The translations under genes were made by a program, and so were the position numbers. Below are positions 1 through 64,000 of a DNA stretch of 64,000 bases, piece after piece; the stretch's first letter is position 1, and each line of letters opens with the position of its first letter. The notes below the pieces were generated by a model. It was not told where the DNA came from. It made no database searches and saw only the letters and a list, made by a program, of their open reading frames with translations. Source of the DNA: an uncultured Spartobacteria bacterium (lineage in GTDB: Bacteria; Verrucomicrobiota; Verrucomicrobiia; Chthoniobacterales; Chthoniobacteraceae); contig CAIZLD010000045.1 of the NCBI GenBank assembly GCA_903933715.1, forward strand, positions 1 to 64,000, in the 5' to 3' direction.

Positions 1-88
1 CAGCCTGCGGCTGCTAATCACCGAGGGTGATCCGCTAATTACCTTGCACCGACTAACCAACCCCAGCTAGAAAAACACCGCGTCCAAA

Positions 89-138
89 GTGGTGCACTTT
101 AATCCGCCCAGGGGTGGTGCACTTTGATTCGCCCGGCG
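89..138. repeat. Two tandem 25-bp direct repeats
   Basis: GTGGTGCACTTT followed by a CCGCCC/CGCCC block occurs at 89 and again at 114, a 25-bp period with only a few differences. Multiple short repeats of this kind are typical of the ends of IS21-family elements, so this may be a leftover IS end. No IS21 transposase genes lie beside it in the window. The following open frame starts 5-7 bases after the second copy. Confidence 0.55.
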
Positions 139-142
139 ACAC

Positions 143-1051
143 ATGTCGGCATCGGAAGCGGCCAGCATTTCCCGTGCATGCATTCAATATGTTCTTGCTC
201 GCGAAGACGATGCGGCGGCCCTTGATTTCAGCAAATTCCGTGACCGTATTCTCACCGCCAGCCTCAAATCTGACGATGCATCTGTGCAACAGTTGTTGGC
301 CTCGCCTCCGTTTTTTATCCGAACAGCGTTACGCACTCTGCTTGCGAGCATTAGGATGGAAGACGGTGCGAAGCTTGAGCATGCACTTGCCAACCTAAAT
401 ATGTTGCTCCCAGAGATTTGGGATAGCCTTACCGATCCCGATAAATGGTCGGTAGGAGATGCCTTCGCCGAACTCTCGAACGACGGGACAAAGCCGACAG
501 CGATAGCTGGGCTGCGAAAAGCCCTAATGCGAGTCAAAGGGTTTGATTACGTGCGAGAAAATCTTCGCTCAAACAGCTTTAAGCGAGCGGCACAGGCGGT
601 CCTCAACGCACATCACGCCTTGAATAACTACTACAATGAGCCCGAGCCAACTCGCCAACTCGCTGCGATGGGGACAATTATTCCACCGCCAGCGTTAGCC
701 GAATGTATTCGGGCGTATCTATCGGTCTACTTAGGAAATAGCTGGGGACACTGCTGGGATGCTGCTGCAACGGCAAAGCAAGAATTGAAAAAATTACCAG
801 CCAATCGTTGGGAGTATTACTTCATCAATATTTTTCCAGGACAAGAAGATATCCTTGGCAAACTCACCTCGTCTGAACCTTGCGGCCAATGGATCAAGTT
901 AATATGCGAATTAAAGCTGGCAGATATAGATGCACCGACGGGCTCCGTCCGTAAGCTTCTCGATGCTAGTGCACACGGCCAAGAACGGCAAGTAATGAGC
1001 CACGCAATGGCACTGCTCCAAGCCTTTAGTGGTGCGCGTGTTAGAGCCTGA
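143..1051 (+). CDS. Hypothetical protein, element cargo
   Basis: A 302-residue soluble protein with no recognisable domain, signal peptide or membrane segment. The chosen ATG lies only a few bases after the 25-bp tandem repeat and has no clear ribosome-binding site, so the true N-terminus may have been lost if the repeat is an IS end. The middle is helical in character, with an AQAVLNAHHALNNYY stretch near residues 150-165. It lies in the AT-richer left flank with the restriction-modification genes and points towards them convergently. Function unknown; a defence-associated role would only be guilt by association. Confidence 0.6.
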   Translation: MSASEAASISRACIQYVLAREDDAAALDFSKFRDRILTASLKSDDASVQQLLASPPFFIRTALRTLLASIRMEDGAKLEHALANLNMLLPEIWDSLTDPDKWSVGDAFAELSNDGTKPTAIAGLRKALMRVKGFDYVRENLRSNSFKRAAQAVLNAHHALNNYYNEPEPTRQLAAMGTIIPPPALAECIRAYLSVYLGNSWGHCWDAAATAKQELKKLPANRWEYYFINIFPGQEDILGKLTSSEPCGQWIKLICELKLADIDAPTGSVRKLLDASAHGQERQVMSHAMALLQAFSGARVRA

Positions 1052-1125
1052 TCAGTTGAACCGCCGCGTGTGGATCGCAAAAGTTCCGAACATCAACACC
1101 GCCATTGCAATGACGCTATTCCATT

Positions 1126-1413
1126 TTAATTTTTTATACTATACTCCGTAGGCTTCGAATCGCCGACATGGATTAACGCATCGTAGTTGGTAATTTTAGC
1201 TTTTGAAGCCGCGGTGGTGACGTCTTTTTTTGTTGTTCCAACCGCTCCTGATTCGGTAACATCCTCCTGGAAAACAGCCGTCCAGACAGTTGTAAGTCTG
1301 GAGTGCTTTACCCATTTTTCGTCCGCAAGAGCTTGATTGAACACGGAACGTTGCTCGCTTGACACGTTATTAAGATCGATGCTTAAGAGAACATTTTTTG
1401 CCATAGTCAACAA
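1126..1413 (-). CDS. Small hypothetical protein
   Basis: A small protein of 92-95 residues. Two starts are possible: a TTG at 1413, about 5 bases after a GGGAGG ribosome-binding sequence, or an ATG at 1404 (MAKNVLLSIDL) that is rather far from it. There is no membrane segment or known motif. It lies 33 bases downstream of the PD-(D/E)xK-like gene on the same strand and so probably belongs to the restriction-modification transcript. Function not recognised. Confidence 0.5.
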   Translation of the reverse strand: MLTMAKNVLLSIDLNNVSSEQRSVFNQALADEKWVKHSRLTTVWTAVFQEDVTESGAVGTTKKDVTTAASKAKITNYDALIHVGDSKPTEYSIKN

Positions 1414-1446
1414 TCAATCCTCCCCACCCAAAAAAAGTCAAGATAC

Positions 1447-2154
1447 TTAGTTGGAATGCATCCTCACCCAAAAGTGATGAATGCAAATTTTGCCACCGCC
1501 ACCCGAGTTATTTCTTGAGTTTAACGAAACGCAGCACGCTGTTTGAGTTCCGTTCTCTTCAGCGAAGCGTTCCAACACCTCATCTAATTCCCACTTTTCC
1601 TCACCGGTTGGCTTCGCTTCAACGAGTTCACGAATCCATTGGTTAAGGCGGTCATACCATTGACGCAGGGAATCTTTCTGAATGTACCCAATCATCACGG
1701 CTGTCTCCAACTGTCCTCCATGCAGTCCCAGTTTGAACCGTTGAATTCCGCCCGTTACGTCTTTCCCCCCGGTCAGATATTCCCGTTCTCTTGTTTTACC
1801 ACCGGGAGGAGGAAGACGCTTTCCTTCGAAAACAAGAAACGGGTCATCTATTGTGTGATAAGTCGCCCCAACGAATCCGTCTTCGGTTAATCCTGCTGAA
1901 ATATCTACGCGTCGTCCCTTGGCTTGCTTTTCCTCGTGATGAAACATGACCATCTGAAAGTTCTTGCGGGCGCGTGAATTCAGATGCTTGCAGAGTTGAG
2001 CGTTAAGGCTTTCCTCGGCAATTTCGGTTCGCCTCTTTGGGCGATCCCGCCATTGCGGTAACTCATTTTGCACGAATGCCAGAGTCTTTTTTACCTGTGC
2101 ATTTACTTCCGGGCCGTGCGTCAGCCGACCTTGGCTTTGAAATTTTGAGGTCAC
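1447..2154 (-). CDS. Putative restriction endonuclease partner (PD-(D/E)xK-like)
   Basis: A 235-residue protein beginning with GTG one base after the stop of the adenine methylase, so the two are almost certainly co-translated. Around residues 85-115 the sequence has RVDIS, then a DDPFLVFEGKRL segment. An acidic residue followed by E-x-K is the pattern of PD-(D/E)xK nucleases. The tail is rich in Gly, Cys and His (CVSLNSRNNSGGGGKICIHHF), which could bind metal. Proposed role: the cleaving partner of the methylase at 2156-4996. The assignment rests on the short motif and on the operon, not on overall similarity that I recognise. Confidence 0.5.
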   Translation of the reverse strand: MTSKFQSQGRLTHGPEVNAQVKKTLAFVQNELPQWRDRPKRRTEIAEESLNAQLCKHLNSRARKNFQMVMFHHEEKQAKGRRVDISAGLTEDGFVGATYHTIDDPFLVFEGKRLPPPGGKTREREYLTGGKDVTGGIQRFKLGLHGGQLETAVMIGYIQKDSLRQWYDRLNQWIRELVEAKPTGEEKWELDEVLERFAEENGTQTACCVSLNSRNNSGGGGKICIHHFWVRMHSN

Positions 2155-2155
2155 A

Positions 2156-4996
2156 TCAATATCCCTGTTTACGGAGATCGATAAGGGTTTCGTCAGCGTC
2201 TCGAATCGCAGTCGAACGTATCCAATAACGGAGGCGATCAGGCTTCACAATGAACATGACATTGTTCTGGTAAATCCGCAGCACTCTAGCTGTGCGGAGG
2301 GCATCACCATTTTGAATGTAGATTAAGTCACGAAGATTTTCTGTCCAGTCGTCTGTCCAATCCAGATCAGGTTTTTTTCCGAAATAGAATGTTTGGCAGG
2401 CAAGGCCATCCAACACCCACGAGCTTCCAAACTTAAGATTGTCGTAAATAGTTCCGAGCAAATCGCAGAAGCAGCCACCATATAGCTTTAGATCCTCATC
2501 GCTGGCTTGCTCTTTGAGCAGCCTAGAGTCTTGCCCTAGCCGAATGTAATCGGCCATATAATTCACCAAATCTTCGCAAAGTATCTTTTCCCATGAGCTT
2601 AAATCCCAAGACTCGCCGACCTTAGGCCAAGGAAGATTTACGATGTCTCGCTTCAAGAGAGCAGTCGCTCGGCCAATTAAAAGTTGCGTACTTTCAAGCA
2701 ATGAAAAAGCCTGCAAGGTAGAGCGATGGTTCTTAAATTCGCGAAAAAATTTATAAAAAACGTCTCTTTCAGATAGTGGGGCGCGGATTCCGACAATCTT
2801 ATCCTTATAAGCAAGAAAGCCATTTTCCCAAAAAGCGCAATGCAACTTCTGGTGCTCACGGATAAGAATCAGCGGTGACTTATACCTGTCTTTTTTTCTT
2901 GGAGCTGTGAACAGTTCATCCTCTACTCTTACGAGAGTTGTTATGCCGCCTCCAGAGAGTGCTTCTGAATTTAACAGCGGTTTTCCTGTAAGCCATGAAG
3001 CTTCTACCCTTTTTCCCGTTTCTCCGGCGATAAACCCTTCACCTGCATTCCATTTTTTGTCTGCTAAAAAATCTTCCAGTGTCCCCATTGTTTTGAGTCT
3101 GGCTGCGAGATGTTGCAGCCGTCCGCCTCCAAGCAGATTAGCTTTCCATGAGTATGGAGCCGTGAGCGCCTGTTGCTGAGAAACCACATGATGATCGTAG
3201 TGGTCCAATTCAAACCCGATCTGTTCCTGGACGCTGAATGTTCGGCGAAATGTCTGATGAATAATTCGATGATTCGCGGCTGGAGTGATTTTTCTTACAA
3301 GCAAAGCAGCGATTTTCGTGTCCGCCTTGTCGAAGAGACCTCGAACCGAGGTGAAATCGAAAATGCAATCGATCTGATTTGTAGTAAATAGATGTTTTTG
3401 GAAGGCACGAGCTTTCTCATTGTAGAGCAAGCTTGAAGGCTGAATCAGGCACATGCACCCTCCTTCTCCGAGCGTTCTCATTGCTTGCTCTGCCACAAGA
3501 TAGGCTATCTGGTTGTCTGGAAGGCCTCCACGTATTAGTTCAGCCTTATCATTCACTCGTGCAGCAGATTCCGTCAGGCTTGATATGAATGGCGGATTCC
3601 CGACAATTACGTCAAACGGTTCGCGCTTCTTTTCGACAAAATCAAAAAAATCACCTTCTGTTAGGTTCGTTTTGCTGAGGTTGTCGAACCGAAGCTCTCT
3701 CCAGATTACATTTGGCTTAAGCGCGTCGCAAACTGCGAGAGCAAGACTGAAAGCCGCAAGATGCAGTGCTTCACCTTGGATTTCCACACCAAAGATACTC
3801 TGCTTAAGAATCGCTTTCAGCGTTGGCACATCGGGTTGACGCCATTGATTTTCACTGCGCCAGTGGACCACCAATCGCCTAAAAGCCCCGACTAAGAAAA
3901 CACCAGAACCGCAAGTCGGATCGAGAATGCGCTCGTTGCCTGAAATACTATCGTATGGCAGCGCATAATCGAGCAAGAGAGTCGCCACAAAAGGCGGAGT
4001 GAAAATCGCCCCTTTCCCAGATTGTGCGAAACGCTGATATAGATGGCTAAGCACTTCGACTGGCAGGTGCCTGAAGGAATACTGTTCCCAAAGATAAAGC
4101 TGTTTTTTCAGAGTCCGGCTTTCCACCAACTCTGCGAATTTTCGGAGTTCCTTGGCAGTAAGTTTGGCTGCACAGTCTTCAGGAAGGCAAAAAACATCCC
4201 CGTTAAACTTGCGTTCGAGCTTGCCAAGAAGTTCTCGAACCTCGTCTGGGGTACCTTTTTGAAGAACGTCAAAAAAACAATTGGCTCCCCGGTGAATTTC
4301 ACCGAACCAACCTGCGGGAAATACATCTCTGTCTTCCAAATATTTGATTAGAACCGTCAGGAGCAATAAACGACGCAACACAGGGTGTTTGCCCCCGTCA
4401 ATAGCTTCATCGGTCTCCACTACGGCATTTATGAGGCGCTGGTGCGATCCCTTGTCAGCATCAGCAAGAGAGGCATTGCGAGGATCGGTCCAGAACGTGC
4501 CATTGCTCAACCGTAGGGCAGAAAAACGCTGGCGTTTTTCTTCAATCGCCTTGGAAATAGCCGCTGAAGTCGAAAAAAGATCCTTTACCCCGTCTTCATC
4601 TACCTGAATTTTTTCAATCGGATGATAATCGCACCTATTCTTTCGCCAGAAATCCGGCCCACCGGCACAACCCAGAATATCTACGCGAGTTTTCCTTCCC
4701 ACGTAAAGTAAGGGGGCGCTGCCGTTGAGCCACACTTCTTTGTGAATCAGAGACAGCTTGACGTCATCAAAATGCTCGTCCTCGTTGTCGATGACGTAAG
4801 CCGCGACTTGAGATGATCGTCCGTCACTAAACCGGCGGAAAAAAACGTAATCCAAACCGTCGATTCCTTCAGCTTCCCTGACGGCTGCTTCTTCGGCGAT
4901 ACTGAGTGTCGCCCGTTGCTTGCGAATTGGCACTAATCCAGGTGCTTTCGCATTTGGATGGGGGGAAAAATCGACGGTTTGGAGGACGGAACTCAT
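2156..4996 (-). CDS. N6-adenine DNA methyltransferase of a restriction-modification system
   Basis: A 946-residue large methylase of the Eco57I/type I HsdM-like class that should transfer a methyl group from S-adenosylmethionine to adenine N6. Visible motifs in order: FTPP near 332, AdoMet-binding motif I DPTCGSGVFL near 359-368, FGVEIQ near 402, and catalytic motif IV NPPF near 467-470. The C-terminal half would be the target-recognition region. The N-terminal ~300 residues resemble the helical and possibly nuclease-like front end of single-chain enzymes, but I see no convincing PD-(D/E)xK there. It is followed at once by the putative nuclease gene and lies inside the comM-integrated element, so it is mobile defence cargo. 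Confidence 0.85.
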   Translation of the reverse strand: MSSVLQTVDFSPHPNAKAPGLVPIRKQRATLSIAEEAAVREAEGIDGLDYVFFRRFSDGRSSQVAAYVIDNEDEHFDDVKLSLIHKEVWLNGSAPLLYVGRKTRVDILGCAGGPDFWRKNRCDYHPIEKIQVDEDGVKDLFSTSAAISKAIEEKRQRFSALRLSNGTFWTDPRNASLADADKGSHQRLINAVVETDEAIDGGKHPVLRRLLLLTVLIKYLEDRDVFPAGWFGEIHRGANCFFDVLQKGTPDEVRELLGKLERKFNGDVFCLPEDCAAKLTAKELRKFAELVESRTLKKQLYLWEQYSFRHLPVEVLSHLYQRFAQSGKGAIFTPPFVATLLLDYALPYDSISGNERILDPTCGSGVFLVGAFRRLVVHWRSENQWRQPDVPTLKAILKQSIFGVEIQGEALHLAAFSLALAVCDALKPNVIWRELRFDNLSKTNLTEGDFFDFVEKKREPFDVIVGNPPFISSLTESAARVNDKAELIRGGLPDNQIAYLVAEQAMRTLGEGGCMCLIQPSSLLYNEKARAFQKHLFTTNQIDCIFDFTSVRGLFDKADTKIAALLVRKITPAANHRIIHQTFRRTFSVQEQIGFELDHYDHHVVSQQQALTAPYSWKANLLGGGRLQHLAARLKTMGTLEDFLADKKWNAGEGFIAGETGKRVEASWLTGKPLLNSEALSGGGITTLVRVEDELFTAPRKKDRYKSPLILIREHQKLHCAFWENGFLAYKDKIVGIRAPLSERDVFYKFFREFKNHRSTLQAFSLLESTQLLIGRATALLKRDIVNLPWPKVGESWDLSSWEKILCEDLVNYMADYIRLGQDSRLLKEQASDEDLKLYGGCFCDLLGTIYDNLKFGSSWVLDGLACQTFYFGKKPDLDWTDDWTENLRDLIYIQNGDALRTARVLRIYQNNVMFIVKPDRLRYWIRSTAIRDADETLIDLRKQGY

Positions 4997-5090
4997 GTGC
5001 CAAGTTGGTCAGGCTACAGAACCCGGAAGTTTTTACCATATCGATCACCAACAGAGCAAGCGGTGAGATGAAAATGGCAACCTTAGGTTA

Positions 5091-5282
5091 CTAGACTTTT
5101 TTTCGTGTAGCCGCAAGAAGCGTTTCCCTTATCCAAGCGGTCTTGCTCTTCCCGCTACGTTTAATAGTTCCTTCAATTTCATCACGTTCTTCAGGAGAAA
5201 CGCGCGTTGAAAGAAACTCAGAACGAGACTTCTCTTCGGGCAGTTTTGGTCTGCCTGTCGGCTTTTTTGATTGTTGTGACAC
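5091..5282 (-). CDS. Ribbon-helix-helix DNA-binding protein
   Basis: A 63-residue protein beginning with GTG. A basic, Pro-rich N-terminus is followed by FLSTRVSPEERDEIEGTIKRSG and a second helix (SKTAWIRETLLAAT), the strand-helix-helix arrangement of CopG/Arc/MobC-type ribbon-helix-helix proteins, which bind DNA as dimers. It is transcribed divergently from the serine recombinase, 48 bases away, and two inverted TTGTGACACA sites lie in the gap and over its own start codon. It could repress itself and the recombinase, or act as a directionality factor for excision. The fold is fairly secure; the role is inferred. Confidence 0.75.
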   Translation of the reverse strand: MSQQSKKPTGRPKLPEEKSRSEFLSTRVSPEERDEIEGTIKRSGKSKTAWIRETLLAATRKKV

Positions 5283-5319
5283 AATAATGCTTGCGTTTGC
5301 AGTGCTTTATGTGTCACAA
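5274..5319. promoter_or_regulatory. Paired inverted operator-like sites
   Basis: TTGTGACACAA at 5274-5284 is itself a perfect palindrome around a central A. A second copy lies inverted at 5309-5319 (ATGTGTCACAA), with centres 35 bases apart. The pair fills the divergent gap between the ribbon-helix-helix gene, whose GTG start it overlaps, and the serine recombinase start at 5331. This is the arrangement expected of an operator controlling both genes. Binding by the neighbouring ribbon-helix-helix protein is inferred. Confidence 0.55.
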
Positions 5320-5330
5320 ATACGCGCGAT

Positions 5331-6839
5331 ATGCAAGCCATGAAAACGCCCGATCTAAACAAAGAAAATGGCAAACCTGTCGGAATCTGGATTCGCGTTT
5401 CAACCGAAGACCAAGCTCAGGGGGATAGTCCGCAGCACCACGAGGCGAGGGCGCGTCACTACGCCGCTGCCAAAGGATGGACAGTAAAGGAGGTTTATGA
5501 CCTTGCGGGCGTGTCGGGAAAATCCGTCATGGAACATCCCGAAACAAAACGGATGCTTGGCGACGTCCAGAAGGGACGCATTACAGCCCTGGTGTTTTCC
5601 AAGCTCGCTCGACTCACCCGCAACGCTCGTGAACTCATGGATTTTGCCGACATCTTCCGCGAGCGCAATGCCGACCTCATTTCATTGCAGGAAAATCTTG
5701 ATACAAGCACCCCATCGGGTCGCCTCTTTTTCAATATGGTTTCCATAATGGCCCAGTGGGAACGTGAGGAGATCACCGACCGCGTGAAGGCATCGGTGGC
5801 TATCCGAGCAAAACTTGGCAAGCCACTCGGCGGCAAGGCTCCCTATGGCTACGTGTGGCAGGGCAACGATATGGTTCCGCATTCGGAGGAAGCGCCAGTG
5901 AGGAAGCTCATGTATGAACTTTTCGCCGAGCATCGGCGGAAGAAGGCCGTCGCCAGGATTCTCAACGAACGTGGATTCCGCACTCGAAACGGGTCCAAGT
6001 TCTCCGACACCACCATCACTCGCCTTCTCCAAGACCCGACTGCAAAGGGCGTTCGCCGTTCCAACTACACCCGCAGCAATGGCGAGGGCAAAACATGGGT
6101 GCTCAAGCCGGAACATGAGTGGGTTTTCCACGAAGTTCCCGCCATCGTTTCCGAGGAGCTTTGGGATCAATGCAATGCTCTTCTTGAGGGGCGAAAAGGC
6201 ACCCGCCAGAAACCCGGCAAACGCCCGGTGCATCTTTTCGCAGGAATCGTAGTCTGTGAATGCGGCCAAAAAATGTATGTGCCGAGCAGCACCCCAAAAT
6301 ACGTTTGTGCCAAGTGCCGCAACCGGATTCCCATCGTTGACCTTGAGGCGATCTTTTTGGAAGAACTCAAAAACTACCTCCTCTCTCCCGAACAAATCGG
6401 CGAATACCTCGCCGCCGCCCACTCGACCATCGACGAAAAAGCGCACCTCCTTGAAACGCTCACGAAGGAGTTGGAGCATGTGAAAGCCGAAGCCGACAGG
6501 GTGTTTCGGCTCTACATGGACGAAAAGATTGACGGGGATGGATTCAAACAGCGAAACGATCCGCTCTCTGCCCGCCGAAAGCAGATCGAAGAGGAAATTC
6601 CAAAGGCCGAGGCCGAGGTTTCGCTCTTGAAAATCGACGGCCTATCGAGCGAATACATCCGCGAGGAAGCCGCCGATCTCCACTCCTCATGGCCCTCCAT
6701 GACCACCGATGAAAAACGTCGCATCGTTGAACTGTTGGCAAAACGCATCACGATCTCGAAAGACGAAATCGACATAAGTCTCTGTTACTTACCGTCTTTC
6801 AGAGAAACGACAAATAGGCAACACATCCTCAAGGGTTGA
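5331..6839 (+). CDS. Large serine recombinase (site-specific integrase)
   Basis: A 502-residue recombinase that should integrate and excise the element. The resolvase-type catalytic domain starts with [11 protein letters not shown], the nucleophile being Ser24. It continues through [15 protein letters not shown] and the [15 protein letters not shown] helix. A recombinase domain follows ([12 protein letters not shown] and [14 protein letters not shown]), then a zinc ribbon with Cys pairs (C-E-C and C-x2-C) near residues 308-330, then a charged coiled coil of about 70 residues. This is the complete large-serine-integrase architecture. A second in-frame ATG lies 9 bases downstream of the start. 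The last codons run into the comM junction, so the attachment core contributes the C-terminal residues. Apparently intact and possibly active. Confidence 0.93.
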
Positions 6840-6850
6840 GTGCCCCGACC
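6825..6850. other. Probable attachment-site junction in comM
   Basis: The recombinase stop (6837-6839) and the artificial comM stop (6829-6831, minus strand) overlap here. Reading comM, normal similarity continues to ...LVGALNP and then stops, exactly before the place where intact ComM proteins continue with a Cys-Pro-Cys-Gly segment. The crossover is therefore within a few bases of the AACCC at about 6832-6836. The exact core cannot be set without the other junction or an uninterrupted comM. Confidence 0.6.
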
Positions 6851-7878
6851 AACACAAATTCCGACGGATAGGTCACTGAACCGGCCGCTCGCGAAATGGT
6901 CACTTTGCCATCCTCCAATGGCTGTCGCATCACCTCCAAAGTCGAGCGTTTGAATTCGGGCAGCTCGTCCAAAAAGAGGACGCCGTGGTGGGCCAGAGTC
7001 ACTTCGCCGGGGCTCGGGTTGGTGCCGCCCCCGAGCAGGCCCGCATCGGAAATCGTATGGTGCGGCGAGCGAAAGGGCCGCAGCGAAAGCAATGCCCGTT
7101 TTTGGGTCAAGAACCCGCAGATGCTGTGGATCTTGGTCGTTTCAATCGCCTCGTCGAAAGTCATCGGCGGCATGATGGTCGGGATGCGCTTGGCCAACAT
7201 CGATTTGCCCGATCCGGGCGGCCCGACCATGAGAAGATTGTGTCCCCCGGCGACGGCGACTTCCACGGCCCGCTTGGCGGCGTGTTGCCCGCGCACGTCG
7301 GCGAAATCGATCTCGTAATTCTGGCTCTCTTCGAAAAGCTGATCGGGAACCGTTGGCGTCAGCGATTCGTCGCCGCGCAAGAACTCGAAGGCCTGACGCA
7401 GGTTGCGCACTCCGTAGGTGGTGATCCCTTCGACAATCGCGGCCTCCTGCGCGTTTCCTTCGGGGACTACGATCGCTTTTTTTCCCCGGCGCCTGGCTTC
7501 CAGGGCGACCGGCAGGATTCCGTTGACGTTGCGCACGCCGCCGTCGAGCGCCAGTTCGCCGACAAAGCAATATTGGTCAAAGGCAGGCAAAGCGATTTGC
7601 TCGGAGGCGGCGATCATTGCCAGCGCAATGGGGAGGTCGAAACTGGGCCCCTCCTTTTTCACATCGGCGGGGGCGAGATTGATGGTGGTGCGCCCCTTGG
7701 GCCAGCGATAGCCGCTGTTGGCGACGGCAGTCGTCACCCGGTCCTTGCTTTCTTTTACCGCGGCGTCGGGCAGCCCGACGACGACAATCACGGGATTCCC
7801 CGTGCTTGCGTTGACTTCGATTTCGACTTCGTAGGCATCCACGCCACAAACCGCCGCTGAGTAGACCTTGGCCAGCAT
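6829..7878 (-). pseudogene. comM: comM, 3' end removed by element insertion
   Basis: Encodes the first 349 residues of a ComM/YifB-type AAA+ Mg-chelatase-like helicase, a branch-migration protein used in natural transformation; intact members have about 500 residues. The start is ATG at 7878 ([19 protein letters not shown]), the standard N-terminus. The Lon-like N-terminal domain, Walker A GPPGSGKS and Walker B-like [11 protein letters not shown] are present. The protein stops after FVLVGALNP, losing the Cys-rich motif and the C-terminal helicase part. The missing 3' end should lie at the far end of the element, outside the window. It is probably non-functional here unless the element excises. 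Confidence 0.9.
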
Positions 7879-8214
7879 CGGGACAGATTGGCAAACTGCG
7901 CCAAGGAAGAAAAGCAGGAAGCAGGGCAAACGCACCAAAAAAACAGATAAGAAATCCGCAGATTGCCCAAATGGTCGCTGATTTTGGAATCTGTTCCTGA
8001 TCTTTCGCTTTACGTATAGGGACGTGTGAACGAATTTTTGAATTAGGAAGCCCGCCCGTTTCCCCGCCTGCGGCTTCAAAATCCCGCTGACGATCAGCGA
8101 TTTTCCGCAAGGGGCGCTTTGTTCAGCGTGTCCCTGGAATGCTAAATTCGAGGCGTAATTCCGGCCCGTATTTCAATGCTCAATCAGGCGCGGTCCACCG
8201 GAGATTCCCTTGCC
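7879..8214. other. Intergenic region upstream of comM
   Basis: These 336 bases lie between the comM start and the 3' end of pdxH, both on the minus strand. The frame of comM stays open upstream for 67 codons, but the standard ComM N-terminus argues against using it. I see no RNA gene, strong terminator or named repeat; a comM promoter is expected here but I cannot point to one. Confidence 0.4.
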
Positions 8215-8853
8215 TTACGGCGCGAGTCGCTCGATTCGCCATCCCCCGTCTGCCTGGGCGGTGTATTCAAACCGGTCATGCAGCCGATTGGCGCCCCCCT
8301 GCCAAAACTCGATGGTTTTTGGCTTCACCCGGTAACCGCCCCAGAACGACGGGAGCGGCACTTTGCCCGCGCCGAATTTTTCTTTGATTTTGCTCCACTC
8401 CATCTCCAACACCGTGCGGGAGGAGATCGCCCGGCTTTGCTGCGAAGCCCAGGCCGCCAACTGGCTCTCGCGGGGGCGCGACATGAAATAGGTCAGCGAT
8501 TCGAGCGCGGGAATCTTATCCGCCCGCCCGGTCACGATCACCTGTCGTTCGAGCGTCAGCCACGGGAAAAGCAGAGACACTTGCGGGTTCTCCTCCAAAT
8601 GCCGGGCTTTTCGGCTCTCCATGTTGGTGAAAAAGACGAATCCGCGCGCATCAAGCCCTTTGAGCAACACCGTTCGCAGGAGCGGCCGCCCGTCCGCCGA
8701 CGCGGTCGCCAGACTCATCGCGGTCGGCTCGATCACCCCCGCGTCGAGGGTATCCTCAAGCCAGAGATTGAACATGTCAATCGGGTCCGGTTTAAGATCT
8801 TCGCGCCGCAGTTTTCCTCTGCGGTAATCGGTGCGCACGTCAGCGAGATTCAT
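8215..8853 (-). CDS. pdxH: Pyridoxamine/pyridoxine 5'-phosphate oxidase
   Basis: A 212-residue FMN-dependent oxidase, normal length for PdxH, converting pyridoxine or pyridoxamine 5'-phosphate to pyridoxal 5'-phosphate with O2. Family landmarks are present: MNLADVRTDYRRGKL at the N-terminus, PTAMSLATASADGRP, LRTVLLKGLDARGFVFFTN in the FMN-binding barrel, the S..ESQLAAWASQQS segment and the terminal W-x-I-x-RLAP. It appears to be a single-gene unit between the comM remnant and the tRNA-Gly region. Confidence 0.95.
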   Translation of the reverse strand: MNLADVRTDYRRGKLRREDLKPDPIDMFNLWLEDTLDAGVIEPTAMSLATASADGRPLLRTVLLKGLDARGFVFFTNMESRKARHLEENPQVSLLFPWLTLERQVIVTGRADKIPALESLTYFMSRPRESQLAAWASQQSRAISSRTVLEMEWSKIKEKFGAGKVPLPSFWGGYRVKPKTIEFWQGGANRLHDRFEYTAQADGGWRIERLAP

Positions 8854-9305
8854 GGGAAGAGAGCATACGCCGTTTTACGCCCGATCCCAAGCGCAACTTC
8901 ATTTGCGTCGATCGCATGGAGGAATTTGTTTTTCGCAAAGGCGCAAAGAAGAGGTATACCTTGCTCTCCTTTCCTTTGCGATCTTTGCGTCTTGCGGATC
9001 AACTGTGGTTCAAAGCTGTCAACCCGGTCCCGTGGCACCTCGATTTCCATCGCCCCGTTTTCTCCTTTGCCCGGCAGATCGCCGCGGAGATCAAAAACAA
9101 CTCCGGCTCCCTCGCTGCCTTGCGCATGAACCCCGCTAAGCGATAAACGTCGGTGACGCCCTATCGTGCCTGTTGGGCTTATTGGGCTCTCGCTCCTACC
9201 CGACAGAGTAAATGCGCATGAAAACGCCACGAGATCGGTTTCCTCCGAGAGACTTAACCCCATTTCAGTCCCCAAACTTTGATGTAGACCCTGATTTTGA
9301 AGAGT
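8854..9305. other. Intergenic region between pdxH and tRNA-Gly
   Basis: About 450 bases with no credible gene. Its first part holds the CTTTGCG word-repeat palindrome described separately. The rest (about 9005-9305) contains open frames in several phases but none with codon use or similarity that I trust. Confidence 0.4.
8931..9000. repeat. CTTTGCG word-repeat palindrome
   Basis: Left arm TTTCGCAAAGGCGCAAAG (8931-8948) is answered by a right arm of repeated CTTTGCG words (about 8974-8997). The arms can pair to form a long imperfect hairpin built from one short word. It lies upstream of pdxH and may act as a transcript-end or stability element. The class is seen directly; the function is inferred. 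Confidence 0.55.
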
Positions 9306-9379
9306 TGGAGCGGGTAGCGGGAATCGAACCCGCATAGCCAACTTGGAAGGATGGAGCTTTACCACTAAGCTATACCCGC
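9306..9379 (-). tRNA. tRNA-Gly (anticodon TCC)
   Basis: The minus strand folds as a 74-base cloverleaf including an encoded CCA. Acceptor stem GCGGGTA pairs with TACCCGC, the D-arm is GCTT...AAGC, the anticodon loop CTTCCAA gives anticodon TCC, and the T-arm is GCGGG-TTCGATT-CCCGC with discriminator T. The anticodon stem has one T-T mismatch. Identity follows from the anticodon and the glycine-type discriminator. Confidence 0.95.
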
Positions 9380-9509
9380 TTTTCAAGAATGATCCGTCCC
9401 AATATCGGTTGCACGGTCACTCACGGATCGTAAAATAATTGAAACCGCCGACGGGTGCAAGCGAAGTTTGCGCTGGGATTGCGCCTCGCCTTCCTTTACC
9501 ATTGCCGGC

Positions 9510-10181
9510 ATGCGTATCCTCCCCCGCATCTTCATTGTCGCTGTTTTGCTCGCCGCCCTGTTTCTGCTTATCGAACATGTCAAAAGTTTGCAAAACGCTG
9601 GGGTGGAATCGGCTCAACTCGTCACTTACTATTTCGCCATCCTCGGTCTCGTGGCCGTCACCGCCCTGATTGTTTGCGTGACGATGCTGCCGCTTTTGGG
9701 CGAGTTCGTTGGCAATTTCATGTTCACTCCCAACGAAAAAATCGAGCGCAGCCCCCATGCCGATGCGCTTGCCAAACTCGCCGCAGGTGATTTCGCGGGG
9801 GCCGTCCAGGAATACCACGATGTTTTTGAGGACAACCCGGAGGACACTCACGCCGCGAGCGAGATTGTCCGCCTCTATTGCGATAAATTGGACGATCCGG
9901 AATCCGCGGCCGGCTTCCTGGCTGAAGCGTTGGCGACCCCCGAGCGTTCCCTTGAAGATATCGCCTTTCTTTCCCAACGGATGGTGGACGTTTGCTGGCT
10001 CTATCAGCACGACGCGATTCGTGCGCGCGCCATTCTGATAAAGATCGCCGAGGATATGCCTGAAACCCGGGAGGCAGCCAACGCCCTTCACCGGTTGCAG
10101 GAAATTGATCGCGCGGTGAATGAATCCGCCTATCTGGCGCAGGACGATTCTTCGGCGGCGGCGGGTCCGCAAAATGTTTAA
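9510..10181 (+). CDS. Membrane protein with TPR-like cytoplasmic domain
   Basis: A 223-residue protein from the ATG at 9510 (MRILPRIFIVAVLL). Two hydrophobic helices span about residues 5-22 and 40-65. A soluble helical region with TPR-like periodicity follows (LAAGDFAGAVQEYHDVFEDNPEDTHA). The front end is similar in style to small anchored assembly or scaffold proteins, but no named family is evident. It is followed by the cytidylate-kinase-like gene after about 130 bases. Function unknown. Confidence 0.75.
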   Translation: MRILPRIFIVAVLLAALFLLIEHVKSLQNAGVESAQLVTYYFAILGLVAVTALIVCVTMLPLLGEFVGNFMFTPNEKIERSPHADALAKLAAGDFAGAVQEYHDVFEDNPEDTHAASEIVRLYCDKLDDPESAAGFLAEALATPERSLEDIAFLSQRMVDVCWLYQHDAIRARAILIKIAEDMPETREAANALHRLQEIDRAVNESAYLAQDDSSAAAGPQNV

Positions 10182-10309
10182 TGCGGGGGCGAATGCTCCG
10201 GTCCGGTGGCGGATCGGAAAGGAGGCGCGGCGCGTTTTGATTTGGGAAAAAATCGTCGATTATTAGAAAAAATACTGGGATTTCCCGTGTGGAGGAGAAT
10301 AATTAAGCT

Positions 10310-11014
10310 ATGAGTGATTCTCAGCGTGATCCCTTGGCGGGATGTCTGGCTTACCTCGAAGCCCACCGCAGTTTTGCAGCCAAAAAAGATCGCAAACCGC
10401 TTCCTTTTATAACGCTTTCCCGGGAAGCCGGGGCCGGAGCGGTGACCATCGGCGAACGGACGGCGGAGCTTCTCAATCAAGACCGCAACGAAGCCAGCGG
10501 CCCGCCCTGGACGGTTTTTGACAAGAACCTGGTCGAGCGCGTCATGGAAGATCACCAGCTCCCGTCGGCGCTCAAGCGATTTCTGCCCGAGGATGTGCTC
10601 CCGGGGGTGACCAGCGCGGTGGAGGAGATGCTGGGGCTCCATCCCTCGGCCTGGACATTGGCCGAGCACACCACGGAGACCATTCTGCGGCTGGCCAATC
10701 TGGGGAACGTGATTCTGATTGGGCGCGGATCGAGCTTCATCACTGCAAAAATGAAACCGGCCGTGCATATCCGGTTGGTGGCTCCGCTGGAGAATCGGCT
10801 CCACCGGCTGTCGCAATTTCACCAACTCACGCTGCACGAAGCGACTCAATTTGCCAAAAAAGCCGACCAGGGGCGGAGGCGTTACGTCAAACGTTATTTT
10901 GGGGGCGCGATCGACGATCCGCTCCATTACACGGCGACGATCAATACCGGCCAGTTAAGCGCCGAAGCGGTTGCCCGCCTCATTGCCGAGGCGGTTCGCC
11001 AGACCGCCGGGTAG
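10310..11014 (+). CDS. Cytidylate kinase-like family protein
   Basis: A 234-residue protein of the cytidylate-kinase-like family (distinct from Cmk). The segment [24 protein letters not shown] occupies the place of the P-loop but reads EAGAGAVTI rather than a strict GxxxxGK[ST]. [11 protein letters not shown] and [15 protein letters not shown] follow the core fold of this family. The activity and substrate of such proteins are not settled; nucleotide or other small-molecule phosphorylation is assumed. The start is supported by GGAGGAGA about 12 bases upstream. It lies upstream of sucCD but is separated by about 155 bases. Confidence 0.75.
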
Positions 11015-11168
11015 CCTTTTTTCGATCTGCCCGGTTATTGTTATTTTCTTTCCCGTTCGGAGCGAATTCTTGCTTCAATCGGCAAAGGCGCGTAGACCGT
11101 TATGGTGCTCATCGCAGCGGGATCTCCCCCTTGGGTGCCCGGCTGAATCGGCTCTTCATTATTTCTCT

Positions 11169-12503
11169 ATGAACATTCACGAATATCAGGCGCGGGATTT
11201 GTTCGAAAAGTTTGGCGTCGCATCGCCACGTGGCAAAATGGCAGGCACCCCTCGGGACGCGGAAATCGCGGCCCAGGAGCTTGGAACCGAAAAAATCGTC
11301 GTCAAAGCGCAAATCCATGCGGGCGGTCGAGGCAAGGGAACTTTCACCAACGGTTTCAAAGGGGGGGTTCACACGGCCACCAAGCCGGAGGAGGTCCGCG
11401 AGCTGGCCGCCAAAATGATCGGGCAGACGCTCGTCACCCATCAGACCGGCCCGGCCGGGCGTGAGGTTCACAAAGTGTATGTCGTCGAGGCGGCTGAGAT
11501 CGCCAAAGAGCTCTACCTGGCCATTCTGCTGGACCGGGCGACCGCCGCGCCGGTTGTCATCGCCAGCACCCAGGGCGGCATGGACATCGAAGCGGTTGCC
11601 GCGCAGACCCCCGAACGGATCTTCCGCGAACCGGTTCACCCGTTGCTCGGGCTGCAACCTTACCAAGCCCGCAAGCTGGCTTTGGCGCTCGGCCTTCACG
11701 GCCCGCAATCCACCCAGGCCGCCAAATTGATCCTGGCCCTTTATAAGCTGTTCATCAGCTGCGACTGTTCGCTGGTCGAAATCAACCCGCTCGTCGTCAC
11801 CAAGGCGGGCGACGTCCTCGCGCTCGACGCCAAGTTCAACTTCGACGACAACGCCCTTTACCGGCATCCGGAGATCGTCGCCCTGCGCGACTTCACCGAG
11901 GAAGACCCACGCGAAGTGGAAGCCTCCAAATATTGCCTCAACTATATCGGGCTCGACGGCAACATCGCCTGCCTGGTCAACGGGGCGGGGCTGGCGATGG
12001 CCACCATGGACATCATCAAGCATTGCGGTGGCGAACCGGCCAACTTCCTCGATGTCGGCGGCAGCGCCACCAAGGAGCAGGTCGCGGCGGCTTTCAAGAT
12101 CATCCTCTCCGATAAAAAGGTGAAAGGGATTCTGGTCAATATTTTCGGCGGCATCATGCGCTGCGACATCATCGCCGAGGGGATTCTCGCGGCGGTGCAG
12201 GAGACGCAACTCCCGGTTCCGCTGGTCGTTCGGCTGGAAGGGTCCAACGCCGATATTGGCAAAAAAATCATCCGTGACAGCGGGCTGGCCGTGATCAGCG
12301 CCGACTCCCTTGTCGATGGAGCGGCAAAAATTGTCGCCGTTGTTAAAGAAGCAGCCGCCACCGAAGCAGCCGCCGCCGCGGAAGCAGCCATGGCCGTGGC
12401 CGTGGCCGCCGCCAAAGCCGCCACCGAAGCCGCAGCGGCCGCCGCACAGGCAGCCGCTTCCCTACCCTTGAAATCCAAAGGCACCCAACCCGCCGCTCTT
12501 TGA
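11169..12503 (+). CDS. sucC: Succinyl-CoA synthetase beta subunit, alanine-rich tail
   Basis: ADP/GDP-forming succinate-CoA ligase beta subunit (TCA cycle; substrate-level phosphorylation with SucD). The start is ATG at 11169 ([17 protein letters not shown]), the standard N-terminus. The ATP-grasp domain ([16 protein letters not shown]) and the C-terminal CoA-ligase domain ([15 protein letters not shown]) are intact. Normal members end soon after KIVAVVKE, at about 390 residues; this one has 444. The extra ~50 residues are almost all Ala with Glu/Lys and end [13 protein letters not shown]. The extension is seen directly; its role is unknown. The stop lies 3 bases before sucD. Confidence 0.96.
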
Positions 12504-12506
12504 ACT

Positions 12507-13412
12507 ATGGCTATTCTTGTTACTCCTGAAACCCGCGTCCTCATCCAGGGCATCACCGGCGGCTTCGGCTCCCGGCACGCCCAACTCTCGCTCGACTACG
12601 GCACGAAAATCGTTGCCGGCGTCACCCCCGGCAAAGGGGGGCAGATTTTCGAGCGCGTTGTGCCGATCTTTGACACCGTAGCCCAGGCTGCCAAAGAAAC
12701 CGGCGCCACCGTCTCCGCCATCTTCGTCCCGCCGCCGTTCGCGGCCGACTCGATTTTGGAAGCGGTCGACGCCGGGCTGGACCTCGTCATCTGCATCACC
12801 GAAGGGATCCCCGTGGCCGACATGGTCCGCGTCAAGGCCGCCATGCGCGGGAGCAAAACCCGGCTCATCGGCCCGAACTGCCCCGGGATCGTCTGCCCCG
12901 GAGAAGGCAAAGACTCGCACGGCGGGTGCCGCATCGGCATCGCTCCCGGATACATCAACCATAAGGGTCACGTCGGGGTCGTTTCCCGCAGCGGAACCTT
13001 GACCTATGAAGCCGTTTGGCAATTGACCACCCGGGGTCTGGGCCAGAGCACCACCGTGGGCATTGGCGGCGATCCGGTCAACGGAACCTCGCATCTCGAC
13101 GTCATCAAAATGTTCAATGACGATCCCGAAACCGAGGCGATCATCATGATCGGCGAAATCGGCGGCACGGCGGAAGAAGAAGCCGCCGCGTGGATCAAGG
13201 AAAATTGCAAAAAGCCGGTCGCCGGGTTCATCGCCGGAGCCACCGCTCCCGCAGGACGCCGCATGGGTCACGCCGGGGCCATTGTCTCGGGGGGCAAAGG
13301 GACCGCGGCCGCCAAGATCGCGGCGTTCCGCGATGCGGGGATTGCCGTGGCGGAAACGCCGTCAGTGATGGCCGACACCCTCATCCGGCACATCAAGGAA
13401 TTGGGCAAGTAA
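12507..13412 (+). CDS. sucD: Succinyl-CoA synthetase alpha subunit
   Basis: A 301-residue alpha subunit, normal length. The N-terminal CoA-binding Rossmann domain ([15 protein letters not shown]) and the ligase domain are present, and the phosphorylated active-site His lies in [20 protein letters not shown] follows the sucC stop by three bases, so the two subunits are translationally coupled and form the heteromeric enzyme. A rho-independent terminator follows at 13438-13478. Confidence 0.97.
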
Positions 13413-13437
13413 GGGTTTTCTTCCAGTAAGTTTGGAT

Positions 13438-13478
13438 AAGGGGGCTCGGTGAATATCGCCGCGCCCCCTTTTTTTTTG
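13438..13478 (+). terminator. Rho-independent terminator after sucD
   Basis: AGGGGGC pairs with GCCCCCT around a ~17-base loop, followed by a run of nine T, 25 bases after the sucD stop. A classical intrinsic terminator closing the sucCD transcript. Confidence 0.85.
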
Positions 13479-13521
13479 TTTCGAAGAGATAGAAGCCGGA
13501 GCTTGCGGAAATGTTTTGCGA

Positions 13522-13609
13522 GAAACCGCCAGCGTCTCATGAAGCGTGTTGGCGGTTTCCCCATGAAATGGGAGCCGTTTTCGCTAGTAGGCAAGATTTT
13601 CCTTGCCAG
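13522..13609 (+). promoter_or_regulatory. Hairpins upstream of the PEP-CTERM gene
   Basis: Two inverted repeats precede the PEP-CTERM gene. GAAACCGCCA...TGGCGGTTTC (13522-13559) extends inward with partial GCG pairing, and GGCAAG...CTTGCC lies at about 13592-13609. They could be an untranslated leader structure or a terminator-like element. No named riboswitch is recognised. Confidence 0.35.
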
Positions 13610-13698
13610 GAAAAAGCGGATGTGCGCACTATTACTTACCATGTGGGTTGGCATACGCAAAATTACCCACTCAAAAAATTCCTCGGCAATACCTTAAC

Positions 13699-14520
13699 AT
13701 GAAAAAAATAATCCTTTCTGCCTGTTTTGTCTCCGCGATTACATTCCCTGCTTTTGCCGGGACGAATGATTTTACCAACGGTGGATTTGAAAATGGAACC
13801 CTGTCTGGTTGGACCTTGAATTCCGGGGTTTGGAATTCCAGCGGCGCAGAAACCTTGAATAACTCGTATCAGGGCGATTCAGCCGTGATTACTGACGCCA
13901 GCGCAAAGGACGCGAACACAAATGGCAATCTTTTTGAAGTTCTCCAAGGAAGTAACTCGTTGCGTTTGAACAACGCGGCTAATGGTTACCATTTCTCCCG
14001 GTTGACTCAAACGGTGACCGACTACACCGGGGCTGATCTCTATTTCGGATTTGCCGCGGTATTGGAAAACCCGGCAAACCCGCATACCGAAGCTCAAACT
14101 CCGAAGTTCGACTTCACACTCATGAACGTCACAACGGGTGAGACGCTTTATAGAGTCCAGTTCGATTCCCGCAATGCTTCATCCCAAGGTATTACTTGGA
14201 ATGCTGGGAAAACAACCAGCAATGGCCCCAGCACCTGGATGTATTCCAACTGGAACGTCGTTCATGTGGATACAAGCAAACTGACAGGTAATACTCTGGG
14301 ACTCATTGTAACGGCTTACGATTGCGGACTTGGTGGACATGGCGGCTATGCCTATGTGGATTCCTTCCAACCCACTGCACCCACTCCAAATGAAGGAGTT
14401 ATCGTCAATAATATTGACGCCATTAATCTGACGCAAGTTCCCGAACCTAGTTCATTTGTTCTGGCTGGCTTGGGAATAGCTTCTTTGGCGTTGCTGCGTC
14501 GCAATTCTGGTAGAAAATGA
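13699..14520 (+). CDS. PEP-CTERM sorting-domain protein
   Basis: A 273-residue exported protein. The start is ATG at 13699 (MKKIILSACFVSAITFPAFAG), a clear signal peptide. The body is β-rich (NGGFENGTLSGWTLNSG), like carbohydrate-binding or jelly-roll domains. It ends with VPEPSSFVLAGLGIASLALLRRN: the VPEP motif, one hydrophobic helix and a basic tail, which is the PEP-CTERM signal processed by exosortase. Such proteins are usually displayed or released with exopolysaccharide. No exosortase is in this window. Ligand unknown. Confidence 0.9.
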   Translation: MKKIILSACFVSAITFPAFAGTNDFTNGGFENGTLSGWTLNSGVWNSSGAETLNNSYQGDSAVITDASAKDANTNGNLFEVLQGSNSLRLNNAANGYHFSRLTQTVTDYTGADLYFGFAAVLENPANPHTEAQTPKFDFTLMNVTTGETLYRVQFDSRNASSQGITWNAGKTTSNGPSTWMYSNWNVVHVDTSKLTGNTLGLIVTAYDCGLGGHGGYAYVDSFQPTAPTPNEGVIVNNIDAINLTQVPEPSSFVLAGLGIASLALLRRNSGRK

Positions 14521-14561
14521 TGGTTATGAGGCGCGCTTGTTGAAACTCGAAAGCGTTGAAG

Positions 14562-14662
14562 TTTTAACAGGATTGTCAGGATTAAGGAGATTGCCAGGAT
14601 GGGAGGGCAAAGAACTGGCGAAATCCCGCTAATCTTTGGAAATCCTGTGAATCCTGTTGAAA
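14562..14662. repeat. CAGGATT word-repeat palindrome
   Basis: TTAACAGGATTGTCAGGATT (about 14563-14582) is answered by AATCTTTGGAAATCCTGTG and AATCCTGTTGAAA at about 14631-14662. A short word (CAGGATT) is repeated on both arms of an imperfect palindrome. It follows the PEP-CTERM gene and ends 6 bases before palindromic element copy A. Confidence 0.6.
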
Positions 14663-14668
14663 ATGCTC

Positions 14669-14935
14669 TAAGCTGAATCGACATTCAAAAGCCGCCGCAA
14701 CCCGAAGGGTTGCCAGCAAATAGCCGGTGGTTGAGCGGAGCGACACCACCGGTTCAATGCAAAACCGCGACTCACCCCCAAAGGGGTGGCAGAGACCATC
14801 GCCTCGTTTTCTGTCCCCCCCCTTTGGGGTGAATTCTTTCAAACACCTCATCCGGTGGTGTCGCTAACGCTCAACCACCGGCTATGGGCTTCAAATCCCT
14901 TGGGTTTGGCTCAATCTGAATGTCGATTCAGCTTA
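14669..14935. repeat. Palindromic element family 1, copy A
   Basis: About 267 bases with perfectly inverted ends; GCTCTAAGCTGAATCG and on to ACATTCA (14665-14687) is matched exactly, inverted, at 14917-14939. The interior has nested inverted stems built on GCCGGTGGTTGAGC/ACACCACCGG and CACCCC/GGGGTG. TA flanks both ends. It sits between the convergent PEP-CTERM and ilvB genes. Same orientation as copy B, opposite to C and D. Confidence 0.9.
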
Positions 14936-14988
14936 GAGCAACTGCCAAAAGAATTTTCCGGATAAAGATGCGAGCGCCACGGGCTCCC

Positions 14989-16803
14989 CTAAAGCGCGGT
15001 GGGCAACTGCGCCCCTTGTTGGGCGGTCAATTTTGAGTTGCTCTGGTCGATGATGACATCTTTGTAGCTCATGCCGCCGGGGATCATCGGCAGGACGTGC
15101 TCGGTGTAAGGCACCATGACGTCCAACACATACGCTTCCTTGGAGTCGAGCATCCGCCCGATGGCGGCTTTGAGGTCTTTCTTTTCCAATACGCGCTCGC
15201 ACTTCACCCCGAAGCCGCGGCAGATGTCAACGTAGTTGGGGTAAATGCGATCCAGGTCTTTCGGGTCGCCCAGGAAGGTGTGGGCGCGGTTGCTCCCGTA
15301 TTTGAGGTCTTCCCATTGGACGACCATCCCCAAATATTGGTTGTTGAGGATGATCGCCTTGGCGGCAATCCCCTCGATGTGGGCCATGGCCAGTTCCTGC
15401 ACGTTCATGAGGAACGAGCCGTCGCCGTCGATGTCCACCACTTGCATGTCGGGCCGGGCGACTTTGGCTCCGATGGCGGCCGGATAGCCAAATCCCATGG
15501 TGCCCAGGCCAGCGGAGGTGAGGAAGGTGCGCGGTTTCCGGAATTGGTAGAATTGCCCGGTCCACATCTGATGCTGGCCGACGCCGGTGGTGATGATCGC
15601 TTCCCCGTGGGTCATCTCGCATAAAAGCGAAATGACATATTGCTGCTGGATGACCTCATCGGTGTCGCGGAACGCCAGCGGGTATTGTTTTTTCCAGGCG
15701 GCGATTTTCGCATACCAGGCCGGGAAGGCGTTGAACTCACAGGGAACTCGCCGGGCTCCATCGGCTTCGAGCATGGCGTTGAGCCGGGTGAGCGCGTCTT
15801 TGAGATCGCTCTGGATCGGAAGTTGGACCGGCTTGTTTTTGTTGAGCTCGGAGGCGTCAATGTCGATGTGGACGATGGTCGCCCGCTCGCAAAAACGTTC
15901 CACTTTGCTCGTCACCCGGTCGTCGAACCGGACGCCGATGGCGAGCAGCAAATCGGATTCGTTGACGGCGTTGTTAGCGTAGACGGTGCCGTGCATCCCG
16001 AGCCATTTAAGAGCCAGCGGATGGTCTTCAGGGAAGCCGCCCACGCCCATCAAAGTCGTGGCGACCGGGATGCCGGTGCGCTCGACAAATTCGAGGAGTT
16101 CGGCGGAAGCTTCGCCGGAGATAATCCCGCCGCCGCAGTAGATCATCGGCTGTTTGGCGCTCTTGAGCAGCTCGAGGAGCTGGCGCAACTGGGCGTCCTC
16201 CGCCGTGGGATGCGGGTTGTAGCCGGGCAGGTTGACGGTTTCGGGGAACACCGGGACGGCCTTGGCCTCCTGGATGTTCTTGGGCATGTCGATGAGGACC
16301 GGCCCGGGCCGCCCGGTCTGGGCGATGTAGAACGCCTCTTTGACGACGCGGGGGATATCGGCGATATCCAGGACCAGGTAGTTGTGTTTAACCACCGGGA
16401 GGGTCATCCCGAACATGTCGGTTTCCTGGAACGCTCCTTTGCCAATGAGCGGGCTGGCGACCTGGCCGGTGATGGCGATCAGCGGGACGGAGTCGAGGTA
16501 GGCGTCGGCGATGCCGGTGATGAGGTTCGTGCCGCCGGGGCCGGAAGTGGCCATGACGACCCCCGCCCGTCCGGTGACTCGCGCATAACCTTCGGCCGCG
16601 AACGCCCCGCCTTGCTCGTGCCGGGGCAGGAGGGTGCGGATTTGGGTGCTGCGGGTGAGCGCCTGGTGGATCGGCATGCTGGCCCCGCCGGGGTAGGCGA
16701 AAATGGTGTCCACCCCTTCGCGTTCAAGGCATTTAACAAGGATCTCCGCGCCCGTCATGAGTTGCGGTTCGGGAGTGGAGGAAGAGGCGGTCGGCGTGGT
16801 CAT
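14989..16803 (-). CDS. ilvB: Acetolactate synthase, large catalytic subunit
   Basis: A 604-residue ThDP enzyme that condenses two pyruvates, or pyruvate and 2-oxobutyrate, in branched-chain amino acid synthesis. The catalytic Glu is in [31 protein letters not shown], the QETD.FGM segment, and the ThDP/Mg motif GDGSFLMN...N near residues 450-485 are present. The N-terminus has a short Ser/Thr/Pro-rich leader before [17 protein letters not shown], so ATG codons at either Met could start. It lies 97 bases downstream of gspE on the same strand. The regulatory small subunit (ilvN) is not adjacent, which is unusual. Confidence 0.95.
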
Positions 16804-16900
16804 AAAGAGGCCTAATCTTAAAGAGCAAACCGCCGCCGATCAAGAGCGGGTTTCCGAGGATAAGTCCCATCACTCCGATTGGCCCCATTCATGGCAGGCT

Positions 16901-18616
16901 TTAATCGGTCTCGGCCATCAGCTCATCGCTTTGCGTGACGCGCAGGACTTCTTCCACGGTGGTCTGCCCCAGCAAGACCCGCCTCCAGCCGTCCTGCCGT
17001 AACGTTTCCATGCCGTCGAGAGTGGCGCGGGCCTTGAGTTGCGCGCCGGGGGCTTTCTCCACGATGAGACTGCGTAACCCCTGGCTCACGGCGCAAAATT
17101 CATAGATGGCGGTGCGCCCCCGGTAGCCGGTTTGACGGCAGCTTTCGCACCCTTTCCCGCGCCGGAAGGGGCGGCCTTCGGGAATGGGGCACCCGATTTC
17201 CCGCAAATAACCTTCCGGGTAATGCGCTTCCTCGGCGCAGTCGGGGCAGATGGTGCGCACCAAACGCTGGGCGATGAAGGCCCGGACGACCGAGGCGACC
17301 AGGAACGGCTCGATTTCCATATCGAGGAGCCGCGTGATGCCGCCGACGGCGTCGTTGGTGTGGAGCGTGGAGAAAACCAAATGGCCGGTCATGGCGGCCC
17401 GGATGGCGATCTCGGCGGTCTCGACGTCCCGGATTTCCCCGACCATGACGACGTTGGGGTCTTGCCGCAGAATGGCACGCAGGCCGCTGGCAAAGGTGAG
17501 CCCGATTTCCGGCTTCACGTCGATTTGCGAGACGCCCGGGAGCCGGTATTCGACCGGTTCCTCGATGGTCACGATCCGCCGTTCGATGGAGTTGATGCTG
17601 GAGAGAAACGAATAGAGGGAGGTCGATTTGCCTGACCCGGTGGGGCCGGTGACGAGAATGATCCCGTTGGGTTCGCGTAAGAGATGGCGGACGAGGTCGG
17701 CCTGTTGCTGGCTCAGGTCGAGCCGCTCAAAGCCGAAGCTGCGGGTCTCATCCCGGTTGAGCAGACGCAGCGAAATGCTTTCGCCGGTGACGGTCGGGAT
17801 CGTCGAGACGCGCACATCAATGGCGGCCCCGGTGTGCTGCAAATTGATGCGGCCATCCTGCGGAAGCCGTTTTTCGGCAATGTCCATGTGGGCCATCACC
17901 TTGAGCCGCGAAATGATGGCGCTTTGGAGGACGCGCAACTGCGGCGGGACGGCGACTTCGTGGAGGATGCCGTCGATGCGGTAGCGGATGCGCAGGTCGT
18001 TTTCCAACGGCTCGACGTGGATGTCGGTGGCCCGCTCAAAGAGGGCTTCGCGGATGATCTGGTTGACGAATTTGACGACGGAGGCTTCCGGATCGTCGGC
18101 ATCGGCATTCAAATCGGTGGCGGCGTCTTCGGGCGAAAGGGTGTCGAGCGAACGGGTGTTTTGGAGGAGTTCCTCGAACGTCTCGGCTCCGACGCCGTAG
18201 GCGGTCTTGATGGCCCGCAGGAGCTGGGTTCGCGGCACGAGCACCCATTCGATTTTTTTGCCCGGGAGAAGCTGCCCCGCCAGTTGCCGGGCGAGGGAAT
18301 TGAACGCGTCGTAGGTGCCCAGGCGGAGGTTTTCCTCGTTCACGGCCAGCGGCAGGATGTGGTGTTTAAAAACAAACCGGCTGGGCAGCGCGGAAAGGGC
18401 GGAGCGGTCAAACCGGGAGAGGTTCAGCGTCTCGACCGGGGTGCCAAAAAGCGCCCCGAGCTGTTCGGTGAAGCGGAGTTCATCGACTTTGCCGGAGTTA
18501 AGAACCTCGATGGTCCAGGAGCCCCCGGCGGTGCGGAGATCGGCGAGCGATTGGGCGGTTTCGAGGTCTTCGACGCCGCTCTCGAGCAGGACGTTCAAAA
18601 GGGTTTTGCGTGGCAT
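16901..18616 (-). CDS. gspE: Type II secretion ATPase GspE
   Basis: The cytoplasmic motor ATPase of the type II secretion / type IV pilus superfamily. From ATG at 18616 (MPRKTLLNVLLESG) it has 571 residues; a GTG at 18640 is an alternative start. The N-terminal GspE/PilB domain is followed by DIHVEPLENDLRIRYRIDG, Walker A GPTGSGKST, Walker B-like DPNVVMVGEIRD, the GHLVFSTLHTND His-box, and a tetracysteine zinc motif (CPDC...CESC) typical of GspE. It follows gspD on the same strand (32 bases), while the pseudopilins run divergently. Confidence 0.95.
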   Translation of the reverse strand: MPRKTLLNVLLESGVEDLETAQSLADLRTAGGSWTIEVLNSGKVDELRFTEQLGALFGTPVETLNLSRFDRSALSALPSRFVFKHHILPLAVNEENLRLGTYDAFNSLARQLAGQLLPGKKIEWVLVPRTQLLRAIKTAYGVGAETFEELLQNTRSLDTLSPEDAATDLNADADDPEASVVKFVNQIIREALFERATDIHVEPLENDLRIRYRIDGILHEVAVPPQLRVLQSAIISRLKVMAHMDIAEKRLPQDGRINLQHTGAAIDVRVSTIPTVTGESISLRLLNRDETRSFGFERLDLSQQQADLVRHLLREPNGIILVTGPTGSGKSTSLYSFLSSINSIERRIVTIEEPVEYRLPGVSQIDVKPEIGLTFASGLRAILRQDPNVVMVGEIRDVETAEIAIRAAMTGHLVFSTLHTNDAVGGITRLLDMEIEPFLVASVVRAFIAQRLVRTICPDCAEEAHYPEGYLREIGCPIPEGRPFRRGKGCESCRQTGYRGRTAIYEFCAVSQGLRSLIVEKAPGAQLKARATLDGMETLRQDGWRRVLLGQTTVEEVLRVTQSDELMAETD

Positions 18617-18648
18617 GAGTAAAAAGGGCGGGGAGCCCACCCCATCGG

Positions 18649-21108
18649 CTAGTTATCCTCGGTCCTCAAGCTGGCTTTGGGAGGCACAAAGCATTTGAGC
18701 GGGCCAGCCGGTTCGCCCCGGGCGGCGGGCGGGTCGAGCGTGGCGTCCAGGTCGGGCGGGAAGTTGGTTTTTTCCAGCGCTTTTTCGGTCGCCCGGATCG
18801 CTTCGACCGGCCCTTGGGTGACGGTGGGCCGGATAATGACGATCAACTCGGTGCGCTTCAGGTTTCTCTTGGTGCTGCCAAAGAGCGGCCCGATGATCGG
18901 GATGCGGTGCAAGACCGGGATGCCGGATTTCGTGTTCTGCTTTTGCTCGCTCACCAGCCCGCCGAGGATGACGGTGGCTTCGTTGGCGACCGAGACAGTG
19001 GTGTCGATGGAGCGGGTGGTGACGTTCGGGGCGGAGATGCCGCTGATCAGCGTGGAGCCGGAGATGGCGTTGGCTTCCTGGGTGATTTGCAAGGTCACTT
19101 CGCGATCCGAGTTGATGAGCGGCAGAACGGATAATTTCAGGGCGACGTCGATGTAGTCGATGTTTGATTGAAGCACCTGGGTGCTGCCGATGCCGTAGCC
19201 GAGGCTGCTGTTGATTTGTCCGGGCACCGGGACCGATTCCCCGGACGAAATGATCGCCCGCCGATTGTTGCTGGTGAAAACCATGGGACGCGAGGTGACG
19301 CGGAAGCGCCCGGTCGATTCCAGAGCATTGATGATGATGTCAAAAGAATTGGTGACGCCGACCAAGGCGGTGACGCCGCTGCTGGTTGCCGTGGCGGAAA
19401 TAATATTTGCCAGGCTGCCCCCGGCGTTGCGGGCAAGGCCGGGAACGGCCGAGGTGAGCCCCAACCCGGTAGTTCCACCCGTAAGCGATCCGCTGTGGAG
19501 GAGGTAATCGATGCCAAATTCTTCATTCGCATCGAGCGTCAGTTCCCCAATCACGGCGGTCAGCATGACCTGCGGGGAGCGGACGTCGATTTGATCGAGC
19601 AGCTTGAACACCTTGCGTTTCATCTCGTCGGTGCCGACGACGATGATGGCGTTGATCCGGTTGTCAGCGATGATTTTGGTGTTCCGGATGATCCGGCCTT
19701 CCGGCGCGATGTCGGCTTGCACGTTTTCCCGGCCCGCGCCAAAAGCGCCGGGATTAATCCCGCTGCTTGTTCCCCCTCTGGAAGAACTCCTGCCGCCGGT
19801 CCGCATGGTGTCGTAGCCGCCCAGGTTAACGCCGGTGTTGCTCAACGGGTTGGCGGCTCCGGTGGTTTCTTTGGTTTCGAGTTTTTCGACTTTAACCCCC
19901 GGCTCCGCAACCGACCCGGCGACGATGTCGAGCACGTCGCTGGCCAGGACAAACCGCAGGGGACGCGTGGAAGGGACGCCCAGCGGTTGCCCGGAATCGA
20001 GTTCCGCAATGAGGGTGCGCAGAAACGGCAAATTCGCCGGACGGGTGATGACGTGGACGCGGTTGGTGCGGGTGTCGGCTTCGATTTTGATTTTGCCGAC
20101 AATCAGCGAATCTTCCGAAAGGGTGACGGGGCCGGTAACGCCTGCGTTTTCCGGGGCTGCACCGCCGGGGCGACCCGCTCCGGCAGCAGGGGTGCCGGTG
20201 GAACCGGGCGTTTTCTCAAACATTTTGGTCAATTTCTCCACCACCTCTTTGGCATCGGCCCGCTGGAGGGTGAAAAATTCGCTGACCACTTCAGCCGGCC
20301 GGACGTCGAGTTTGGCGACGATCTGGATCAGGTTGCGGATGACATCCGAGTTTTCCGTAACCAAAACGGCCTGCGACTTGGGCAGGGCGACGATGTTGGT
20401 CACATTGGGGGTCGGGGCGATGATCTGGTCGAGGGCCGTTTTGACTTCCGCCGGATCGGCGTTCTCCAGTTTGAAAAGATAGCTGACCACCTGGTTGCTC
20501 TCCGGGAGTTGTTCCGGCTCGGAAAGAATCGGGATGCTGAACTGGCGGACATTTTTGTTCTGATTGATCACTTTAACGATATCGCCGGGGCCGGGAATGA
20601 GGATAAAGCCGTTGAGCGCAAAGACGGTTTCGAGGATGCGGATCGCTTCGAGCCGGGTGACCGGCTTGAGAACCCGCACCTGGACATTGCCGCTGACGGT
20701 GGTGTCGTAGAGCGCCTTTTTGCCGGTCAGTTTTTCGTAAAATTCGAGGACTTGCCGGATATCGGTGTTGGGAAAGTCGATATTGGGGATCATCTCGTTC
20801 TCCCCCATGGCCGGGAGGGAGCGGGCCGGTTGCGGGACGGGGGTGCCCCCAAAAGGGGTGCCCAGGGGCTGAGGGGGCTGGGGCTGCGGGTCGGGCTGCA
20901 ACGTTGGCTGCGGCGTGGCGGAGGGGGAGGCAGCCAAGGCGGCGCCGGGCAAACGGGCCGGGCGGGCCGGGTCGGAAGAAGACGGTACGCGAGCAGAGAC
21001 GGGGGTGATTTCCTGAGCCGTCAGGAAAACGGGGAGGGCCATCATGGCGGCCAGCAAGACAAAGCGGGTTGGCAGATGCACGAGCCTATTTAGAGGCGCT
21101 CCCCGCAT
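18649..21108 (-). CDS. gspD: Type II secretion outer-membrane secretin GspD
   Basis: An 819-residue secretin that forms the outer-membrane gate. The chosen ATG at 21108 gives a signal peptide (RFVLLAAMMALPVFLTAQE); the open frame continues upstream but there overlaps the divergent pseudopilin promoter. A Pro-rich linker leads to N0 (NIDFPNTDIRQVLEFYEKLTG). N1-N3 repeats follow (FKLENADPAEVKTALDQII and TLQRADAKEVVEKL). One N3 loop carries a Gly-rich insert (about residues 300-325). The secretin domain ends with VPVLHRIPIIGPLFGS-like IPVLHRIPIIGPLFGS and ELIVIIRPTV. No pilotin is seen nearby. Confidence 0.95.
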   Translation of the reverse strand: MRGAPLNRLVHLPTRFVLLAAMMALPVFLTAQEITPVSARVPSSSDPARPARLPGAALAASPSATPQPTLQPDPQPQPPQPLGTPFGGTPVPQPARSLPAMGENEMIPNIDFPNTDIRQVLEFYEKLTGKKALYDTTVSGNVQVRVLKPVTRLEAIRILETVFALNGFILIPGPGDIVKVINQNKNVRQFSIPILSEPEQLPESNQVVSYLFKLENADPAEVKTALDQIIAPTPNVTNIVALPKSQAVLVTENSDVIRNLIQIVAKLDVRPAEVVSEFFTLQRADAKEVVEKLTKMFEKTPGSTGTPAAGAGRPGGAAPENAGVTGPVTLSEDSLIVGKIKIEADTRTNRVHVITRPANLPFLRTLIAELDSGQPLGVPSTRPLRFVLASDVLDIVAGSVAEPGVKVEKLETKETTGAANPLSNTGVNLGGYDTMRTGGRSSSRGGTSSGINPGAFGAGRENVQADIAPEGRIIRNTKIIADNRINAIIVVGTDEMKRKVFKLLDQIDVRSPQVMLTAVIGELTLDANEEFGIDYLLHSGSLTGGTTGLGLTSAVPGLARNAGGSLANIISATATSSGVTALVGVTNSFDIIINALESTGRFRVTSRPMVFTSNNRRAIISSGESVPVPGQINSSLGYGIGSTQVLQSNIDYIDVALKLSVLPLINSDREVTLQITQEANAISGSTLISGISAPNVTTRSIDTTVSVANEATVILGGLVSEQKQNTKSGIPVLHRIPIIGPLFGSTKRNLKRTELIVIIRPTVTQGPVEAIRATEKALEKTNFPPDLDATLDPPAARGEPAGPLKCFVPPKASLRTEDN

Positions 21109-21222
21109 CTGTAAAGGGGCGGTTTTAAAATCTTCTCGGAATTTCCAGCCGGGGAAAACCTTTCCGAAACCCAAATCGCTATTGCACCGGGCCGGTTTGT
21201 GGTAGCGTGTTCCTCTCTTTGC

Positions 21223-21714
21223 ATGCCGCATTCGACCGCTCATTCCCAATCCGGGTTCACTCTGCTGGAGGTCAGCCTCTCGGTCTTGATTGCCGTGCTG
21301 ATCCTGGCCGTGGCGATTCCGAGCTTAACCGGGGTGATGGGGGGATCGAGGGCCGAAAAGTCGTTCCAGGCGTTTGACCAGGTGGCGCGGGAAGCTCGTC
21401 GGCGCGCCCAGTCTGAGGGGCGTAATTACGTGATTCTCTGGGGCCGCGACCGCCGGGTGTTGATGCGTCCCGAGGAACCGGCCAACCGGGGGGAATCCGA
21501 GGGATTGCTTCAATGGAGAATTGCCCCGAAGGAGAAGCTGGAGCTGCATCTCCCGGCGGCTCTCCAGGGTAAAGGGGCGACTCCCGACGCGATCTGGACT
21601 TTCTGGGCCAACGGGATTTGCGAACCGGCCGAGGTGCGTTACGAAGGGGCAGAGGGAAAATGGTCGGCCACCTACCACCCGTTCACCCCGCAGGCGGAGG
21701 TGCTGTATGAATAG
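21223..21714 (+). CDS. gspH: Type II secretion pseudopilin, GspH-like
   Basis: A 163-residue minor pseudopilin from ATG at 21223 (a GTG at 21199 is possible). A short leader ends in SG, then FTLLEVSLSVLIAVLILAVAIP: a type III prepilin peptidase site with the conserved Glu at +5 and the N-terminal helix. The C-terminal globular domain is β-rich. First gene of four pseudopilins, divergent from gspD. The paralogue letter is inferred from order and size. Confidence 0.8.
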   Translation: MPHSTAHSQSGFTLLEVSLSVLIAVLILAVAIPSLTGVMGGSRAEKSFQAFDQVAREARRRAQSEGRNYVILWGRDRRVLMRPEEPANRGESEGLLQWRIAPKEKLELHLPAALQGKGATPDAIWTFWANGICEPAEVRYEGAEGKWSATYHPFTPQAEVLYE

Positions 21715-22114
21715 GCTCGGGGGAAACCAGCGGAGCGGCGGGTTCCTGCTGCTCGAAACGATGATCGGCGTGATGCTCTTTGCGATTGGCGTGCTGGCGC
21801 TCGCGCAATGCGCCGCCCGGTGCCTGGATATGGAAAGCGCAAAAGCAGCCGATGAACGGGCGCGGATGGCGCTGGCCAACCGGATGGCGGAGGTGGAGGC
21901 CGGGGCAGTTTATTTTGAGACCGGCAAGGAAGAAAAGCTCGACGGGATGTTCAAGGGAATCACGCTCAACCAGACGCGCACGCCGTTGCATTTGGTAGAG
22001 GCCAATAAACTGGAACTCACCGGGCTGTACCAAATTCAACTGGAGGCGTTGTGGGAGGAGCCGTCGGGGACTCAATCCAAAGTGCTGACGTTTTATGTCT
22101 ACCAGCCGCGCTAA
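21707..22114 (+). CDS. gspI: Type II secretion pseudopilin, GspI-like
   Basis: A 135-residue minor pseudopilin. ATG at 21707 overlaps the end of the preceding gene by 8 bases, indicating coupled translation. Prepilin site: SGG followed by FLLLETMIGVMLFAIGVLALAQ with Glu+5, matching GspI, whose motif often deviates from FTL. It is expected to form the pseudopilus tip with H, J and K. Confidence 0.8.
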   Translation: MNRLGGNQRSGGFLLLETMIGVMLFAIGVLALAQCAARCLDMESAKAADERARMALANRMAEVEAGAVYFETGKEEKLDGMFKGITLNQTRTPLHLVEANKLELTGLYQIQLEALWEEPSGTQSKVLTFYVYQPR

Positions 22115-22790
22115 ATCCGGTTTCACGCTTTTGGAGGTGATGCTCGCCGTGCTGGTGCTGGCGCTGGTTTCCCTGGGCGTGTACCGGTTTGTCGAAACGA
22201 CGTTGACGGCGGTGCAGGTCTCCACCGCCAGCGAACGGGAACGGGCATTGACGGCGGCGTTTGCGGAATATTTGCGCGGCCAGATGCTTGCCCTTCCGGC
22301 GGCGCGCGCCGGGGCGTTGACCGGGGAGCCGCATCGGTTCAACAACATCTCAAGCGATGAATTGCGCTGGATCTCCGGGCCGGGGAGCGGACTTTTAACC
22401 CGCCATGCCCGGGGCGAGTGGACGGTGACGATGACGCTCAAGGAACTCAAAAACGGGGAGCAGGAACTGGGGGTGCGCCGCCAGGATGTTGAGGGGAAAC
22501 GGGACGCCACCTGGCTGCCGCTCTTCCAGGGGGTGCGCGGATTGGAGATTCGCTATTACCAGCCGGGCCGCAAGGAGTGGCTGGACAAATGGACCGATGT
22601 GCAGAGCCGCCCCTCGCTGGTGCGAATGAAACTTTGGCGCAACCCGTCTCCCGAAGCTTACGAAATCGTGTTCCCGGTCCCGGTGATGGCCAAAACCGCC
22701 GCGAACCAAGATTACCTCCCCGGCAATCTCTGGAATAACCCGAACGGCCCTCAGATTCGCAAGGCCGCAATCAAACCGGAGGTCAAGTGA
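22095..22790 (+). CDS. gspJ: Type II secretion pseudopilin, GspJ-like
   Basis: A 231-residue pseudopilin whose ATG at 22095 overlaps the previous gene by 20 bases. Prepilin site KSG then FTLLEVMLAVLVLALVSLGVYRF with Glu+5. It is larger than H and I, as usual for J. The β-rich domain ends in a flexible tail (PGNLWNNPNGPQIRK). It overlaps gspK through a GTGA junction. Confidence 0.82.
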   Translation: MSTSRAKSGFTLLEVMLAVLVLALVSLGVYRFVETTLTAVQVSTASERERALTAAFAEYLRGQMLALPAARAGALTGEPHRFNNISSDELRWISGPGSGLLTRHARGEWTVTMTLKELKNGEQELGVRRQDVEGKRDATWLPLFQGVRGLEIRYYQPGRKEWLDKWTDVQSRPSLVRMKLWRNPSPEAYEIVFPVPVMAKTAANQDYLPGNLWNNPNGPQIRKAAIKPEVK

Positions 22791-23689
22791 AACACCGTTC
22801 TTCCCCTACCGGCGGTTCCACGCTGATGCTCGCGCTCTGGGCTCTGGTCCTGCTTTCGGCCATCCTGTTCGCCTGGATCGTGCGGATTAACGAGGGGATC
22901 GACGGGGTCCAACAAGCCAATCGCAGTCTCGAAGCGCGAGCCATGGCCCATTCCGGGCTGGCGGTGGCGATGCACCCCGGCGTTACCAAAACCAGCCCCC
23001 ATCTGAACAACCGCTTTGATCACGGGCGCTCTTATAGGGTGACGATCGAAAGCGAGGGCGGGCGGCTCAATCTCAATTACCTGCTGGCGGGAGGCGATCC
23101 GGCGCGATTGAAGTTTCTCAAAGATTATCTCGCGTTGCGGGGGCTGACGTTTCACGAGCGGGAGGTGTTGGTCGATTGTCTCCTGGACTGGACCGCTCCC
23201 GCAGGCGGCACGCGGCGGCTCAACGGCGTTCCCGAGGGGCCGGATTACCATCCGCCTCACCGTCCATTGCAAAGCGTGGAGGAAATCGCGGAAGTTGCCG
23301 GGAGCGGCCCGCTGACTTCGCTCCCGCGATGGAAAGACGATCTGACGCTGATGAGCCGGGGTCCGCTCGACCTGGAAGGCGTTTCCGCGGAGTTGCTCGG
23401 GCTGGTGCCGGGCATTGGGGCGCAACGGGCGCAGCAATTTGTAAAAACCCGCAAGAAACTGGAAGGAGGGAGACCCGACGGGCGTGCGTTCAAGGATATC
23501 CCCGAAGCGCTCAGCTACCTCGGGATTTCGCAGGAGCAATTCTCACAGCTATCCGGGTTTCTTGGATTTCGCGACCCGGTCCAGCGGATTCGCAGCAAGG
23601 GAGCGGCCGGAGAGAGCGTTCATGAACTGGAGGTGGTGGTTCAAAAAAACGGCGCAACCTCCCAGATCTTGTTGTGGTCTGAGAAGTAG
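22787..23689 (+). CDS. gspK: Type II secretion pseudopilin, GspK-like
   Basis: A 300-residue pseudopilin starting at GTG 22787 inside the stop of gspJ. The N-terminal site GGSTLMLALWALVLLSAILFAWI lacks Glu at +5, which is characteristic of GspK. A large helical domain follows, with two helix-hairpin-helix-like segments (SAELLGLVPGIGAQRAQQF and FKDIPEALSYLGISQEQF), also typical. It should cap the pseudopilus. Genes for GspC, F, G, L and M are not in the window, so the system is split over the genome. Confidence 0.87.
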   Translation: MKHRSSPTGGSTLMLALWALVLLSAILFAWIVRINEGIDGVQQANRSLEARAMAHSGLAVAMHPGVTKTSPHLNNRFDHGRSYRVTIESEGGRLNLNYLLAGGDPARLKFLKDYLALRGLTFHEREVLVDCLLDWTAPAGGTRRLNGVPEGPDYHPPHRPLQSVEEIAEVAGSGPLTSLPRWKDDLTLMSRGPLDLEGVSAELLGLVPGIGAQRAQQFVKTRKKLEGGRPDGRAFKDIPEALSYLGISQEQFSQLSGFLGFRDPVQRIRSKGAAGESVHELEVVVQKNGATSQILLWSEK

Positions 23690-23699
23690 ACGCTATGCC

Positions 23700-23730
23700 T
23701 GATCGCGCCCGGAGGGGTTGCGATCCACCC
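23700..23730. repeat. Repeat family 2, partial copy after gspK
   Basis: GATCGCGCCCGGAGGGGTTGC and on to GATCCACCC matches the outer part of the full family-2 repeats at 28222 and 51265. It starts 11 bases after the gspK stop, in the convergent gap with the peroxiredoxin gene, and forms a short hairpin. Confidence 0.7.
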
Positions 23731-23753
23731 GCGGTTCTCCATTTTCGCAAGCT

Positions 23754-24233
23754 CTACCCAAGCGCGGCCAGCGTCTGCTTGACCGCTTCGAAGTTGGGAA
23801 GGTCGTGTGGCGTCGGGGTCTGCTCGGCATACCGGATCACCCCTTGCTTATCGATCACGAACGCGGCGCGGGCCGAGACGGAACCGAAACCGGCGAGGTC
23901 CGGCAACAGCACCCCATAGGCGGCGGCGGTGGCCTTGTTCAAATCGCTGGCCAGCGAGAAACCGATGCGCTCCTTTTGTGCCCACGCATCCTGAGCAAAC
24001 GGGCTGTCGACGCTGATGCCGATCACTTTGGCCTGGAGCTGTTCAAAAGCGGTTAGGCCGCCCGTTATTTCGCACATTTCCTGGGTGCAAACCCCGGTGA
24101 AGGCGAGCGGGAAGAACAGCAAGACGGTGTTGGTCTTGCCAAAGTTATCGCTCAGTTTGATGTCGGTGATTTCTTCCCCTTTTTTTGATTTCAAGGTGAA
24201 GTCCGGAGCTTGGGTTCCAACGTTAAGTGCCAT
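23754..24233 (-). CDS. Peroxiredoxin (AhpC/TSA, AhpE/PrxQ-like)
   Basis: A 159-residue thiol peroxidase from ATG at 24233 (MALNVGTQAPDFTLKSKKG). The peroxidatic Cys lies in FPLAFTGVCTQEMC, so a second Cys is five residues away; R in the SARAAFVIDK segment supports the site. It reduces H2O2 or organic peroxides in the cytosol. The reducing partner is unknown. It lies 49 bases downstream of the WalJ-like hydrolase on the same strand, possibly co-transcribed. Confidence 0.92.
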   Translation of the reverse strand: MALNVGTQAPDFTLKSKKGEEITDIKLSDNFGKTNTVLLFFPLAFTGVCTQEMCEITGGLTAFEQLQAKVIGISVDSPFAQDAWAQKERIGFSLASDLNKATAAAYGVLLPDLAGFGSVSARAAFVIDKQGVIRYAEQTPTPHDLPNFEAVKQTLAALG

Positions 24234-24282
24234 AGGTTTTTTAGAGTTTGCGTCGTTAAGACACGATCCGTTCCGATTCCGT

Positions 24283-25092
24283 TCAAAGAAACGACTCTTG
24301 TCGAGAACGAATCGCAAAACGGGGGCTGATTTCCTTTTGCGCCGCGCAGTAAATTTCGACGCTCTCGGCGGCTCCGGCGGCAGCCAGGCGCGCGCCTACT
24401 TCCTTCATGGCCAGCTCGGGCGAATTGCAGTCGCGGCTCAAGTGGCACAAAATGGCCCGATTCAACCCGTGATCGAGGAGACCTTCCAACTCGGCGGCGG
24501 CTGCGGCGTTGGAGAGGTGGCCGTGGATTGACATGATCCGCTGCTTCAAGGCCCAGGTGCGATGCGGGTCATTCTGAAGCATTTGGACATCGTGGTTGGT
24601 CTCGATGACCAGTGTGCTGACGCCGCGCACCCGTTCCCGGGCGAGATTGGTGCATTTGCCGAGGTCGGTCAGGTAACCGAGCGATTCGTTGCCGTGGAAA
24701 AAGGTGTAGCCGACCGGATCGACGGCATCGTGCGGAACCGAAAAACTCTGGACCGTGATATCGCCGATTTCAAAACGGTCCCCGGCCCGGAACTGCCGCA
24801 CATTGGGGTGCAGGGCCAGTTCGTGTTTGCGGAGCATCTCGGCGGTGAGGGAGGTGCAGTAGACCGGGATCGGCTCTTTTTTGCAGAGGACGCGTAAGCC
24901 GCCGACGTGATCGGCGTGCTCGTGAGTAACCAGGATGCCGTCAAGGGTGGAGATTTCGACCCCGAGACTCGCCAGGCGCAGAGTGATCTGTTTCGCGCTC
25001 AACCCCCCATCAACCAGGATGCGGGCTTTGCCCGACTCGATGAGGGAGCAATTGCCCAAACTGCCGCTGCCGAGGAGGGTGATCGTGAACAC
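24283..25092 (-). CDS. MBL-fold metallo-hydrolase, WalJ/YycJ-like
   Basis: A metallo-β-lactamase-fold protein of about 269 residues. The family start (FTITLLGSGSLGNCSLIESG) suggests GTG at 25092; ATGs further upstream are possible but would add a non-conserved leader. Metal ligands: THEHADH, a further His in VPHDAVDPVG, D in YLTDLG, and His in SIHGHLSN and CHLSRDCN. Members act as 5'-3' exonucleases or nucleases linked to cell-wall control in Firmicutes; the role here is uncertain. Divergent from etfB. Confidence 0.85.
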   Translation of the reverse strand: MFTITLLGSGSLGNCSLIESGKARILVDGGLSAKQITLRLASLGVEISTLDGILVTHEHADHVGGLRVLCKKEPIPVYCTSLTAEMLRKHELALHPNVRQFRAGDRFEIGDITVQSFSVPHDAVDPVGYTFFHGNESLGYLTDLGKCTNLARERVRGVSTLVIETNHDVQMLQNDPHRTWALKQRIMSIHGHLSNAAAAAELEGLLDHGLNRAILCHLSRDCNSPELAMKEVGARLAAAGAAESVEIYCAAQKEISPRFAIRSRQESFL

Positions 25093-25211
25093 GAGCCGTA
25101 TTAAAAGCCAACCCGCGCGCCGCCGCAAAGGAAAAGACATGTGGAAAATGTCGGCCCGTTTTTCCCCAGTAGACGCCGCCCCCTGATCTGCGTTAAGATG
25201 CCCCACTTTTT

Positions 25212-26021
25212 ATGAGCACAGCCTATCAAATTGTCGTTTGCGGCAGCATTGTCCCTGACCCGCTTCAAACTCTCGAACCCGTGAGCAGCCCCGCCGGCCC
25301 CGCGCTCAAGAACGAGACGATGCTCCCCTCGGTGCTCGATCCCTGGGCCGGACACGCCCTTTTCGAAGCGGCGAACCTTGCCAAGAACAACCCGGGCAGC
25401 AAGGTCTATCTCGTCAGCCTCGCCCCGAAGGCCAAGCTCCAGCAGGTGATGATGACCCTCGCGCAAAAAGTTCCGTTTGAATTGATCGCCCTCGACGGTT
25501 CCGCCAGCGGCTTCACCGATGCATTTGAAACCGCCAATGCCCTTGCTGATGCGATCGAAGCCATTCCCGGCCTCGACAAATCCAAATTGCTCGTTTTTGG
25601 CGGGTGGGAAAGCGCTTCGCGTTGCGCGGGGGTCACGCTCCAGATCATCGGCGAACGGCTCGGCATCACCGACCAATTCCAGGGGGTGGATGAACTCAAA
25701 GTGAATGCGGACGGCTCGCTCGAAATTCTGGAACGCATCGACGGCGGCAAACACCAGGTTTCCACCTGTGCCGGAACTCCCGCGCTTTTGGGATGGGCAA
25801 CCGGCAACCTCCCCGAACCCAAGAACAACCCGCAAGTCGGGATGATGAACATGCGGGCCGTCATGCCGGCGCTGCAAAAAGCCAAGCCGGTCAAGGTCGG
25901 CGCGGAAGGGGTCGCCTTCGCCAGCGTCGCGCTCCCCAATCAGCTTCGTGAAACCCGGATCGTCAAAGACGCCACGCCGGACCAAATTGCCCGCGAAATC
26001 GTCGAGTGGATCGGTAAATAA
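25212..26021 (+). CDS. etfB: Electron transfer flavoprotein beta subunit
   Basis: A 269-residue EtfB (start MSTAYQIVVCGSIVPDPLQT). The ETF α/β domain shows LDPWAGHALFEAANLAK, VYLVSLAPK, and the MNMRAVMPALQKAKP region of the C-terminal arm. With EtfA it carries electrons from flavin dehydrogenases to the respiratory chain. The gene is 14 bases before etfA. No acyl-CoA dehydrogenase or ETF-quinone oxidoreductase is nearby. Confidence 0.9.
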   Translation: MSTAYQIVVCGSIVPDPLQTLEPVSSPAGPALKNETMLPSVLDPWAGHALFEAANLAKNNPGSKVYLVSLAPKAKLQQVMMTLAQKVPFELIALDGSASGFTDAFETANALADAIEAIPGLDKSKLLVFGGWESASRCAGVTLQIIGERLGITDQFQGVDELKVNADGSLEILERIDGGKHQVSTCAGTPALLGWATGNLPEPKNNPQVGMMNMRAVMPALQKAKPVKVGAEGVAFASVALPNQLRETRIVKDATPDQIAREIVEWIGK

Positions 26022-26035
26022 CCTCTTTTTTGTAT

Positions 26036-27067
26036 ATGGAAAATTTACTTCTTCTTGTTCATACCGAAGCCGACGGCGCACTCGCCAAATCCGCTCTGGA
26101 ATCTCTCCAAGCCGTGCAAACGCTTGCTTCCGCGCTGGGCGCCAGCTTCAGCGTTGGTTTGGTCGGCGAAAAAATTCAGGACGCCGCCAACCAGATCGCC
26201 GCGTGTGGAGCGGCCCGCTTGCTTGGCGTTGAAGGGTCCGATTTTGCCCAGCCCCGCTACGGCTCCGATGCCGCGGCGATTGAAGCCATTTGCAAGGCGG
26301 CCCAGGCGACCGTCGTCATCGCGCCCGCCACTTCCCGCTGGAACCGCGTAATGGCCGGGGTCGCCCAACGTCTTAACGGCCGGGTGGACACCCACGTCAC
26401 CGGCCTCGGGGCCGAAAATTGCGCTCCCAGCATTTCCCGCTGGTATTATCGCCAACGCATGGAAGCGACCTTGAGCCGCACCCAGCGTCCGTGGTTCCTG
26501 CTCGTCGATCCGGGCAGCCAGACCGCATGGCAAGGAACGGCAGGCGCCGCTTCCGTGGAGGCAATCGCCGTCACGCTGCCCGATACCGCCAAGCGCACCG
26601 CCATCACCGGCATCCGTCAACCTGCCGCGGACGCCCAGACCATCCGGCCCGACGCCGATCTCCTCTTTGTGACCGGCGCAGGCTGGACCAAGAAACAAGC
26701 CGACGGCCAGACGCACGTACCGGAAGCCGAAAAGAACATTCGTGATTTCCTCAACCTCACGCGCGCCTCGCTCGGGAGCAGTAAATCGCTCGTCGATCTC
26801 GGCGGCGAAGGCCAGGCGGTCCTTTCGTTCCTGACCCACCTGAACCAAATCGGGCAGACCGGCTCGACCCCGCGCCACAATAAAGGGCTTTCCACTTGTT
26901 GCCACGGTGAGGAACCGCACGCGGTCGGCTGGCGATTCATCAAAGAGCGTCGGGCCATCAGCCTCGACGCCAACTGCGGTTGGGCGCGCGGCAAAGCCGA
27001 CGTGGTCTATGTGGCCGACGCCTTTGCCGTCATGTCGAAGGTCAACGAGCTGCTCGCGGCGAAGTAG
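26036..27067 (+). CDS. etfA: Electron transfer flavoprotein alpha subunit (divergent FAD domain)
   Basis: A 343-residue EtfA from ATG at 26036 (MENLLLLVHTEADGALAK). The N-terminal domain is typical (VVIAPATSRWNRVMAGVAQRL). The C-terminal FAD domain is divergent: the GQTG of the usual GQTGK-TV motif is kept, but the next part reads STPRHNKGLSTCCHGEEPHAVG rather than a YI-GISGA segment, and the NKDPEAPIF-like loop is replaced by LDANCGWARGKADVVYVAD. FAD binding is likely but may differ in detail. It forms the heterodimer with EtfB. Confidence 0.87.
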   Translation: MENLLLLVHTEADGALAKSALESLQAVQTLASALGASFSVGLVGEKIQDAANQIAACGAARLLGVEGSDFAQPRYGSDAAAIEAICKAAQATVVIAPATSRWNRVMAGVAQRLNGRVDTHVTGLGAENCAPSISRWYYRQRMEATLSRTQRPWFLLVDPGSQTAWQGTAGAASVEAIAVTLPDTAKRTAITGIRQPAADAQTIRPDADLLFVTGAGWTKKQADGQTHVPEAEKNIRDFLNLTRASLGSSKSLVDLGGEGQAVLSFLTHLNQIGQTGSTPRHNKGLSTCCHGEEPHAVGWRFIKERRAISLDANCGWARGKADVVYVADAFAVMSKVNELLAAK

Positions 27068-27073
27068 AGCGCA

Positions 27074-27108
27074 TTCCGATCGCGCCCGGAGCAAGGCGCG
27101 ATGCACGG
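27074..27108. repeat. Repeat family 2, partial copy after etfA
   Basis: TTCCGATCGCGCCCGGAGCAAG followed by GCGCGATGCACGGA matches the outer arm of family 2, beginning 7 bases after the etfA stop. A small hairpin precedes the true terminator at 27141. Confidence 0.65.
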
Positions 27109-27140
27109 AACCGGATCAGGTCTTTGCAATGCAAAAAGCC

Positions 27141-27185
27141 AAAAAAAGGGCGGAGTCTCCGGTTGGAAACTCCGCCCTTTTGAAT
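27141..27185. terminator. Bidirectional terminator between etfA and the RRM gene
   Basis: GGGCGGAGT pairs with ACTCCGCCC around an 11-base loop, with an A-run on one side and TTTTGAATTTT on the other. It should end both etfBA (plus) and the RNA-binding protein gene (minus), which converge here. Confidence 0.88.
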
Positions 27186-27196
27186 TTTAAAAAGGC

Positions 27197-27529
27197 TTAG
27201 TAACGGCCACGTCCGCCGCCGGAACGACCGCCGCGATCGCCGCCGCCGAAGGAACGGCCACCGCCGCCACCGCCACGGGGACGCTCTTCACGGGGACGAG
27301 CTTCGTTAACCGTCAGGGGACGGCCTTGAAATTCTTTGCCTTCCATGCCTTTGATGGCGGCTTCGCCTTCAGCGGGGCTGCCCATGGTCACGAAAGCGAA
27401 TCCGCGCGAACGGCCGGTTTCACGGTCGGTAACCAAAGCGGCTTCCACCACTTTGCCGAATTGTTCAAATTCACCCTGAAGGTCGTTTTCAGTGGTATCG
27501 AAAGAGAGATTTCCAACGTATAATTTCAT
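27197..27529 (-). CDS. RRM-type RNA-binding protein, Gly-rich tail
   Basis: A 110-residue protein with a single RNA-recognition motif: RNP2 LYVGNL (residues 3-8) and RNP1 RGFAFVTM (about 42-49). A Gly/Arg tail ([17 protein letters not shown]...) follows. The layout matches bacterial Rbp/cold-inducible RNA-binding proteins, which bind single-stranded RNA and are often cold-regulated. The 5' leader (27530-27680) is AT-rich and could be a regulated leader. Stand-alone gene. Confidence 0.95.
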
Positions 27530-27684
27530 AATGATTTAAGTTTGATAACGAATGCCTGCTATCAAAGCCGTTCCCGAGAACCGGGTTTCAAATCACCATG
27601 ACAAATGACGATTTTCCGCGCAACGAACCATAACAATCGAATCGTTGTTAAAATAGGACAGTTTGGAAATTAAGCAAGAGAAGT

Positions 27685-27876
27685 TTAAACCGGAAGATGC
27701 CTATCTTTTGCAACTTCCTGAATTACAGGTTTTTCCTCAGCGGGGGCCGTCTCTTCCGGGCTTTCTTGCGCCCCGGATTCTTTTTGTTCCAATTTAAGTT
27801 GCCGTTTCTCTTCTTTTTTACGCTTTTTCTCTAATTCTTTTCTGCGCTTTTCAAATTGATAATTTGGTTTTGCCAT
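27685..27876 (-). CDS. Small Lys/Glu-rich conserved protein
   Basis: A 63-residue protein, MAKPNYQFEKRRKELEKKRKKEEKRQ..., of a small highly charged type with a MAKPNY-F-KR start found widely in bacteria and of unknown function. The N-terminal half is strongly basic and the C-terminal half acidic. Probably an intrinsically disordered or coiled protein that may contact nucleic acid. Confidence 0.7.
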   Translation of the reverse strand: MAKPNYQFEKRRKELEKKRKKEEKRQLKLEQKESGAQESPEETAPAEEKPVIQEVAKDRHLPV

Positions 27877-27903
27877 GAAATTTAATTTTTGTTTTCAACC
27901 AGG

Positions 27904-28143
27904 TTAAACCTCACCATTAAGCCATTTGTTAAATTGTTCTTCGACTCGCTGGATGGTTTTTTCGGCATTGTGAGACAGGTCGGTAAACTGGCTCCAACGG
28001 GTGGGGTCGTTGGCTTTGCCGGTGCCTTCGATTTCGCGTATAAAGTCTTCTACCAGCACGCTTTGTGCCGCATGGTCGGCCCGGAGGTGCCCCTTGCAAA
28101 GTTCGGCGGTTTGCTGAAGTCGGTTTTTTGTTCCAAGTCCCAT
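27904..28143 (-). CDS. Small hypothetical helical protein
   Basis: A 79-residue protein from ATG at 28143 (MGLGTKNRLQQTAELCKGHL), supported by GGAG about 7 bases upstream. The frame is open further upstream, but without similar support. It is helical and amphipathic, with no membrane segment. It lies between a family-2 repeat (downstream of atpC) and the Lys-rich gene, on the same strand. Function unknown. Confidence 0.6.
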   Translation of the reverse strand: MGLGTKNRLQQTAELCKGHLRADHAAQSVLVEDFIREIEGTGKANDPTRWSQFTDLSHNAEKTIQRVEEQFNKWLNGEV

Positions 28144-28221
28144 GTGGACTCCAGCGTACCCCGAAACGGGCGCGGAGTCCAGAAATGCTCGCAATGGGGC
28201 AAGCGAACGTTGCGGAACTTT

Positions 28222-28337
28222 AGGAAGAGCAGAGCAGCATGGATGGATCGGCCGCTCCGCGGGCGATTTTGGGACGGGGCGTGGTTGGAGAAGTGGCGAG
28301 CCCTTCCCGATCGCGCCCGGAGGTCGCGATCCACCTT
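28222..28337. repeat. Repeat family 2, full copy after atpC
   Basis: About 116 bases, the inverted equivalent of 51265-51388: both contain GGTGGATCGCGACCTCCGGG, CTCCAACCACG and GGAGCGG-CGATCCA in the same order. It starts 3 bases beyond the atpC stop. The outer arms (GGATCG / CGATCC) can pair, closing a branched hairpin. Confidence 0.85.
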
Positions 28338-28340
28338 GCG

Positions 28341-28754
28341 CTATTTTTGCCGCCGTTTGACGCGCAGTTGCACTATCGATTTGCGCAGGTTCGCCTCGGC
28401 GGTGGCAATCTCTTCGGCGCTCATCGCCTCGGTGCTGCGCAAGGCGGCTTGGGCTCGCTCGATCGCCTTCTCCACAGTCCGCTCGTCAATTGCGCTTTCT
28501 TTGATCGCCATGTCGGTGAGGACAGTGACGCCGGTTTGCGTTATTTCCGCAAAACCTTCGCCGACGGCGTAGTCGGTTTCGATGCCGTCCTTTAGGATGC
28601 GCAGGTCGCCCGGTTTGATCTCGGTCATGACCGGGATGTGCATCGGGTAGATGCCCATCTCCCCTTCGATGCCGGGGATGACGACCCGCTCGACGTCTTC
28701 GCTGTACGCCTTTTCGAGCGGGGTGACGATTTCAAGCCGTAGTGTGTTGGCCAT
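28341..28754 (-). CDS. atpC: ATP synthase epsilon subunit
   Basis: A 137-residue F1 epsilon subunit. The N-terminal β-sandwich (TLRLEIVTPLEKAYSEDVERVVIPGIEGEMGI) and the C-terminal two-helix hairpin (ERAQAALRSTEAMSAEEIATAEANLRKS) are both present. It couples F1 to the c-ring and can inhibit ATP hydrolysis. Last gene of the atp operon; a ~140-base gap with an ATCTGCG palindrome separates it from atpD. Confidence 0.96.
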   Translation of the reverse strand: MANTLRLEIVTPLEKAYSEDVERVVIPGIEGEMGIYPMHIPVMTEIKPGDLRILKDGIETDYAVGEGFAEITQTGVTVLTDMAIKESAIDERTVEKAIERAQAALRSTEAMSAEEIATAEANLRKSIVQLRVKRRQK

Positions 28755-28769
28755 ATTCTATCGATTTTA

Positions 28770-28864
28770 TCCGCAGATTTCGCAGATTAACGCAGATTCC
28801 GGAAAGGAATAGGGGGACTTCAAGCCTCTTTTTTAATCTGCGAAAATCGGCGCAATCTGCGGAT
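28770..28864. repeat. ATCTGCG word-repeat palindrome between atpD and atpC
   Basis: CCGCAGATTTCGCAGATTAACG and on to CAGATT at about 28771-28798 is answered by AATCTGCG, GGCGCAATCTGCGGATT at 28834-28864. The arms are repeated copies of one word and can form a long hairpin within the atp transcript, just upstream of atpC. Confidence 0.75.
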
Positions 28865-28894
28865 TCTCTTCTGTTTTTAATTCGTGGATTTCGT

Positions 28895-30470
<1,576 letters not shown>

Positions 30471-30476
30471 TCCTCC

Positions 30477-31358
30477 CTATCCCAGCGCCATTTGCGCGGT
30501 GGAGATTTCGAGGAGTTCGGTGGTGATGCTGGCCTGGCGCACTTTGTTGTATTCCAAGGTGAGGTCTTTGATCAATTGCAAGGCGTTGTCGGTGGCGTTC
30601 TTCATGGCGACCATCCGGGCGCTGTGCTCGGAGGCCCGGGCGTCCAACACCATCTGGTAAATCTGAAAATGCAGATAATGGGGCAGGATGCTTCCCAACA
30701 GTTCCATCGGGCTCGGCTCGTAAAGATAATCGTTCTGGTCGAGCGTTTCGGCGAGCTGCCCGGCCTCGCTTTTTTCACCTTTGGCGGGAAGTTCGAACGG
30801 GCTGATCGGGAGCAGCGTGCGAATGGTCGGCGTTTGGGTGAGCGTGTTGACGAATTTGGTGTAGAGAATGGTGACTTTATCGACCTTCCCGCTCAGGAAT
30901 TGGTCGATGCAGTATTTGGAAATAAGCTTGGTATCCCGCAATGCCGGGGCATCGGGCAGCGGGAAATCGGCATCGAGTTTGCGCCGGAGCCGGGCGAGGT
31001 GCTGCTGGGCTTTGCGGCCGCTGGAGACAAAGTCGGTCTGGAATTCGTCAAAGGCGGTGGCCTCGCGCAGGAGGTTCGTGTTCAATGCGCCGCAGAGTCC
31101 CTTGTCTGTCGAGATGACGACGACCAGCTCCCGCTTGAGGGGGCGCACCGCAAGCAGCGGGTGCAGGGTGACGTCGGCGTGCTTGCGGACGTCCACGAGC
31201 ACTTTGTTGATCAGTTCCGAATACGGCCGCCCGGCCATTGCCGCGCCTTGCGCCTTGCGCATTTTGGCAGAGGCGACCATCTGCATCGCTTTGGTGATCT
31301 GCGATGTGTTCTTGATCGACTTGATCCGTCGCCGGATGTCTCGGGTGTTAGCGGCCAT
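30477..31358 (-). CDS. atpG: ATP synthase gamma subunit
   Basis: A 293-residue central rotor shaft. The N-terminal helix ANTRDIRRRIKSIKNTSQITKAMQMVA and the C-terminal helix EHSARMVAMKNATDNALQLI...YNKVRQASITTELLEI form the coiled coil; VVVISTDKGLCGALN is the conserved Rossmann-like segment. Normal length. In operon order after atpA. Confidence 0.97.
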   Translation of the reverse strand: MAANTRDIRRRIKSIKNTSQITKAMQMVASAKMRKAQGAAMAGRPYSELINKVLVDVRKHADVTLHPLLAVRPLKRELVVVISTDKGLCGALNTNLLREATAFDEFQTDFVSSGRKAQQHLARLRRKLDADFPLPDAPALRDTKLISKYCIDQFLSGKVDKVTILYTKFVNTLTQTPTIRTLLPISPFELPAKGEKSEAGQLAETLDQNDYLYEPSPMELLGSILPHYLHFQIYQMVLDARASEHSARMVAMKNATDNALQLIKDLTLEYNKVRQASITTELLEISTAQMALG

Positions 31359-31370
31359 TTTGAAGAAAAA

Positions 31371-31520
31371 TTATAGAGGGGTGAGAGGATAGACTATAGA
31401 AGCCGTCCTTTGCTCGGGCGTTGTGGCGCTTCGGGGCGTTAGATAGTGGAAAGTGGCCATGTTTGGGATTCAGGCGAGGCAGCGTGTCTATAATCTATAG
31501 TCTCACCCCTCTATAGTCTT
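31371..31520. repeat. atp-operon repeat family 3, copy atpA-atpG
   Basis: About 150 bases: TTATAGAGGGGTGAGAGGATAG..., central GGCGCTTCGGGGCGTTAG, then GCGTGTCTATAATCTATAG and CTCACCCCTCTATAGTC. The outer ends are close inverted repeats, so a long stem can form. Second of three copies in successive atp gaps. Confidence 0.88.
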
Positions 31521-31525
31521 TATTC

Positions 31526-33052
31526 CTACCTCCAGGTCGATTTGAATTCGACCAGGGTGGAAGCCAGTTCGTCGTTGAGTTCTTTGCTGATCGACCCGGC
31601 CACGATGATTTTGTCGAGCAACGCCCGTTTGCGCGTGGTCAGGAATTCTTGCAGCTTGGCTTGCATCTCTTTGATCCGGTCCACCGGGACGTCGTCCATA
31701 TGGCCGTTCTGGATGGCCCACAAGATGGCGACCTGCTCCTCGATCGCGATCGGGTTGTATTGGCGTTGTTTGAAAAGTTCGACGATGCGCGAGCCGCGGT
31801 CGAGCTTGGCTTTGGTACCGGCGTCGAGGTCGCTGCCGAACTGGGCGAAGGCGGCCAGTTCGCGGAACTGGGCGAGATCGCCCTTGATCTTCCCGGCGAC
31901 TTGCTTGATCGCCTTGATCTGCGCGGCGCTGCCGACACGGCTGACCGAGAGGCCGACGGAAATGGCCGGGCGCACCCCTTGGTAGAACAGGTCGGTTTCC
32001 AAATAAATCTGGCCGTCTGTAATCGAGATGACGTTGGTCGGAATGTAAGCGGAAACGTCACCCGCCTGCGTTTCGATGATCGGCAACGCGGTGAGCGAGC
32101 CGTTGCCGTTCTTCTCGTCCACGCGCGCGGAACGCTCCAGCAAACGGCTGTGGAGATAAAAGACGTCGCCCGGATACGCTTCGCGGCCGGAGGGGCGCTT
32201 CAAGAGGAGCGAGACTTGCCGGTAGGCGACGGCGTGCTTGGAGAGGTCGTCGAAAATGATCAGCGCGTCCATGCCGTTGTCCATGAACCATTCCCCCATG
32301 GCCGCCCCCGCGAACGGGGCTAGGTATTGATTGGTGGCGGAATCGGAAGCGGAAGCGTTGACGATGATGGTGTATTCCATCGCGCCGGTTTCCTGAAGCA
32401 CGCCGATGGTGCGGGCGATGTTGGAGTTCTTCTGGCCGACGGCGACGTAGATGCTGTAAATGGGGCGGAACCCGGCCTTGCCCAAATTGGCTTTGTTGAT
32501 GCGGGCCTGGTTGATCATCGTGTCGATGGCGATGGTGGTCTTGCCGGTGGCCCGGTCGCCGATAATCAATTCGCGCTGGCCGCGTCCGATCGGAATCATC
32601 GCGTCGATCCCCATGATGCCGGTCTGCACCGGCTGGTTGACTCCCTTGCGCTTGATGATGCCGGGGGCGATTTTTTCGACCGGATAGAGGACGTCGGACT
32701 GGATTGGCCCTTTGCCGTCGAGCGGCTGCCCAAGGGCATCGACAACGCGCCCAAGCAACCCTTTGCCGACGGGGACCGAAAGCAGGCGGCCGGTGGTTTT
32801 GACGATGTCCCCTTCCTTCACGGCGTTGGCGTCGCCCATCAGAATGCAGCCGACTTCGTTTTCTTCGAGGTTGAGCGCCAGCCCGTAAAGCCCGCCCGGG
32901 AACTCGATCATTTCGTTGAGCATCACTTCGCTCAACCCTTCGATTTTGGCCACGCCGTCGCCCGATTCACGGACAACCCCGGTGTTGGTCTGAACGGTCG
33001 TGGTCTTGAGACCGGCGATTTGGGATTCGATTTCTTGCAGAATGGTGCTCAT
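31526..33052 (-). CDS. atpA: ATP synthase alpha subunit
   Basis: A 508-residue F1 alpha subunit. Walker A GDRATGKT, the VGQKNSNIA segment, [17 protein letters not shown], and the [32 protein letters not shown] region containing the arginine finger are intact. The non-catalytic nucleotide sites are as usual. A family-3 repeat lies on each side. Confidence 0.98.
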
Positions 33053-33065
33053 GGGAAAAAAGAAG

Positions 33066-33216
33066 ATGATAGAGGGAGAAGACTATAGAGGTCGGTCGTT
33101 ACTCGGGTATTGATTGGCGCTTCGGGGCGTTAACTGATGGGAAAAGGTCTTTTTCGGGGTTGGATTTCAGGCGAGGCAGCGTGTCTATAATCTATAGTCT
33201 CACCCCTCTATAGTCT
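33066..33216. repeat. atp-operon repeat family 3, copy atpH-atpA
   Basis: About 151 bases with GATAGAGGGAGAAGACTATAG at one end, GGCGCTTCGGGGCGTTAA in the middle, and GCGTGTCTATAATCTATAGTC / CACCCCTCTATAGTCT at the other. It directly abuts the atpH stop (33219). Confidence 0.88.
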
Positions 33217-33218
33217 GT

Positions 33219-33611
33219 TCACAGCCTGCTGCGCAGCAGTTCCAGGCGTCCGCGGATGCTGCCGTCCCAGACGTTGCTGCCGAGCTGGATGCGCAGGCCG
33301 CCAATCAGCTCGGGAATGACTTTGAATTCGTGGGTAATATCTGTTCCAAAGCGGGCCTGCAAATCGGCGGTGATCTCGGCGGCGGCGGCCCCGTCGAGCG
33401 GGACGGCGCTGGCGATCACGGCGTGGCGGCGGGCCAGTTCCAGGCGTACGAGCCGCTCGTAATTTTTCAGAACGCTGATCGTGTGGCGCGGTTTGCGGGC
33501 CGCGACTTCCTGCAATACGGCGCTGATCCGGGCGCGGTCGAGCCGTCCGCCGGTGAAGCTGGCGCGGAAGAGGGAGCGGGAAAGTTTGCGGGCTTCCTTG
33601 GGGATTTTCAT
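33219..33611 (-). CDS. atpH: ATP synthase delta subunit, short form
   Basis: F1 delta (OSCP-like), which links F1 to the b-subunit stalk. It is 130 residues; usual members have about 175-180. The C-terminal signature IGGLRIQLGSNVWDGSIRGRLELL is clear, and the N-terminus begins in the usual style (ARKLSRSLFRAS), so the loss of about 45 residues falls inside the N-terminal helical domain. The start is fixed by the atpF stop only 10 bases upstream. It may be a compact natural variant, not a fragment, as the frame is intact and the operon complete. Confidence 0.9.
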   Translation of the reverse strand: MKIPKEARKLSRSLFRASFTGGRLDRARISAVLQEVAARKPRHTISVLKNYERLVRLELARRHAVIASAVPLDGAAAAEITADLQARFGTDITHEFKVIPELIGGLRIQLGSNVWDGSIRGRLELLRSRL

Positions 33612-33621
33612 CTACAAAAAA

Positions 33622-34173
33622 TTACGCGGCGATCTGGCTGGCGGCTTCCTGCGAAAGGCGTCGCTGGTCTTCGGCGGTGAGCACCTTCCCGGTGACTTTG
33701 CCGGTGGTATCGACGACGAGCCGGACGACTTCGCGCCGCAAATCAGTCATCATCCGGTCCCGATCCAAGGCGATCGCCTGGCGGGCCTGGGCGACCATCT
33801 GCTCCGCTTCGGCGATGGCTTGCTGCTGGCGGGTCTGGGCTAGGGCTGCTGCTGCTGCGCGAGCTTCGCCGATCATTTTTTGCGCCTCGACGTTGGCGCG
33901 GTCGAGGATTTCGGCGTGCCGGGCTTCGGCTTCGGCGAGTTGTTGCTTGATCTTCTCGGCGTTTTCCAGGCTCTCGGCGATGCGCTGGCGGCGGGCTTCA
34001 AGCGCGTTAAGGATCGGCTTGTAGGCGAAACGGTTCAGCAACGCGCAGACAATGAGAAAGCTGATAGCGTTGGAGAAAAACAGGACTTTGTTGAATCCAA
34101 ACTGCTCCCCGGTCTGACGGGCCGAGTCGAGAATGGAAACGCCGGTGGCGGCAAGGATGGGATGGATCAACAT
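33622..34173 (-). CDS. atpF: ATP synthase subunit b
   Basis: A 183-residue stator b subunit from ATG at 34173 (MLIHPILAATG); a GTG at 34206 would add 11 residues. One membrane helix (KVLFFSNAISFLIVCALLNRFAY) is followed by a long charged coiled coil (EARRQRIAESLENAEKIKQQLAEAEARH...). It holds F1 against rotation together with delta. Located between atpE and atpH. Confidence 0.95.
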   Translation of the reverse strand: MLIHPILAATGVSILDSARQTGEQFGFNKVLFFSNAISFLIVCALLNRFAYKPILNALEARRQRIAESLENAEKIKQQLAEAEARHAEILDRANVEAQKMIGEARAAAAALAQTRQQQAIAEAEQMVAQARQAIALDRDRMMTDLRREVVRLVVDTTGKVTGKVLTAEDQRRLSQEAASQIAA

Positions 34174-34205
34174 ACGGTAGCAGGTAAAAACGAAATCTGA
34201 GAACA

Positions 34206-34240
34206 CCGGGACACGCGGGAATCAATCCCGCGCGTCCCGG
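34206..34240 (-). other. Stable hairpin between atpE and atpF
   Basis: CCGGGACACGCGGGA and TCCCGCGCGTCCCGG form a 15-bp stem with one mismatch around a 4-5-base loop, a few bases after the atpE stop. No T-run follows, so it is more likely a 3' stability or processing element than a terminator. Confidence 0.7.
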
Positions 34241-34246
34241 CCAGAA

Positions 34247-34456
34247 TTACTTCGCCAGGTAGATGGCGAAGAAGACGATGCCTTCGGCGAAGGCGGTGCT
34301 CAAAATGGCTTGCACCAGGATGGGGGTGGCGGCGCCGGGATTGCGGCCCACGGCTTCGGAGGCTTTCATGCCGATCAAGCCGACGCCAAGAGCTGCGCCG
34401 AGCGCGGCCAGACCGATATGAAGGCTGCCGGTCAATTCTGCAAGGATGGGAATCAT
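34247..34456 (-). CDS. atpE: ATP synthase subunit c
   Basis: A 69-residue proteolipid from ATG at 34456 (MIPILAELTGSLHIGLAALGAALG). Two membrane helices with the polar loop EAVGRNPGA. The ion-binding carboxylate is the Glu in FAEGIVFFAIYLA. The Gln and Glu-Ser/Thr pattern of Na+-binding rings is absent, so proton coupling is inferred. It forms the rotor ring. A stable hairpin follows its stop. Confidence 0.96.
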   Translation of the reverse strand: MIPILAELTGSLHIGLAALGAALGVGLIGMKASEAVGRNPGAATPILVQAILSTAFAEGIVFFAIYLAK

Positions 34457-34532
34457 ATGGATGTTCTTGTTGGTGGTTGTTCCCGAGCGCCTCCGCAGGT
34501 TGCCCACGGTCCGACGCGCGAAAGTTTTTTAG

Positions 34533-35525
34533 TTAATGATGGGCCTCCTCGTGCGGCATAATGAGCAGGGTAAACACGGCGGTCAAAAGCATGAAGACCA
34601 ACGCCTGAACCAGCCCGACGAGCAGTTCCAAAAAGTAAAACGGGAGCGGCAACAGCCATCCAAACCAAATCCCCCCAAGGGAAGCCATGGTTTCGAGCGT
34701 GTTCTCCCCGGCAAAAATATTGCCGTAAAGACGGAAGGAAAGCGAAACGGGCCGGAAAAGGATCGAGACCACTTCCAGCACGCCGACGCACAGGAAGACG
34801 AAAATCATTAGGATTTTAAGGAGCCCCTTGGTTTCACCCTGCGGTCCAAAGAGGTGCATCAAAAAGCCGCCGATTCCGTTGGCCTGGATCGCCCAGACCG
34901 TCCAGAAGAAAAAGAACACCATCGCCATCGCCAGCGTCATGTTGAGATCGGCGTTGGGGCCGCGCAGGATCGGATGCGTGATGTGGGTGAGCGATCCGGC
35001 CTCGTTGGGGATGCCCCAGCCGATCGTCCCGACGCCGGGGATCAAACTGAACCAGTTGAGCGTGAGGATGAAAATGAAGATCGTCGCAAAGAACCAGAAG
35101 GTTTTCTTGATTAAAACGGGGCCGACAATGTTCTGAAGGAAGTTGTAGAGGCTTTCGACCAGCCATTCCCAGAAATTCTGCGCCCCTTCAGGGACTTCCT
35201 TGATGCGCCAGGTGGCGATCTGGGCGGAGAGGATCAAAAACAGCATGACGCCCCAGGTGATTGCCATGGAGCTGTTGAATTTGAAATACGGCGTATCGAT
35301 AAGAAGCGGCGCGTGCTGTGTGAGCCCCTCCACTTTTTCACCATGGATTGCTGCCGGATGCTCCCCGACCGTCCCGGCTTCGGCCACCGCCTCGGGGGCG
35401 GCGGTTTCAGGATGCCCCGGCATCTGGGCCTGCGCCGAGGTGCAAAACCAGACTGCCATCCCAAGGAGAAGCCCCCGCAATAAAAAGCGGACGGCTCGGG
35501 TCATTACTGAAAAACTTTGGGTCAT
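34533..35525 (-). CDS. atpB: ATP synthase subunit a, with signal-like N-terminal extension
   Basis: The stator a subunit, about 330 residues from the ATG at 35525 (another ATG at 35504 gives 323). The N-terminus (RFLLRGLLLGMAVWFCTSAQAQ) looks like a cleavable signal peptide, then an acidic periplasmic stretch before the first conserved helix (SMAITWGVMLFLIL). The essential Arg lies in RPVSLSFRLYGNIFAGE. A final membrane helix ends ...LLIMPHEEAHH. First gene of the operon; no atpI is seen upstream, and lysA is divergent. Confidence 0.95.
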   Translation of the reverse strand: MTQSFSVMTRAVRFLLRGLLLGMAVWFCTSAQAQMPGHPETAAPEAVAEAGTVGEHPAAIHGEKVEGLTQHAPLLIDTPYFKFNSSMAITWGVMLFLILSAQIATWRIKEVPEGAQNFWEWLVESLYNFLQNIVGPVLIKKTFWFFATIFIFILTLNWFSLIPGVGTIGWGIPNEAGSLTHITHPILRGPNADLNMTLAMAMVFFFFWTVWAIQANGIGGFLMHLFGPQGETKGLLKILMIFVFLCVGVLEVVSILFRPVSLSFRLYGNIFAGENTLETMASLGGIWFGWLLPLPFYFLELLVGLVQALVFMLLTAVFTLLIMPHEEAHH

Positions 35526-35755
35526 AAATGGCAAACATCCGGTGCGCCAGATCTGGAGCTGACGCCGAAATTCTTTTTTTATTTCAGAGGGGTTTTCAAT
35601 GGAAAATCCCATCCGGTTCCGAGCCAAAGCACGGATCGATATCCCATCAGCCAAATCCCCGGTTGGCAAGCTCTTTGTGAAATTTTTCACAAGGACTATT
35701 ACAGCCCAACAATGATTTGCCTCCGGGCGGTCCGCCGCTTTAAGGTAACCATTGT

Positions 35756-37051
35756 ATGCATTCCTTCGAGTACCGCAACGGCACCCTTTTCTGTGAAAAC
35801 GTCGATCTGGCACAGCTCGCTATCAAGACCGGCACCCCCACTTACGTCTATTCCGCCGAGACTATTTTAGACCATTACCGGCGGCTCGACCAGGCGCTCC
35901 AGGAGGTTCCGCATCTCATCTGTTACGCGGTCAAGGCCAATTCCAATATCGGGATTTTGAACCTGTTCGCCAAGGAGAATGCCGGGTTTGACATCGTCTC
36001 CGGCGGAGAACTCTTTCGCGTGCTCAAGGCGGGCGGCAAGGCGGCGCAATGCACTTTTGCCGGGGTGGGCAAGACCGAGGCGGAAATCCGCGAGGCGCTG
36101 GAACACGGCATCCTGGCGTTCAACATCGAAAGCGAAGCGGAGCTGGCCCGGATTAACCGGGTGGCCGCCACTCTGGACGTCAAAGCCCCCATCGCCGTGC
36201 GGGTCAACCCGGATGTGGACGCCCACACACACAAATACATTTCGACCGGGAAGAGCGAAAACAAGTTCGGGATCGCATTCGAGCGGGTGCTGGGCGTCTA
36301 TGAAGCCGCTTCCAAGATGAGCCACATTGCCATCCGGGGGGTGCAAATGCACATCGGCTCGCAAATCACCAAAGCCGGCCCGTTTGCCGAGGCGGTGGAC
36401 AAGATGCTCCCGCTGGTCAACCAGCTCAAAGAGCTTTATGGGATTGAGTATTTCTCGATCGGCGGCGGCATGGGGATCGTCTACGACCCGTCGCTGGCTT
36501 CAGGCGCGGCCGGTTGGTGGGAGAACGAGGCGGACGAGTCCCTCCTGACCCTTGAGGCGTATGCGGGGGCGATTGTGCCAAAGCTCAAGACGCTCGGGCT
36601 GAAGATTCTTGTCGAGCCGGGCCGTTTCATGGTCGGTAATGCAGGGGTGCTCTTGACCCAGGTTCAATATATCAAGAAAACCGAGACTAAAAAATTTGTG
36701 ATCGTGGATGCCGGAATGAACGACCTGATCCGGCCCGCTCTTTACCAGAGCTTTCACGAGATTGTGCCGGTAACGAAGAACCACCCCTATGGAGAAGCGG
36801 AAAAGGCGGATATTGTCGGCCCGGTCTGCGAAAGCGGCGATTTCTTCGCCCAGGATCGCGAGCTGCCACCGATCGCCGAAGGGGATATCCTCGCAGTGAT
36901 GAGCGCGGGAGCTTATGGCGCAACGATGTCGAGCAACTACAACTCGCGCCGCCTGCCCGCTGAAATCCTCGTCCACGGGGAGCGCGCGGAGGTGATTCGC
37001 AAACGGCAAACTCTGGACGATCTCATTGACGGGGAATCGATCCCGCAGTAG
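35756..37051 (+). CDS. lysA: Diaminopimelate decarboxylase
   Basis: A 431-residue fold-type III PLP enzyme that decarboxylates meso-diaminopimelate to L-lysine. The PLP Lys is in CYAVKANSNI; HIGSQI, the GGG(M)G phosphate loop in FSIGGGMGI, EPGRFMVGNAG and CESGDFFAQDREL are conserved. Normal length. Divergent from the atp operon across a 230-base gap with no visible ribosome-binding site. Followed 36 bases later by the exported protein at 37088. Confidence 0.96.
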   Translation: MHSFEYRNGTLFCENVDLAQLAIKTGTPTYVYSAETILDHYRRLDQALQEVPHLICYAVKANSNIGILNLFAKENAGFDIVSGGELFRVLKAGGKAAQCTFAGVGKTEAEIREALEHGILAFNIESEAELARINRVAATLDVKAPIAVRVNPDVDAHTHKYISTGKSENKFGIAFERVLGVYEAASKMSHIAIRGVQMHIGSQITKAGPFAEAVDKMLPLVNQLKELYGIEYFSIGGGMGIVYDPSLASGAAGWWENEADESLLTLEAYAGAIVPKLKTLGLKILVEPGRFMVGNAGVLLTQVQYIKKTETKKFVIVDAGMNDLIRPALYQSFHEIVPVTKNHPYGEAEKADIVGPVCESGDFFAQDRELPPIAEGDILAVMSAGAYGATMSSNYNSRRLPAEILVHGERAEVIRKRQTLDDLIDGESIPQ

Positions 37052-37087
37052 CAACCCAAGAAGCCTTATTTTCTGATCTTTTTTCCC

Positions 37088-37804
37088 ATGAAGCCCGTTC
37101 TTTTTTCCCTGCTGGCACTGGTTTTGAGCGTCGTGGCGGGGGTTGCTTCGCAGCAGCCCGCGATTTCCCCCAACCATGAATACGTCATTCTCAGTGGCGG
37201 CCCGTCGCTGCTGCTTTGGGAGAAATGGAAGAACCCGCCCCACGACAAATGGTGGCTCAATTTCATCCGGGCGGCGGAAATCCGCATCAGGCAGTTGGAA
37301 AACGAGGGGGTTGCGCCGGGGCAGATCACCTGGATGGTTTACCGGCCTTCTTATGAAACGCGTTCCAAACAGGAGGGGCAGAACTGCACCGCCGCGATTT
37401 CCGCCTTAAGCCAAAGCCTCGGCTGCAAACTGAAATTTTTTAGCAACACCCGCGAGGTCATTGCGCATCTCAATGCCGGTAAACCGCGCGAGAGCGTCAA
37501 AATCGCCGACTTCGAATATTTCGGCCATTCCAACAAGGCGTGCTGGCTTTTCGATTACTCCAACCAGATCGACAGCGCCTCCAAGGTGTGGCTGCACGAA
37601 GACGAGCTCGGCCAGATCAACCCGGGCATTTTTGCCAAAAACGCCTACGTCAAAAGCTGGGGCTGCCATACCGGCGAGAGCATGAGCCGGAAATTCCGGA
37701 GTGCAAGCGGCCTCAAAATGTGGGGAGCCACCGGGCGCACCCAATACATGACCGAGGAGTTGCCGGTCCTGGCCTCTCCGGGAGCGAGCAAGTGGAAGTA
37801 TTAG
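37088..37804 (+). CDS. Exported protein with possible His-Cys (caspase-like) dyad
   Basis: A 238-residue protein with a signal peptide (MKPVLFSLLALVLSVVAGVAS). The distinctive part is EYFGHSNKACWLF (His near 156) followed about 50 residues later by KSWGCHTGESMS (Cys near 195). A β-strand ending in GH and a later β-strand ending in C is the layout of clan CD (caspase, gingipain, CHAT) peptidases. That is inference from spacing and motifs, not a recognised family. The gene's TAG stop (37802-37804) overlaps the first three bases of palindromic element copy B. Confidence 0.8.
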   Translation: MKPVLFSLLALVLSVVAGVASQQPAISPNHEYVILSGGPSLLLWEKWKNPPHDKWWLNFIRAAEIRIRQLENEGVAPGQITWMVYRPSYETRSKQEGQNCTAAISALSQSLGCKLKFFSNTREVIAHLNAGKPRESVKIADFEYFGHSNKACWLFDYSNQIDSASKVWLHEDELGQINPGIFAKNAYVKSWGCHTGESMSRKFRSASGLKMWGATGRTQYMTEELPVLASPGASKWKY

Positions 37805-38064
37805 GCTGAATCGACATTCAAAAGCCTCCGCAACCCGGAGGGTTGCCAGCGAATAGCCGGTGGTTGAGCGAAGCGACACCACCGGATGAGGTGTTGGAAG
37901 AATTCACCCCAAAGGGGTGGCAGAGCCATCGCCTCGTTTTCTGCCACCCCTTTGGGGTGAGGCGCGGTTTTGCATTGAACCGGTGGTGTCGCTTCGCTCA
38001 ACCACCGGCTATGGGCTTCAAACCCTTTGGGTTTGGGACTCGATCTGAATGTCGATTCAGCCTA
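37802..38064. repeat. Palindromic element family 1, copy B
   Basis: 263 bases from TAGGCTGAATCGACATTCA to its exact inverse TGAATGTCGATTCAGCCTA. Interior stems: GCCGGTGGTTGAGCGAAGCG paired with its inverse, and CACCCCAAAGGGGTGG twice in opposite orientation. It fills the convergent gap completely: its first three bases are the stop of the upstream plus-strand gene, and its last base is 5 bases from the stop of the entericidin-like gene. Confidence 0.93.
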
Positions 38065-38069
38065 GCCCG

Positions 38070-38213
38070 TCACTCCGGGGTGCACCATTCCGCCGCGCGC
38101 TGGATTCCGCTGCCCATGCTTTGGAAATCCTGGCCGACCCCCTTCAGGGTGCCACATGAAGAGAACGCCAGCATTACGATCAAAGCGAGTCCCATTAAGA
38201 GGATTGGTTTCAT
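38070..38213 (-). CDS. Entericidin-like small lipoprotein
   Basis: A 47-residue protein. From ATG at 38213: MKPILLMGLALIVMLAFSSC, a lipoprotein signal ending in a Cys, then GTLKGVGQDFQSMGSGIQRAAE. Entericidin A/B proteins share this size, the lipobox and a short amphipathic GxGxDxQxxG helix. It should be a lipid-anchored, possibly membrane-active peptide; in Enterobacteria the pair acts as a toxin-antidote in stationary phase. Only one is seen here. It follows the lipoprotein gene by 36 bases. Confidence 0.82.
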   Translation of the reverse strand: MKPILLMGLALIVMLAFSSCGTLKGVGQDFQSMGSGIQRAAEWCTPE

Positions 38214-38249
38214 GCAATTTTGAGGGTTGAGCGGTCCAAACCGGGAGCG

Positions 38250-38582
38250 CTATTGGGTGACGGCCTGCCCAACGAGGGGCTTGCCTTTGACGATGTCAGC
38301 AATGATGAACGGATTTTTCTTTTCGGGAGTGACTTTCAAAATCGCGGACTCTTCCCCCTCCATGGAACGGGCCTGAAGCATGGTCCCGGTTTCCGGCGTT
38401 TGGGACGACTCGATGAGCGCAAACCCCTGGACTGTATTCACCAGCGAAACCCGTCCAATGACTTGAGGCGGCGGGGTGGGGGCTTTGATCGGGGCGACGG
38501 GAACACGGGGGCGGGGGGTGGCGCAAGCACCCAGGCCGAGACTCAAAAAAACGAGCAACAGATTCCGAGGGAATGACTTCAT
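38250..38582 (-). CDS. Putative lipoprotein
   Basis: A 110-residue protein: lipoprotein signal MKSFPRNLLLVFLSLGLGAC, a Pro-rich linker (TPRPRVPVAPIKAPTPPPQ), then a small β domain (GRVSLVNTVQGFALIESSQ) resembling the barrel segments seen in other short bacterial lipoproteins. Probably co-transcribed with the entericidin-like gene downstream. Function unknown. Confidence 0.78.
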   Translation of the reverse strand: MKSFPRNLLLVFLSLGLGACATPRPRVPVAPIKAPTPPPQVIGRVSLVNTVQGFALIESSQTPETGTMLQARSMEGEESAILKVTPEKKNPFIIADIVKGKPLVGQAVTQ

Positions 38583-38665
38583 CCGCTCAGAAAACCATAA
38601 ATCGACGGGCGCGACAACCTTCGGCTTGCGTCATTTTTATAAAAAAGCCATATAACAAGCCACTT

Positions 38666-38779
38666 ATGGGTCAACAGCTAAAAACCGTCGCTAAACGCCG
38701 CCGCCGCGCGGCCTACCTGGAACGCAAAAAAGAGGCCGCCAAAGCCGCCGCCGCTACCGCAGCCAAAGGCAAAAAGTAG
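38666..38779 (+). CDS. Small basic alanine/lysine-rich protein
   Basis: A 37-residue protein from ATG at 38666: MGQQLKTVAKRRRRAAYLERKKEAAKAAAA.... It is strongly basic, with no membrane segment. A classical terminator follows within 100 bases, which supports a real transcript. It could bind nucleic acid or the ribosome. No family name. Confidence 0.6.
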   Translation: MGQQLKTVAKRRRRAAYLERKKEAAKAAAATAAKGKK

Positions 38780-38830
38780 CCTCTTTCTTTAGCGGATCTC
38801 TCAAAAGAACCGCTATAGCGAACCTTTCAC

Positions 38831-38875
38831 AGAACCCGGGAGCCGCTGATGGCTCCCGGGGTTTTCTGCTTTTTC
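38831..38875 (+). terminator. Rho-independent terminator
   Basis: CCCGGGAGCC pairs with GGCTCCCGGG around a short loop (CGCTGAT region), followed by GTTTTCTGCTTTTT. It ends the transcript of the small basic protein gene. Confidence 0.85.
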
Positions 38876-38900
38876 ACACGACCCCCGGAAGTAGTTTTCC

Positions 38901-39335
38901 ATGGCGCGCTTCCTGATTGTTGATGCCCATAGCATCATCTTTGCCTGGCCCGAACTGCGGGCCTTGCACCAACGCCGGATGGCTCTCGCCCGGGAAGCGC
39001 TCGTTCAGGCGCTCACCCATTACCAGGATTTCTCCGGGGTGCGTGTCGTGGCTGTTTTTGATGGCCAGGGGCAGCGCGCCGCCGACGCCGGGGAACCAGG
39101 CGGCGTCCAGGTGATCTACTCGGGTCAGGGGGAAACGGCCGACGATGTGATCGAGCGTCTCGTGGCCCGCTATGGCCAGGAACACGAAATCACCGTAGCC
39201 ACCCGCGACCGTCTGGAAGCCCAAACCGCCTCCACCTTCGGGGCGACCTGCATCTCGCCCGATTTTCTATGGGGGATGCTCGGTGAAGCCCGTGCCGGGT
39301 TTGAGCGCGATCTCAAGCGGCATCAGCGGCAATAA
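38901..39335 (+). CDS. NYN-domain (YacP-like) ribonuclease
   Basis: A 144-residue protein of the NYN/PIN superfamily. MARFLIVDAHSIIFAW holds the first Asp, VVAVFDGQGQR the second, and GETADDVIERL the third acidic cluster, ending with ITVATRD. This is the YacP (Rae1) arrangement of an Mg-dependent endoribonuclease that acts on mRNA. The catalytic set looks complete. Single gene ahead of the sigma factor. Confidence 0.88.
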   Translation: MARFLIVDAHSIIFAWPELRALHQRRMALAREALVQALTHYQDFSGVRVVAVFDGQGQRAADAGEPGGVQVIYSGQGETADDVIERLVARYGQEHEITVATRDRLEAQTASTFGATCISPDFLWGMLGEARAGFERDLKRHQRQ

Positions 39336-39519
39336 TTTCAGCCATTTGCGTACTCTTCCCACCCTGTGGGTTGGGGTTTTGCCTGAACCGGATTGAACGC
39401 CGTCCCCCGATATCTGTCCAATCTATTACAGATGAAAGCAATTCGAAGCCATTTCGGCTGGGCGAGCAACCCCTGCCCGCCAGACGTATCTGCTTTGGGA
39501 AGGCTCCTGTTTGAACCTT

Positions 39520-40383
39520 ATGGGCGTTGAAGATACAGATTCCGGCATCAAAATTTATCTCCGTGAAATCGGCCAAATTGCCCTTCTGACCCCCGAACAG
39601 GAGATCGAACTGGCTGCCCGCATCAAGAAGGGGGACAAAGAGGCCCGCAGCCTGATGATCCGGGCAAACTTGCGGCTGGTCGTCAAGATTGCGCACGATT
39701 ACGCCAACCTTGGCCTGCCGTTGCTCGACCTCATCTCCGAAGGCAATATCGGTTTGATGAAAGCCGTCGAACGTTTCGACCCGGCCAAAGGGGGGAAATT
39801 AAGCACTTATGCGGCTTGGTGGATCAAGCAATCGATCAAACGCGCGCTGGCCAATCAGAGTAAAACCATCCGCTTGCCGGTGCATCTGGTTGATAAAATT
39901 TCTAAAATGCGTCGGGTTTCCATTCAAATGAGCGAGGAACTCGGGCGCGAACCGACTGACGAGGAGCTCGCTGAAGAGGTGGGGCTTTCAAGCGTCAAAG
40001 TTTCGCATTTAAAAACCGTGGCGATCCGGCCCGCGTCGCTGGACGCGCCGATCAGCGACGACGATTCCACCGCCTTTGGCGAGATCGTCGGGGATGAGGA
40101 TGCGCTGACTCCGTTTGAATTGTTGCGCGACAAAAATCTACAGAACGAAATGGACGATTTGATTGCCGTGCTCGATGACCGGGAAAAGAAAATCATCTTT
40201 TCCCGGTTCGGGCTCGACGGCGGCAAACCGCGCACGCTCGAAGAGGTGGGGAAGAAATTTGGGGTCACGCGGGAGCGCATCCGGCAGTTGCAAAACATCG
40301 CGCTTTCCAAGCTCCGCCGCGCGCTCCAGAAGCTGGAACGCCCCGCCCTGCGAACGTTGATCGGCGGCCGGGAAGAGGAATAG
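39520..40383 (+). CDS. RNA polymerase sigma factor, RpoD/RpoS-like (no region 1.1)
   Basis: A 287-residue sigma-70 family protein from ATG at 39520 (MGVEDTDSGIKIYLREIG); a TTG at 39511 is an alternative. Regions: 1.2 (IYLREIGQIALLTPEQE), 2 (LRLVVKIAHDYANLGLPLLDLISEGNIGLMKAVERFDP and YAAWWIKQSIKRAL), 3 (MSEELGREPTDEELA), and 4 (RTLEEVGKKFGVTRERIRQLQNIALSKLRRAL). The missing acidic 1.1 region and short length suggest a group 2 or compact primary factor. Its TAG stop overlaps the first bases of palindromic element copy C. Confidence 0.95.
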   Translation: MGVEDTDSGIKIYLREIGQIALLTPEQEIELAARIKKGDKEARSLMIRANLRLVVKIAHDYANLGLPLLDLISEGNIGLMKAVERFDPAKGGKLSTYAAWWIKQSIKRALANQSKTIRLPVHLVDKISKMRRVSIQMSEELGREPTDEELAEEVGLSSVKVSHLKTVAIRPASLDAPISDDDSTAFGEIVGDEDALTPFELLRDKNLQNEMDDLIAVLDDREKKIIFSRFGLDGGKPRTLEEVGKKFGVTRERIRQLQNIALSKLRRALQKLERPALRTLIGGREEE

Positions 40384-40645
40384 GCTGAATCGATATTCAG
40401 ATCGAGCCAAACCCAAAGGGTTTGAAGCCCATAGCCGGTGGTTGAGCGTTAGCGACACCACCGGTTCAATACAAAACCGCGCCTCACCCCTAAAGGGGTG
40501 GCAGAAAACGAGGCGATGGCTCTGCCACCCCTTTGGGGTGAATTCTTTTCAACACCTCATCCGGTGGTGTCGCTAACGCTCAACCACCGGCTATTCGCTG
40601 GCAACCCTCCGGGTTGCGGCGGCTTTTGAATGTCGATTCAGCCTA
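40381..40645. repeat. Palindromic element family 1, copy C
   Basis: 265 bases from TAGGCTGAATCGATATTCAG to the inverse end TGAATGTCGATTCAGCCTA, in the opposite orientation to A and B. It supplies the TAG stop of the sigma factor gene and lies in the convergent gap with acnA. Confidence 0.92.
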
Positions 40646-40660
40646 GAGCAACTGCGCCGC

Positions 40661-43510
40661 CTACCTCGACAATATTTCCCGAAGCACGAACGGCAGGATG
40701 CCGCCATGCCGGTAGTAGTCGATTTCGATGGGTGTATCGATGCGGACGATCACCGGGACGCTTTGACTCGTGCCGTCGGCCCGGTGAATGGTCAACTCCA
40801 CGCTTTGGCGCGGTTGCAGCGTCTCATTGATCCCCACGATGTCGAAGGTCTCCGAACCGGTGAGGCCAAGCGTCTGCGCGTTGACCCCGTCCTGAAATTG
40901 CAGCGGCAGCACGCCCATGCCGACCAGGTTGGACCGGTGGATGCGTTCGTAGCTGGCGGCAATGACCGCTTTGACCCCGAGAAGCCGGGTGCCTTTGGCG
41001 GCCCAGTCGCGGCTGGAGCCGGTGCCGTATTCGTGCCCGGCAATAATGACCAGAGGCGTTCCATCCGCCTGATACTTCATCGAGGCATCAAAGATGGAGA
41101 GCTGTTCCCCTTCCGGGTAAACCTTGGTCACGCCGCCTTCCACGCCGGGAACCATGAGGTTCTTGATGCGGACGTTGGCGAAGGTGCCGCGCGTCATCAC
41201 GCGGTCGTTCCCCCGGCGACTGCCGTAAGAGTTGAAATCGCTCGGATCAATGCCCCTCAACACCAAATAACGCCCGGCGGGGGAACTTGCTTTGATCGCT
41301 CCGGCTGGGGAAATGTGGTCGGTTGTTACCGAATCGCCAAAGATCCCCAGGGGGCGCGCTCCCTTGATCTCCCCAATAGCCCCCGGCTCCATCCCGAACT
41401 TCTCAAAGAACGGCGGCTCGTGAATGTAGTCGCTCTGTTCGTCCCATTGATAAATCGCGCCCAAGGTGGACGGGATTTCGTTCCATTTCGGGTTTTGATC
41501 GGCAAAGCCGGTGTACAATTCGCGGAACACCTCCGGGGAGAGGGCGCTTGCCATCGCTTCTTCGACTTCCTGGAGAGTCGGCCAGATTTCGCGGAGGTAA
41601 ACCGGCTGCCCCTGGGGGTCGGTCCCGAGCGGCTCGTGTTCCAGGTCGATATTCACTTTCCCGGCCAGCGCAAAGGCGACGACCAGGGGCGGGGACATCA
41701 GGAAGTTGGCTTTGATGTTCTGGTGAATGCGGGCCTCGAAATTGCGGTTGCCGGAGAGAACCGAGGCGGTGACGAGGTCGTTTTTGACAATCCCTTCCTC
41801 AATGCGCGGATGAAGCGGGCCAGAGTTGCCGATGCAGGTCGTGCAGCCGTAGCCGACCACCTGGAACCCGAGCTGATCGAGATACGGTTGCAGGCCGGTC
41901 TTGGCGAGGTAATCGCTGACGACCCGCGATCCGGGAGCCAGCGAGGTTTTCACCACCGGGTCAACGGTCAACCCGCGCTCGACCGCTTTCTTGGCGAGCA
42001 GCCCCGCGCCGATCATGACGCTCGGGTTGCTCGTATTGGTGCAGCTGGTAATCGCCGCGATCACCACGCTCCCGTTGCCCAGTTCGCATTCTCCCTCGGC
42101 GAACGGATTGACCGGGAACGACTGCGTGCTGTCGGAGGTGGGGCGGTTGGTCACCATTTCGGCTTTAAACCGGGGCTCCCCTTCCTGCGGATGGTTCAGT
42201 TTGTCGTCCGTGGAAGGCTGGTGAGGCTTCGGTTCCGGCGCGCTCCCGTTGAAGGAAACCGGCACCCGGAAACTCAAATCGTTGAGCGGTTTGCCATAGC
42301 CCCCCTCGGGGATCGCCTTGGTGAAAGTATTCGTGAAGCTCTGGCCGAGTTCGCCCAGGTTGATCCGGTCTTGCGGACGCTTTGGCCCGGAGACGGACGG
42401 CTGCACGTCGGCCAAGTCGAGTTCGAGATCGACCGAGTAGTCGATCTGCCCGGGAACAGGCATGCCGAACATCTCTTGGGCCCGGAAATAGTTCTCAAAG
42501 GCGGCGCATTGCTCCTCGGTGCGGCCGGTGGCGCGCAGGTAGGCGACCGATTGAGCGTCCACGGGGAAAAACCCCATCGTCGCGCCGTATTCCGGGCTCA
42601 TGTTGCCGATCGTGGCCCGGTCGGTGACCGGGAGCGATGCCGCCCCTTCGCCGTAGAACTCGACAAATTTGCCCACTACTTTTTTGGCCCGCAGCATTTG
42701 GGTGATGTGCAGGGCGACATCGGTTGCCGTAACCCCTTCCCGGATGCGTCCGGAAAGGTGGACGCCAACCACTTCGGGCGTGAGGAAATAGACCGGCTGC
42801 CCGAGCATCCCGGCTTCGGCTTCAATGCCCCCAACCCCCCAGCCGACAATGCCGAGGCCGTTGATCATGGTCGTATGCGAATCGGTCCCGACCAGCGTAT
42901 CGGGATAATAAACATCCCCCTGGCTCAGAACGCCCCGGGCGAGGTATTCCAGGTTCACCTGGTGGACGATGCCGATGCCGGGAGGCACCACGCCAAAGGT
43001 TTCAAACGCCTGCTGGCCCCATTTGAGGAATTGATACCGTTCCCGGTTGCGCTTGAATTCCATGTCCATGTTGAGGTCGAGCGCCACCGGGCTGCCCGCG
43101 TAATCGACCTGCACGGAGTGATCAACGACGAGATCGACCGGCACAAGCGGCTCGATCATTTTCGGATCGCGGCCGAGCCCGGCCACCGCGGTGCGCATGG
43201 CGGCGAGATCGACCAAAAGCGGCACTCCGGTGAAATCTTGCAGCAAAATGCGGGCGACCACGAACGGGATCTCCTCGGCGGCGGGCGCTTTGGCATTCCA
43301 TCCGGCAAGCTGGCGCACGGCCTCTTCGCTCACTTTTTTGCCATCGCAATTGCGCAACACCGATTCGAGGACAATCCGGAGGCTCACCGGCAGCCGGGAA
43401 ATATTGGCTTGGCCCTGGAGGGCTTCGCTGAGGGCGGGCAGGGAGTGGAAGCGGCCTTGCCGCCCGGCTCCGAGATCGAAAGTGCGTAGAGAATGAAAAG
43501 CGTCGCTCAT
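40661..43510 (-). CDS. acnA: Aconitate hydratase (AcnA/IRP1 type)
   Basis: A 949-residue 4Fe-4S enzyme that interconverts citrate and isocitrate. Cluster Cys are in [20 protein letters not shown] and [14 protein letters not shown]; the swivelling C-terminal domain has [15 protein letters not shown] and [14 protein letters not shown]. It is longer than the usual ~890 because of a charged, Pro-rich insert (near residues 410-450) between the third domain strand and the ITSCTNT segment. It lies opposite the sigma factor, ending 16 bases from element C. Confidence 0.97.
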
Positions 43511-43630
43511 AAAAGGGATGATAAAGTTCGGTCGAAAGTCAGTCCACGAGAAAAGCGGAGCGGGTCACATCCCGCAAGAACAGTCTTCGCGGGAGAAGGG
43601 CTGTTTCCGCCTTTAAAAAGAAACTAAAAT

Positions 43631-44014
43631 TAAGAAGCCAGGAATCCAGGAAAGGAGAAACCCCACGTCAATGGTCGTTTTTTGCTCCAACGGATCACTA
43701 GGCTGAATCGACATTCAGATCGAGCCAAACCCAAAGGGTTTGAAGCCCATAGCCGGTGGTTCAGCGGTAGCGACACCACCGGTTCAATGCAAAACCGCGC
43801 CTCACCCCTAAAGGGGTGGCAGAAAACGAGGCGATGGCTCTGCCACCCCTTGGGGGTGATTTCTTTTCAACACCTCATCCGGTGGTGTCGCTAACGCTCA
43901 ACCACCGGCTATTCGCTGGCAACCCTCCGGGTTGCGGCGGCTTTTCAATGTGATTCAGCTTAATCCATCCACTTAAGCTCCTCTTCTGCTTTTCCTGGCT
44001 TCCTAATTAAAATC
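43631..44014. repeat. Interrupted AAGCCAGGAA palindrome around copy D
   Basis: TAAGAAGCCAGGAATCCAGG and AAAGGAG (43631-43657) is answered by CTCCTCTTCTGCTTTTCCTG, GCTTCCTAATTA at about 43979-44010, its approximate inverse. The two arms belong to one word-repeat palindrome; element copy D sits between them, so it looks like an insertion into an older repeat. Confidence 0.65.
43699..43962. repeat. Palindromic element family 1, copy D
   Basis: 264 bases from TAGGCTGAATCGACATTCAG to a decayed end TCAATGTGATTCAGCTTA (one base lost, others changed). Same orientation as C. It lies upstream of acnA and downstream of the DUF393 gene, both on the minus strand; unlike the other copies, it is not in a convergent gap. 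Confidence 0.9.
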
Positions 44015-44025
44015 GTGAACACAAC

Positions 44026-44421
44026 CTAAACAAACCGGTCCTGGTCTGCGATGGGGCAAGCCGATTGGGTTCCAAACCAGCGATACCGGTTCCGGGCCAC
44101 CAAGTCATAAATCGCGTCGCGCCAGGAACGCGGCACAATTTTTAACGCCCGCAGGAGCCGCCATAATCCGCCAAACTGTTCCACGATGGCCAGCACCGCG
44201 TCGCTTTTTTGTTGAATTCCCGCCGGGGTGATCAGCGTGAGCGATTCCTGCTTTTCACGGCCGATCCCGTTTGCAAACGAGAGCTTCTGGCCGGTTTGCG
44301 ATTGATAAGCCGCAAACCGAAACACCGCTTTGGGATCGTGCCGGATGATGAAACGAACCCAGAAATTGCAAAAACTGCACGCTCCATCAAAGAGGATGAT
44401 GGGGAAGTCGGGTCTGGTCAT
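44026..44421 (-). CDS. DCC-family thiol-disulfide oxidoreductase-like protein (DUF393)
   Basis: A 131-residue protein. The DCC motif appears as IILFDGACSFCNFWVRFI, with Cys in C-x2-C. The rest (FRFAAYQSQTGQ, KSDAVLAIVEQFGGLWRLLRALKIVPRSWRDAIYDLVARNRYRWFG) follows the family. Such proteins are predicted thioredoxin-like oxidoreductases of unknown substrate. It lies next to tRNA-Glu. Confidence 0.9.
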   Translation of the reverse strand: MTRPDFPIILFDGACSFCNFWVRFIIRHDPKAVFRFAAYQSQTGQKLSFANGIGREKQESLTLITPAGIQQKSDAVLAIVEQFGGLWRLLRALKIVPRSWRDAIYDLVARNRYRWFGTQSACPIADQDRFV

Positions 44422-44449
44422 AACCCAAGCGGTTCGGGAGAGCCAAAAA

Positions 44450-44524
44450 TGGTAGCGCGTACGGGATTTGAACCCGTGCTCCAGCCTTGAGAGGGCCGTG
44501 TCCTAACCCCTAGACAAACGCGCC
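44450..44524 (-). tRNA. tRNA-Glu (anticodon CTC)
   Basis: 75 bases with CCA. Acceptor GGCGCGT pairs with ACGCGCT (one G-T pair at the tip), the D-arm is GTCTAG...GGACAC as in other glutamate tRNAs, the anticodon loop holds CTC, the T-arm is CGGG-TTCAAAT-CCCG, discriminator A. Identity is from the anticodon and the GTCTAG feature. Confidence 0.95.
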
Positions 44525-44574
44525 GTTTGGGGAAGAGGGATAAGTTAGACATGAATGCCGCGCCTGGCAATGCG

Positions 44575-44607
44575 AAAATGGGGAGCTTGGAGGCTCCCCG
44601 TTTTTTC
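44575..44607. terminator. Terminator after the His-rich protein gene
   Basis: GGGGAGC (44580-44586) pairs with GCTCCCC (44593-44599) with T-runs on both outer sides. It lies one base from the stop of the His-rich protein gene (minus strand) and may work in both directions. Confidence 0.75.
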
Positions 44608-44964
44608 TTACCGGTGATGGTGATGATGATGATTGTGATGGCCTTTTACGATAACCACGCGGGTTCCGTAATACGGATGATACCTGTTGTAGCCGTAATA
44701 AGGATAATAACTATCGTAGCCGTAGTAAGGGGAATAGTAAGGGTTGTAACTGAAAACCGGCGCCGGATTGACAATCACCACACCGGAGCGTCCGTGCCAC
44801 CCTCCGCCACGCCAGTGAGTTCCACCGTGCCAACCTCCCCCGCCATGCCATCCAAAGCCCCCATGCCCGCCGTGCCATCCATGGTCGCGTGCCATGGCGG
44901 GCGTTGCCATCGCCAAACCGATCAATCCGACCGTGCTCGCCAAGAGAATTCTTAAGTTTTTCAT
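44608..44964 (-). CDS. Secreted Gly/His/Tyr-rich protein with natural poly-His tail
   Basis: A 118-residue protein: signal peptide (MKNLRILLASTVGLIGLAMATPAMA), then GWHGGHGGFGWHGGGGWHGG repeats, a Tyr-Pro-rich block (YNPYYSPYYGYDSYYPYYGY) and an ending GHHNHHHHHHR. About 19 His residues suggest metal binding (Ni, Zn or Cu) in the periplasm or envelope; the Tyr block may aid assembly or crosslinking. The low-complexity make-up makes homology unreliable. Confidence 0.8.
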   Translation of the reverse strand: MKNLRILLASTVGLIGLAMATPAMARDHGWHGGHGGFGWHGGGGWHGGTHWRGGGWHGRSGVVIVNPAPVFSYNPYYSPYYGYDSYYPYYGYNRYHPYYGTRVVIVKGHHNHHHHHHR

Positions 44965-45091
44965 ATTCCAGAATGTGAAAATTCATTCCGTGCCCGGAGG
45001 AAGGTGAGGCGGATCACGCTCACGAAAACAGGCCGCCAATCGTGTCTCAAAAGATAAACCCGATGGAGTGAAAACGCAAAAACGGGCCGCG

Positions 45092-45967
45092 CTAAACGGT
45101 CGGTTTCCAACCGCGAACGTATTCGGCAACGGCTTCCTGCCAGCAGCGTGGAGTTTGCCCGGTGAGAGCGGCGAAACGCTGGGTGGAAAGGACGGTGTGG
45201 ACCGGTCGCTTGGCAACGAACGCCGCAAGGCTGGCCATGGCTTGGAATCCGACGGTGCGCCCCTTGAGCGGAAGCCCCGCTTCCCACGCGCGGTCGAGGG
45301 CGAATTGCCCGTATTCCTGCCAGGTGCAGGCTCCGCTTTGGGTCAGGTGCATGAGACCGCCGACGCGGTGCTCCCACAGGAGCGGCCGCAGCCATTCCAC
45401 CAAATCTTGCGTGGAAGTGGGGGTGGACCATTTATCCCCGATCGCTTGCAACTGGTCGGTTTCCAGGGCTCGCTTGAGGATTTGATCGACAAAGCTGGGG
45501 CGGTCAGGCCCAAAAACCCAGGCCACGCGGGCGGCCAAATGGTCGGGGGAGCTTTGCAGCAGCTCGATTTCCCCCTGCCGCTTGGATTCTCCATAGACGC
45601 TCAGGGGAAGTGCTTCGTCGGTTTCAAGATAGGGAGTGTTCTTTGCCCCATCAAAAACGTAGTCGGTGCTGATGTGGATGCAGCGGGCTTTTTTGCGGGC
45701 GCAAATCGCGCCGATCTGCCCGGCGGCCTGGGCGTTAATCGCGAAGGCTTCTTCCCGGTGGGTTTCGCAATAATCGACATTGGTGAGAGCGGCGCAATTG
45801 ACCAGGGCGTCGAACTCGAGCGCGCCCAATGCGCTTTCGATCGCTTGCGGGTTGGCGAGATCGAGCTGGCTGTGATTGAAGCCGATCACGCGGGTTTCTT
45901 GGGCGTAACCGCGGGCGAGAGCCGCTCCGAGTCGTCCGCCGCTGCCGAGAATGACGAGTGTTTTCAT
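45092..45967 (-). CDS. dTDP-4-dehydrorhamnose reductase-like (RmlD) NAD(P)-dependent reductase
   Basis: A 291-residue extended short-chain reductase from ATG at 45967 (MKTLVILGSGGRLGAALARGY). NAD(P) motif GSGGRLG, LVNCAALTNVDYCE, catalytic HISTDYVFDG, YGESKRQGE (YxxxK), and STPTSTQDLVEW match RmlD, which makes dTDP-L-rhamnose. No other rml genes are adjacent, so the sugar is not proven. It follows the HAD gene by 44 bases. Confidence 0.85.
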   Translation of the reverse strand: MKTLVILGSGGRLGAALARGYAQETRVIGFNHSQLDLANPQAIESALGALEFDALVNCAALTNVDYCETHREEAFAINAQAAGQIGAICARKKARCIHISTDYVFDGAKNTPYLETDEALPLSVYGESKRQGEIELLQSSPDHLAARVAWVFGPDRPSFVDQILKRALETDQLQAIGDKWSTPTSTQDLVEWLRPLLWEHRVGGLMHLTQSGACTWQEYGQFALDRAWEAGLPLKGRTVGFQAMASLAAFVAKRPVHTVLSTQRFAALTGQTPRCWQEAVAEYVRGWKPTV

Positions 45968-46011
45968 GGGAAAAGAGAATGTTGAGGCTAAATGGAACAG
46001 ATCTGCAATGT

Positions 46012-46623
46012 TTAATCCACGATCCCTTTGACGCCGAGCGCGACCAATTCTTCCACCAGGTGTTGGTGATTGCGATGGTCGTATTGGATGGCGTGGAAGC
46101 CGCATTCCCGGGCGGCGGCGACGTTGGCGGGCAGATCGTCGATAAAAACCGTTTCCTCCGGCTGAACCACAAATTGCCGCACGGCGATTTCGTAAATGGC
46201 GCGCTCCGGTTTCATGCAGCCGACCCGGTAGGAAAAGACGGAATCGGAAAAGGAACTAAAAATCGGGTATTTGGCTATAAAGTAGTCTGCGTGAAGGTCG
46301 CTCGTGTTGGAAAGCAGATAGAGCGGATAATGCTCGTGCAGCCGTTCCACCAAACGAAACATGGCCGCGTTTTCATCAAAAATCGCTTTCCACGCCGCAA
46401 CGAACTCGGCATGCGTGCCGGTGAATTGGGTCAGGGCGATCGAGCGCTCCACGAATTGAGTCAGGGTGATCTGGCCCGATTCATACGAGACTTGAAGCGG
46501 ATGATGGGTCTGAGTCAGCTGGCTCAACGGGAGGTGAGTCCGGGCCTGGATGCGTTCCAGCGCCCGGTTGAAATCGAACGGGAGCAGGACGTTGCCGATG
46601 TCGAAGATCAACGCGCGGATCAT
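46012..46623 (-). CDS. HAD-superfamily hydrolase
   Basis: A 203-residue phosphatase from ATG at 46623 (MIRALIFDIGNVLLPFDF). Motif I is FDIGN (nucleophile Asp, but Gly at +2 in place of the usual second Asp), motif II YLLSNTSD, motif III KPERAIYE, motif IV VFIDDLPANV. YihX/epoxide-hydrolase-like type. It starts 4 bases after the rluB-like stop. Substrate unknown. Confidence 0.87.
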   Translation of the reverse strand: MIRALIFDIGNVLLPFDFNRALERIQARTHLPLSQLTQTHHPLQVSYESGQITLTQFVERSIALTQFTGTHAEFVAAWKAIFDENAAMFRLVERLHEHYPLYLLSNTSDLHADYFIAKYPIFSSFSDSVFSYRVGCMKPERAIYEIAVRQFVVQPEETVFIDDLPANVAAARECGFHAIQYDHRNHQHLVEELVALGVKGIVD

Positions 46624-46627
46624 GGCT

Positions 46628-47680
46628 TTAGTCCCGGCGGCGGCGTTCAAATTTCGCAAAGGCCCGGGGGGTGGGTTTGCCTGCCGGTTTGCCACTTGGT
46701 TTCCCTGTCGCTTTGGACGCAAACGGCTTGAACGGTTTACGGCCCGGCTTCGCGGCGGCCGGACGGGCGGAAGTTGGGGGACGGCTGCTTGCCGCGGCCC
46801 GCGATTCGCCGGTGCGGGCGGCGCGGGGCGTGAACGGGATTTCCTCGGGAGCGGCGGCACCGGGCGCGCGGCGCGGCTTGTAGAGACGCTGGGAGGGCTC
46901 CCGCCGCTCGCCTCCGGGGCCGGGCCGTCCAAAGGCGGGACGCGGTTTGCGGGGACGGCGCGGGGACGGCTCCTCGGCGGCGGTTTTCGCTCCTTCGGCC
47001 AGGAGGGCGTCGATCTCTTTCTGCGTCAAGACGCGCCAGGAACCGGGCGGCATATTTTGGATTTCGATCGGCCCGATGCGCACGCGCACGAGCTTTTTGA
47101 CTTCGTACCCGAGCGCGAAAAACATGAGGCGGATCTGCCGTTTCATTCCCTGGCGCAGGACCACTTTGAGTTTGTTGGCCGCGAGCCGGTGGACCGATTC
47201 CGCCTTGGCCCAGCCTTCTTCGAGGCTCAAGCCGTGAAGGAGTTTCGGGGTCAGCTCAAAATCGAACGCGCGGTCGAGCACGACCTCGTATTCCTTATCC
47301 ACTTTGTAGCGGGGATGGGTGAGCTTGAGGGCGAGCTCGCCGTCGTTGGTCATGATGAGCAGCCCCTCGCTTTCGCGATCGAGCCGGCCGACATGGAACA
47401 GACGCGGGAAATTGGACGGGAGGAGATCGAACACCGTCTGGCGGTTGTGGGTGTCCGAGGCGGTGCAGAGAAAACCGGGGGGCTTGTTCAGGAGCAGGGT
47501 GGCGGGCGCGGCGGTGTGCAGAACGCGGTTGCCCACCTTGACCACGTCGTTCGGGTTCACGGTGGTAGCCAAGGTTTCGCACAAGACGCCGTTGATCGTG
47601 ATCTGTCCGGTTAGAATCAGTTCCTCACAACTCCGTCGGGAACCCAGCCCGGCGGCAGCCAAAAATCGGTTTAATCGCAT
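46628..47680 (-). CDS. RsuA/RluB-family rRNA pseudouridine synthase, long basic tail
   Basis: A 350-residue protein. The N-terminal S4 domain (MRLNRFLAAAGLGSRRSCEELI) is followed by the catalytic domain with VGRLDRESEGLL (catalytic Asp) and GMKRQIRLMFFALGYEVKKLVRVRIGPI. The last ~110 residues are a disordered Arg/Pro/Ala/Lys tail with KPSGKPAGKP repeats, probably binding rRNA. RluB-like by sequence, modifying 23S rRNA; the exact site is not shown. Confidence 0.92.
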   Translation of the reverse strand: MRLNRFLAAAGLGSRRSCEELILTGQITINGVLCETLATTVNPNDVVKVGNRVLHTAAPATLLLNKPPGFLCTASDTHNRQTVFDLLPSNFPRLFHVGRLDRESEGLLIMTNDGELALKLTHPRYKVDKEYEVVLDRAFDFELTPKLLHGLSLEEGWAKAESVHRLAANKLKVVLRQGMKRQIRLMFFALGYEVKKLVRVRIGPIEIQNMPPGSWRVLTQKEIDALLAEGAKTAAEEPSPRRPRKPRPAFGRPGPGGERREPSQRLYKPRRAPGAAAPEEIPFTPRAARTGESRAAASSRPPTSARPAAAKPGRKPFKPFASKATGKPSGKPAGKPTPRAFAKFERRRRD

Positions 47681-47916
47681 GGGAATACGGTCGGCCCTTT
47701 AAGTCAAAATGTCGAGCTTTCGCGCCCAAGCCATCTGTTCGGGGCGGCGAGATTTGGAAAAAGAAGCTTCTTTCCAGACCTTGACAGGGCATGATGGGCA
47801 GGCGTTAACATGCTAAACCGTTCCATGAATCTTTGTGTCCATGTTGCAACTTTCCCCGAGCCCCGGCGGTCGGGTGCGAACGGGTTGTGTCCTGGATTTA
47901 AACCGGAGGCGGCTCG

Positions 47917-48684
47917 ATGAACGCCTTGATCGCCATGGGGACGTGGTGCGTGGACGGGCTTTCCCGTCTGGGCAAGTGCGCCGTCTTTTTTCTCCGGACG
48001 CTCGCTTGCTGCGTGACTCCGCCGCTCAAGTTCGACCGGGTCATCAAGCAGATCTGGTTTATCGGCTGGAAATCGATGCCGGTGATCTGCCTGACGGCCG
48101 TTTTCACCGGGATGGTGCTGGCGTTGCAGGGGCATCCCACGTTGCGGCGGGTCGGCTCCGAAGCGTTTCTGGGGCCGCTCATTGCGCTCTCGTTGATCCG
48201 CGAGCTCGGCCCGGTACTCGCCGCGCTGATGGTGACGGGGCGCGCCGGTTCTTCAATCACCGCGCAGATTGGCATCATGCGGATCAACGACCAGATCGAC
48301 GCGCTCGAACTGATGGGGCTCAATCCGTTTCGCTACCTGGTGGTGCCCAACCTGATCGCCTTTGTTTTCGCGATGCCGCTGCTGTCCGCGATTTTTGACG
48401 TGGTTGCCATCTTCGGCGGCTACCTGCTGGGGGTGCGGGTGCTGGGGCTCAACTCCGGGGCGTATTTTGGCGAGATGAACAATTACGTGGTGCTTCATGA
48501 CATCGCCACCGGGGTTTACAAGTCGATGTGCTTTGGCGCGTTGATCGCTTCAGTCTGCTGCTACAAAGGTTTTCATAGCAGGTATGGGGCCGAGGGGGTC
48601 AGCTCCGCGACGACCCGGGCGGTGGTGGACGCCTCCGTGCTCGTGCTGGTGTGGGATTACCTGCTCACTTCATTGATATCGTAG
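47917..48684 (+). CDS. mlaE: Phospholipid ABC transporter permease MlaE
   Basis: A 255-residue permease with about five membrane helices. Conserved FTGMVLALQGHPTLRRVG, SLIRELGPVLAALMVTGRAGSSITAQIGIMRINDQIDALELMGLNP. The start is supported by GGAGG 7 bases upstream of ATG. With MlaF/D it moves phospholipid between the outer and inner membranes. First gene of mlaE-F-D-C-A; no mlaB is present. Confidence 0.95.
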   Translation: MNALIAMGTWCVDGLSRLGKCAVFFLRTLACCVTPPLKFDRVIKQIWFIGWKSMPVICLTAVFTGMVLALQGHPTLRRVGSEAFLGPLIALSLIRELGPVLAALMVTGRAGSSITAQIGIMRINDQIDALELMGLNPFRYLVVPNLIAFVFAMPLLSAIFDVVAIFGGYLLGVRVLGLNSGAYFGEMNNYVVLHDIATGVYKSMCFGALIASVCCYKGFHSRYGAEGVSSATTRAVVDASVLVLVWDYLLTSLIS

Positions 48685-48701
48685 AAAAAGAGGAACCGCC
48701 C

Positions 48702-49448
48702 GTGATCCGTATCGAAAATCTTACCAAATCGTTTGGCGAACAAGAGGTGTTGCGCGGCGTCTCGCTGCAAGTCAACTCCGGGGAGTTCGTCGCGCTCGTG
48801 GGGATGAGCGGCTCCGGGAAAAGCCTCCTTTTGCGGCATTTGGTGCGGCTGATGCGACCCGACAGCGGCCGCGTGCTGGTGGACGGCCGCGATGTCGGCA
48901 AGATGCCCCGGTACGAGCTGGAAGCATTGCGCAGCCGCGTCGGCTATGTTTTCCAAAGCGGGGCGCTCTTCGATTCGATCAATGTCTTTGACAACGTCGC
49001 CTTCCCGTTGCGCGAGAAAACCCGCCTCAGCGAGACGGTTATCCGCCAGAAAGTGATGGAGGAGCTCGACCAGGTGGGGCTCAAGGATGTCGAACACAAA
49101 TACCCGGCGGAATTAAGCGGCGGCATGCTCAAACGGGTCGCCCTGGCCCGGACGCTGGTTCGCGCGCCGGAGATCATCCTCTTTGACGAGCCGACCACCG
49201 GCCTCGACCCGATCGTGGTCAATTCGATCCTCAATCTCTTCGATAGCGTCCACAAACGGCTGAAGCTGACGGGTATCCTGGTCTCCCACGAAATCCCGGA
49301 AATCTTCGGGATTGTCCAGAAGATCGCGATGCTCCATGAAGGGGTGATCGCCGCCGTGGAAACGCCGGAAAACATCCACCATTCGCAAAATCCCGTGATC
49401 GCGCAATTCGTGGCGGGTAAACCGGACGGGCCAATCCGTTATCGCTAA
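48702..49448 (+). CDS. mlaF: Phospholipid ABC transporter ATPase MlaF
   Basis: A 248-residue ATPase. GTG at 48702 (VIRIENLTKSFGEQEVL) is preceded by AGAGGA; a GTG at 48651 would overlap mlaE. Walker A GMSGSGKS, signature LSGGMLKR, Walker B IILFDEPTTGLDP, H-loop SHEIPE. It energises MlaE. Starts 17 bases after mlaE. Confidence 0.95.
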   Translation: MIRIENLTKSFGEQEVLRGVSLQVNSGEFVALVGMSGSGKSLLLRHLVRLMRPDSGRVLVDGRDVGKMPRYELEALRSRVGYVFQSGALFDSINVFDNVAFPLREKTRLSETVIRQKVMEELDQVGLKDVEHKYPAELSGGMLKRVALARTLVRAPEIILFDEPTTGLDPIVVNSILNLFDSVHKRLKLTGILVSHEIPEIFGIVQKIAMLHEGVIAAVETPENIHHSQNPVIAQFVAGKPDGPIRYR

Positions 49449-49459
49449 ATTCTTATCTT

Positions 49460-49912
49460 ATGAAGAAACAACGTTTTGAATTTTTCGTCGGGCTGTTTAT
49501 GGCCCTGGGCATCTTGAGCCTCGCCATTCTGAGCATCCGCATTGCGCGCAACGAGTTTTCCCATTCCGGCGGCTACGAAGTGCAGGCCGTCTTTACCAAT
49601 GGCAACGGGATTCGGGCCGGTTCGCCGATCCTGATCGCCGGGGTGGAGGTGGGCCGTGTCAAACAGATTGCGCTCAAAGATTACGAGGCGCAAATTGTGC
49701 TCATGATCCAGCCCGGAGTCGTGCTGCAAAAAGACGCCATCGCCTCGATCAAAACCAAGGGGCTGATTGGTGAAAAATATATCGAGATCACCCCCGGCGG
49801 CGGCGAGCCGATCGCCCCCAACGGCGTGATCCGCGACACCGAACCGGCCATGGATTTCGAAGCGATCATTTCGAAATTCGTCCAAGGCAACGTTTCCAAG
49901 CCCGCCCAATAA
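49460..49912 (+). CDS. mlaD: MCE-domain lipid-binding protein MlaD
   Basis: A 150-residue protein: one N-terminal membrane helix (FFVGLFMALGILSLAILSI), then a single MCE domain (YEVQAVFTNGNGIRAGSPILIAGVEVGRVKQI). It forms the periplasmic hexameric ring of the Mla complex. It lies 11 bases after mlaF. Confidence 0.95.
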   Translation: MKKQRFEFFVGLFMALGILSLAILSIRIARNEFSHSGGYEVQAVFTNGNGIRAGSPILIAGVEVGRVKQIALKDYEAQIVLMIQPGVVLQKDAIASIKTKGLIGEKYIEITPGGGEPIAPNGVIRDTEPAMDFEAIISKFVQGNVSKPAQ

Positions 49913-49915
49913 TTT

Positions 49916-50521
49916 ATGAAAATTGTCTCATTCGCTCTCGCCGCTTTGATGCTGGTTGCCGGGACCGCCGCCGTCCGCGCCGACTCTCCGATGGCCGAAG
50001 TCAAAGCCACCACGGAAAACATTCTCGTTCTCCTCAAAGACCCCAACCTGCAAGGGGAATCCAAAAAAGCGGAGCGCCAGCAGCTTGTCCGAGCCCAAAT
50101 GGAAAAGCGGTTTGCCTGGGATCAGAGCGCCCGCGCCTGCCTGGGCCGCCATTGGACCCGGCGCACGCCGGAAGAAAAAACCGAGTTCACCAAGCTGTTC
50201 AGCGATTTTCTCAAGGAGACCTATTCGGATAAAATCGCCACCTACTACAACGACTTGGATAAAATCAATTACCAGGGGGAGAAGCTGATTGACGATTACG
50301 CCCAGGTGAAACTGGTTCTTACGACCAAGGCTAAGATCGACCATCCGGTCGAATACCGGATGCAAAAAAACGCCTCGGGCGACTGGAAAGTCTACGACGT
50401 GGTGATCGAAGGGATCAGTCTCGTCAAAAATTACCGGGATCAATTTGATGCGATCATTGCGAAGTCGTCTTACGAAGAGTTAATTCAGGAGATCAAGGCC
50501 AAGCACCCGTCTGCCCCGTAA
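49916..50521 (+). CDS. mlaC: Periplasmic phospholipid carrier MlaC
   Basis: A 201-residue protein with signal peptide (MKIVSFALAALMLVAGTAAVRA). The Ttg2D/MlaC domain shows LGRHWTRRTPEEKTEFTKLFSDFLKETY and WKVYDVVIEGISLVKNYRDQF. It shuttles lipid between MlaA in the outer membrane and MlaD. It starts 3 bases after mlaD. Confidence 0.95.
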   Translation: MKIVSFALAALMLVAGTAAVRADSPMAEVKATTENILVLLKDPNLQGESKKAERQQLVRAQMEKRFAWDQSARACLGRHWTRRTPEEKTEFTKLFSDFLKETYSDKIATYYNDLDKINYQGEKLIDDYAQVKLVLTTKAKIDHPVEYRMQKNASGDWKVYDVVIEGISLVKNYRDQFDAIIAKSSYEELIQEIKAKHPSAP

Positions 50522-50532
50522 TCCAACTTCCC

Positions 50533-51264
50533 ATGAAAACATTTCCCCTGCTGCTTTTGGCCGCCATTGTTTTGGCGGCCCGCGTTCATGCTGCAAATCC
50601 GGCTGAAGATGGCGAGTTTCGCGATCCGTTTGCGAGCGACAATCCCGCAGCCGCAACCCCCGCGATCAAGATTTCCGATCCGTTGGAGCCGGTGAACCGG
50701 GTCGTCTACCAGTTCAATGACAAGCTCTATTGCTGGCTCCTGAGGCCGTTGGCCAAGGGATACCGCTTTGTAGCTCCCACGCCGGTCCGGGAATCGGTGG
50801 ATCGCTTTTTCGCCAACGTGAAATACCCGGTTCGCGGAGTCAACAATCTGCTGGAAGGCCGGTTCAAAGCGGCCGGGATCGAGACCGCCCGGTTTGTGAT
50901 CAACACCACCGTTGGGATTGGCGGGTTCTTTGATCCCGCGACCCGCTGGAAACTCAAAAAACAGCCCGCCGGTTTTGATCAGACGCTGGCGATGTACGGG
51001 CTGCCGACCGGCTCGTTTGTCATGCTGCCGGTTTTCGGGCCGTCCAGCCTGCGCGGAACCGTGGGAACAGCGGGGGATATGGCTCTGAGCCCGACACTTT
51101 ATCTGGATTTACCGTCGGGGGTTACGATCGGGGCTTCGGGCCTGAACACGGTCAACACCACGTCGTTTCGTGTTGAGGATATCGACAGCTTGAGAGCCGC
51201 GACGCTCGACCCGTATGCGGCGTTGCGGAGCGCCTATTTTCAGAGCCGCGAACCCGCGCGGTAA
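50533..51264 (+). CDS. mlaA: Outer-membrane lipid asymmetry protein MlaA, without lipobox
   Basis: A 243-residue MlaA (VacJ) that removes phospholipid from the outer leaflet. DPLEPVNRVVYQFNDKLY, NVKYPVRGVNNLLEGRFKAAG, and the FDQTLAMYGLPTGSFVMLPVFGPSS block are conserved. The signal peptide (MKTFPLLLLAAIVLAARVHA) has no Cys, whereas the best-known members are lipoproteins. It ends the Mla operon; a family-2 repeat starts at the base after its stop. Confidence 0.95.
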   Translation: MKTFPLLLLAAIVLAARVHAANPAEDGEFRDPFASDNPAAATPAIKISDPLEPVNRVVYQFNDKLYCWLLRPLAKGYRFVAPTPVRESVDRFFANVKYPVRGVNNLLEGRFKAAGIETARFVINTTVGIGGFFDPATRWKLKKQPAGFDQTLAMYGLPTGSFVMLPVFGPSSLRGTVGTAGDMALSPTLYLDLPSGVTIGASGLNTVNTTSFRVEDIDSLRAATLDPYAALRSAYFQSREPAR

Positions 51265-51388
51265 AGGTGGATCGCGACCTCCGGGCGCGATCGGAAATGG
51301 GTTAGCCATGTCTCCAACCACGCGCCGTCCCAAATCACCCGAGGAGCGGTCGATCCACCTGGGGTTTCCTGCACTCCTGCTCTGTTCC
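51265..51388. repeat. Repeat family 2, full copy after mlaA
   Basis: About 124 bases beginning AGGTGGATCGCGACCTCCGG, passing CTCCAACCACGCGCCGTCCC and GGAGCGGTCGATCCACCT, ending CACTCCTGCTCTGTTCC. It is the mate of 28222-28337 in opposite orientation and begins at the base after the mlaA TAA. Confidence 0.87.
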
Positions 51389-51480
51389 GTTCCAGATGGC
51401 GCGTGCAAACCGGCCCAAAGAGTGGTATTTTTCCGGCGTCAGTGCGGAGGAAACCTTCGCGGCTTTAAATTCTCACGAAA

Positions 51481-52491
51481 ATGCTTACTCTTACGCAACT
51501 GGCCGGGGGTTTTGAAAAATTGATCGCCCGTTTGCCGGGGCCGATCCGCAAGCCGGTGGAAGCCGAATGGCGTCCGCTTCAGGAACTGTTTTTAAAGCGG
51601 CGCGCCGCCCGGGTGCTGGTGGTGGGCGCTCCCAAATCTGGGACGCAAGCCTGGTTGAACCAGCTTTTTGCGTTCGAGCCGGAGAAGGTGGAGCTTCGTG
51701 CGAACGGATGGTGCGCTTATCACCGGCACGGGACGCTGGAGTTTGCCATCGCGGAGACCGAAGCAGAAGGCCGCGAGGCAATCGAAGGGGCGGAGCCGGA
51801 TCTCATTTTATTTCGGGGGGCGAGGGGAAAACAAAAATTCGCGCTGCTGATCGGGCTTCATGCCGTGGCAAGGGACCGTTATTTCAAGCCGTCGCCCATC
51901 GTTGCGGTCGGGGAACCGGCGATGCTGTTGATGGAAGAGTTGCAACGGGAGAGCGCCTTGAAATTGGCTGTGGGAGCGGTGATTGACGCATCCCGCCGGG
52001 AGGCGATCCTGGCCGCCATTGCCCAGACGCTTCCGCTGGAGGCCAGGCTGGAGTTCGCACGGGTGAGCGGCGAGAAAGCCGCGCAGATGGAGATCGCCGC
52101 GATGTTGACGCGTTCGGCTTCGGCGGTTTGCACAGCCATCGGCGCGCAACCGATCCCGCTGGCCGATTTCCCGATTTTGACTTCCCTGCAATTGCTGATG
52201 GTGGCCGGGATCATCCATACCACGGGGCGGGAGTGGGGCGGGAAATTGGCGCGGGAATTTCTGGCCGCGCTGGGCGCGAATCTGGGGGTGGGATTTCTCC
52301 TGCGCGAAGGGGCGCGCGCGGCGGTCAAGTTGTTGCCGGGCTGGGGGAACGCCATTTCGGGCGCGGTCGCCGGAGCGGGAACCTACGCCATCGGCCGGGC
52401 CGCAACCGCCTTTTTTATCGAAGGGCTGCCGATGGACGAAGCGCGCCGCCGGTTCCATTTTTTCAAGCGCAAGAAACGCCTCCCGCGGTAA
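51481..52491 (+). CDS. GTPase-like protein with DUF697-type membrane domain, degenerate P-loop
   Basis: A 336-residue protein. Near residue 45, ARVLVVGAPKSGTQAWLNQLF has the shape of a GTPase P-loop but lacks the Lys before the Ser/Thr (GxxxxG-T-Q). The C-terminal half (ADFPILTSLQLLMVAGIIHTTG, FLAALGANLGVGFLLREGARAAVKLLPGWGNAISGAVAGAGTYAIGRAA) matches the DUF697 membrane domain found after Era-like GTPases. Nucleotide binding may be weakened or lost. It follows the Mla operon and family-2 repeat. Confidence 0.75.
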   Translation: MLTLTQLAGGFEKLIARLPGPIRKPVEAEWRPLQELFLKRRAARVLVVGAPKSGTQAWLNQLFAFEPEKVELRANGWCAYHRHGTLEFAIAETEAEGREAIEGAEPDLILFRGARGKQKFALLIGLHAVARDRYFKPSPIVAVGEPAMLLMEELQRESALKLAVGAVIDASRREAILAAIAQTLPLEARLEFARVSGEKAAQMEIAAMLTRSASAVCTAIGAQPIPLADFPILTSLQLLMVAGIIHTTGREWGGKLAREFLAALGANLGVGFLLREGARAAVKLLPGWGNAISGAVAGAGTYAIGRAATAFFIEGLPMDEARRRFHFFKRKKRLPR

Positions 52492-52550
52492 ACCCAGCGT
52501 ATTTGATTCTTCGTTGGCAAAAATCGGCGATTGGTTCATCTTCTGTCTCT

Positions 52551-54353
52551 GTGAAACCTCTCGCCCCTACGAAGCGGCCCCCGCACCCGCCTGAAACCGC
52601 CCGGTTCACCTGGAATCTCCCGCAGATCTTGCGCATCGTGGCGCTGGCGCTCTTTGCGAGCGTCTGCTGGTGTTACGTGACGGGCCGGACGGACGAGGCG
52701 ACCTGGAGCATTCCCCTGGAATACGGAATGATGGGGGCCGACGGCGATGCCGGGGAGGCGCTCTCGCGCATCAAGGCGGCATCGGAGGGGGAATACCTCC
52801 CGGCGCTTGTTAAAAACATCACCCGGGTGGGCGCGCCGTATTATGGGAATTGGAGCGATTATCCGGTGGTGGAGGAATGGCAGTTTTTCCTGCCCGGGAT
52901 GCTGGCGAAATGGATTGGCGTTTTTGCGGCGGCCAATGTTGCGGTGATGATGGCGCAGGTGCTCGCCTGTCTCTGCTTTTATTTCACGGCCCGGCTGCTC
53001 GATTGCAAATGGTGGTGGGCAATGGCCGGTGGCGTGGCGTTTGGGTTCGCCCAGTTTGCGCTGGCCCGCTCGATTCATCATTTGACGGTGACCAATTACT
53101 GGTATGTGCCGATCTGCATTTTAATTGCCGGTTGGGTTGCGCGCAATCAACTCGGCGAATCCCGGGGGGGACGCTACGCGTGGGTGCTGGGGGCGAGTTT
53201 TTTCATCGGGATGCAAAATCCCTATTACACCAATATGTTCCTCCAGCTCACATTGCTCGGGGCATTCTATCAATATTTCCGCAACGGCTGGAAACCGGTG
53301 ATGCAGGCGGGCGGCATTGTCGCGGCTTCGGCGGCGGGGTTTATCGTGATGAGCCTCGACACGCTGATCTACCATTTGCAGCACGGCTCCAATCCCGGCG
53401 CGATTGTCCGCGAATACCGGTGGCTTGAACTTTCCGCGTTGAAGTTTGTCGATCTATTGATCCCGCCGCCCGATCACTCGTTGCTGGGCGGGATCGGGCA
53501 AGCCTATTACAAAATGGTCGCTTTCCCCGGCGAAGTCGGGCCGTCGTGCTATCTTGGCCTGGCGGGGATCGCCGCTCTGGTCTGGCTCGCGGTGGTTTCC
53601 GTGCGCCGACTGGTTACGACGCCCGGCCGCAATTTACCGCTGGAAACGTGGCAACTCCTCTGGATTTTGGCTTACTCGACGGTGGGCGGGCTCAACTGCC
53701 TCGGCGGCGTTTTTGGCGTGACGGTCTTTCGTTCTTCCACGCGCTATTGCATTTTCATTCTCCCGATCGTGCTGCTCTTTGCGCTGCGTCGGCTTTCCCA
53801 GAAACGGCTGGATACCGAAACCGGCGTGACGCTTGCCGGGGTCTGTGCATTGCTGGCGTTGTGGGATCAAACGCCGCCGGTCCCCGCTCCGGCTCTGACC
53901 GAAGCGATGGCCCGCGTGGTCGATTCGGATCGGCAATTTACGGCGCAGATGGAAGCACGGCTGCCCAAGAGGGCAATGGTTTTCCAGGTGCCGATCATGG
54001 AGTTCCCGGAGACCCCTTCCACCATCCCCGCGTACGACCATTTCCGGCCGTATCTCCATTCCACCGACCTGCGATTTTCTTTTGGCGGCGTGAAGGGCCG
54101 CCCGTGGCACGAGTGGCAAAAGGATGTGGGCAAGAGCCAGTCGCTCGGAGAGGTGATCCACTCGGTCGAGAGCTATGGATTCGCCGCGATTTACGTGAAC
54201 GGGGCCGGGTTCCAGGACAAAGGTGCAGGCATTAAGAGCGGGTTCAAGCAACTCGGCTATTCGGAGATGATCGAAAGCAAACGGGGCGACCTCTTTTGCG
54301 TCTTGATCCATCCGTCGATCACCCCGACTCTTCCCGCGGGTCCGGTTAAATAG
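52551..54353 (+). CDS. Multi-spanning membrane protein, glycan-related
   Basis: A 600-residue protein beginning with GTG at 52551 (VKPLAPTKRPPHPPETARF). There is a short basic N-terminus and about ten hydrophobic helices from residue 25, then a soluble C-terminal domain from about residue 450 (FQVPIMEFPETPSTIPAYDHFRPYL). The layout is that of GT-C-fold glycosyltransferases or related exporters. It lies 9 bases before the GT2 gene, so it is likely to act on lipid-linked sugars. No named family is claimed. Confidence 0.75.
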   Translation: MKPLAPTKRPPHPPETARFTWNLPQILRIVALALFASVCWCYVTGRTDEATWSIPLEYGMMGADGDAGEALSRIKAASEGEYLPALVKNITRVGAPYYGNWSDYPVVEEWQFFLPGMLAKWIGVFAAANVAVMMAQVLACLCFYFTARLLDCKWWWAMAGGVAFGFAQFALARSIHHLTVTNYWYVPICILIAGWVARNQLGESRGGRYAWVLGASFFIGMQNPYYTNMFLQLTLLGAFYQYFRNGWKPVMQAGGIVAASAAGFIVMSLDTLIYHLQHGSNPGAIVREYRWLELSALKFVDLLIPPPDHSLLGGIGQAYYKMVAFPGEVGPSCYLGLAGIAALVWLAVVSVRRLVTTPGRNLPLETWQLLWILAYSTVGGLNCLGGVFGVTVFRSSTRYCIFILPIVLLFALRRLSQKRLDTETGVTLAGVCALLALWDQTPPVPAPALTEAMARVVDSDRQFTAQMEARLPKRAMVFQVPIMEFPETPSTIPAYDHFRPYLHSTDLRFSFGGVKGRPWHEWQKDVGKSQSLGEVIHSVESYGFAAIYVNGAGFQDKGAGIKSGFKQLGYSEMIESKRGDLFCVLIHPSITPTLPAGPVK

Positions 54354-54362
54354 AAAAACCTC

Positions 54363-55412
54363 ATGATTCCCCCCACACTGATTTCCCTTGTCGTCCCGGT
54401 TTTCAACGAAGCGGAAAATGTTCCCCAATTATGGGATCGCCTCGTGGCCGCGGTTGCTCCATTGGTGGATTATCGGTTTGAATTGGTGTTTGTGGACGAT
54501 GGCAGCGCCGATGAAACAACGGCACGCATCGGCGCGCTGCGATCGACCCCGCAAGTTTCCTGGAAGCTGGTCCGGTTTTCCCGCAACTTCGGCCATCAAG
54601 CCGCCATTTCCGCCGGGATGCGCTATGCGGATGGGGATGCGCTGATATTTCTCGATGCCGATCTGCAAGATCCGCCGGAGCTGATTCCCGCGTTTCTTGA
54701 GCAATTTGCCCAAGGGCACGACGTGGTTTATGGCATCCGGCAGAACCGCAAAGAGCCGTTCTGGTTGCGCGTCTGTTTTGCGGCGTTTTACCGTCTCTTC
54801 AACGCCATTGCGCAGCGCCCAATCCCGCTGGACGTGGGCGATTTCGGCTTGATGAGCCGCCGGGTGGCCAAGTTGATCGCCGAGATGCCGGAGCATGACC
54901 GGCTCATTCGCGGAATGCGGAGCTGGGTCGGCTTCAAGCAAATCGGGATTCCGTACGACCGTCCCGAGCGCTATGCCGGGACCACCCGCTACAGCCTGGG
55001 CCGGCGCATTGAGGGGGCGCTCGACGGGATTTTCGGATTCTCCAAAGTGCCGATCCGGATTGCGCTTTTCATCGGTTTGGCGGTTTTTGCCGTGGGCGGC
55101 GCCTACCTGCTCAACACCCTTTTTTCGTCCCTCTTTTTTGGCAGCAAAGGGTTGGTGCAAGGGTGGACCTCTTTGATCACGCTCGGGTTCATGTTGGGCG
55201 GTGCAAACCTCGTCGCCATTGCCGTCGTGGGCGAATACGTCTGCCGGATTTATTTCCAGACCAAGAGCCGGCCGCTCTTCGTGGTCGATTGCGTGAAAAC
55301 CAGTTCCGGGGCAATCGTCCCGTCACCGCTGGGCCAGGAGGACGTAAACCGAGTGACGCAGCCAGTTTTTTATCCGCGACTGAGTGGCAATCCAGCGCCG
55401 CTGGAGCCGTGA
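54363..55412 (+). CDS. GT2 glycosyltransferase, polyprenyl-phosphate sugar transferase type (DPM1/GtrB-like)
   Basis: A 349-residue enzyme. The GT2 domain (VVPVFNEAENV, VFVDDGSADET, FLDADLQDPPELIPAF, GVKQ-like residues with DVGDFGLMSRR) is followed by two C-terminal membrane helices (IRIALFIGLAVFAVGGAYLL and LITLGFMLGGANLVAIAVVGEY). It transfers a sugar to undecaprenyl phosphate. The last ~40 residues past KTSSG are unusual for the family and overlap the opposite gene by 90 bases. Confidence 0.92.
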   Translation: MIPPTLISLVVPVFNEAENVPQLWDRLVAAVAPLVDYRFELVFVDDGSADETTARIGALRSTPQVSWKLVRFSRNFGHQAAISAGMRYADGDALIFLDADLQDPPELIPAFLEQFAQGHDVVYGIRQNRKEPFWLRVCFAAFYRLFNAIAQRPIPLDVGDFGLMSRRVAKLIAEMPEHDRLIRGMRSWVGFKQIGIPYDRPERYAGTTRYSLGRRIEGALDGIFGFSKVPIRIALFIGLAVFAVGGAYLLNTLFSSLFFGSKGLVQGWTSLITLGFMLGGANLVAIAVVGEYVCRIYFQTKSRPLFVVDCVKTSSGAIVPSPLGQEDVNRVTQPVFYPRLSGNPAPLEP

Positions 55413-56159
55413 AAACGATGGCCCCCCGGCTGCCTCGATCCGGTCCACCACACGCAGAAAATCGCGCACCGTCTCGCTCCGCAGATTTTTCCCCGTCGAG
55501 GCTTGATGAATCCGATAAAAGGCCAGCGGTTCATTAATAAAATAGAGATCTCCGTGCAGGAGCAGGCGCAACCAGAGATCAATATCCGTGCAATAAACCA
55601 CGGACGGTTCAAAAAGCCCGGTTTTTTGGAGAAGTCCGGCGCGGAACATCACGGCGACCGGGTCTCCAATCGTGTTGGTCCCTGTGAGCAGCCCTTGCCG
55701 AACGGCTGGGCGGCCGGGATAAAGCCCCGATCTTTTGTAGCATGCCCGCACGAACAACGGTCGTCCACGAGCGCTCACCACCTGCCTGCTTGCCGCGACC
55801 AACGCCGCCGAAGGGTGTTCATCCAACATCCGCGCCTGGCGTTCCAGGCAGTCGGGGCGTAGCGCGTCGTCCCCGCAAACCAGCTTGATATAGCGCCCCC
55901 GCGCCAGCCCGATAACCTTGTTCCAGTTGCCCACCATTCCGAGTCGTTCGGGGTTGCGGTAAAACCGCAGGCGCGGATCGGCCACGCGGGCCATTAGCGC
56001 TTCGATCACCTCGGCGGTGCCGTCTGTGGAGGCATCGTCGGTCATGACGAGTTCCCAGTCCGAATCGGTTTGCGCCAGAATGGACCCGACCGTCTCTTCC
56101 ACATAAGCAGCCCCTTGATAAAAGGGGATGCAAACCGAAATGGCGGGAGGCCGGTTCAT
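55323..56159 (-). CDS. GT2-family glycosyltransferase
   Basis: A 278-residue cytosolic GT2 enzyme: VCIPFYQGAAYVEETVGSIL, MTDDASTDGT, KLVCGDDALRPDCL (metal-binding DxD-like), and VYCTDIDLWLRLLLHGD before LAFYRIHQASTGKN. Likely part of surface polysaccharide assembly. It converges on the DPM1-like gene with a 90-base overlap of the two 3' ends. Confidence 0.9.
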   Translation of the reverse strand: MNRPPAISVCIPFYQGAAYVEETVGSILAQTDSDWELVMTDDASTDGTAEVIEALMARVADPRLRFYRNPERLGMVGNWNKVIGLARGRYIKLVCGDDALRPDCLERQARMLDEHPSAALVAASRQVVSARGRPLFVRACYKRSGLYPGRPAVRQGLLTGTNTIGDPVAVMFRAGLLQKTGLFEPSVVYCTDIDLWLRLLLHGDLYFINEPLAFYRIHQASTGKNLRSETVRDFLRVVDRIEAAGGPSFSRLQRRWIATQSRIKNWLRHSVYVLLAQR

Positions 56160-56503
56160 GCTGAAGGAAAGTAGATGAGTCGGAGATCTTGCGCCCGGTA
56201 ATTAAAAAGGTTTGGCAAAACGCGGTGCAGTAAATCGAGATCGAAATAGCCGCTCTGTATTCCCTGATACAAGCTTTTTACAGGGAGTTTGGCCCAAAAC
56301 GAGGGATTTTTTGGCATTTTGAAATAAATCGACGGCTCGCAAAGCCCGTCATTAGGGGATCTTGAGACGAAATTCCCTATTCCCTGTTTCATGAAATATC
56401 AGGGAGCTTCTTCTTCCGATTAGTCACTTTCGTTCCAATTTGGCCCCACAGGGGTTTCGGAATACAGAAGCGCTTTACAGCCTTGGCCACCCGTTCGGCG
56501 GAT
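56160..56503. other. Intergenic region with imperfect repeats
   Basis: About 340 bases between a glycosyltransferase start and the restriction enzyme stop. Short words (TATTCCCTG, AGGGA, ATTCCCT) recur, with one hairpin at about 56380-56410 (TTTCATGAAA core). A 78-codon frame on the minus strand looks like chance. I see no gene. Confidence 0.35.
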
Positions 56504-59500
56504 TCAGACAAATGCTTTGGGCCAGCCGCCGTATTTTTCAATCACTGCATCAATCTCCAGCATAAGAAGTTGCGTTTCGGAAAGCACTGCTACGAGCCGA
56601 GAATAGCCTGCGAGGTCGTCAAAAGAAAGCGTGCGGCCAACGCGGTCTTTAAGCCAACGCTCAGCGGGCCGATACCCACCGATGGGAAACCGCCAGACCG
56701 TTTCCGGGATTCCTTCAAAATATTGTTTCTCGTTAACCCAGACACGCCCAGCCTGATCCTGGATCTCACCTGACCGCAGTTCGTAACAAACTTTCTCCAC
56801 GACGTTGTTGCCTTTGATCGGAAACGAACTGGCGCTTCCATCGCCTTTGCCGCGCGCGTGCAAATCGACCAACCTACCGCCCAATTCAGCAAGCCTCGCA
56901 AAGAGGTTTCCGTCGCAGGTGATCGGCAGCCGAGGAAAATCCGCGCGCAAAAAGTCGGCGTAGCGCTCGCGATAGCCAGGCGAATGGAAAACGGCGTAGG
57001 CGTAGTTAAAAATCAACTCCGGCCCGACCTGCTTCTTCGATATTTTTCCGAGCCCTTCGCTGACGAACGTGACACCTAGCCGCGCGCAGATATCTTTGAC
57101 GAAGCTGGGGCTGAAATTAGGGCAACGTAATTCCTTTTCCACCTTATCGTGCACAAATAGATCGTCGTCGGGAAGGTTCCCGTTCGGATAGAGGTAGAGA
57201 GGGAATACAGAAGCGTTGTCGAAAGGAGATACGGCGTCTTTATCTGCCATATGTCTAGTAACGAAAAAGCTATCAAGGTTTCCTCGACGAGGATTACGAA
57301 CAGTTAGAAGCGCAAGATTGTGTCCAGCGAGCATGTGCTGCATCAGCGATGTCCGAGGGTAGGCCATCCATCCTTTTGTTTGGCCTGTAAAGATGCTTAT
57401 ACGCTCGTCGAAAGGACGATAGGTAATCTCCACTTTCACTCCTTTCGCAGACATCAAATCTTTTTTCGCCCACGCTATACGCCAGTCGCGACCGTCGGCG
57501 GAAAGTTCGAAGCGTTGGCGCAACGCATGCTCGTCTCTGCTCGTGAAAGCATCAACAGTCGTGGTTAGTTCTTTTTCGGTAAAATGATATACTAGCCGGT
57601 CACGCTTGGTTTGAATTCCGGTATTCCGAACCGGAAAAATGTCGGTGATGCTCGGATAATCCGCATATTCCGCTTGCTGAGCATAGTTTTTTGGTACGAA
57701 GAAGAAATTTGGCGAACGGGCATCCAGCTTCTCCCATTTGGTAGTCGCTATCGTATGCGCATCGAGCCACTGGTATTTTGTGGTGCGTTTGCCCCAAAGA
57801 TCAGCATGGCGAACGATGGCGTATTTACTCGTTTTCTTCTTTGCTGCAGGCGGAAGTTTTACGAACAGGACAATTGCGACTCCAATGGTAATATCAAAGA
57901 CGTTGTCATCCTTCTCGCCAGCGGGCGCGGTTTCCTGCTTCTTCGCGGAACCGTGCAGGTTCAAAACATAGATTTCGTCGAAAGTTTCCAGCAGACTTTC
58001 TCGCATCCTTCTGTGGGTAAGACCATCGAGGTAGACGTTGTTGGTAATATATCCAACGATGCCCTGTCCCGTCTGGTCAATTCGCCAATGCGCCCAACGG
58101 ATGAATTTGATAAAGTCATCGTTAAGATTGATCTTCTTTTCCTTCAATCCCCGTTTGTAATCGTCAAGCAGCCCCAGAATCCACGGATGCCTGTTTTGCT
58201 GACCGAAGTTCGAGTATGGCGGATTGCCGAGAATGACGAGCACGGGTTTCTGTGTCTTAACCTCGTAGGCGGAGTTCGCCTCTTCGTAAAGCATTCGCAG
58301 CGGTCCGAGTTGCGCCACCTTCTCCCCCATATCCTCAAGAGTATTGGTCAGATACACATTGATGCGCTCGTCGATTTGTGTTTGGTAGTTCCACTGTTTG
58401 CGAGCGTTCGGTTCCTTATCCCGCGCAGCCAGGGCTAGCCCAAGCTTGAAGTGTGCTACAGCATAGGGAGCCATCAGCAACTCGAAACCAAACAGGCGCG
58501 GCAGAAGATGCTCATGCACGTAATCACCCCAAGCACCTGCATTATGTTTTCGCTCAAACTGATCACGAATATGATCCATGACGCGATAGAGGAACGTAGC
58601 CGTGCCAGTCGCTGGGTCGAGAATAAGGACGCGATGCGATTCCTTGCGAATCTCTTTTTTGCCTTCCTTTCGGACGGTTTCGATTTTCGAGCGGTCGGCC
58701 AGCCCATCCGCGATGGCAAACTTCTCTTTAAGCAGCACATCCAGACTTTCGACAATATAGTTCACGATCGGCTCAGGCGTATAATAGACTCCGCGAAGTT
58801 CCCGCAATTTTGGGTCATACGCTTTTAGAAAAGTTTCGTAGAAGTGAATGACGGGGTCGGTGCGACGCCCCCGCTTTCCGAAATCGGCAAGGATCGCTTC
58901 GGTATCCGCATGTGCAAGCGTTTGAACGAGGTCACCGACAAAACCGGCGAACGGTTCATCATCAAGATTCGGACCTGTGATTTCGTAGAAGAAGTCGCGA
59001 AGAAATGGGTTGCTGCGTGGAATGAGTCTTTGCGCTTGTTCACGAGTGAATGTTTTTCCTGGTTCGACGGCGCGCGCAGAGAAGAGGCCATAGGCAAGCG
59101 TCTGCGCGAAAATATCGGCGAACTTGGTGCAGGCTTTGGCGTCCTGCTCCGCGTCCGAACGTCTGCCTAGTTCGGGGAGCAGCGTCGCGGCGAGTGCTTC
59201 GCGCCAGGAGCGGAGCTGACGCGACGCTTTGCCGATGGCGAACGATTCGATGATGATGTCACGAATGAGATGAGTAAAATGCGCCAGTCGGAGTGCCAGA
59301 TCCGATGCGGAAACGATGCGCACCGGCGTTTGCTGGAAAAATGAATCGATGAGCTTCAGCGCATTTGCCTGTTCGCCAGGGTCGGAGACGATTCTTCCTC
59401 GTTTGCCAAACTGTCCAAGCGATGCCCTTCCACGGGTTTCCACACCGTTCTCGCCGCGCACATACCATCGGAAATCGAGATAATTGGTGAGCAGAAGGTT

Positions 59501-59797
59501 CGGGAGGTGTTGACGATATCGCGTTAATTGCTCGCTTTTTTCCGTTTCAACAAGATCAGCATCGACATCCTTTGCTTCGACATAGCCAAGCGTGAGTTGG
59601 TCTCTTTTTCGTGAAATGACGTAATCCGGCGCTCCGCATTTTTCGCGTTTCGGTTCGTTTGTCGCCTCGACCCCGCCGTGAGACAGGCCCTCCAAGAGTT
59701 TCTTCAGAAACGGACGATAAGTGTGCTCTGTGGCATTGTTTCGATTATACGCTTGCTCGATCGATCCGAGATAATCCGTAAAAAGGCTATTTATCAT
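56504..59797 (-). CDS. Single-chain type IIG-like restriction-modification enzyme
   Basis: A 1097-residue fused enzyme. The N-terminal nuclease domain has APDYVI (Pro57-Asp58) and GYVEAKDV (Glu74-x-Lys76), a PD-(D/E)xK site. A helical linker follows; then the adenine methylase with GVYYTPEPIVNYIV near 337, AdoMet motif I ILDPATGTATFL near 392-403, NPPY near 525-528 (catalytic motif IV), and a C-terminal target-recognition domain. There is no helicase between them, unlike type ISP enzymes. It can both modify and cut, without partners. AT-richer than the core, likely acquired. Confidence 0.88.
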   Translation of the reverse strand: MINSLFTDYLGSIEQAYNRNNATEHTYRPFLKKLLEGLSHGGVEATNEPKREKCGAPDYVISRKRDQLTLGYVEAKDVDADLVETEKSEQLTRYRQHLPNLLLTNYLDFRWYVRGENGVETRGRASLGQFGKRGRIVSDPGEQANALKLIDSFFQQTPVRIVSASDLALRLAHFTHLIRDIIIESFAIGKASRQLRSWREALAATLLPELGRRSDAEQDAKACTKFADIFAQTLAYGLFSARAVEPGKTFTREQAQRLIPRSNPFLRDFFYEITGPNLDDEPFAGFVGDLVQTLAHADTEAILADFGKRGRRTDPVIHFYETFLKAYDPKLRELRGVYYTPEPIVNYIVESLDVLLKEKFAIADGLADRSKIETVRKEGKKEIRKESHRVLILDPATGTATFLYRVMDHIRDQFERKHNAGAWGDYVHEHLLPRLFGFELLMAPYAVAHFKLGLALAARDKEPNARKQWNYQTQIDERINVYLTNTLEDMGEKVAQLGPLRMLYEEANSAYEVKTQKPVLVILGNPPYSNFGQQNRHPWILGLLDDYKRGLKEKKINLNDDFIKFIRWAHWRIDQTGQGIVGYITNNVYLDGLTHRRMRESLLETFDEIYVLNLHGSAKKQETAPAGEKDDNVFDITIGVAIVLFVKLPPAAKKKTSKYAIVRHADLWGKRTTKYQWLDAHTIATTKWEKLDARSPNFFFVPKNYAQQAEYADYPSITDIFPVRNTGIQTKRDRLVYHFTEKELTTTVDAFTSRDEHALRQRFELSADGRDWRIAWAKKDLMSAKGVKVEITYRPFDERISIFTGQTKGWMAYPRTSLMQHMLAGHNLALLTVRNPRRGNLDSFFVTRHMADKDAVSPFDNASVFPLYLYPNGNLPDDDLFVHDKVEKELRCPNFSPSFVKDICARLGVTFVSEGLGKISKKQVGPELIFNYAYAVFHSPGYRERYADFLRADFPRLPITCDGNLFARLAELGGRLVDLHARGKGDGSASSFPIKGNNVVEKVCYELRSGEIQDQAGRVWVNEKQYFEGIPETVWRFPIGGYRPAERWLKDRVGRTLSFDDLAGYSRLVAVLSETQLLMLEIDAVIEKYGGWPKAFV

Positions 59798-60756
59798 ACC
59801 GTGAAAAAGGGGGGCGGTGTGCCGCGCCTAATTCGTTCGGAAATGCAGAATCAAGGGTCAGTTAAAACCGGTAAGAGAAGCGGCAAAAAACCGGGGTGAT
59901 ATCACAGATAATCCCTGAGCCTCCATGGTTATCTGAAAGGGACGGTCAATATCCCAAGCCCTGCCCGTGGGCATTTGCATGTTTCTTCGAGGTGCCGAGT
60001 AATCCTGGCCCATACCCGGCTTGCCGGACGCGTGGCAACTACGTTCCCTCCGCTCATTTTTTCCTCGTGGCTGGGAATCCCGTGTCAAATTTCAAGAGTT
60101 GACCCCGTTCACGTTCATACTGATGGAGGGTTGACGGAGCGGCGCTCGTTTTGAAAATGGCGGGCGGCATAGCCAAGGAGAGTCGCGTTTCTGACCCGGT
60201 TCGCAACGAGATTTTGTCGGGGCTGCAAAACAAATCTCTGCGAGGTTGACGGGGACGAGCACTGGATGGAGGAGGGCCCGTGTGCTGGAACGTTCGGATG
60301 GTAAAGCGCAAGCTGCAATCGCGTGGCCTCTGTAGCTCAGAAGCTTTGCTTGGTGCTTAATTTAATGGGAGTGCTCGTTCACCGCCCTATGGTATGGTTT
60401 TGCTCTGAATGCCCCCGTGGCTGCCAAAACTACTGATTGAACGGAGTGTTACTCTCCTTGTTGCGACCGTGCCGTGCAGCGGGCATTTCGCTAACCCGGC
60501 GAGTTTGGCGATGCCGGGAGGTATACGGAGTGCGCGACGGCTCCCGAGGTCTTGCTCATTCGCGGCGTTAAGGCAGCCGCAGCGCCCGTTGTCGCGCTCA
60601 TTTATGCTCGGGTTTTTTGATTGCATTTTCGATGGAGGGGCTCCCTGAGCCAAGCTCTTACAGATACCGAAGCCGGAAAAGTGCTCCGTTGGCAAGATAA
60701 AAAACTATTAAGTATGAGCTGGATACATATCTCCCGGCATCGGAAGGCTGCGCCTA
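59798..60756. other. Gene-poor region
   Basis: About 960 bases between the restriction enzyme start and the IS fragment. Short open frames are present on both strands but none has clear similarity or a ribosome-binding site. It may contain decayed mobile DNA. I see no RNA gene or strong repeat. Confidence 0.35.
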
Positions 60757-61493
60757 GAGCCTGTCATGCACATTAGCGGAAAAGGGAATTGAGCATGAGG
60801 CAAGCGAAGGCGAGCCAGTGAAGGCCGGCAAGAGTTGGAGCAAGGCGTTCATAATCGCGGGCCAGCCTTCGGAAACGGGCGGCCCAACCAAAAGAACGCT
60901 CTACAACCCAGCGCCTGGGTAAAAGGATAAATCCGCGTTTGGCTTCCTGCAATTTGATGACCGCAAGGCGTATACCCTGGGCTGCATCGGTTGCGGGTTG
61001 CTCTCCTGTGTAGCCTTGATCAACAAAGGCCACTTGCACGCTTTCGCCGGTTACCTCCTGCACATCGCGAGCGAGATCGGCGACTTGGGCGCGCTCCCGT
61101 TCATTGGCCGGGGTAATTTTCAAGGCAAGAAGATGCCCCAGTGTATCCACGGCTGCGTGAACCTTGGAGCCTTTGCGCCGCTTATGCCCATCGTAACCTG
61201 CCCGAGCGCCACTTTCAGGCGTGGATTGCATGATGCGGCCATCAAGGATGACGGCGCTAGGGGCATTTCTCCCAGCAGCCAAGCGCAGAATTGCTCGCAA
61301 GTCGTGCGCCATCGCTTCAAAACACCCCGCTTCCACCCACCGATGAGTCTGCTGGTGGACGGCATGCCAGGGAGGCAGATCGTTGGGCATCATTCTCCAC
61401 GGACACCCCGCACGAACCATCCAGCGCAGAGCGTTAAAGATTTCCCTCAAAGAATGATCCCGTTGTGGCGCATCCTCCTTCATTAAGGTCGGG
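60757..61493 (-). mobile_element. IS5-family insertion sequence, 5'-truncated
   Basis: The 3' end begins with GAGCCTGTCATGCACATTA just after a CTA target, resembling the terminal repeat of IS427-group IS5 elements that use TA targets. The transposase frame continues to about 61493, where similarity ends abruptly and the AsmA-like gene begins. No matching upstream terminal repeat is present, so the left part of the IS has been lost. Confidence 0.7.
60773..61483 (-). pseudogene. IS5-family transposase, N-terminus missing
   Basis: About 236 residues from MKEDAPQRDHSLREIFNALRWMVRAGCPWRMMPNDLPPW. DDE residues: D in SAVILDGRI, D in VAFVDQGYTG, E in RRWVVERSFGWAARFRRLARDYERL. Complete members have about 20-25 further residues (a YPSDLTDEEWA-like segment); here they are replaced by a sequence from the adjacent gene. 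The frame is open, but the loss of the start and of one IS end makes it inactive by itself. Confidence 0.8.
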
Positions 61494-62126
61494 TTCCATG
61501 GGGCTCGGTGGAAATCCAATCTGAACATGGGTCATTGGTAGCGCTTCCAGCCCGAGGGACTCTGCTGTAAGATCGCCATGCCAACCGGCCATGCTTCGTC
61601 GAGCAGCACAGTTCAAGCCGCTAGCCAACGCAGGTTGGTTTGCTCCGTAAAGGATTGTCACGTTTTTTGCAGTCAACGCGGTGAGCACGATTTTGGATTT
61701 GTGCGTTTCCGACGAGTGGTCTGGAGCTATTGAACTGGAGGACATCAGTTGGTGAGGAAGACGGATGTGCTCCTTCAAGAATCGAATCCGATCTCCCTGA
61801 CTTAGTGTGACCGAGCAATTTTCAATCGTCGCTTCCATTGGAATGATTCCTGAACTCCATTCGCTCCAACGAATCTGGCACGAAGCGTTAGCTACGGTCA
61901 CTTTTTCCACGGGAGCTGCCTGTTCCTTCGGTGTCAGAATCACCTCATGTAGACTTACTCGGCCATCCAAAAGCTCCATGCTGAACGTTCGCATTTGAAC
62001 CTCTGAACCGGTTGCGGATTCGATGGCTCGCAATGTTTGCGTGCGGACCCAACTCTTCGCTGTGAAGTAGCAGAGAACCATTCCGAGGATCAAACAGATC
62101 CCCAAGCCCAAAAGCAGTTTTTTCAT
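61434..62126 (-). pseudogene. AsmA-like exported protein, truncated by IS
   Basis: 230 residues from ATG at 62126 (MKKLLLGLGICLILGMVLCYFTAKSWV), one N-terminal membrane helix, then GSEVQMRTFSMELLDGRVSLHEVILTP, the style of AsmA/DUF3971-like lipid-handling proteins. The expected long β-rich body is cut: the last ~20 codons (EPDLNEGGCATTGSFF) read out of frame through the IS transposase. Probably non-functional. Confidence 0.6.
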
Positions 62127-62317
62127 CCTGCCGGGAGGTTCTACGGAGCAATGGAGGGGATGAAAAGGCAAAAAATCCAGCACCTGATTCCATAATACTT
62201 TCTATGGCGTCCCAGTGCTACGTTTCAGAACCGAGTCTTGCCAACATCCCCCTGAGCCGTCTAAATACATCACATTGGACTGACTATGAAGGAAATTGCT
62301 CAACGTCTTCACCCTGA

Positions 62318-64000
62318 ATGAATGGAATCCGAAATCGCCCACCGAGGCTTGGATGGTGGGGTATCCCACGCCGAATTGCTATCCTGCCGCGCCCACGCTC
62401 TGCCTCCCTCGTGATCTGCTGGATGGCACTCATTACAGCCTTGTTTCCACTGAAGAGAGCTGAGGCCGCAGACGAGCCCGTCCCAGCGGCGGATGCCCTC
62501 GTGAAATACGCGGAGTCGCTGGGCAAAACCGGCGAAGCCGTCACGCTCGGCCCCGATGGTCTCACCATCCAAGGCTCCACCTTAAAAGGCAGTTCCGTGG
62601 TTCGCCCCTCCGTCGCCTTGTCCCGTGCTGCGGAACTTTATGCAGAAGCAGCGGGAGAAACAAACAGTAACAAGCTCCTCAAAAGGGCTTTGGATATCTG
62701 GAAGTTGCTGAATGACCCCCGCAGCCCCGTGGGGTTCCTGCGCCATTACAGCCAGACGAAAAAATCCCAGAACCCTGCATTTGCAACGTATTGCACCGTG
62801 ATGCTCGCCAATTGCTACTGCGACCAAGGCGACAAAGCATCCGCAGAAACACTCCTGGCTCCGTATCTGAGCGAGAGTTCCTCGGTCGAGTCGCCCGCCT
62901 TCGCCAAAGCCACCTATGCCGGATACCTCTTGAGCGACGGCGAAATTGATAAAGCACGGGAGATCGCGCAGGACGTCGTTGAAAAAGTCCCGCGCCCGGA
63001 TTTCTCATACGAGGTCAGCGATGCCTACACTGTGGCCCTCAACGTCTTAGCTGCGGTTCCCTACCTATCCAAAGCGGGCAGCGTCACCTCCACATCGAAC
63101 GAGGCAAAAATACTCAAGGATATCGAGGGAAACCCCCGACGCTACTGGCAATTGGCAGGCATCGTCTACGCAGCCGGAGACAGACAGAAAGCCATTTCTT
63201 ATTGGGACGAATATCGGAAGCGATTCCCTACGGAAGAAACTTCGCGTTATGCCGCCATGAGTGCGGCCAAAGCCTACGAAGAACTCAAAAAACCTGATAA
63301 GGCCATCGAATATTACAGCGGCATCAGCGTTCAATACCCTGATTATCCAGAAGGATGGCAGGCGAGCCTCAAAGCGGCGACATTGTTAAACCAGTCCAAA
63401 CGGCTCAAAGAAGCCCTCGAACTTCTTGAAAAATCAAGCGTCAACAGTAGGTCAGCGCAAGGCAAAGCCTCGATTCTTGCAGCGCAAGCGCAACTCCTTG
63501 CCCAGAACCAAATGCTGGATGAGTCCGCCGAAAAATACATGGGCCTGCTCATTAAATACGGGGATCAGGATGCCGCAAAGGACGCCATAAACAGCCTTCG
63601 CAAAATCATCCCCCAAGTCAAAAAATGGAAATACTTCACGCAAGCCATCCAAAACTGGTTGAGCGGAAAGTTCGGCCGGGCGGGGCAAGTAGGCGGCTCC
63701 CAGTTGAACCTGAGCGACGCCTCTCAAATGCGGCGCTTAGTGCTCAGCTTCTATGTTGAAAATAATGATGTGAACGGCGGAATCGCCTGGCTCAAGGCGC
63801 TGGGGATGAAGAGCGAGGAAAAAGAGCGCAATTGGTATATCCGAGATGAAGCCTGGCTAGACTCCCAAATTGCGCAAAAAACCGAGTCAAACACAGCCAA
63901 AGCGTCCCGGCAGGATATATCGAACGCGGTGAAGCTGGGCTTGAGTGCATGGAAAATCGCCCCCGACACCGAGGAAGGTCTAGCTGGCTTGAAGGCGTCC
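62318..64000 (+). CDS. TPR-repeat exported protein (5' part; runs off the window)
   Basis: From ATG at 62318 the frame is open to the window end (561 codons seen). A basic N-terminus precedes a hydrophobic segment (SLVICWMALITALFPL) and AEAAD, consistent with a signal sequence; an internal ATG at the Met of this segment is an alternative start. TPR-like units follow, for example LAGIVYAAGDRQKAISYWDEYRKRFP and AAKAYEELKKPDKAIEYYSGISVQYPDYPEGW. Likely a periplasmic scaffold. No named family. Confidence 0.75.
   Translation, partial: MNGIRNRPPRLGWWGIPRRIAILPRPRSASLVICWMALITALFPLKRAEAADEPVPAADALVKYAESLGKTGEAVTLGPDGLTIQGSTLKGSSVVRPSVALSRAAELYAEAAGETNSNKLLKRALDIWKLLNDPRSPVGFLRHYSQTKKSQNPAFATYCTVMLANCYCDQGDKASAETLLAPYLSESSSVESPAFAKATYAGYLLSDGEIDKAREIAQDVVEKVPRPDFSYEVSDAYTVALNVLAAVPYLSKAGSVTSTSNEAKILKDIEGNPRRYWQLAGIVYAAGDRQKAISYWDEYRKRFPTEETSRYAAMSAAKAYEELKKPDKAIEYYSGISVQYPDYPEGWQASLKAATLLNQSKRLKEALELLEKSSVNSRSAQGKASILAAQAQLLAQNQMLDESAEKYMGLLIKYGDQDAAKDAINSLRKIIPQVKKWKYFTQAIQNWLSGKFGRAGQVGGSQLNLSDASQMRRLVLSFYVENNDVNGGIAWLKALGMKSEEKERNWYIRDEAWLDSQIAQKTESNTAKASRQDISNAVKLGLSAWKIAPDTEEGLAGLKAS

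Follow-up and report, generated by a model that had tools for sequence, protein, structure and literature searches.

A probable GTGG-tagged REP/REPIN family behind genes of an uncultured Spartobacteria bacterium

The repeat that stands directly behind the mlaA and atpC genes in this stretch of DNA (the window, 64 000 nucleotides of an uncultured Spartobacteria bacterium) raises the question of what accounts for its presence there. An earlier note, made from the sequence alone, had proposed a standard 3′-untranslated module that always begins within 11 bases of a stop codon and on the same strand relative to the gene each time. We conclude, with high confidence, that it represents a family of REPs with a GTGG tag, usually found as a REPIN, consisting of two inverted REP hairpins and a spacer of about 42 nt.

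Structure of the repeat and its copies in the window

The repeat is 94 bp long, and its inverted ends, A (GGTGG followed by ATCGCGACCTCCGGGCGCGAT) and B (GGTGG followed by ATCGACCGCTCCGCGGGCGAT), are the two main versions of the unit and face each other across the spacer with their heads outward. In each unit GGTGG is followed by an imperfect hairpin in which the triloop is TCC and one stem position (A.G) is usually unpaired. The spacer adds complementarity, so that one long hairpin can also form from the doublet as a whole. Both of the full copies described previously are present (Table 1), and the genes ahead of them have matches to the MlaA and AtpC domains in Pfam; the 20-mer given in the earlier note occurs exactly twice in the window, where 0.02 occurrences are expected, and the element behind mlaA ends at 51359 and not at 51388. 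The two partial copies placed at 23700 and 27074 also exist, but they lie in convergent gaps and are reversed, with their GGTGG ends pointing away from gspK and etfA and facing the minus-strand neighbours. A search of the window with Rfam covariance models returned two tRNAs only and no match to the repeat.

Table 1. Copies of the repeat in the window, and RAYT genes flanked by units of the same family in related genomes
Feature	Position	Strand	Remarks
Full REP doublet (REPIN-like) after mlaA	51266..51359	+	94 bp, A> 42-nt spacer <B; starts 1 nt past the mlaA TAA stop
REP unit A (GGTGG + ATCGCGACCTCCGGGCGCGAT)	51266..51291	+	Exact consensus; 54 genome matches at <=3 mismatches, control 0
REP unit B	51334..51359	-	GGTGGATCGACCGCTCCTCGGGTGAT; 2 mismatches vs consensus
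Full REP doublet after atpC	28242..28335	-	B> 42-nt spacer <A on + strand; 5 nt past the atpC stop on - strand
Single A-type unit, 2-nt insertion	23700..23729	-	Between convergent gspK and peroxiredoxin gene; reversed vs gspK
Decayed single unit, degenerate head	about 27078..27106	-	Between convergent etfA and RRM-protein gene; reversed vs etfA
RAYT gene, G001 C62 (L260)	ORF 1650-2096		Between full doublet and B unit; NF047646 77 bits
RAYT gene, G038 C1 (L244)	ORF 1717-2127		Flanking units with AACGCG stems; NF047646 47.8 bits
RAYT gene, G054 C15 (L263)			Flanked on either side by inverted A units, stems ATGGCG/CGCCAT; NF047646 80.5 bits

Several other repeats are found in the window. A family beginning CCGGTGGTGTCGCT is located at 14664–14945, 37802–38074, 40381–40655 and 43699–43951 and matches the inverted repeats that flank a Y1 transposase gene elsewhere in the same genome (contig C67, L009), so that this family too is, by sequence similarity, likely to be transposase-linked. 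A third repeat, beginning ATTTCGCAGATTAACGCAGATT, lies at 28764–28890 in the gap between atpD and atpC and has dozens of matches in the congeners G001 and G002. Repeats with TCTATAATCTATAGTCTCACCCCTCTATAGTC are present at three places around the atp genes, at 30316–33241, and a 45 bp part of them also matches the locus of the RAYT gene of the same genome (L280).

Copies across the genome and their position relative to genes

The genome (2.8 Mb) contains 105 units in 70 clusters. With up to three mismatches allowed, end A gives the number of matches shown in Table 1 and end B gives 38, and a control scan of the same genome with the reversed pattern gave none. Two-unit clusters number 27, of which 20 have their heads outward, and their spacers are mostly 34–46 nt long; single units make up about half of the clusters, and several of these keep spacer remnants. 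Singlets show no greater divergence than clustered units (0.90 and 1.30 mismatches per unit respectively), although more diverged singlets would be predicted, if not required, in a REPIN family. Sixty-five of the clusters are intergenic, three are at contig edges and two were called inside ORFs; for at least one of these two (L050) the apparent location inside a gene was rejected, as it is due to a spurious upstream (shadow) extension of the ORF. One cluster (L051:2508–2747) holds a 13 bp tandem array (TGCGCGATCCACC) that is derived from the end of a unit.

Elements of 94 bp with inverted ends might also be MITEs of a DDE transposon, with GGTGGATCG as the terminal inverted repeats and a DDE transposase as the mover, but the large share of single ends, the covarying hairpin that each end forms on its own, and the finding that the sole transposase detected between such ends is of the Y1/RAYT type (see below) led us to reject this origin. 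No consistent target duplication was seen by eye, nor did a search reveal any gene family that recurs beside the copies, and we regard a DDE-type MITE as the least probable of the explanations considered, with next to no chance of being correct.

Genes were called with a home-made hexamer gene finder. Of the 65 clusters that could be placed relative to them, 43 fall in gaps between tandem genes, 16 between convergent genes and 6 between divergent genes. The corresponding numbers of background gaps are 79, 21 and 31, and divergent gaps are depleted for copies (Fisher, p = 0.02). In the tandem class, copies lie a median of 30 nt from the stop codon as opposed to 98 nt from the start codon (Wilcoxon, p = 5 × 10−4), although 15 tandem copies are no nearer to the stop than to the start. 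Copies no more than 11 nt from a stop number 17 of 65, against the 11.5 ± 2.5 expected with uniform placement in the same gaps, and tandem-gap copies alone account for 13 of these against 6.3 expected. The preference for 3′ ends is genuine, though moderate, a tendency and not a rule. Orientation is mixed, with 39 copies GGTGG-first and 20 in reverse. The genome-wide search and tabulation that the earlier note had suggested thus bears it out in that the repeat is multicopy and biased towards gene ends, and a majority of copies upstream of or inside genes, the distribution named there as contrary to its proposal, was not seen; the constant strand and the invariable proximity to stop codons are not upheld. 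In six clusters that abut a stop, the stop is TA|G with its G drawn from GGTGG, and it appears that a well-placed head can supply this base; for GTAG REPs, the REP ends have been reported as a source of TAG stops (PMC3733652).

Orthologous gene ends, stem covariation and RAYT genes in relatives

No copy was found at the orthologous gene ends of congeners for atpC (0 of 4), mlaA (0 of 4) or etfA (0 of 3), nor in the gspK/peroxiredoxin gap as viewed from the peroxiredoxin end (0 of 3); synteny is only partly preserved, and the comparison is one of gene ends and not of whole intergenic gaps. At the mlaA end of G002 there are instead copies from two other repeat families. For copies whose flanks match loci of relatives, no shared position was noticed in a non-systematic inspection of the match coordinates. 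Copy positions turn over between congeners, and the empty orthologous sites argue against a conserved 3′-UTR module.

Such a module, selected at particular genes for termination, mRNA stabilization or protein binding, would account for the 3′ bias of the copies and for an RNA hairpin that is stronger than in shuffled sequences (z = −2.8), although this value is for the strand opposite to the atpC mRNA in an element that is near-palindromic as a whole; in E. coli, REPs in 3′ UTRs do affect mRNA stability. It would not account for the mixed orientation or the copies in divergent gaps, nor was an intrinsic terminator (a G+C hairpin followed by a T-run in the mRNA sense) found at the element in scans around both full copies. 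Moreover, RAYT genes in relatives are flanked by the same hairpins, and the data are therefore better explained by a mobile element whose distribution is biased by insertion or by selection. The central proposal of the earlier note is thus highly improbable.

The hairpin was examined in 54 distinct units from this genome and other records, nearly all of them from Verrucomicrobiota. The pattern with which they were collected fixed GGTGG and TCC and left the pairing free, so that the invariance of head and loop in this alignment is by construction and the pairing is not. Each of the eight stem pairs has cells in which both partners have changed, and 92.8 % of the cells are paired compared with 72.4 % in shuffles. 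There are 66 doubly changed cells as against 13.3 in shuffles, a number that none of 500 shuffles reached, and the covariation score is 0.49 compared with 0.12; shifting the pairing partners by one to three columns abolishes the signal. Mismatch-tolerant scans give a similar picture, in that the GGTGG head is kept in nearly all matches and the stems change as pairs, with variants such as AACGCG/CGCGTT in G009, G025, G035 and G038 and ATGGCG/CGCCAT in G054. The relatives in which the pattern occurs belong to Chthoniobacterales/Spartobacteria or are other Verrucomicrobia MAGs. The hairpin structure is under selection or recognition.

In three of these relatives (G001, G038 and G054), one belonging to the same genus and two to the same order, a RAYT gene is flanked by units of the GGTGG-hairpin family, and the flanking hairpins are in each case a stem variant of that same genome (Table 1). 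Compared with the G001 query, the G038 protein has 48 % and the G054 protein 57 % identity, and the scores listed are to be read against a cut-off of 80 bits for NF047646 (REP-associated tyrosine transposase); the cognate RAYTs are among the weak matches to PF01797. The upstream unit of the G038 gene is truncated by the end of the contig, which lies near to that gene. Four Y1/RAYT-type genes (three matching PF01797 and one NF047646) are present in the genome under study, the assembly of which is 97 % complete in 77 contigs, but all four are flanked by other repeats and none by the GGTGG-hairpin family. Its copies therefore seem to be orphans, or else to depend on a gene that the assembly lacks; the cognate RAYT would have been lost or left unassembled, or else the copies are moved by something else. 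Since it is absent from the assembly, the copies are probably a remnant population, or one moved by an unassembled gene. We note that a homologous RAYT in the congener G002 (contig C23, L264) has an unrelated REP doublet (GGTAGGGACGGCACTCCGTGCCGTCC) at its flanks, so that the repeat partner differs within the genus.

The repeat agrees with a REP/REPIN family on every structural test made: a short palindrome behind a GTAG-type tetranucleotide (the GGTGG head and its covarying hairpin of eight pairs), many extragenic copies, inverted doublets with a preferred spacing, turnover of positions, and a RAYT flanked by its own REP, the last of these in the three relatives and not in the genome itself. 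By analogy with other REP–RAYT pairs, the RAYT, an HUH/Y1 transposase, would recognize the single-stranded GTGG head and hairpin, cut beside the hairpin and then move or copy the doublet; the basis for such recognition and mobilization is work in E. coli, Stenotrophomonas and Marinomonas (PMC8266576). Selection may then purge insertions in coding sequences and promoters, leaving copies that survive, or land, behind genes and so giving rise to the 3′ bias. An effect of some copies at the post-transcriptional level is possible. It is rather unlikely, though compatible with a REP/REPIN origin, that a subset of the 3′ copies has secondarily acquired a role in the processing of transcript ends or the control of decay; the excess of tandem-gap copies close to stop codons and the effects of this sort shown by published REPs speak for it, but no window copy is conserved between congeners, and purifying selection against promoter and gene insertions yields a similar bias.

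The identification of the repeat as a transposase-linked REP family, with the transposase found in relatives, bars its annotation as a conserved 3′-UTR regulatory module. The natural stem variants with a fixed head and loop, some of them beside their own RAYT, constitute a ready substrate set for RAYT recognition, and the genome itself provides an example of a REP population that apparently lacks its transposase. We give equal weight to the truth and falsity of a broader proposition, namely that REP–RAYT pairing in Verrucomicrobiota combines a fixed head and loop with compensated stem swaps between species and a RAYT beside its own stem version, together with a genome of about 70 clusters, many with near-identical hairpins, that lacks a detectable cognate RAYT. 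If it is true, both stem-specificity switching and the persistence of REPs after RAYT loss would be directly testable.

Comparison with known REP systems

Published REPs are palindromes of 20–50 nt behind GTAG and are intergenic (PMC8266576). The repeat shares with the E. coli REP/TnpA-REP system (PMC8266576) a hairpin with mismatched stem positions behind a GTAG-type tetranucleotide and the occurrence of BIME-like pairs, but it has a GTGG head, a TCC loop and an unrelated stem, and about 105 units compared with about 600 REPs in E. coli. The REPINs of Pseudomonas fluorescens SBW25 (Bertels & Rainey, 2011; PMC3116915) are likewise inverted extragenic REP doublets with a preferred spacing that form a long hairpin and are associated with a RAYT. 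The family described here differs from them in its head and stem and in its far fewer copies; in SBW25 the singlets are more diverged, which is not so here, and no flanked cognate RAYT is present in this genome.

The GTAG-20 REPs of Opitutus terrae (2013; PMC3733652) are also from Verrucomicrobiota, have a head that is mostly GTGG and show a bias towards unidirectional and convergent locations, and some units are inside uvrA in both cases, O. terrae uvrA genes interrupted by REPs having been reported; the two are likened by description and not by consensus sequence. In two other Verrucomicrobia MAGs (L161:3735 and L172:2039) the unit lies in frame within a UvrA-domain ORF and encodes GGSRPPGA, at nearly the same place (residues 611 and 619) in ORFs of 1905 and 1972 aa respectively. 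The repeat is thus a new family of a known kind, GTGG-headed REPs having already been reported in this phylum in O. terrae, to which it is likened by description.
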